Source: Planctomycetota bacterium (lineage in GTDB: Bacteria > Planctomycetota > Planctomycetia > Planctomycetales > Planctomycetaceae). From it: 32,188 nt of DNA. The notes beneath the pieces were generated by a model. That model was not told the DNA's origin and made no database searches. It worked only from the letters and a program-made list of their open reading frames with translations. The stretch lies in the NCBI GenBank assembly GCA_027618475.1, contig JAQCEJ010000060.1, forward strand, positions 1 to 32,188, in the 5' to 3' direction. This document shows positions 1-32,188 of this stretch, piece after piece; the first letter of the stretch is position 1, and each line of letters opens with the position of its first letter. The translations under genes and the position numbers were made by a program.

Positions 1-96
1 TACGAAGTGACTTTCGTCCAATGGTCTCTTGCCTTTTCACGGATCGGGTGGCGAGTAACCAGGGCGAACTACGAAGCCCCTCTTATCGCTGCGCGA

Positions 97-118
97 CCCG
101 GACACAAAGCTGTCCGGG
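97..118. repeat. 8-bp perfect hairpin in the repeat region
   Basis: CCCGGACA (97-104) pairs perfectly with TGTCCGGG (111-118) across a 6-nt loop. A different hairpin of the same geometry (8-bp stem, 6-nt loop, CTCCGGTT/AACCGGAG) sits beside the inverted repeat copy at 28821-28842. Both lie close to a shared CCTCTTATCGCTG motif, so this looks like part of a dispersed structured element and not a terminator: there is no T-run. Confidence 0.55.
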
Positions 119-267
119 CCACCCCGCTACTCGGTGGAGGTGATGGCTTCGAAGTGCAACCTCACGGCGTTCCTTCGGACATTCGGTCATTCGGATTTGA
201 TTCGACATTCGGATTTCGACATTCGACATTCCTTTGAAAGGCACCCTCATCCGGCCTGCGGCCACCT

Positions 268-637
268 TCTCCCCGGGGGAGAAGGAAATTTTGATAGGCG
301 CAAACACGATTGGGTTGCGCGCAACTTTTTTTAAAGCATTTTGTGTTGGCGTGATCGATGAAAATGCATCGATGTTTATGAATATGCAAAACCGTGTCGA
401 AAGCGCGCATTTTTGGCGAAAAACGCGCGCGAAAGGGGCGCGAGAGACTCGTGAGACGAAATTTCGATCGCATTTTTGCCCCTTTTTGCATTCTGAAACA
501 ACGATGCACGAGAGCGCAACGGCGAGGGGTAAAGGACTGAAATTTCTCGGTTTTTCAGGGCTTGGCGCAACTGCGTCCGGGAGGGTGCAGGGGGGATGAA
601 CGGCGAAACCGAATGGGCGAAAGGGGGCACGATCGAA
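268..637 (+). repeat. ~370-bp dispersed repeat, copy 1
   Basis: This segment matches the reverse complement of 28441-28816 almost base for base over about 370 bp. Conserved internal landmarks are the terminal hairpin (269-290), the perfect palindrome GTTGCGCGCAAC (314-325) and a 12-bp stem with one mismatch and a 4-nt loop (403-430, GCGCGCATTTTT/AAAAACGCGCGC). A six-G run here is a seven-G run in the other copy, which would shift any reading frame. Substitutions in the longest open frame are mainly non-synonymous. I call it a non-coding structured repeat of unknown origin; I see no transposase and no clear target-site duplication. Confidence 0.8.
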
Positions 638-798
638 ATGGCTTCCAGGCACTTCACCAACGTGGGATTGTGGAACGAACGTTCGCCTGGATCGGATCTG
701 GTCGTCGCTACTCCCAAGTCTACGAACGAAACCCGTCAACCAGCGAGGTGATTCATTCCCAATCCTTGATTTCAAACAGAGTGTCGATCCCGTATCGA

Positions 799-1131
799 CT
801 ATGCTTCCAAGTCGAGCAGCGTGCCACGGTCGTCATCGGGGTTTATGGCTTTGGGTTTTGGGGGAGGCGACTCTTCGTCCTGTTCTTCCGTCGGCAATTC
901 GGGCTGGACTAAGCCGTAAGGAAGACGGCCGTCGGCGTCGCGGTCACCAGAGGAGGTCGATTCAGAAACGTCTTCGAGCGAAGATTCCGACACATCAGCC
1001 TGATCATGCACCCGCTTTTGTTCTGCTGATTCGTTGACTTTGCGGTCGGCATCTTTGTCGGTTCGCTGGGCGGCGGCGAATGTGCCGGCGAGATTCATCC
1101 CCGAAATTGAACTCGGGCCTATCGAACTCAT
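799..1131 (-). CDS. Small acidic planctomycete hypothetical protein
   Basis: This 110-residue protein starts MSSIGPSSISGMNLAG and is rich in Asp, Glu, Ser and Pro, with no membrane segment or signal peptide. A near-perfect Shine-Dalgarno (AAGGAGGTG) lies just upstream of its ATG, which is strong evidence that it is expressed from this start. Small proteins opening MSSIGP with a polar, acidic body are, from memory, common in planctomycetes and have no known function. The body is probably disordered. It stands alone on the minus strand, divergent from the YdjM-like gene at 1405. Confidence 0.75.
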   Translation of the reverse strand: MSSIGPSSISGMNLAGTFAAAQRTDKDADRKVNESAEQKRVHDQADVSESSLEDVSESTSSGDRDADGRLPYGLVQPELPTEEQDEESPPPKPKAINPDDDRGTLLDLEA

Positions 1132-1244
1132 CTCTCACCTCCTTCCACAGATCACCTGGTCGAGGGGATCGTGTTTTCGGCCATTTCAAGGTTGCCGCGG
1201 CAGGCGGCGAATTGCGTTTTCTGGGTGAGATTCATCGTTCTGAT

Positions 1245-1262
1245 GGGGATTTTCCCCTTTTT
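1245..1262 (+). terminator. Terminator-like hairpin in the leader region
   Basis: GGGGA (1245-1249) and TCCCC (1253-1257) form a short GC-rich stem with a TTT loop, followed at once by a run of T. In plus-strand orientation this resembles a small intrinsic terminator. No plus-strand gene lies upstream of it in the window, and it sits 80 bp before the putative promoter of the YdjM-like gene. The stem is only 5 bp, so the call is weak. Confidence 0.3.
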
Positions 1263-1323
1263 CCGGTCGCCGTCAAGAGGATCTTGTTACACCCATGAAT
1301 TCAGAGACCGCGACATCCCGGAT

Positions 1324-1352
1324 TGCCCCCAACTTTGTATGTGTGATACATT
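1324..1352 (+). promoter_or_regulatory. Candidate sigma-70 promoter for the YdjM-like gene
   Basis: TTGCCC (1324-1329) and TACATT (1347-1352) are separated by 17 bp, and a TG dinucleotide at the extended -10 position precedes the second box. Transcription would start near 1359, leaving a ~45-nt leader with a CCCGC/GCGGG hairpin (1353-1370) before the ATG at 1405. This is pattern matching only. Confidence 0.4.
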
Positions 1353-1404
1353 CCCGCCGCATAACGCGGGAGATCTCAAGAACCTGATCAAGGATGATCG
1401 AAAC

Positions 1405-2100
1405 ATGGCTGGTTATCGCGAACACGTTACCGTTAGCACTTTGCTAGGCATAGGTTACGGTGCCGCCGGCGTTTGGGGATGGGGCATGACGCCCTATCAG
1501 GGCATCATGGCGGCCTGCCTGACAGGTGCCTCGGGAATGCTTCCCGATCTCGATTCCGATACAGGTCGGCCGGTCCGTGAGATGACGAGTCTGACGGCGA
1601 CTGCGGCTGCCTTTTTCACGATGCAAAACATTACGCTTAAACACGGGTTAACAGAGGTTGGACTCGTCTGGGCGGTGATCATTTACCTGCTCGTTCGCTA
1701 TGGAGGGATGTGGCTCATCAATAAACTGGCTGTCCACCGCGGGATGTTTCACAGCCTGCCGGCTTTGTTAATTGCTTCGCAGCTGGCATTGATGTTCTAT
1801 CCATCCAACGACCTGAGAGTGAAAATCATGATGGCGACCGGAATCGGATTGGGATTTCTGTCGCATCTGATTCTCGATGAAGTTTACAGCGTGCAATGGA
1901 ACGGTTTGATGGTCGGACTCAAGAGTTCCGCCGGGAGTGCCGTTAAGCTTTTCAGTTCGCATTGGTTGCCGAATCTCTTTACGTATTCGGTGCTGGCTGC
2001 AATCACGTACTTCAATTTGCAATCCATCGGCCTCTGGCAGCCTCCCGAACAGCTCATCCGCATTCAGGAAGCGATGAGCCACGCACTCGAACGGTATTAA
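1405..2100 (+). CDS. YdjM-like membrane-bound metal-dependent hydrolase (DUF457 family)
   Basis: The protein has 231 residues. It carries the hallmarks of the YdjM/DUF457 membrane family: an early LPDLDSDTGRP acidic motif, HRGMFHSLPA in the middle, and GFLSHLILDE further on, which together supply the conserved His and Asp residues thought to bind metal. Several hydrophobic segments between these motifs fit a polytopic inner-membrane protein. I place the start at the ATG at 1405 because AAGGA lies about 11 bases upstream and the family motif block begins soon after. The open frame extends back to 1171, but that stretch looks non-coding and includes a candidate promoter. Substrate and physiological role are unknown; E. 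coli YdjM is LexA-regulated, but I see no LexA box here. Confidence 0.85.
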   Translation: MAGYREHVTVSTLLGIGYGAAGVWGWGMTPYQGIMAACLTGASGMLPDLDSDTGRPVREMTSLTATAAAFFTMQNITLKHGLTEVGLVWAVIIYLLVRYGGMWLINKLAVHRGMFHSLPALLIASQLALMFYPSNDLRVKIMMATGIGLGFLSHLILDEVYSVQWNGLMVGLKSSAGSAVKLFSSHWLPNLFTYSVLAAITYFNLQSIGLWQPPEQLIRIQEAMSHALERY

Positions 2101-2174
2101 TTCGACGTTCATAGTTGGACATCCGACGATTCATTGGCACTGACTCTGGACTCCGAAACGTCGACTCTTCATCA

Positions 2175-2197
2175 TGAGTGGAAAACACCACCACTCA
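2175..2197 (+). other. Small hairpin before the nitrilase gene
   Basis: TGAGTGG and CCACTCA form a perfect 7-bp stem with a 9-nt loop, ending just before the ribosome binding site GGAGAG of the next gene. It could be the weak end of the upstream transcript or a leader structure. There is no T-run. Confidence 0.35.
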
Positions 2198-2215
2198 ACG
2201 GAGAGTTAACCACCC

Positions 2216-3076
2216 ATGAAGATCGCCGGCGTGCAGATGGATGTTCGTCTGGGGGAGAAAGATCATAATGTCTCCCGGATGATTGAATTTCTCAAAACGA
2301 CCACCGCGGCGGGGGCTGGGATTACGATTTTTCCGGAATGTGCCGTCAGCGGGTATTGTTTTCGGTCGCGTGAGGAAGCCGACAAATTTGCGGAGAGTAT
2401 TCCCGGCCCGAGCACCGACCGCATACATCAGGCGTGTCGAGAACTCGATTGTCATGCCATATTCGGAATGCTTGAAGTGTCCGACGACAAGTTGTACAAC
2501 GCCGCGGTGCTGATTGGACCCCAGGGGATCATCGGTACGTACCGCAAAGTCCATCTGCCGTTTCTAGGTGTGGATATGATGACAACGTCGGGAGAGCGGG
2601 GCTTCGAGGTTTTGTCGGCGGGTGATGTCCGCGTCGGATTGAATATCTGTTATGACGCCGGATTCCCGGAAGTGGCTCGTTGCCTTGCTTTGCAGGGAGC
2701 CGATCTGATTGCCCTCCCGACGAACTGGCCCCCAGGGGCAGAGTGCGTTGCCGATTTCGTGATCAATACCCGCGCGCTGGAGAACGGCGTCTATTACGCC
2801 GCTGTTAACCGCGTAGGGACCGAGCGGGGTGTCACCTTCATTGCGAAAAGCCGCATCTGCGACCCCACCGGCCGCACACTTGCCGAGGCGACATCACACG
2901 ACGAAGAGGTCTTGTATGCTGAAATCGACCCCGAGCGTGCACGCAGAAAGCATGTGATTCGCGTCCCCGGTGAAAATGAAATCGACCGCATTGCCGACCG
3001 CCATCCCGAGCATTACGGTCTGCTCATTCAATCACACCAGCTGGAAACGCCAAAACAAAAAGCAGAACGCGGCTAA
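2216..3076 (+). CDS. Carbon-nitrogen hydrolase (nitrilase superfamily)
   Basis: The protein has 286 residues, a normal length for a single-domain amidohydrolase of this superfamily. The catalytic Glu-Lys-Cys triad is intact: E41 in FPEC, K111 in YRKVHLP and C145 in NICYD. These enzymes hydrolyse amide or nitrile C-N bonds in the cytoplasm through a thioester on the cysteine. The start ATG has GGAGAG about 10 bases upstream. There is no signal peptide. The C-terminal stretch after about residue 240 is polar and family-variable. The exact substrate (for example omega-amide, carbamoyl-putrescine or another amide) cannot be read from the sequence. It is probably independent of the VWA group that follows after a 263-bp gap. 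Confidence 0.93.
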   Translation: MKIAGVQMDVRLGEKDHNVSRMIEFLKTTTAAGAGITIFPECAVSGYCFRSREEADKFAESIPGPSTDRIHQACRELDCHAIFGMLEVSDDKLYNAAVLIGPQGIIGTYRKVHLPFLGVDMMTTSGERGFEVLSAGDVRVGLNICYDAGFPEVARCLALQGADLIALPTNWPPGAECVADFVINTRALENGVYYAAVNRVGTERGVTFIAKSRICDPTGRTLAEATSHDEEVLYAEIDPERARRKHVIRVPGENEIDRIADRHPEHYGLLIQSHQLETPKQKAERG

Positions 3077-3339
3077 TGGTGAATCGGAAATTTTCCGGAG
3101 GTTCCTGATAAAATGACGTATTGAGGGACGGGAGAATCTTTACCGAAGAATTGGTTGGAATTATTCGACTTAACTCGTGCAAGGGATGGAACATTGCGCT
3201 CAGCCACGTACAATCGGAATGAGGCGATGTTCCTCAGTGCTGCCATAATGGTACATGACGCTATTCGCCGCAGGACGTTTGAACTTTTTGCCGTGGATAC
3301 TTCGAAACCAGGTGTTTTCTCGACAGGTTCCTAATCACC

Positions 3340-5772
3340 ATGTCGTTGCTTCATCCTCTGTTGCTGTATGGACTAGCATTCACGGCGATTCCCGTGTTGC
3401 TGCATTTTTTATTGCGGCCGAAGCCGAAAAAACTCCTTTTTCCCGCTCTGAGGCTGGTCAAAATTCGCCGGAAGCAAAGCGTCCGCCGGCTGCGATTACG
3501 TCATATTTGGCTACTGTTGATGCGGATCGCGGTCATTACCCTCTTAATTCTCGCTCTCGCCCGACCATCGCTTCCCGCCGCTGATTATTCGCTGTCGGGT
3601 TCTGACTGGACACGACTGATCGTCTGTGTGGGGTTGGCAACCGCTCTCTATTATGGAGTTCTGCACTATTGGAAACGCAAATCGTTCTCCGATACCGTCT
3701 TCACTAAAAAGCGGGACCAACTTCGCGGCTGGGTGGCAGCATTTACGCTTTTGCTCATCGCGTTTGTTGTGATGTGGCCGTACCAAAAGCGAGTTGTTGC
3801 ACAGATTCGCGATCCGATACAGATGACGCGCGAAAATCTTCCGATCGCCGGAGTATTTATTTTCGATACCAGCCTGAGTATGGATTACCGTCAGGCAAAC
3901 GAATCGAGGCTCGCCGTCGCTCAGAATATCGCGGGTGAATTTCTCGAAAATCTTTCGCCCAACAGTCGTGTCGCTGTGATGGAGACCGGTGGAAAAGAAT
4001 TACCGATTTTCCAGGCCGATTTGCAATCGGCTCGTACACGAATTTCGTCGCTCGAAGTCAAGCCAGTCAGCCTGCCGTTCAATCATCACATCCGGCTCGC
4101 GCTTCAATTACAAAACGAAGATCGAGATCGTGTCTCTGATAATGCTCCCCCGACGGCAAGTGGAGAGCCGACCGATCAGTATATTCGCGAGATTTATATT
4201 TTCACCGATCTGGCGAGAAGCAATTGGCAACTGGCTGATGCCGACCGGCTACGTGACGAGATCGCGACGTGGCCGAACGGACATATCTATCTTATTGACG
4301 TCGGTTCAACGACTCCGGTGAATGTCGGCCTGACGTCGCTCCGTCTTTCCCGGCAGCAAGTCACACAGGGACAGGAATTTACGCTTAGCGCACGATTGCA
4401 GCAACGGGGGTTACAGAAGGACGACTTCACCGCCGAACTGCATCTGACCGACGAAACCGGTCGGATGGTAAAACAGGGGCAGACGACGGTTTCTCCGAAG
4501 GGGGACGAGGCCGTACAACTCGATTTTCGAGTAAGGCCACTGAAAATGCCAATCACACAGGGAGAAATTCGATTGGTGAACAGTGATCCGTTTTTACATG
4601 ACGACACACTCCGTTTCACCGCCGAGGTTGCACCGCCGTTGGAGGTGCTGGTGATTGCGCCAACTCAGGACGACGCCATGTTCTGGATGCCGGCCCTCGC
4701 TCCCAGCGAATCGGTTAAAGTGAAACGCAATCAGAACCGCTGCACGTATCGCAAGCCAGGGAGACTGACAGTGCAGGAGTTAACAGCTTTTGGCGCCGTC
4801 TGCCTGATCAACGTCCCCGAATTGTCGGTCGAATCGTGGTTGGCATTGTCGTCGTACGTACAAGCCGGCGGAGGGTTGTTCGTCGCACTCGGAAGCACCG
4901 AAATCAATCCGGTCTCTTATCAGAGCGAATCGGCACAGGAAGTCCTTCCCGGAAAACTCCTGGCGTACCTGCGTTTCAAGCCACCGACAACACTCGATTT
5001 GCGAAATCTCGATCACCCGTTGTTTCAATGGTTCAAAAATTGGGGAAGCGTCGGTGAACTTTCGACAGTAACGATCAACCGGTACTGGAAAGTCGAACCC
5101 TTTACCGATGCCGGAGTGTTGGTTCATTACGCCGACGAAAATGGGACACCGGCACTACTTGAGTTTTCTCACGGCCTGGGCCGCACACTGATGTTCACAA
5201 CGGCGGTCGATCGTACGCAGGAGTGGGGTAACATCCCGTTTGCGGGATGGAGCTTTCAGGCCTTTGCGCTGCAGACTGCGGAATATCTCGGTCAACGCTC
5301 GACACGTTCTCACAACTTCACGATCGGTGAAGAGATCCCCGTCTGGCTCAAGCCGGAATTAAAACTCGAAAAAATACTGTTGCGAAAACCCGAGGGACAG
5401 CAGCAGGCACTAGAGATCGGCGGAGAATCATCTCCTCTGTTGGTTACCGCACAAACCGATCAACTGGGACAATATCAGGTAATCGCCATGGAAGAAACAA
5501 TTCCGTTCGAAACCGGTTTCAGCGTGAATATGTCTCCCGGTGAGAGCGATTTTTCACGCGTCAGCGAAGAGGATCTGCAGACGCTGCTCGGAGATGGACG
5601 CTTCAGCCTCGCCCGGCATCTCGAAGACCTGGAAATGAAAGTCGGTTTTGCCCGCATTGGTATCGAGGTTTTCCCTTGGCTGACGCTGGCACTTCTGGCG
5701 TTTTTCTGTATCGAACACGTCTCGGCGAATCGATTTTACGAACCCGAAGAAACCAACGTCCTCACGGCGTAA
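3340..5772 (+). CDS. BatA-type VWA membrane protein with glutamine-amidotransferase-like region
   Basis: The protein has 810 residues. The N-terminus (1-80) is a typical BatA/aerotolerance-regulator N-terminal domain: a hydrophobic helix at 5-25, the basic RPKPKKLLFPALRL stretch, and a second helix at about 57-76. Two more membrane helices follow (about 92-110 and 130-148). A von Willebrand factor A domain begins near 170 with the metal-ion-dependent adhesion motif DTSLS (176-180). A class-I glutamine-amidotransferase-like fold probably lies near 485-525 (VQAGGGLFVALGS), and a last membrane helix lies near the C-terminus. The bulk of the protein should be outside the cytoplasmic membrane. The ribosome binding site is weak. 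Bat proteins act with MoxR ATPases in envelope stress or protein-complex assembly, but the exact role in planctomycetes is unknown. It opens a three-gene group. Confidence 0.88.
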   Translation: MSLLHPLLLYGLAFTAIPVLLHFLLRPKPKKLLFPALRLVKIRRKQSVRRLRLRHIWLLLMRIAVITLLILALARPSLPAADYSLSGSDWTRLIVCVGLATALYYGVLHYWKRKSFSDTVFTKKRDQLRGWVAAFTLLLIAFVVMWPYQKRVVAQIRDPIQMTRENLPIAGVFIFDTSLSMDYRQANESRLAVAQNIAGEFLENLSPNSRVAVMETGGKELPIFQADLQSARTRISSLEVKPVSLPFNHHIRLALQLQNEDRDRVSDNAPPTASGEPTDQYIREIYIFTDLARSNWQLADADRLRDEIATWPNGHIYLIDVGSTTPVNVGLTSLRLSRQQVTQGQEFTLSARLQQRGLQKDDFTAELHLTDETGRMVKQGQTTVSPKGDEAVQLDFRVRPLKMPITQGEIRLVNSDPFLHDDTLRFTAEVAPPLEVLVIAPTQDDAMFWMPALAPSESVKVKRNQNRCTYRKPGRLTVQELTAFGAVCLINVPELSVESWLALSSYVQAGGGLFVALGSTEINPVSYQSESAQEVLPGKLLAYLRFKPPTTLDLRNLDHPLFQWFKNWGSVGELSTVTINRYWKVEPFTDAGVLVHYADENGTPALLEFSHGLGRTLMFTTAVDRTQEWGNIPFAGWSFQAFALQTAEYLGQRSTRSHNFTIGEEIPVWLKPELKLEKILLRKPEGQQQALEIGGESSPLLVTAQTDQLGQYQVIAMEETIPFETGFSVNMSPGESDFSRVSEEDLQTLLGDGRFSLARHLEDLEMKVGFARIGIEVFPWLTLALLAFFCIEHVSANRFYEPEETNVLTA

Positions 5773-5813
5773 ACTGAAAAGAGCAGGCATACCACAAAAC
5801 TTGAGAAAAGTCC

Positions 5814-5838
5814 GTCCGCAAGTTTTCATAGTGCGGAC
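5814..5838 (+). other. Hairpin between the two VWA genes
   Basis: GTCCGCA (5814-5820) pairs perfectly with TGCGGAC (5832-5838) over an 11-nt loop in the 167-bp gap between the VWA genes. No T-run follows, so it is more likely an mRNA processing or stability element than a terminator. Confidence 0.35.
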
Positions 5839-5939
5839 ACTGTGGGCAATTCACGAAGTCAATAAATGAAATTGCGGACCACACGGCTACCTGCTTACGT
5901 TGTTGCCATCGAAACGATTGATGAAATTGTGATTGAAAT

Positions 5940-8210
5940 ATGAAGCTTGTCTTCGAGCCGGCCTGGCCTTGGCCGATAATTCTGCTATTTGCTGCGGCGC
6001 TTTGGGGGATGGTGGCTGTCACCTATCCGCGGCGGGTTCGTCATTTACCGACCGGAGTTCGTCGGTTTCTCATCGGTGCCCGTTACGCCGTAACGTTGCT
6101 GCTGTTATTTACGATGGTCCGCCCGGCACTGGAGTATTCGACATCCGACAAGAAAGACACCGTAATCCTCATTGGTATCGACGTCAGCCGGAGCATGTCG
6201 ACGCGCGACGGTCCCGGAGGTCAAAGCCGTTTTGAGTTTTTGAAGAAGACGCTGCAAGAGAACGAACCCGCGTGGAAAAAACTTGGCAGTGAGCTCGAGA
6301 TTCGCAAGCTCACATTTGATGAAGCGGCTCTGCCGATCGAAGAACTCCCCGAAAATCCCACGGGAAACCAGTCGGCGATCGGCGAGTTACTAAAATTGGT
6401 GCCGTCGCTTGCGGGAAGCAAACGGGTCGCGGCTCTGTTTTTGCTAAGTGACGGAGCCCATCGGGCGTTACCGCCGCATGATGCCGACCCACGTACCGAA
6501 GCCCGCGTACTTGGACAGCAAGAAATTCCCATCTATCCTGTACCGTTTGGAAGTTCCGGCATATCAGAGAACGCCGTCGACCTTTCGGTCGAGGATCTGC
6601 TCGTCGATTCGCTTGCATTTGAGAAAAAACTGGTTCCGTTGACGTTCAAAGTCCGCGCGCTCGGGGCAGCGAAGAAAAAAGTACAGGTTCGCATCCTTAT
6701 TGAAGACCGCAACGGTGTAAAGATTGGTTCGTCGGGTGAACTCAAAGTTCCCACGGCGACGAGCCAGAGCCGTACCGCGCAGGAAATCGAAGTCAAGACC
6801 GTTTCGGAAGTGATCCCTGTCGAACTTTCGTTCGTTCCTGATCAGGTCGGTGAATTCAAAATCGCCGTCGAAGTTGTTCCGCTCGACGGCGAACTCAAGA
6901 TCCCTAATAACCGTATCGAATCAATTCTCACCGTGCAGAAAGGGGGAATCAATATCGCGTATTTCGATTCTCCGCGCCCCGAACAACGCTGGATTCGATT
7001 GCTCAATACATCAGAGAAAATCCAGCTCGATTTCGATCCAATCAAGTGGCGGCCAGATTTGATTCAGCCGATCGTCAATCCGGAATTTCTTAAACCTGGT
7101 AAATACGATGTCTATCTCATCGGTGACGTCCCGGCAGCGGCATTTGGCGCGGACCTGTTACGCCAACTTGCCGCACGGGTCGACGAAGGGGCAGGACTGA
7201 TGATGATCGGCGGCGTGAATAGTTTTGGTGCCGGAGGTTACGCTTCAACGCCGCTTGTCGATTTGCTTCCCGTCGCGATGCGCGTGACAGATCGTCAGGA
7301 TGGCGTGACGATTTCTCCAGACTTGCATTTCGCCGGCGATCAGCAGATGTTGCCGACCGAGCAAGGTCTCGATCATTATTTAATGATGCTCGATCGAAAC
7401 GACAATCGTGGACGATGGGAGTCGCTTCCGCCTCTGATGGGGGTGAACAAACTCCGTCCGAAAAATGACGCCGTGCAGATACTCGCCGAGACTGACAAGA
7501 AAGTTCCGCTGTTACTCGCTCAGGAGGTCGGGAAGGCACGCGTGCTCGCGTTCGCCGGAGACACGACCTATCTCTGGCAACTCTCGGGGTTCGAGACGTT
7601 TCATCAACGATTCTGGCGTCAGGTGATATTCTGGCTGGCGCATAAAGAGTTCGAGGGAGACCAACCGGTTTGGGTCCGCGCCGAACCGCGTGTGACGCGC
7701 ATGGGAGGGGGAGTCGAACTTATACTCGGTGCCCGTAACGAAGACGGGTCTCCGATGCCCGAAGCACAATTTGAAGTTGAAGTGATTAATCCGAAAGGGG
7801 AATCGACGAAGCCGACGCCTCAGCGAACGAGCCAGTCGCATCGCATCGACTATCGCAGCACGCAGATCCCCGGCGATTATTGGGTGCGAGTCTCGGCTCG
7901 CAAAGACGGAAATTCTGTCGGTCCCGATGCCTATACGCGATTCATTATCAAGGAACAAGACCTCGAACTCGATAACCCCTCTGCCGACCCAACCTTGCTG
8001 AATGAAATCGCGGCGTTATCCGGAGGCTCGTCGATTCCCCCCGAATCGCTCGCTGATTTTATCGCACAGAAGCAATCACAAGGGGGGTGGAACCCTGAAT
8101 TGATCCAGCATTTACGCATTCCACTCTATGATAACTGGTGGGTCGTAATGGGATTCGTCAGTTTGTTATCGAGTGAATGGCTGGTGAGGAAGTTAAGAGG
8201 GCTGGTGTGA
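5940..8210 (+). CDS. VWA domain membrane protein, second of the pair
   Basis: The protein has 756 residues. Two N-terminal membrane helices (about 11-29 and 45-62) are followed by a VWA domain with the metal-binding motif DVSRS (81-85). A middle beta-rich region follows. A glutamine-amidotransferase-like segment around 400-440 contains VDEGAGLMMIGGVNSFGAGGY; families with this layout lack amidotransferase activity as far as known. A C-terminal helix near 730-750 re-enters the membrane. It resembles the preceding gene product in plan (membrane, VWA, GATase-like, membrane) but not closely in sequence. I see no clear Shine-Dalgarno at the ATG, which is common in planctomycetes. It probably forms an envelope complex with its neighbours. 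Confidence 0.87.
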   Translation: MKLVFEPAWPWPIILLFAAALWGMVAVTYPRRVRHLPTGVRRFLIGARYAVTLLLLFTMVRPALEYSTSDKKDTVILIGIDVSRSMSTRDGPGGQSRFEFLKKTLQENEPAWKKLGSELEIRKLTFDEAALPIEELPENPTGNQSAIGELLKLVPSLAGSKRVAALFLLSDGAHRALPPHDADPRTEARVLGQQEIPIYPVPFGSSGISENAVDLSVEDLLVDSLAFEKKLVPLTFKVRALGAAKKKVQVRILIEDRNGVKIGSSGELKVPTATSQSRTAQEIEVKTVSEVIPVELSFVPDQVGEFKIAVEVVPLDGELKIPNNRIESILTVQKGGINIAYFDSPRPEQRWIRLLNTSEKIQLDFDPIKWRPDLIQPIVNPEFLKPGKYDVYLIGDVPAAAFGADLLRQLAARVDEGAGLMMIGGVNSFGAGGYASTPLVDLLPVAMRVTDRQDGVTISPDLHFAGDQQMLPTEQGLDHYLMMLDRNDNRGRWESLPPLMGVNKLRPKNDAVQILAETDKKVPLLLAQEVGKARVLAFAGDTTYLWQLSGFETFHQRFWRQVIFWLAHKEFEGDQPVWVRAEPRVTRMGGGVELILGARNEDGSPMPEAQFEVEVINPKGESTKPTPQRTSQSHRIDYRSTQIPGDYWVRVSARKDGNSVGPDAYTRFIIKEQDLELDNPSADPTLLNEIAALSGGSSIPPESLADFIAQKQSQGGWNPELIQHLRIPLYDNWWVVMGFVSLLSSEWLVRKLRGLV

Positions 8211-8300
8211 TGGACCTCATTGGAGTGATACAACGCAAGTTTGGCAGGCCGATGCAGTCCGCCGGATAATCGAAATAATCCGTAAGATGTGATTCACACA

Positions 8301-8330
8301 TAGCCAAACGACAACGCCCGTCGATATAAT
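8301..8330 (+). promoter_or_regulatory. Candidate promoter before the DUF4175-like gene
   Basis: A perfect TATAAT (8325-8330) is preceded at 18 bp by TAGCCA (8301-8306, four of six matches to TTGACA). A start near 8337 would give a ~110-nt leader that includes GGGGTCAGGTTCCAG, a phrase often seen in dispersed planctomycete repeats. The large gene may therefore be transcribed both with and apart from the VWA genes. Confidence 0.45.
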
Positions 8331-8446
8331 CTAAGGTGATGGGGTCAGGTTCCAGACGTCGATGAAGGCGAATCAGGGAACTTTTCCCTCCTCATCGCGT
8401 CTGACTCTCGGAAACGACCACACAAACGAATTCGAAAGGCACGTCG

Positions 8447-11050
8447 ATGTCGACCACGCTGCAACAGCCGGGTCTGGAAAATCGTTCCGGATACGTGGAC
8501 TCGCACGACTTCATTTCGCTCAAATTGGCGAAGACGCGATCAACGATTAAGACGACGGAGATGCTGACGTCGCTCATGGGGGCACTCGCTCTCGTCGTCG
8601 GTTATCTATTCCTGTTCGTGATAGCCGATCATTGGCTCGTTCCGCAGGGGATTGGATTCGTTCCACGACTGTTGCTGTTGGGGGGACTTGTCGCATCAAC
8701 CGCAGTCTGGATGATCTACAAGGTGATCATTCCATACGTCAAGAATGTGCATAACCTCTATGCCGCGAATATGCTCGAAAAAAACGAGCCCGATTTTCGA
8801 GGCAACCTGCTGAACTTAATCGACCTTCAACGGAGCGGCCGGACGATCTCTCCTCATATCATGACGGCACTCGAAAAGCGTGCGGCGGTCCGTCTGGCCG
8901 ATATCAATGTCGAAGAAGCAATCGACAATCGATTGTTGCTTCGCACGGCCTATGCTTTACTTGCACTGGTCGTCGTTTCATGTCTGTACACCATTTTTTC
9001 ACCAAAACCGATCGCTCCGTCGCTATGGGCAGCGCTCCTGCCGACGCCGAATCGAACCGTGGCGACGCGAACCGAAATCTCCGCCGTAAATCCCGGTAAC
9101 GCCGAGATTCTAGCCCGCAGCCAGTTCGAAGTGACCGCCGATATTCTCGGCGAACTCCCCGACGAAGTGACGTTGCGATATACGACGATCGACCGTCGAC
9201 ACGTCGAAGAACCGATCCGCATGTATCCGGTCGAAGAAGGACTCCGCTCGTTCCGAGGGATCATCACCGGCGAAAATGGTAAAGGTATCCTGCAGAATTT
9301 CACATATTCGATTTTGGCGGGAGATGCGGTCAGTCCTGAATTCGCCGTCACGGTTAAACAGCCTCCGTCGGCCGTGGTCGACAATGTGCGGTTCATGTAT
9401 CCGCGTTACATGGGACTTGATCAGAAAACGGAATCGGGGGGGCACATCGATGCCTGGGAAGGGACATCCGTTAGCATTCAGGCCACTGCCAACAAACCGG
9501 TAACATCAGCATTGTTGCTGTTTATCGATAACGAAAACTCCGCAGCGAAGGCGGAAGAAATCAGTATGGACATCGAAGACGGCACTCACCTTTCGCTGGA
9601 GTGGTCGTTGTCGATTCGTTCCGACGGCACGTCACCCAAGTTTTATCGCATTCAATGTCGTGACGATGCGGGGAATACCGATCCCGCCCCGACATTGTAC
9701 TCCCTCAATATCCGTCCCGATCTCCCTCCGGAAGTGACACTGCACGACCCGACCCAGGATCTCGAACTCCCGGCGAATGCGACTGTTCCTCTCGCCGTGA
9801 CAGCACAAGACCCCGATTTCATGCTGCGATATGTCATCTTGCGGGTGGAAAAAGAGGGTGAACCTGTCTGGGAAGAACCGTTGATGGAGGGGCAGCCGCG
9901 GCAGGATTTTCAAGGTTTTCACGACTTCAGGCTCTCACCGCTAAATCTCCAGCCGGGCGAAATCATTTCATTCTGGATCGAAGCGCACGACAACAAAGAG
10001 CCCGTGGCCAATCGACGGTCGACGCCGAAACTCAATATCACTGTTCAGGCCCCCGTCTCTGAGGAAGAAGCCCAGAAGTTGTTGGACGAGCAAAAACAGC
10101 AGCAGAAGGAAAACCTCGAACAGAACGCCGACGACGACAACCAGCGAGGTGATGAAGGAGAAAATAGCGGCGAATCACAACCAACCGACGATACTGAAAG
10201 CCAATCAGACGAATCTAACGCCAATGACGAGGGCGATCCGCAAGAAGAATCTTCCGATCAGCCTGGGGCCGAAGAGACCGATGAGACCGATTCTTCTAAG
10301 GAAGGGAACAACGGAAACGACGGCGAACCAAAATCGGGAGATCAGAAGTCACCCAAACCCACCACTGGCGATCAACAGATGCCTTCGGACGAAAAGCCCA
10401 AGGAGAGTCAAGGTGGTGACGGTGAAAAGCCTGGCGATGAGCAACAATTGAAATCCGATGGCAGTGACGACGATGAAGCGCTGCGCCGGCTGTTGAAAAA
10501 ACAGCAGGATCAGACCAAGAACAGTCAAGATTCGTCAGAGGATGAGTCATCGAAAGAGGGAGAAGCGAATCAGGAAAAAGACCCGACAGACGACGGTTCT
10601 AAAGATTCAGATAAGACCGCCGATACAGCAGAACGAAAAGGTGATCAACCGGCTGACGAAAAGATGACGTCTGACAAGGAGGACGAATCGGCGTCCGATG
10701 GAAGCGACCCCAAAGAAGGGGACACAGACACGAACGATCCTCAAGCCGAAAAAGATGACCAGAAGAAAGGCAACGGCGACAATTCATCCGATGGTGATAT
10801 GCCCGAGAACGACAACCCCCAGGAAGCGGGCGATACCAACGACAAAGGCAAATCAAAACCTTCCGACAAAGATGACAAACAGGAACCGCAGGAAGGCCCG
10901 GGCGAAGAGAATCAGAAACCAACTAATCCGTTGAAGAAACCAAACAAGTCAAAAAAGGGTGATGTCGAAGAGGGAGAAATTTCCGAGGACGATGATCCCG
11001 ACGCCGATGACGAGAACAAGACCACGTCGCAAAAGAAAAAATCGGACTAA
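8447..11050 (+). CDS. DUF4175-like membrane protein, N-terminal part (ends at an internal TAA)
   Basis: This 867-residue open frame starts at an ATG with GAAAGG seven bases upstream. Membrane helices lie at about 39-62, 72-94 and 163-185. A large extracytoplasmic region of beta-sandwich-like repeats runs from about 190 to 540. From about 545 on, the protein is an extreme low-complexity tail of Asp, Glu, Ser, Lys, Gln and Asn, surely disordered. The plan fits the DUF4175-type proteins that accompany BatA/VWA genes; their biochemical role is unknown. The frame stops at TAA 11048-11050, but the same reading frame continues to 12148 with the same composition and then a folded C-terminal domain. 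I read this as the 5' two thirds of one 1233-codon gene. Confidence 0.82.
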   Translation: MSTTLQQPGLENRSGYVDSHDFISLKLAKTRSTIKTTEMLTSLMGALALVVGYLFLFVIADHWLVPQGIGFVPRLLLLGGLVASTAVWMIYKVIIPYVKNVHNLYAANMLEKNEPDFRGNLLNLIDLQRSGRTISPHIMTALEKRAAVRLADINVEEAIDNRLLLRTAYALLALVVVSCLYTIFSPKPIAPSLWAALLPTPNRTVATRTEISAVNPGNAEILARSQFEVTADILGELPDEVTLRYTTIDRRHVEEPIRMYPVEEGLRSFRGIITGENGKGILQNFTYSILAGDAVSPEFAVTVKQPPSAVVDNVRFMYPRYMGLDQKTESGGHIDAWEGTSVSIQATANKPVTSALLLFIDNENSAAKAEEISMDIEDGTHLSLEWSLSIRSDGTSPKFYRIQCRDDAGNTDPAPTLYSLNIRPDLPPEVTLHDPTQDLELPANATVPLAVTAQDPDFMLRYVILRVEKEGEPVWEEPLMEGQPRQDFQGFHDFRLSPLNLQPGEIISFWIEAHDNKEPVANRRSTPKLNITVQAPVSEEEAQKLLDEQKQQQKENLEQNADDDNQRGDEGENSGESQPTDDTESQSDESNANDEGDPQEESSDQPGAEETDETDSSKEGNNGNDGEPKSGDQKSPKPTTGDQQMPSDEKPKESQGGDGEKPGDEQQLKSDGSDDDEALRRLLKKQQDQTKNSQDSSEDESSKEGEANQEKDPTDDGSKDSDKTADTAERKGDQPADEKMTSDKEDESASDGSDPKEGDTDTNDPQAEKDDQKKGNGDNSSDGDMPENDNPQEAGDTNDKGKSKPSDKDDKQEPQEGPGEENQKPTNPLKKPNKSKKGDVEEGEISEDDDPDADDENKTTSQKKKSD
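11048..11050 (+). other. In-frame TAA splitting the DUF4175-like gene
   Basis: The stop lies within GGACTAAAAAAAAAAGAAC, where the T is followed by ten A. Upstream (from 8447) and downstream (to 12148) are in the same frame with no other stop. A single A-to-T change (AAA to TAA) or G-to-T change (GAA to TAA) in a Lys/Glu-rich stretch would create it. A6 and A10 runs flank it, so compensating polymerase slippage could also bypass it. A base-calling error beside a homopolymer is the dull alternative. Confidence 0.8.
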
Positions 11051-11131
11051 AAAAAAAAGAACCCTGCCGATAACGATGTCGATTCCCAAGACGCTGACAC
11101 AGAGGAGGATTCCAGTCGCGATCCGAAAAAC

Positions 11132-12148
11132 ATGAAAAAGAAGAATAAGTCGCCTACGAACAAAATGCCTCCGGGAGAGCAAACCGACGAAGTCGATGAA
11201 TCGGAGGATGGCGAAGATGGTGAATCGAAGAATTCGAAGTCGCCCGATCAAGGAGACGCCATCAATAACGACAAAGGTATGAAGAAGAAAGGAGCGAGTC
11301 GCAATCAGGCAGACTCCGATTCTTCATCGGATACCGAGGGTTCAAGCGACGACTCGGCCGATTCCGACAAACAGACCGGCGAAGCAGGTGATAATTCGAA
11401 ATCGTCCGATGCAAAACAGCAAATGGAAGACGCCGAGAATCAGCAGGATAAAAAACCTGCAAATGGCGAAAAGAATGACGACGATCAGAAGTCACCCGAC
11501 GGTGATAAAGGGGGAGAGAATCAGGGCCAGGACGGCGACGGTGGGGGTAAAGGAAAAGGGAAAGGCCAAAGTAAAGGAAGTTCGAGCGACGAGCCGAGTG
11601 AGCAACCCGGCCAGGAGGGAGGCAAAGGAGGCAAACGCGGGCAGGTCTCTGGCAGCGGCAACACTTCCGGTGACGCGAAATCCGGCGGAGAAGGCACCTC
11701 CGGAGAGGGAAACTCGCCGTACGATCTTGAGGACGCCGATGCCGCCAACCTCGAAGATAAAGAAAAAGCCGTCAATCTCGTTCTCAAAGAGCTCGAAGAT
11801 CAACTCAAACGAGGCGAACTCGATCCCGAACTGCTAAAGGAAATGGGATGGACCGAAAAGGAAATGAAGAAGTTCGTCGACCGCATGCAACAACAGTTGC
11901 AGCAGCCTGAACCTGATGAAGCAACCCCTGAAGCTCTCGCGAAACGAATTCAGTTCGAAGAGATGCTGAAGAATCTCGACGTCGCCGGTCAGGCACGCGA
12001 GCGCACCGGTGCCGACGTTAAAAAATCGCTCGGTGAAGAAATCGGTCCTCGGCGTCTTGATGTTCCGCCGGAATTCCGCGAAGCATACGAAGCTTACACG
12101 AAGAGTCTGTCGAAATACAAAAAACAACCGACCGGCAAATCGAAGTAG
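11132..12148 (+). CDS. DUF4175-like protein, C-terminal part (continuation of the 8447 gene)
   Basis: This 338-residue frame is in phase with the upstream gene and separated from its TAA by 27 open codons. Residues 1-195 continue the acidic, Lys/Ser/Gly-rich disordered tail. From about 200 a folded, charged helical domain follows (ELDPELLKEMGWTEKEMKKF and onward to the end), which I recall as the conserved C-terminus of the full-length planctomycete proteins. The ATG at 11132 has no usable ribosome binding site: the only AGGAGG (11103-11108) is 23 bases away, and no in-frame start codon lies at the right distance from it. It is therefore unlikely to be an independent gene. It would be made only by readthrough, slippage or reinitiation, or not at all if the stop is a real mutation. 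Confidence 0.75.
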   Translation: MKKKNKSPTNKMPPGEQTDEVDESEDGEDGESKNSKSPDQGDAINNDKGMKKKGASRNQADSDSSSDTEGSSDDSADSDKQTGEAGDNSKSSDAKQQMEDAENQQDKKPANGEKNDDDQKSPDGDKGGENQGQDGDGGGKGKGKGQSKGSSSDEPSEQPGQEGGKGGKRGQVSGSGNTSGDAKSGGEGTSGEGNSPYDLEDADAANLEDKEKAVNLVLKELEDQLKRGELDPELLKEMGWTEKEMKKFVDRMQQQLQQPEPDEATPEALAKRIQFEEMLKNLDVAGQARERTGADVKKSLGEEIGPRRLDVPPEFREAYEAYTKSLSKYKKQPTGKSK

Positions 12149-12218
12149 TCGGTGTTGTTTAATCGGATTTCAATAGGCAGAAGCCGCGTTTCCGATTAGG
12201 TTATCAAGCTTGTTCAAC

Positions 12219-12252
12219 GATGTGCTCGGAGTACAAGTACCCCGAGCACATC
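12219..12252. terminator. Long hairpin between convergent genes, probable bidirectional terminator
   Basis: GATGTGCTCGG (12219-12229) pairs perfectly with CCGAGCACATC (12242-12252). Inside it, after one A-C mismatch, GTAC/GTAC adds four more pairs around an AA loop. It lies 70 bp past the end of the DUF4175-like gene and 28 bp past the ilvC stop on the other strand, the right place to end both transcripts. There is no clean T-run on either side. Confidence 0.6.
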
Positions 12253-12280
12253 ATTCGTATTCGCTCGTTCGTTAAACCGA

Positions 12281-13285
12281 CTACACTTCTTTCGAATCAA
12301 TCCATGTCATCATGCTGCGCAATTGGCGGCCGACTTCTTCGAGTTGGTGCGTTCGTTCGCGGCGACGGATCGCTTTGAATGTGGGCTGATTGGCTTTGTT
12401 CTCCAGAATCCATTCGCGGGCGAATTGGCCGGTTTGAATTTCAGTGAGGATTTTCTTCATCTCCGCCTTCGTCTGGTCGGTGACAATTCGTGGGCCGCGG
12501 GTGTAGTCGCCGAACTCCGCAGTGTTCGATACGCTATACCGCATGTAGTTGAGTCCTCCCTGGTAAAAGAGGTCGACGATCAACTTCAACTCGTGCATAC
12601 ATTCGAAGTACGCCATTTCGGGCTGATAACCGGCCTCGACCAGAGTTTCGAATGCGGCTTTGACGAGGGCGCTCACGCCGCCGCACAGGACCGCCTGCTC
12701 GCCGAATAAGTCGGTTTCGGTTTCTTCTTCAAAGGTCGTTTCGATCACTCCGCCACGCGTGCCGCCGATTCCCTTGGCATAGGCGAGTGCGAGATTCCGG
12801 GCCTGTTCCGAAGCACCAGGGTAGAGAGCGATCAGACTCGGCACGCCCCCTCCTTTAACGTATTCGCTGCGGACGAGATGCCCTGGCCCTTTCGGGGCAA
12901 CCAGCGCTGCATCAACTCCTGCGGGAGGCTCGACCTGACCGAAATGAATATTGAACCCGTGCGAACACAGCAGCAAGTTCCCCTTATCAAGATTCGGACG
13001 AATGTCGGCTTTATAGACGTCGGCTTGCACTTCATCCGGAAGCAGGATGTTAACAAGATCGCCCGCCTTGGCGGCTTCCGCTGCCGAAACCGGCTTGAAG
13101 CCGTGACTGACGGCGAGTTCGTAGTTGGGGCTTCCTTTGCGCTGGCCGATGATAACGTCGCAGCCGCTGTCCTTTAAGTTTTGAGCCTGGGCGTGACCCT
13201 GGCTTCCATAGCCGATGATGGCAATTTTCTTACCTTTAAGGAGCGATAGATCGGCGTCATCGTCGTAATAAATCTTTGCTGCCAT
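12281..13285 (-). CDS. ilvC: Ketol-acid reductoisomerase
   Basis: This 334-residue class I enzyme converts acetolactate or acetohydroxybutyrate to the dihydroxy acids of valine, isoleucine and leucine synthesis, using NAD(P)H and magnesium. The Rossmann motif [13 protein letters not shown] lies at 25-37, and the cofactor loop [10 protein letters not shown] follows. The KARI C-terminal domain carries the metal-ligand helix [12 protein letters not shown] and the [10 protein letters not shown] segment. Length and motifs are those of an intact enzyme. It follows ilvN on the same strand after 121 bp that contain a short hairpin repeat. The ATG has a modest AGAAAG upstream. Confidence 0.98.
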
Positions 13286-13324
13286 GATTTGCTTTCTGCC
13301 TGCTTTCTACGTTTTCAATTGTCG

Positions 13325-13376
13325 ATGAAAGGCACCTTCACTTGGCCTGCGGCCACCTTTTCCCGAGAGAAAAGGA
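13325..13376. repeat. Short REP-like element between ilvN and ilvC
   Basis: This ~50-bp stretch shares about 80% of its bases with 235-290: GAAAGGCACC, then GGCCTGCGGCCACCTT, then a second stem (CCTTTTC/GAAAAGG). It forms two hairpins, GGCC-TGC-GGCC and the CCTTTTC stem. Elements of this wording are scattered in many genomes. Placed inside an operon, it could stabilise or attenuate the ilvC part of the transcript. Confidence 0.6.
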
Positions 13377-13406
13377 TATACGATTCCTCGCTCACGCGAT
13401 GGAACA

Positions 13407-13904
13407 TTAAACATTTTCATCTTCGGCGAGATCATCGCGGAGCAATGCGATACGGCCGGTGCGGACAAGTTCCAAAATTCCAAACGGCCGCATCAGTTCG
13501 ATAAAGGCATTGATTTTTGATTCCTGGCCCGAGATTTCGATCATCACGTGTCCCGAGCTCACGTCCACGATCTTGCCGCGAAAGATTTCGCAGAGTTCCT
13601 TGATCTCGCTGCGGGGACGCGATTCGGTGCTGACTTTGATGAGCATCAGATCGCGTTCGACGAAATCCTTGTTCGAATAGTCGATGACTTTGACGACCGT
13701 CACAATTTTTTCGAGTTGTTTTCGAACCTGATCGAGTACCCGGTCGTCTCCGCTGACGACGAAGGTAATTCGCGAAAATTCAGGATTGTCGGTCTCTCCG
13801 ACGGCGAGACTTTCGATATTGAATGCTCGCGAGGCGAGCATTCCCGATATATGGGCAAGCACACCGGGTTGATTCATCACCAATGCCGATAACACATGTC
13901 TCAT
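13407..13904 (-). CDS. ilvN: Acetolactate synthase small (regulatory) subunit
   Basis: This 165-residue protein starts MRHVLSALVMNQPGVLAHIS, the classic N-terminal ACT domain opening of acetolactate synthase small subunits. ACT residues run to about 75, followed by the C-terminal ALS domain. The subunit activates the catalytic IlvB subunit and confers valine feedback inhibition. I place the start at the ATG at 13904, with GGAA about nine bases upstream. The open frame extends to 13970, but the extra residues do not belong to the family. It is the first gene of an ilvN-ilvC pair; ilvB is not in the window. It could equally be named ilvH. Confidence 0.95.
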   Translation of the reverse strand: MRHVLSALVMNQPGVLAHISGMLASRAFNIESLAVGETDNPEFSRITFVVSGDDRVLDQVRKQLEKIVTVVKVIDYSNKDFVERDLMLIKVSTESRPRSEIKELCEIFRGKIVDVSSGHVMIEISGQESKINAFIELMRPFGILELVRTGRIALLRDDLAEDENV

Positions 13905-14393
13905 GAAGTTACATTCCGCAAAATGGACGTCACACTCTTCCGAATTGAGAGACAGCCGTCCTGTCGTCAAATGGAAAAGATCTCACTACTCTAATGTCAC
14001 CGAGAGCCGGTCACAACCCAATGTTCACTCCGAAGGCCGATTTTGCACTGAAATACACGCGGCTGTGTCGACTTTAAACCGACGGGGCGACAGCGAAATT
14101 CAGGATGAGGTTCGCGATAACCTATTCCTTCGATTTGCCAGACCGCATTCTTGGCGCGATGGAACGTCTGTCACGTTGCCGGTGGTGAACTTCATGCAAT
14201 GGTCGTAGTGAATTTTATTCGGATCACTTGCTCACATTCCCCGATGAACGCATTTTTCCATTTCCCTTCAAGCTTTGTTGATGAATTCGAGACTCCTTTG
14301 ACACCTGCACCTCAACGTGATGTAATGCAGGCTTAACGACTTTTCGCCTCGAACCGGCCTCAAGGTCTGGTCGTGTGGATGAGGGAGCACAAC
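13905..14393. other. Divergent intergenic region between ilvN and recJ
   Basis: This 489-bp gap separates the divergent ilvN and recJ genes and must hold both promoters. Short open frames exist, but none has a ribosome binding site or recognisable protein content. I found no convincing leader peptide rich in branched-chain amino acids, no T-box and no terminator. Confidence 0.5.
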
Positions 14394-16193
14394 ATGACCA
14401 AAATCTGGCAATATGCACCGTTCGATGAAACACGCATCCGTCGACTGAGTCGAGAGTTACGTGTTTCGAACTTGCTCGCACAGGTGTTGCTCGCACGTGG
14501 CTTTGATGATGCCGAACCGGCTAACGCATTCCTGAATGCCAAACTCTCGGACCTGCACGAACCCAATACACTCTCGCACGTCCCCGAAGCCGCCGAACGA
14601 ATTATCGCAGCGATCAAGGCAGGACGGCGGATCACCATCTACGGTGATTACGACGTCGACGGAGTGACATCGACCAGTTTGCTCTGGCAGTTGATTACGC
14701 TTGCCGGCGGAAAGGTCGATTATTACATCCCCCATCGGCTGGAAGAAGGCTACGGCCTGAATGCTGAAGCCATCAGGCAACTTGCCGAAGAAGACCCACA
14801 GCGGTTGATCGTTACCGTCGATTGCGGCATTTGCAGTGTCGAAGAAGCGGCTCTTGCCAAATCGCTGGGTGTCGAATTGATTATTACCGATCACCACGAA
14901 ATGGGCGAACAACTACCAGATGCCGCCGTGCTAGTACATCCACGGCTTCCAGGAGCGGAAGCACCATTTACCGATTTATGTGGCGTAGGTGTTGCCTTCA
15001 AATTGGCATGGGGTATCAGCCAGCGTCTGGGGGACGGAAAGAAGGCACCGGCTCCGCTGCGTGATTATCTGGTTCAGGCCGTAGGACTGGCTGCGATCGG
15101 CACAATTGCCGATGTGGTGCCGTTACTTGGCGAGAACCGGGTCATTGTCCGTTATGGACTCAATGCTCTCGGTTCCAAATCGTCTCTCGGATTAAAGGCA
15201 CTGATGACCATCTCCGGCCTCAAACCGAATCAGGAATTACAGTCGGATGATATCGGATTTGCGATTGCCCCCCGCATTAATGCTGCCGGACGGTTGGGAC
15301 AGGCTCGACTCGCTGTCGAGTTGTTGACGACGAACAACACCGAACGCACCGATGCGTTGGCGGCGTATCTCGATCAACTGAATCAAAGTCGTCGCACTGT
15401 CGAGCGAAAAATTTTCAAGCATTGTAAAGAAATGATCGAAGAGCGTCCCGAGTGGCTCGAATCGCAGGCTCTGGTGCTGGCCCATTCTGACTGGCACGCA
15501 GGCGTTATTGGTATCGTTGCCAATCGGGTCGCCGAACAGTATTCGAAACCTGTAATCCTGATATCGCTTTCGCGACAGGATCGGATCGGACAAGGTTCGG
15601 GCCGAAGTTTTGCTGGGTTGAATCTCATTGAAGGCTTGACGGAATGCGCCGGTCATCTCGAGACGTTCGGCGGCCACCAGGCAGCGGTAGGGCTCAAAAT
15701 TACCGCCGAAAGAATTGAAGAATTTCGAGGACAGTTCTGTAAGGCCATCGGTCAGCAGCAAGAGCGAGGAATCGAAGAATACGTACACAAAGTCGATGCC
15801 GAGGTGCGACTGGCGGATCTATCAAAACAGGCAGTGCTGGAACTCGACCGACTCGGGCCATTCGGTAAGGAGAACGAACGCCCGACATTTGTTGCCACTC
15901 GGGTCCATTTGTCCGAACCCCCACGAACGATGGGGGAAGGGGATCGCCATTTGTCCCTCACACTGAAACAATTCGGTAGCACGTTGCGGGCGGTCGCCTT
16001 TGGTAAAGGAGAATGGGCCGAGCCGCTTGCACAATTGACCGGAACGATTTCGATCCGGTTTGCCCCGTCGATCAATCGGTTCCGCGGATACGAAACCGTG
16101 CAATTGCAGTTGATGGACTGGCAACCAGACAATCCGATGGCATCGACTGATAATGAGTCCGAAAATGTTGTCCAACAGAATTCACAACGTTGA
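14394..16193 (+). CDS. recJ: Single-stranded-DNA-specific exonuclease RecJ
   Basis: This 599-residue enzyme degrades single-stranded DNA 5' to 3' in recombination, mismatch and base-excision repair. The DHH phosphoesterase motifs are intact: IYGDYDVDGVTS near 82-93 and ITDHHEMG with DHH at 166-168, followed by IGTIADVVPLLGENR and the PRINAAGRLG motif. The DHHA1 domain (GHQAAVGLKI with GQGSGRSFAGLNLIEGL before it) and the C-terminal OB-fold region follow. I choose the ATG at 14394 because GAGGGAG lies six bases upstream; an ATG at 14373 is also open. Length is normal for the family. It stands alone, divergent from ilvN. Confidence 0.97.
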   Translation: MTKIWQYAPFDETRIRRLSRELRVSNLLAQVLLARGFDDAEPANAFLNAKLSDLHEPNTLSHVPEAAERIIAAIKAGRRITIYGDYDVDGVTSTSLLWQLITLAGGKVDYYIPHRLEEGYGLNAEAIRQLAEEDPQRLIVTVDCGICSVEEAALAKSLGVELIITDHHEMGEQLPDAAVLVHPRLPGAEAPFTDLCGVGVAFKLAWGISQRLGDGKKAPAPLRDYLVQAVGLAAIGTIADVVPLLGENRVIVRYGLNALGSKSSLGLKALMTISGLKPNQELQSDDIGFAIAPRINAAGRLGQARLAVELLTTNNTERTDALAAYLDQLNQSRRTVERKIFKHCKEMIEERPEWLESQALVLAHSDWHAGVIGIVANRVAEQYSKPVILISLSRQDRIGQGSGRSFAGLNLIEGLTECAGHLETFGGHQAAVGLKITAERIEEFRGQFCKAIGQQQERGIEEYVHKVDAEVRLADLSKQAVLELDRLGPFGKENERPTFVATRVHLSEPPRTMGEGDRHLSLTLKQFGSTLRAVAFGKGEWAEPLAQLTGTISIRFAPSINRFRGYETVQLQLMDWQPDNPMASTDNESENVVQQNSQR

Positions 16194-16358
16194 CGTAAAT
16201 GCAATAGAAATACAAATAAGAAGCCGAGACCGTATCTCGATTGATCAAACGCTCGAATTTTAATTGATTCGATGAGGCATTGCAGCACCATGAATTATTC
16301 GATTTGAGTTATTAATTCGGCATTCGGATTTTGACAGTCGACTTTTCTGAGAGGCCGT

Positions 16359-17033
16359 ATGGCGTTACTACTCGAAAACGTGAAAAAAGATTACCGCGAA
16401 CCCGACGGTCGGCCGCTCCCGATCTTGAATATCAAAAAATTTCAATTGAGCGACGCCGAACAAATGGCTCTCGTCGGCAGTAGCGGTGGTGGGAAAACAA
16501 CATTACTCAATGTCATCGCCGGCATCACTGCGGCGGACAGCGGCGTTGTGTCGATTGACGGTGTCGATATGGTCAAACTTCCAGAAGCAGGGCGCGATCG
16601 ATTACGGGCACAGCGCATCGGATTTGTCTTTCAGACCTTCCATCTATTGCAGGGCTTTACGGCGCTGGAGAATGTGTTGCTCGGGATGAGTTTCACGGGG
16701 CAGCGTGTCGACAAACATCGGGCGGCCGATCTCCTCAAACGCGTCGGTCTCGATCATCGATTGCATCATAAACCATCACATCTTTCGGTCGGCGAACAAC
16801 AACGGGTAGCCGTGGCTCGAGCGCTCGTCAACCAGCCGTCGCTGCTGCTGGCGGACGAACCAACGGCGAGCGTCGATCTGGCGAATCAGGAGTTGATTCT
16901 CAACATCATTCGCGAAACGTGTGCCGAGCACAAGGTCACACTGCTCCTGGTGACTCACTCTGCCGACGTCGCATCAATCTTCGACAGGGTCGAAAAACTT
17001 AGCGATTTCAATCAGCCCGGAGCTGCCGCATGA
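16359..17033 (+). CDS. ABC transporter ATP-binding protein (MacB/LolD type)
   Basis: This 224-residue ATPase has Walker A GSSGGGKT (40-47), the Q-loop near 92, signature LSVGEQQ (142-148, with VGE instead of the usual GGQ), Walker B LLLADE (162-167) and a switch histidine in LLVTHS. It fits the LolD/MacB/FtsE group that pairs with FtsX-type permeases. Its last four bases (ATGA) overlap the start of the permease gene, so the two are translationally coupled. It probably powers a periplasm-facing machine that handles metal or envelope substrates, not a classical importer. The AT-rich 165 bp upstream holds a small hairpin (16225-16239) and a degenerate CATTCGGATTT repeat. Confidence 0.93.
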   Translation: MALLLENVKKDYREPDGRPLPILNIKKFQLSDAEQMALVGSSGGGKTTLLNVIAGITAADSGVVSIDGVDMVKLPEAGRDRLRAQRIGFVFQTFHLLQGFTALENVLLGMSFTGQRVDKHRAADLLKRVGLDHRLHHKPSHLSVGEQQRVAVARALVNQPSLLLADEPTASVDLANQELILNIIRETCAEHKVTLLLVTHSADVASIFDRVEKLSDFNQPGAAA

Positions 17034-18388
17034 ATTTGTTCTCGATCTCGTTTCACAGTTTGCGGCAGCGTTGGCTCTCCTCGTCGATGACGCTTCTCAG
17101 TGTGGCGCTCGGCGTCATGTTGATGGTCACAGTACTCATCGTTAACGGCATTATGGACCGCATGTTTAGCCAGTCTGCCAGCGGGTATGATCTGATCATC
17201 GGGCCCAAAGGGAGCGCTCTGCAGCTTGTGCTCAATTCCATATACCGTGTGAGTGCACCCATCGAAAACCTGCCGTATTTATACTATCTCGAATTGCTCA
17301 AGGATAAGCGGATTGAGAATGCAATTCCGCTCGCGATCGGTGACGTGACGCAGGAAGGAGCCTTTCCCATTGTCGGGACGGTCTCAAAGTTCTTCGATGT
17401 CGATTACATTCCTGGAAAACGGTTTCGTGTCAAAGGGGACTATTTGCAGCAGCCGTTCGATTCGGTTATCGGTTCGGTCGTCGCTCGAGAAAATGGCTGG
17501 GGCGTCGGCGACCAGTTCACGATGGTGCATGGTGGTGCCGAAGGGCACGTTCACGACGAAAAATTCACGATTCGTGGCGTTCTCGCACCGACAGGCACGC
17601 CGAACGACAAAACAGTATTTGTGCATCTCGAAGGGTTTTATCTGCTCGACGATCATGAAAAGCCTGGGCACGAAGCGGTCAATCGCTGGCGTGAATTTAA
17701 CGGTTTGGATCCGCTGAAGGGAGACGAACTTCAGGCTGAGATCAAACGCTGGGGGATTGAAGCGCACGACCATGCCACTCATGGTGAAGAGGATGGCCAT
17801 CATCACCATGCGCACGGGCTGACCGACATACAGAAAGAAGTAACTGCCGTTCTGATCAATATGGCAGGAAAAAAGTATGGAGCCTTCGCGCAGATTCAGT
17901 TCGAAAACGAGATGAAAGAAGGTTTCAAAGCGCAAGCCGCGAATCCGGCAAAAGAGATCTATTGGCTGATGACCAACGTCGTCGGTAGTGTGCGAGCGAT
18001 TCTTGTCGTTTTGACCGGTCTCATCATCATCGTTTCGGGTGTCGGTATTTTCGTCAGCATTTACAATTCGATGTCCGAACGGAAAAAAGAAATTGCGATC
18101 ATGAGAGCCCTTGGCGCCAGCCGCGGGACGGTATTTTCGATTATTCTGCTCGAATCAATTCTGCTGTGCGTTGGAGGTGGTCTGGGCGGAGTGCTGCTGG
18201 GACACGGACTGGTGTTTCTATCGGCCGATATCATCGAAGGACGAACCGGCGTGCTGATCAACCCTTGGGCGTTCGAAATCATGGAAGTCTATGTGGTGGC
18301 AACGATGGTCGTCCTCGCATCGGTGGTTGGCTTTATCCCTGGCGTCACAGCGTATCGCACCGACGTCGCGCAAACCTTGAGCAGTTGA
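17030..18388 (+). CDS. FtsX/MacB-type ABC permease with a His-rich extracytoplasmic loop
   Basis: The protein has 452 residues. One N-terminal membrane helix (about 17-40) precedes a large extracytoplasmic domain of some 280 residues, and three C-terminal helices follow, the standard MacB/FtsX plan. The coupling motif NSMSERKKEIAIMRALGASRGT is present. The extracytoplasmic domain carries a histidine cluster at 246-262, with H in 11 of about 20 positions around AHDHATHGEEDGHHHHAHG, and a smaller one at 168-175 (HGGAEGHVH). Such clusters are typical of zinc-handling proteins. The gene starts inside the ATPase stop codon. With the two DUF3299 proteins downstream, the set matches what I recall of the Zrg zinc-uptake system of Vibrio cholerae, where the His-rich part is a separate protein. 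Confidence 0.9.
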   Translation: MNLFSISFHSLRQRWLSSSMTLLSVALGVMLMVTVLIVNGIMDRMFSQSASGYDLIIGPKGSALQLVLNSIYRVSAPIENLPYLYYLELLKDKRIENAIPLAIGDVTQEGAFPIVGTVSKFFDVDYIPGKRFRVKGDYLQQPFDSVIGSVVARENGWGVGDQFTMVHGGAEGHVHDEKFTIRGVLAPTGTPNDKTVFVHLEGFYLLDDHEKPGHEAVNRWREFNGLDPLKGDELQAEIKRWGIEAHDHATHGEEDGHHHHAHGLTDIQKEVTAVLINMAGKKYGAFAQIQFENEMKEGFKAQAANPAKEIYWLMTNVVGSVRAILVVLTGLIIIVSGVGIFVSIYNSMSERKKEIAIMRALGASRGTVFSIILLESILLCVGGGLGGVLLGHGLVFLSADIIEGRTGVLINPWAFEIMEVYVVATMVVLASVVGFIPGVTAYRTDVAQTLSS

Positions 18389-18717
18389 CGGTTTCTACGC
18401 AACCCTTATCTTTGTGCCTGATTGTTCGAGTTTCTCCAACGAGATTTTCATCTGCAATCGCTGATTTCTCCAACGCGAGAGCGTCTGAAATTCGTAGATC
18501 GGGGTGGAAGTTCGCGCTAAACGTGTTATGATTAATAGGCTGAAATGCCCTAACTGCTGTGAAGTGCGTGAGTTGGCGTAACTCGTTTCGGGCGGACGAC
18601 ATCCGCGAATGGCCGCTGCTTCCGATCGGGTTTTTACGTCATCTCCTTATCGCAAAATTATGGCTTTTCGCTGATCTTTCATTTTCTTTACTACAGACGA
18701 AGTAAGTGAGCGTCCCC
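18389..18717. other. Intergenic region before the DUF3299 genes
   Basis: This 329-bp gap holds no gene. It contains a direct repeat TTTCTCCAACG at two places near 18430 and 18468, and an extended -10 promoter candidate (18504-18532). The DUF3299 genes may therefore be transcribed on their own as well as with the ABC genes. Confidence 0.5.
18504..18532 (+). promoter_or_regulatory. Candidate extended -10 promoter for the DUF3299 pair
   Basis: TGTTATGAT (18524-18532) is a good extended -10. The -35 is poor (GTGGAA, three of six) at 17 bp. The leader to the ATG at 18718 would be about 180 nt. TGTTATGATTAA looks like half of a Zur box, but the other half is missing. Confidence 0.35.
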
Positions 18718-19521
18718 ATGTCCACAGCTCTTCCGGAGTCGACAACCCTTCAAGGGCAGGAAATGGATCTATCGGTTCCCCCTTTCGATCGTGCGGATGA
18801 GAAGTTAGTAAATTCTGCGAGCGAACCGTCGAACACTTCGGCCGAAGTAACACGTATCAGAGAAGACTTCAGTTATCGGCCTATGACGCCGTTGACACCC
18901 ATTGCTTGCGTTCTTGGAGTGCTCGGCAGCATCGCCATTCTCGGGCTCCCTGGGCTTGGCGTCGCATTTGCAGGTGTGATCGTGAGTGGGTTTGCGTTGT
19001 GGCAAATCAAACGTTCGAAAGGTTATCTCGGCGGTCACAAGTTAACCTATGCAGGGTTGATGTTGTCGTCGATATTTTTTGTCAGCGGCACATCGCTGCA
19101 GGTTTACTCGTTCGCTACGGAAGTCCCGGACGGATGTACCAAATTAAACTTCACGCATGATATTTCCAAGTATAAACCGGTATTCGCTGATGGGGACTGG
19201 GCGATTGCCCCCGAAGTTCAGCAATACGACGGAGAGCAGATTTTTGTGAAGGGGTACATGTATCCCACCAAACAAACCGAAGATATCACTCAATTTATTC
19301 TGGTGCGCGACAGCGGTACCTGCTGTTTCGGCGGGCAACCCCCCATTACCGATATGATTCTCGTGACCATGGAACCCGGCAAATCGGTTTTTCACCGGGG
19401 ATCGCTCGTCGCCGTCGCCGGTACATTCACAACGAAACCTCCGTCAGAAGGAGGAGATCTTCGACCCGTATACGAGTTGAAGGCGAACTACTGGGCTCAA
19501 TCTCGCAGCGCATTTAACTGA
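18718..19521 (+). CDS. DUF3299-like membrane-anchored protein
   Basis: This 267-residue protein has a polar N-terminus of about 55 residues, hydrophobic helices at about 58-92 (possibly two) and 110-128, and an extracytoplasmic C-terminal domain. That domain contains the phrase VKGYMYPTKQTEDITQFILV followed by CCFGGQPP, with the cysteine pair at 202-203. GYMYP plus CCFG is the signature I associate with DUF3299. The vicinal cysteines and nearby Asp and His could bind metal. A GTG at 18706 is an alternative start; both have weak ribosome binding sites. It follows the ABC permease and precedes a paralogue of different anchoring, so both probably act outside the membrane with the transporter. 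Confidence 0.8.
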   Translation: MSTALPESTTLQGQEMDLSVPPFDRADEKLVNSASEPSNTSAEVTRIREDFSYRPMTPLTPIACVLGVLGSIAILGLPGLGVAFAGVIVSGFALWQIKRSKGYLGGHKLTYAGLMLSSIFFVSGTSLQVYSFATEVPDGCTKLNFTHDISKYKPVFADGDWAIAPEVQQYDGEQIFVKGYMYPTKQTEDITQFILVRDSGTCCFGGQPPITDMILVTMEPGKSVFHRGSLVAVAGTFTTKPPSEGGDLRPVYELKANYWAQSRSAFN

Positions 19522-19584
19522 TGCCCGGCGACCGTAATGCCTCGCTCTCATCCTCAGTCGTCGCCAGGTAACTTTGAGGTCAAC

Positions 19585-20355
19585 ATGAAACGCATGCGTC
19601 AACTAGGTTTAGCGTTTGCCACGGTGGCACTGGGGACCGTGTTTTCGTTGACCGGCTGTGATCACTCTGGGACGGTTGCGAATGAGCGAAGTTCAAATCC
19701 GCAGACCGCGACCATAACTCCGAAATCGACGGCAACTGTAGAAAATCCGGAAAAAGGAGATTCCACGTTGAAGTCCGGAGCGGAAGAATTACCTGTCACA
19801 TCAAAAAATGAAACGGACAATGTCGCACAGAAGATAGCCGATGCAGTCGCGACAAAATCGGCGGTCGATGCCAACGGAAACCCGGTTGTGCTTCCCGTCA
19901 AAGCGCTTCCCGGAGGGGTGAAAGTGCTTATTCCCAAAAAGGAATTCGCCGTTGAAGGTCCGGATAATGCGGTGCGGATTTCGTATGACGACATCGACCT
20001 GTTGAAAGTGATCAACATGGAACCGGTCACGCCGGACGCTCCGAAATACTTTCCTGAGTGGTTGAAAGACCTGGAGGGAAAGCGGGTACGCGTTCGTGGA
20101 TTCATGTATCCGGAGTTTGAGCCGACCGGTCTGGAGATGTTTTCTCTCGCCCGCGATACGCAGATCTGTTGTTTCGGCCGCGACCCCAAGGTCTATGATG
20201 TTTTCCGCGTCATTTTGAAAGAGGGAGTGACGACCGATTATATCGAGCTCAAACCGTTCGACGTCATCGGCACCTTCCACATCGACCCTGTCGAGCTCGG
20301 CGGCGACCTCGTGCAGATGTATTACATCGACGACGCGGTGATCGTGCGGAAGTAA
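19585..20355 (+). CDS. DUF3299-like lipoprotein
   Basis: This 256-residue protein begins with a lipoprotein signal peptide ending in LTGC, with the lipid-bearing cysteine at 25. A Ser/Thr/Lys-rich linker runs to about 100. The C-terminal domain has RGFMYPEFEPTGLEMFSLAR followed by CCFGRDP, with the cysteine pair at 195-196. It is a clear paralogue of the preceding protein's C-terminal domain (GxMYP and CCFG in the same order). GAGGT lies five bases before the ATG. An ATG at 19537 is open but would bury the signal peptide. It is probably exported and anchored to a membrane, working with the ABC/permease pair. Confidence 0.85.
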   Translation: MKRMRQLGLAFATVALGTVFSLTGCDHSGTVANERSSNPQTATITPKSTATVENPEKGDSTLKSGAEELPVTSKNETDNVAQKIADAVATKSAVDANGNPVVLPVKALPGGVKVLIPKKEFAVEGPDNAVRISYDDIDLLKVINMEPVTPDAPKYFPEWLKDLEGKRVRVRGFMYPEFEPTGLEMFSLARDTQICCFGRDPKVYDVFRVILKEGVTTDYIELKPFDVIGTFHIDPVELGGDLVQMYYIDDAVIVRK

Positions 20356-20393
20356 TGTTCAAGAAGGATGGTACGTTTTCTGGACGGTAGACC

Positions 20394-21605
20394 ATGAAAT
20401 TTGTGTACCGAAATCGATTGCTGATCGCCTTTAGTTTTCTCGTGAATCCATTGATTGCCGGTCCGTCCTCCGCCACAATTTGTACGTTGGGATCTGCACC
20501 AGGCACCTTGAGTGAAGCGATTGAACGATACGATGTCGTGCTCCTGGTACAATGGCATCACACCATTAAAGGAATTGGAGTAAAACCGGGAAGGACGACA
20601 TATGAAGTGCTCGACGTGTTGCGGGCCCTGCATCCGGGGCCTCCGCTAAAAGGCGAATTGGTTGAACTCGTTCACCATCGTGAGGGAACGAATACAGATC
20701 TCTTTCTTGTGTTCGGAACGATTGATAACGAACTCCAGTGGGAGTATTCCGAACGCATTAACCTCAACGTCTATGAGTATCTATGGCAGGCTCCTTCACC
20801 GAAATTACCGGTTCGTAAGCGTCTTGCATTTTTTGTCAAATATCTTGAAGATCCAGATCCTCAAATCGCCACTGACGCCCATGCGGAATTCGAGCAAGCA
20901 TCGTACGACGATATCAAAGTGCTGGCGCATGATTTTCCTCGAGACAGGCTTCGTGCCGCCCTTGCCGACAATGATTGGAGCCGAGGGAGGATACGTCTTT
21001 ACGGCATAATGCTCGGTATTTGTGGAAGCAGTAATGACGCCGAAGAGATGAGGAGGTACATTGCAAGTCCGAGTGAAGGTGATTTCCGTGTAGGGATTGA
21101 CGGCGTTATAGCAGGTTATCTGCTCCTCACCGGCGAAGCGGGACTTAATTTCATCGAAGATACGAGACTCCACAACAAGACGGTTCCATTCAGTGAGACT
21201 TACGCCGCCATGCAGGCACTTCGCTTTATGTGGCAGAATGGCGATGACCGAATTAGCCTGGAGCGACTTCGGCAATCAATGCGAATTCTGATCGATCGCC
21301 CGGAACTCGCCGAACTGGTAATCGCCGATTTGGCACGGTGGAAAGATTGGGAATCGCAAGAACGCTTGGCAGCACTCTACGGAAGCAAAGAATACAACAC
21401 TCTTGCCATCAAACGAGCTATTGTGCGGTTTCTGTTAAAAAGCATGCGAGATATACCGGAAATGGGAGAAGATGTCCGCAACTCCGACGTCAAGTTACCC
21501 CAACACGCGATCCGAGGAGAAGCATTGCTCGAAGAAATCCGGCAAAAGGATCCTATTACGGTAGCACAGGTTGAGAAATACTTTTTCTGGCTCAAGTCAC
21601 CCTAA
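20394..21605 (+). CDS. Secreted protein, CPFC-family paralogue lacking the CPFC motif
   Basis: This 403-residue protein has an N-terminal signal peptide (about 1-27) and then CTLGSAPGTLSEAIERYDVV. It aligns along its length with the next gene product, best over the C-terminal half (DKTVPFSETYAAMQALRFMW, SMRILIDRPELAELVIADLA, and KRAIVRFLL). The family's CPFC motif is replaced here by CTLG (30-33), so one of the two cysteines is lost. The alpha-helical C-terminal half looks HEAT-like. Function unknown. It starts 38 bp after the lipoprotein gene, so the two are probably co-transcribed. Confidence 0.75.
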   Translation: MKFVYRNRLLIAFSFLVNPLIAGPSSATICTLGSAPGTLSEAIERYDVVLLVQWHHTIKGIGVKPGRTTYEVLDVLRALHPGPPLKGELVELVHHREGTNTDLFLVFGTIDNELQWEYSERINLNVYEYLWQAPSPKLPVRKRLAFFVKYLEDPDPQIATDAHAEFEQASYDDIKVLAHDFPRDRLRAALADNDWSRGRIRLYGIMLGICGSSNDAEEMRRYIASPSEGDFRVGIDGVIAGYLLLTGEAGLNFIEDTRLHNKTVPFSETYAAMQALRFMWQNGDDRISLERLRQSMRILIDRPELAELVIADLARWKDWESQERLAALYGSKEYNTLAIKRAIVRFLLKSMRDIPEMGEDVRNSDVKLPQHAIRGEALLEEIRQKDPITVAQVEKYFFWLKSP

Positions 21606-21626
21606 CACAATAAACCGCCGATTCCC

Positions 21627-21655
21627 CTGCCAATACCCACATAAAGTGATATAAT
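21627..21655 (+). promoter_or_regulatory. Candidate sigma-70 promoter for the CPFC gene
   Basis: CTGCCA (21627-21632, four of six matches) and a perfect TATAAT (21650-21655) are 17 bp apart. This is the best promoter match I found in the window. It lies 69 bp before the ATG at 21725, whose ribosome binding site is GAGAGGAG. Confidence 0.6.
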
Positions 21656-21724
21656 GACCCAAGTTTCCAAAAACTTTTGAATACCCGAATCGAAGAGTCA
21701 AAAACTCTGAGAGGAGAATCGACA

Positions 21725-22987
21725 ATGCGTTCTCTCATGAAAAATCTGGCGATCTGTTTGGTCCTTCTTGCGTCCACAACTGCTGTGGCTCTGGCTTGTC
21801 CCTTTTGTTCGGCTCCTTCGCTGACACTCAGTGAGCAGGTGGCTCAGGCCGACGTGGTAGTGCTTGTGCAGTGGACCGACGCCGTGAAAGGGAACAAAGA
21901 GTCGGCAGGGGCGACGACCTACGAAGTGCTCGACATTGTCAGGGCTCCTCAAGCAGGAGCTCCCAAGAAGGGGGAGAAAATCGAGCTCGTCCGTTATCGA
22001 GCCGGTAAGGAAGGTGACCTGTTCGTGCTCCTCGGTACCAAAACCGGCAAGCTCGAATGGGGTAGCCCGCTGGATGTCTCTGAAGCGAGCTACGAATACA
22101 TCAAATTGGCCCCGTCCCCCGAATTGCCGATCCAGAAACGCCTCGCCTACTTTTTGAAATACCTTGAGTATCCCGATTTGCTCGTAGCAAACGATGCCTA
22201 CGCTGAATTTGCCAACGCCCCCTATCACGAAATCGCCGCGCTCACAGATGAATTTCCTCGCGAAAAGCTGAGGGAATGGATCACGAGTCAAAAGGTACAG
22301 ACCTCCCGATTAGGTCTGTACGGCCTGTTGCTCGGTCTGAGCGGCAACGAAGATGACGCTGAGTTAATGGAAAAAACGATCACGGCTCCGTCGGAAGAAT
22401 TCCGCTTGGGTATCGATGGAATCATTGGCGGCTACCTGTTGCTGAAAGGGGAGCCAGGACTCGAGATCATCGAATCATCTAAACTTCGTGATAAAACGGT
22501 GCCATTCAGCGAAACATACGCCGCCATGCAAGCGTTGCGGTTTATGTGGCAATACGGAGATGAGAAAATCAGCCACGAACGATTGCGCGAGTCGATGCGA
22601 ATTCTGCTCGATCGACCGGAACTCGCCGACCTCGTGATCGCTGACCTGGCACGCTGGAAGGACTGGAATTCGCAAGAACGTCTCGCAAAGTTATACGGAG
22701 CCGAAGAGTACAACATTCCGTCGATCAAGCGGGCCATTGTCCGGTTCTTGCTGGTGAGTACGAAGGATATTCCTAAACCGACAATAGAAACTAAGGCGAA
22801 AGATAACGAAGACGTCGCTGTCGCTTCGGCGCAAAATGGGAAAACCAATCCCACCGACAAAGACGAATCGGCGACGCCGACGGAATTGCCAAAACATGTT
22901 GTTCGCGGCGAAAAACTGCTGGATGAAATCCGTAAAAAAGATCCCAAGACTGTTTCGGAGGTCGAGCGGTTCTTTTTTGTTAAATAG
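21725..22987 (+). CDS. Secreted CPFC protein of unknown function
   Basis: This 420-residue protein has a clear signal peptide of 24 residues ending VALA, directly followed by CPFC (25-28). An N-terminal beta domain (about 30-130) precedes a helical half with repeats of HEAT-like look. A charged 35-residue insert near 360-395 (TKAKDNEDVAVASAQNGKTN and onward) is absent from the paralogue. AGAGGAG sits eight bases before the ATG, and a strong promoter candidate lies upstream. I recall the CPFCSAPSLTL opening from other planctomycete secreted proteins. CPFC could bind metal or form a disulphide; neither is shown. The adjacent metal-handling genes make a metal role a fair guess. Confidence 0.8.
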   Translation: MRSLMKNLAICLVLLASTTAVALACPFCSAPSLTLSEQVAQADVVVLVQWTDAVKGNKESAGATTYEVLDIVRAPQAGAPKKGEKIELVRYRAGKEGDLFVLLGTKTGKLEWGSPLDVSEASYEYIKLAPSPELPIQKRLAYFLKYLEYPDLLVANDAYAEFANAPYHEIAALTDEFPREKLREWITSQKVQTSRLGLYGLLLGLSGNEDDAELMEKTITAPSEEFRLGIDGIIGGYLLLKGEPGLEIIESSKLRDKTVPFSETYAAMQALRFMWQYGDEKISHERLRESMRILLDRPELADLVIADLARWKDWNSQERLAKLYGAEEYNIPSIKRAIVRFLLVSTKDIPKPTIETKAKDNEDVAVASAQNGKTNPTDKDESATPTELPKHVVRGEKLLDEIRKKDPKTVSEVERFFFVK

Positions 22988-23019
22988 TGGTTTTCGTCAA
23001 TGGACTGGCAGTTTTCCTC

Positions 23020-24210
23020 ATGTTTGACCTGAATCGCGTTCAGCAGGCACTCACTGAATTTTCGCTCGACGGCTGGTTGCTCTACGACTTTCGCGGCAGC
23101 AATCTGCTCGCTCGGCGGGTTCTTGGTTTTCCCGATGACGTTATCAGCTCTCGGCGGTTTTGCTACTTCATTCCGGCAAACGGCCCGCCGCGAAAGCTGG
23201 TGCACCGCATTGAGTCGGGAGTTCTCGATCAGCTTTCGGGCGAAAAACTGGTTTATCTGCGCTGGCAGGAATTTGAATCGGAATTAGCCACACTGGTAAA
23301 CGGTTCGAAAACCGTTGCGATGGAGTATTCCCCGCGCAACAGCAATCCTTATGTTTCACGGGTTGATGCCGGTATGGTTGAACTCGTGCGGCAGCAGGGT
23401 GTGAATGTGGTTTCGTCGGGCAATCTCGTACAACTCTTCGAGGCGGTCTGGGATGACGAACAGTGGGAAATGCATCTCGAAGCCGAGAAGCACACGCTCG
23501 CCGCGTTCGATGCAGCGTGGCGGTTTATTGCGAATCACATTCGTGAAAAACATACAGTCACTGAGAAATCGGTTGGCGATGAGATCATGAATTATTTCGA
23601 AAAACATGATCTCGTCACATCACATCCCCCGATTGTGGCAGTTGATGCGCATAGCGGTGACCCGCATTATGAAACGGGTTCAGGAAGTGAGATCGAGATT
23701 CGCAATGGTTCATTCGTGCTGATAGACCTCTGGGCGAAACTGAATAAGCCGCGCTCCGTTTACAGCGATTTGACGCGCGTCGGATTTGTGGGGCAGTCGG
23801 TTCCTGAATGTTACGAGAAAATCTTTTCCATCGTTGCCCAGGCTCGCGACGCCGCTATTCTTGCCGTGACGTCCGCTCTCTCGTCACAGCGACCGCTTCC
23901 TGGATATGAAGTCGACCGAGCGGCTCGGGGCGTTATCGATAAGGCCGGCCACGCACAGCATTTCGTCCACCGGACGGGGCACAGCATCGGCCAGGAAACG
24001 CACGGTAATGGCGCTAATATCGACGATCTGGAAACGCACGAAGAACGCCATATTTTGCCAAGAACGTGCTTCTCGATCGAACCGGGAATCTATCTCCCCG
24101 AATTCGGAATTCGGAGCGAGGTCAATGTGTACGTCGATGGCAGCCGTCAGGTCCACGTTACCGGCGGTCCGCCACAGCGTACAGTGATTCCGATCATGCA
24201 GCAGTATTAA
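23020..24210 (+). CDS. M24 family metallopeptidase (Xaa-Pro aminopeptidase-like)
   Basis: This 396-residue protein has a creatinase-like N-terminal domain (1-150) and a pita-bread M24 domain. All five metal ligands expected for a two-metal enzyme are visible: Asp in FVLIDLWAK, Asp in VYSDLTRVG, His in HRTGHSIG, Glu in SIEPGIY and Glu in RSEVNVYV. The family removes N-terminal residues, often next to proline; the substrate is not readable. I place the start at the ATG at 23020 because the family-like opening MFDLNRVQQAL begins there. A GTG at 22987, overlapping the previous stop, is also possible. It is cytoplasmic, with no signal peptide. Confidence 0.92.
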   Translation: MFDLNRVQQALTEFSLDGWLLYDFRGSNLLARRVLGFPDDVISSRRFCYFIPANGPPRKLVHRIESGVLDQLSGEKLVYLRWQEFESELATLVNGSKTVAMEYSPRNSNPYVSRVDAGMVELVRQQGVNVVSSGNLVQLFEAVWDDEQWEMHLEAEKHTLAAFDAAWRFIANHIREKHTVTEKSVGDEIMNYFEKHDLVTSHPPIVAVDAHSGDPHYETGSGSEIEIRNGSFVLIDLWAKLNKPRSVYSDLTRVGFVGQSVPECYEKIFSIVAQARDAAILAVTSALSSQRPLPGYEVDRAARGVIDKAGHAQHFVHRTGHSIGQETHGNGANIDDLETHEERHILPRTCFSIEPGIYLPEFGIRSEVNVYVDGSRQVHVTGGPPQRTVIPIMQQY

Positions 24211-24296
24211 CGCTGTAAGTGCAATCAAAAAGCCCGAGTGTCCAAACCGCTTACATTGTCGCCACTTTTATGCATTCGCATGACGACATTAGAACT

Positions 24297-24382
24297 GGTT
24301 TCATAACCCGGTTGGCGACGGAATGATCATTCAAATAACAGCGAGACCTGCGCTATTCAGAGGGTTATGAAACGGCTTGACG
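24297..24382 (+). repeat. 86-nt structured dispersed element, copy 1
   Basis: GTTTCATAACCC (24298-24309) and GGGTTATGAAAC (24362-24373) form a perfect 12-bp stem closing a 52-nt loop. The same 86-nt element, equally long, lies at 31636-31721 on the other strand. There the stem reads GTTTCGTAACCC and GGCTTACGAAAC, so one A-T pair has become G-C on both arms. The right arm is followed by CGGCTTG in both. The element abuts the stop codon of the minus-strand gene ending at 24383. No other copies were found in the window. Confidence 0.75.
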
Positions 24383-24871
24383 TTATTTCGCCTTGGGGGG
24401 CTTGTTTCCAGGTTCGTCTTTCGGCGGAGTTCCCTCTTTATACGGTGTCATCTTCCTGATCGGCGGCTTCTCTTTATACCCGGCCCCTTGCGGCACCCAG
24501 TTGTGAGGTCCGTCGGCCAGTTCGCGAAGTTGTTGGGGGGTGGGAGGTTCGTTTGTGCCGAATGATTTGACCGTCCGCTTCCGCCGCGGTTTCACGCGGT
24601 CGAAGTCGACGTCTTCCCACTTTTCCTCATTCGTAGAAACGATCGCACCGTGACTGTCGCGGAGTGGGGTACGGCGTTTTGGACCCAGAATGCGCGCCAG
24701 CAGGATGACGAGTACGGCCATGCCGCCGCAGACAAACATCGGAAATTTGGGATCATCGGCGAGAAACGCGACAATGAAGGTGCAGACTCCGATACCCAAC
24801 AGGACGACGACCGTTGTCGCCAGAAGAGCCGTCGCTTCTTGTCCATAGTTGCGATTGCCGGAGTAGGTCAT
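24383..24871 (-). CDS. Small membrane protein downstream of rseP, unknown function
   Basis: This 162-residue protein has two membrane helices (about 13-38 and 43-64) and then a basic, proline-rich cytoplasmic-looking tail ending in PPKDEPGNKPPKAK. It starts 42 bp after the rseP stop on the same strand, so it is probably the third gene of a dxr-rseP operon. I do not recognise a family. The 86-nt element lies immediately beyond its stop codon. Confidence 0.7.
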   Translation of the reverse strand: MTYSGNRNYGQEATALLATTVVVLLGIGVCTFIVAFLADDPKFPMFVCGGMAVLVILLARILGPKRRTPLRDSHGAIVSTNEEKWEDVDFDRVKPRRKRTVKSFGTNEPPTPQQLRELADGPHNWVPQGAGYKEKPPIRKMTPYKEGTPPKDEPGNKPPKAK

Positions 24872-24913
24872 ATCCCATCATCCGCAGAGAAGTATTGAAT
24901 TCGCAGATCGACG

Positions 24914-26940
<2,027 letters not shown>

Positions 26941-26950
<10 letters not shown>

Positions 26951-28089
26951 TGTATCATCTCCTTCCGCGCCCATTCGTCGAGTCGGCAGAGCCGGTCGAG
27001 TGTCGGGGACGGATCAAATTCATGGGCATTCAATACCGCTCGGCAGGCTTGCGGTATTTCGTTAAATTTCAATTCGCGCCGTAAAAACCGCTCGACGGCG
27101 ACTTCGTTCGCTGCATTCAACACCGCCCCGCATGTTCCTCCCCGACGGGCGACTTCGTAACCCAAATCGAGGGCAGGGAATAACTCACGGTTCGGCGGCT
27201 GAAAGTTCAACTCCCAGGTTTCGGACCACGAGAGCCGGGGACTGACCCCTTCACAACGCTCAGGATATGTTAATGCATACTGAATTGGCAATCTCATATC
27301 GGGGGGAGAAAGCTGGGCGACCACCGATCCATCCACAAATTCGACCATCGAATGCACGATGGACTGGGGATGGACCACGACTTCGATCTGTTCCGGAGCA
27401 AGGTCGAATAGCCATTTCGCTTCGATGATTTCCAAGGCTTTGTTCATCATGGTCGCCGAGTCGATCGTAATCTTCGGCCCCATATCCCAGGTCGGATGTG
27501 CCAATGCCCGTTCGGGTGTGATCTCGTCGAATTGCTCACGCGACCAGCCCCGAAACGGTCCGCCACTCGCCGTTAAGATGATTCTACGGACTTCCTTACG
27601 CTCACCCGATCGCAAGCACTGAAAGATCGCATTATGCTCGCTGTCGACCGGCAATATCACGGCTCCGCTGCTTCGGGCCAGCTCCATGATCAACGGACCG
27701 GCGACCACCAGCGTCTCTTTATTAGCCAAGGCTACCTGTTTTCCCGATTCCACGGCTCCCCAAGTACTGTGCAATCCCGCAAAGCCGACGATGCCGGTCA
27801 CCACAACATCGACGTCAGGATGCCGGGCGATCTCGACGAGTGCGTCGGCACCGTATCGCCATTCGGTCGTACCGGTGGCAGATGTCATTCGTTCAACGTG
27901 TTCGCGTCCTGATGGATCACTCAAAACCGCCCAGCGGGGTGAATATCGCCCCACCTGGTCGACCAGCGATTCCCATTTCCGGTGAGCCGATACCGCCGCA
28001 AGCGTGAGTTTATCCGCATGTGCCGCAAGCACATCGAGGCAACTGATGCCGATCGACCCGGTCGAACCCAACACGGCGACATGCTTCAT
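26941..28089 (-). CDS. dxr: 1-deoxy-D-xylulose 5-phosphate reductoisomerase
   Basis: This 382-residue enzyme makes 2-C-methyl-D-erythritol 4-phosphate, the second step of the MEP isoprenoid pathway, with NADPH and a divalent metal. The N-terminal nucleotide motif GSTGSIG (8-14) is intact, as are [14 protein letters not shown], the metal and substrate region [11 protein letters not shown], and [10 protein letters not shown] further on. It is the first gene of a minus-strand operon with rseP, whose GTG start overlaps the last ten bases of dxr. The dxr-rseP order is a known arrangement in many bacteria. The ATG has a weak ribosome binding site. Confidence 0.97.
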
Positions 28090-28440
28090 CCGAACTCAAA
28101 TTCTGATAACACGTTGAAAAAAGGAGAACGGCGAATTCTCCGCCGATATCGCTTTCCGATCAGTAACCCCGACGGGACTTACATTTTAGGGAAACGTCGA
28201 ATTTCGGGCAAGCGGGGTTGTGCAGCGATATTCATTCACATGATTCGCATCACTCCGAATCAACCGTGAGCGTCTGTGCGTTTCACGTGAAACGGTCCCC
28301 GCTTCAGAGTCAGCGTTTTCTCAGGGGAGGAGGTATGGGAGGATTGAGGGGGGGCTCGATTACCCCGCGAGGCAAGGGGTAAGGTCTCTGGGGATCTGCA
28401 CTACGCTCTCCCGCTCTAACTAGGCCTGTGAGACAGACGT
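28090..28440. other. Region upstream of dxr holding the parS site
   Basis: There is no gene in this 350-bp stretch. It holds the parS-like palindrome (28279-28294) and a TACCCC/GGGGTA hairpin (28361-28381) in a G-rich tract. The dxr promoter must lie here, but I could not pick it with confidence. Confidence 0.5.
28279..28294. other. parS-like chromosome partition site
   Basis: CGTTTCACGTGAAACG is a perfect 16-bp palindrome. Its inner 14 bases are identical to the core of the bacterial parS consensus TGTTNCACGTGAAACA, to which ParB binds. It lies in intergenic DNA, not in a gene. Chance occurrence of this 14-mer in 32 kb is very unlikely. parA and parB themselves are not in the window. parS sites usually lie near the chromosome origin. 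Confidence 0.85.
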
Positions 28441-28816
28441 TTTATCGTCCCACCTTTCGCACATTTGGTTTCACCGTTCATCCCCCCCTGCACCCTCCCG
28501 GACGCAGTTGCGCCAAGCCACGAAAAACCGAGAAATTTCAGTCCTTTACCCCTCGCCGTTGCGCTCTCATGCATTTTTGTTTCAGAATGCAAAAAGGGGC
28601 ATAAATGCGATCGAAATTTCGTCTCACGAGTATCTCGCGCCCCTTTCGCGCGCGTTTTTCGCCAAAAATGCGCGCTTTCGACACGGTTTTGCATATTCGT
28701 AAACATCGATGCATTTTGAACGATTACGGCAACACAAAATGGTTTGAAAAACGTTGCGCGCAACCCAATCGTGTTTGCGCCTATCAAAAATTTCTTCTCC
28801 CCCTGGGGAGAACCGG
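28441..28816 (-). repeat. ~370-bp dispersed repeat, copy 2 (inverted)
   Basis: This is the reverse-complement partner of 268-637. It retains the terminal hairpin TTCTCCCC/GGGGAGAA (28797-28814), the palindrome GTTGCGCGCAAC (28753-28764) and the long stem (28648-28675). It has a C7 run where the other copy has six. The flanking block about 28841-28886 also resembles the reverse complement of about 1-45, so the shared region may be longer and rearranged. Open frames on both strands exist, but I regard them as chance. Confidence 0.8.
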
Positions 28817-28820
28817 GTCG

Positions 28821-28891
28821 CTCCGGTTGCTTGTAACCGGAGCCGTGAAACGGTAAGAGGCCATTCAACGACAAACGAAATACGCCTCTTA
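28821..28891. repeat. Two nested-style hairpins beside repeat copy 2
   Basis: The stem CTCCGGTT/AACCGGAG (28821-28842) has a 6-nt loop. The stem TAAGAGGC (28854-28861) pairs perfectly with GCCTCTTA (28884-28891). The CCTCTTATCGCTG motif of the latter also occurs at 79-91. Together they look like the flank of a dispersed element. Confidence 0.5.
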
Positions 28892-28979
28892 TCGCTGTGC
28901 AACACGAGTTGACAAGCAACCAGTGGTACCTCTCTGACGTTCGAGAATAATACCGTAATCGCTGGCTGGCCCGTTTTAA

Positions 28980-29333
28980 GCGTCATTCAGCACGAAGGCG
29001 ATTCGATGGCAAACCACACCTTCGAACGAAACACATGTGTTTGTGCGCCCCAACAAATACGAACCTGGCCGTGCTCATGTGGTCATCTTTAATTGGGAAG
29101 ACCAGTCCGAGGTGCTTGTCGAACTTGCCGATGTCCTGGAAGTAGGACAACGTTTTCGCATCGTCAGCGCGAGAAATTTCTATGGTCCGTCCGTCGCGGA
29201 AGGAACCTATTCAGGTCGCGCTGTCGCGGTTTCGATGGTACCGGTCGCACCCGATCAACCGGTCGGCATGGCCGATTACGAACTCCCGACAGTCGAGCCC
29301 CAGTTCGGTTGCTTTGTGGTGTTGCCAGAATGA
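28980..29333 (+). pseudogene. C-terminal remnant of a larger, probably secreted planctomycete protein
   Basis: An open frame of about 117 codons ends at 29333. From VFVRPNKYEPGRAHVVIFNW to the end it reads like a beta-sandwich C-terminal domain that I recall as the tail of large planctomycete proteins. There is no ATG at its beginning: the only start is a GTG at 29037 inside the conserved part, with no ribosome binding site, and the frame runs upstream of it to a TAA at 28977-28979. The dispersed repeat region ends about 90 bp before. I read it as the 3' end of a gene whose 5' part was lost or displaced. If translated from the GTG it would be 98 residues. Confidence 0.55.
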
Positions 29334-29360
29334 CATAGCCACCCGCCGTTGGAGACCCCA

Positions 29361-30806
29361 TCACCCAAACAACCCCTCCAACGGTTTCCCGCTGTCGACC
29401 AGCGGCACCGGGCGGTTTTGGGCGTCGCGCATGTACCAGTTGGGGTTGATTCCCAGCGTCTGGAAGACCGTCGCTGCCATGTCGGCGGGGCTGACAGGGT
29501 TGTCTTTCGGGTACGCGGCGTCTTTATCCGACGTACCGTACATCGTGCCGCCACGAATACCCGCACCGGCTAAAACCGCGGGGAAGCAGAAGCCCCAGTG
29601 ATCGCGGCCCCAGTTCGCTTTACCGCGCGGGGTGCGGCCCATTTCGCCCATGCAGACGATCAGCGTCTCGTCGAGCAGGCCGCGATCTTCGAGATCGGTG
29701 AGCAGTGCCGAGAACGTTTGATCCAACCCCGGCAGCAGATAATCGTTGACTTCGTTGTTGTGAACATGGCTGTCCCAACTGTAACCGTTGGGACAATCCC
29801 AGAGCACCGTGACGAACCTTGCTCCCGCTTCGATCAACCGGCGACCGAGCAACGCCGATTGCCCGAAGAGATGGCGGCCGTAGCGGTCGCGGAGCGAATC
29901 GGATTCTTGCCGGATGTCGAACGCCGAGCGAATGTTCGTCGACGAAACGAGATCCCAGGCCCGCTGTCGGACGTCGTCGTATTCGTGTTTCTGCTGTTCG
30001 CCCTTCGTCAACTGCGCATCGAACTGTTCGAGCAGTGACCAGCGGCGATCGAGTCGATCGAGCGTTAACGCCGGGTCGTCAACCAGACCCTTCAGACGAA
30101 AATCGAGTTCCTCATCGCTGCATGGCCGGGCGTAGGGATTGTCGTTCGCATCTTTCTTGCGAATATCGGTCGCGAGAGCGTTGTACGATTTACCGAGCCA
30201 ACCGGCGTATTGACCGAGGCGGTCGTACCCTTGAATGTGTCCGAGCCGATTGGGAACATAAATGTAACTCGGTAGCGAACCCTTTTGTCGTGTCGGATCG
30301 TGTTCGTCGAGATATTGCACGACCGACCCCATCGCCGGCCAGTCGTTCTCGGCGGCGTCGACCATCGCCGCGCCGCGCTGTGCCGGAGGCATGGGATGTC
30401 CCGTTTGAATCAGATGGCAGGCGTTGTGATCGTTTTGCTGGTGCGTCATCGTGCGGACGACGCAAAATTTATCCGATATGCCCGCCAACTGCGGCAACTT
30501 TTCGCTGATGAGCAGCCCCGGCGTGCGCGACGCGATCGGTCTGTAAGGCCCGCGAATGTTCTCGGGGGCGTTCGGCTTCTGGTCGAAGGTTTCGAGCTGA
30601 CACGGTCCGCCGAACAGAAATAGAAAGATGACCGACTTGGCCCGCGCCAGCGGAGCGGGATCTTCCTGAGTCAGTGCATTCGCGGCGAGAGCCTGTTGCG
30701 TGGTCAACCAGTTGACGCCGAGCAATCCGCCGCCAACCGCCTGCAACATCTGTCGCCGTGGCAGCCCATGACAGACTTTTTTCGCCGATCCGAGAATATT
30801 GAGCAT
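29361..30806 (-). CDS. DUF1501 family exported protein
   Basis: This 481-residue protein has a twin-arginine-type signal (PRRQMLQAVGGGLLG, RR at 17-18), typical of planctomycete DUF1501 proteins. The sulfatase/alkaline-phosphatase-like body contains FLFLFGGPCQLETFDQKP and GLLDETLIVCMGEMGRTPR, and later GRDHWGFCFPAVLAGAGI. These motifs resemble metal-binding positions of the alkaline phosphatase superfamily, but the activity is unknown. DUF1501 genes usually sit next to a DUF1549/DUF1553 cytochrome-like gene; none is beside this one in the window. It is convergent with the gene remnant at 29333. Confidence 0.93.
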   Translation of the reverse strand: MLNILGSAKKVCHGLPRRQMLQAVGGGLLGVNWLTTQQALAANALTQEDPAPLARAKSVIFLFLFGGPCQLETFDQKPNAPENIRGPYRPIASRTPGLLISEKLPQLAGISDKFCVVRTMTHQQNDHNACHLIQTGHPMPPAQRGAAMVDAAENDWPAMGSVVQYLDEHDPTRQKGSLPSYIYVPNRLGHIQGYDRLGQYAGWLGKSYNALATDIRKKDANDNPYARPCSDEELDFRLKGLVDDPALTLDRLDRRWSLLEQFDAQLTKGEQQKHEYDDVRQRAWDLVSSTNIRSAFDIRQESDSLRDRYGRHLFGQSALLGRRLIEAGARFVTVLWDCPNGYSWDSHVHNNEVNDYLLPGLDQTFSALLTDLEDRGLLDETLIVCMGEMGRTPRGKANWGRDHWGFCFPAVLAGAGIRGGTMYGTSDKDAAYPKDNPVSPADMAATVFQTLGINPNWYMRDAQNRPVPLVDSGKPLEGLFG

Positions 30807-30957
30807 GAGGGAGCCTTAAGTCGATGAAAGCCAACCGGTTTGCGCACCATCGGTTACGATAGTTATCAACCATTACCAATATATCATATTCTTCGGCAGG
30901 AATTGAATCGTAATTCCACGAAATTGAGCAGCGAGGTCAGCAAATGTCGAGGGGGAA

Positions 30958-31626
30958 TCAGGTTTCGAAGCGATGCCCTTCAAGATCGAGACCGATAAAC
31001 GGATTCAAACTTTGAATCTGGCAACCGTAAACTTGTTTCAGACGATCCCTGAGGGCCCGGGTTTGATCCATGATCTGCCTCACCCAGTCTTTATACCATT
31101 TTTGAAATTTAGCGTCCTCCGGGTAGTAGCCTCGATAGGTCATCCGACCGTCGAGCATGCCCCCGTCGTGGCCGCAGATGATGATGTTCGCCGCCCCCAT
31201 GTAGGCCGCGATGTGTATCGCCGATGTAATCGTCGAATAACTGACGACGATGCGGTCGGTGCCGACGACCGAGAGGTCGATGGCCGTACATTCGTTGTGC
31301 ACATGGTCGTAATACCAGGCGGTTCCATCGGCCGCGTTGCGAGCACCGTTACGGTTTCCGCAATCGTACTCCGAAATGATCAGAGGAATGCCGCTCGCGA
31401 ATGCTTCAGCGGCACCGGATGTTTCTTTGCGGACGAGATAGTCGCAGGGATACTTTTTAAAGACGTCGTTGACGCCGATCACGCATTTGTTCGCAAAGAA
31501 TTCGGGTTCGACATAATCCATCGAGGCGGCGGCGGCAATCACCCAGATATCTTCGCCGGCGTGCCGCTGACAAAATTCCGCCACAGGTCGACGGAGGGAA
31601 GTTGATTGCCGGGTTGCTGTTGTCAC
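30958..31626 (-). CDS. DUF115/MptE-like protein, possible glycosyltransferase-type fold
   Basis: This 222-residue protein has IWVIAAAASMDYVEPEFF then IGVNDVFKKYPCDYLVRKE, which recalls the Rossmann-type opening of DUF115/MptE-like proteins. The usual Gly-Pro-Ser of the first loop is Ala-Ala-Ser here. Later motifs are VVSYSTITSAIHIAAYMGAA, IICGHDGGMLDGR and YYPEDAKFQKWYKDW. I place the start at the GTG at 31626, with GGAGAG seven bases before it. An ATG at 31695 is open, but it lies inside the 86-nt repeat element, whose other copy is non-coding. Function is uncertain; flagellin or surface-glycan modification and pterin metabolism are both represented in this superfamily. Confidence 0.75.
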   Translation of the reverse strand: MTTATRQSTSLRRPVAEFCQRHAGEDIWVIAAAASMDYVEPEFFANKCVIGVNDVFKKYPCDYLVRKETSGAAEAFASGIPLIISEYDCGNRNGARNAADGTAWYYDHVHNECTAIDLSVVGTDRIVVSYSTITSAIHIAAYMGAANIIICGHDGGMLDGRMTYRGYYPEDAKFQKWYKDWVRQIMDQTRALRDRLKQVYGCQIQSLNPFIGLDLEGHRFET

Positions 31627-31635
31627 AGTCACTCT

Positions 31636-31721
31636 CTCCAAGCCGTTTCGTAAGCCTCTGGAGGACAGATGTGTTAAGGCGATCGGAACGATCATTTCGT
31701 CACCAACCGGGTTACGAAACC
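31636..31721 (-). repeat. 86-nt structured dispersed element, copy 2
   Basis: This matches 24297-24382 in opposite orientation and has the identical length. Read on the minus strand, the left arm is GTTTCGTAACCC and the right arm GGCTTACGAAAC (11 of 12 pairs), with a compensatory A-T to G-C change relative to copy 1. About 34 bases at the left end and 22 at the right are nearly identical; the middle differs. It lies immediately before the ribosome binding site of the 31626 gene. Confidence 0.75.
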
Positions 31722-32188
31722 AATTCTAGTCGATGTCAGGTGCGCGGGGAATTCGCTCTGACGATGCATGTTCGACGTTCGTAATTCTTGAGCCGACTGA
31801 AGTCATCTACGGGCCGCGAAGAAGAATGGCCGCAAAAAAACGCAAAAGTCGCACAAAAGGACATTTTCACTCTCTGCGACCTCAGCAATCTCTGCGTTTC
31901 AAATCATCTGCTGTTGAAATTCATGGAAACGCAGAGATCGCAGCGTCAGACAAGATCGGGTTTACTCTCCTCGGCCTTTTTCTCAGTATCTCTGCGGTAA
32001 AAATGCCTTTTCTGCTTGGCGACTTGGAGTGAAACAATGATCTGGCCGATCCGGGTGCGCGACATTCGGTTAAAATCTTACCGCAGTTCAATTGTCGAAG
32101 AAGGCGAGTGAAATTTCTCGGGTGTAAACACCGGTCAGAAAACGTAGCACCCGTCGGAGAGTGGTTTGTCGGAATAAAAACGTAGCGC
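31722..32188. other. Gene-free end of the window with CTCTGCG-type repeat
   Basis: No gene is visible. From about 31825 to 32030 the text is rich in CGCAAAA, CTCTGCGA and CGCAGAGATCGCAG, a kind of degenerate dispersed repeat found in many environmental bacteria. The final 60 bases carry AAAACGTAGC twice (about 32138 and 32176). An open frame over 31733-32032 has no ribosome binding site and no protein-like content. Confidence 0.55.
31888..31938. repeat. 13-bp inverted repeat in the CTCTGCG element
   Basis: ATCTCTGCGTTTC (31888-31900) and GAAACGCAGAGAT (31926-31938) are perfect inverted copies separated by 25 bp. They could form a strong stem in RNA or DNA. Confidence 0.6.

Follow-up and report, generated by a model that had tools for sequence, protein, structure and literature searches.

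A premature stop codon lying close to a long run of adenines, with a conserved C-terminal domain encoded beyond it, is known from tssM1 of Citrobacter rodentium, where an A11 run is found 28 bases before the stop and transcriptional slippage restores the frame (PMC4256274). Slippage by the RNA polymerase of E. coli is not detectable on fewer than eight A's (PMC6260861), and sliding of the ribosome becomes relevant with more than two consecutive AAA codons (PMC4363877). Another term of comparison is the nonsense-interrupted bacterial gene, namely a recent pseudogene or truncated allele, in which one in-frame stop is followed by an intact frame and a conserved domain, the orthologues being full-length. 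The gene presented here, from a member of the Planctomycetota, resembles both systems. It has in common with tssM1 (PMC4256274) the vicinity of the stop to a long A-run and the conserved C-terminal domain past the stop, but here the stop precedes the run, the frame is equal on both sides and a single slip is without effect. The single stop, the intact frame and domain beyond it and the full-length orthologues are likewise those of a recent pseudogene, even if the present case comes from one assembly only, the sole genome of its genus, and is thus a candidate in which the base and its fixation are both presumed.

The window, i.e., the whole stretch of 32,188 nucleotides that was analyzed, corresponds to contig 100 in a draft genome of 5.93 Mb and 218 contigs, and all features of the gene lie on its forward strand. 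Reading from the ATG at 8447, we find 867 codons, a TAA at 11048-11050, 365 additional codons in the same phase (11051-12148) and the final stop at 12146-12148. The preliminary description had placed the two open reading frames, 8447-11050 (867 amino acids) and 11132-12148 (338 amino acids), in a common phase divided by an in-frame TAA, and this is borne out by their coordinates as well as by a continuous coding signature: when a codon model was trained with 432 kb from this genome and applied in 150-base blocks, the frame of the gene had the highest of the six coding scores in each block, ahead of the stop and beyond it, through to the gene end. The TAA does stand at the head of a run of ten A's (11049-11058), the first two of which are its own last two bases. 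The A6 run reported upstream is also present, at 11036-11041, but the spacer between the two runs has seven bases (TCGGACT) rather than eleven. The genome, with its 5.93 Mb, has only four runs of at least ten A's, including one at a contig end, and no A-run longer than eight is found across 35 homologous open reading frames. The end of contig 211 (L252, 64000-66016) consists of a 16-base A run, which is probably an assembly-end artefact.

The upstream frame encodes N-terminal membrane helices, Ig-like beta domains and the first part of an acidic linker. The conserved N-terminal domain (8447-10090) has 35-53% identity across the family and is followed by the low-complexity, acidic and lysine-rich linker containing the stop (10091-11716), then by a conserved helical C-terminal domain (11717-12145) that is undecayed. 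In the linker, several KKK runs (11054, 11135 and 11282) are clustered around the stop, between 10930 and 11290; the linkers of the homologues contain only six such runs in 22,427 residues. The window protein has no match in Pfam or NCBIfam, and its earlier designation as DUF4175-like must be weakened accordingly: PF13779 (DUF4175) is touched by the N-terminal domain of 6 of 27 homologues, with a best E value of 0.0025 that does not reach the Pfam gathering score, and the literature collection searched contained no paper linking DUF4175 with planctomycetes. Residues 1-548, modelled with AlphaFold at a mean pLDDT of 85, show N-terminal helices followed by beta-sandwich domains. Foldseek matches this model to unspecific Ig-domain chains at low TM-scores, from which no function follows; the structure model of the C-terminal domain is poor (pLDDT 58). 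Upstream, on the same strand, lie the genes for a BatA/von Willebrand A protein (3340-5772) and a glutamine-amidotransferase-like protein (5940-8210), and the order of these two and the interrupted gene is kept in several relatives. The protein may act as a membrane-anchored component of the cell envelope.

To place the stop within the family, the two conserved domains, N-terminal and C-terminal, served as separate queries against 59 relatives, and the contiguous cases were fetched. The two domains lie in a single unbroken reading frame in all 35 full-length homologues (1142-1668 amino acids), the linker between them measuring 433-990 residues. A separate collection of named genomes, searched with a six-sequence alignment, yielded 29 loci with both domains in one frame, many of them from the same organisms as the 35. 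In a wider search, covering 170 genomes from the same family, 155 had the N-terminal domain, and these span all 58 genera sampled. From the list of 155 genomes, 31 short frames were fetched and checked base by base: 30 end at a contig end, the remaining one being that of a draft metagenome-assembled genome with a frameshift in the N-terminal domain and an open linker. No stop in the linker was found in any other genome examined, part of the 155 being read as far as the C-terminal domain. The acidic linker is also a hotspot of assembly breaks, with a contig end inside it in at least 41 of the 155 family genomes against about 15-19 expected, as computed from rounded contig counts.

The same survey bears on the possibility that the C-terminal part is translated on its own, by a restart at the ATG at 11132 or by coupled reinitiation. 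The sequence ATG AAA AAG at this position, 82 bases past the stop, resembles a common start. As previously noted, however, no ribosome binding site serves the downstream part: pairing with the anti-Shine-Dalgarno sequence is absent at all four in-frame ATGs past the stop (11132-11134, which is the first, and those at 11165, 11279 and 11423), although Shine-Dalgarno signals are also weak at several ordinary genes of the window. A separate C-terminal gene was found in none of the relatives examined, the homologues being single genes; a naturally split gene, the outcome that the preliminary description considered fatal to its own proposal, is therefore rejected, and two working genes are very unlikely.

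When a draft genome has a stop next to a homopolymer, stories of recoding come easily, and two of the four options originally listed, readthrough and compensating slippage at the two A-runs, belong to this kind. The run of ten A's is long enough for slippage by RNA polymerase in E. coli tests, and tssM1 with its A11 run provides a precedent. Slippage, however, alters the frame downstream of the run; since the stop comes ahead of the ten A's, a slip within them cannot skip it, and this order thus rules out the simple form of such stories. All combinations of changes from -2 to +2 at the A6 run with changes from -3 to +3 at the A10 run were tried, and altering the length of the latter alone never removes the stop. 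No single length change of the tssM1 type leads to a lasting open frame, which requires matched changes at both runs, the upstream one being an A6 only and hence below the length of eight A's at which slippage is detected (PMC6260861); single and paired slips were both rejected on these grounds. Readings with one extra A would furthermore insert I and L, residues that are rare in the linker. The consecutive AAA codons ahead of the TAA are two. Regarding readthrough, the genome yielded 48 tRNA loci, none with a stop-reading anticodon (RF00005 matches only, which a divergent selenocysteine tRNA could escape), so a suppressor tRNA was rejected, and the relatives have no conserved stop at this site that would suggest reassignment. 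That some full-length protein is made by readthrough or by paired compensating slips at A6 and A10 is consequently extremely doubtful. A real, fixed and leaky stop, at which low-level readthrough of UAA-polyA or paired slips would give both a short and a full-length membrane protein, is the least credible of all readings. There is no sign of a trick by the cell to read past the stop.

The two other options, a fresh nonsense mutation and a sequencing or assembly error, survive and share one observation, namely the state of the region past the stop. The C-terminal domain of the window protein agrees with the family at its invariant positions and ranks first in conservation among 27 sequences, the comparison set having been picked by similarity to the window and thus favouring it. 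Of the 3285 possible downstream substitutions, 158 create a stop (about 1 in 21), so that about 20 random substitutions should suffice for a second stop to appear. An intact coding frame together with so well conserved a domain indicates that the break is either recent or not real; the earlier argument from the intact domain stands in this form, its alternative of a bypass having found no support.

We favour a private and recent nonsense mutation in a gene that is a single frame elsewhere in the family, to which we assign a probability of about 0.52. The single-frame orthologues and the lack of decay past the stop are as expected of recent nonsense alleles. In the proposed mechanism, one base substitution within the linker would have turned a codon into TAA; translation would end after residue 867, and the product would retain the membrane anchor, the Ig-like domains and a portion of the linker while losing the C-terminal helical domain. 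The base is probably real, the change recent and the C-terminal part not made. Against this reading, the gene is present in all 58 genera sampled, so loss of the C-terminal domain should have some cost, and a plain base error gains in likelihood from this. In addition, the stop coincides in position with the longest homopolymer in the gene: there are about 491 single-base routes to a stop in the gene, only few of which touch the A10 run, a coincidence that is noteworthy, but picked after the fact.

A wrong base in the draft assembly, the gene being intact in the organism, is a serious possibility, albeit one that we hold less probable than the recent mutation. It would accord with the fragmentation of this draft in 218 contigs, with the excess of contig ends in the linkers of the family, with the rarity in this genome of homopolymers like that adjoining the stop, with the wide distribution of a gene whose truncation should matter and with the absence of any decay in the C-terminal domain. 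Moreover, two draft metagenome-assembled relatives (L195:1365-2944 and L200:5501-7154) have frameshifts elsewhere in the same gene, within the N-terminal domain. Yet homopolymer sequencing errors are usually insertions or deletions, and here one frame is kept on both sides. The stretch around the stop is also single copy in the genome, so reads should assemble cleanly, and the longest exact repeat within the linker has 15 bases, which together make a repeat-driven misjoin unlikely; this candidate was rejected. Tandem repeats are trivial ones only. Finally, a survey of 432 kb from this genome brought out no other plain nonsense change of the kind. On contig 172, near 39589 (L127:17778-20000, minus strand), a dehydrogenase/HEAT/cytochrome c gene stops at a TGA, past which about 140-180 residues without homologous match precede the HEAT and cytochrome c parts in the same frame; this break resembles an insertion more than a simple nonsense mutation.

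Since the linker breaks many assemblies, many of the draft annotations will show the protein in truncated form. The interrupted gene belongs to a family that has no matching curated entry: large planctomycete membrane proteins in which an acidic linker leads to a conserved C-terminal domain, adjoining BatA-like genes and widespread in these planctomycetes.
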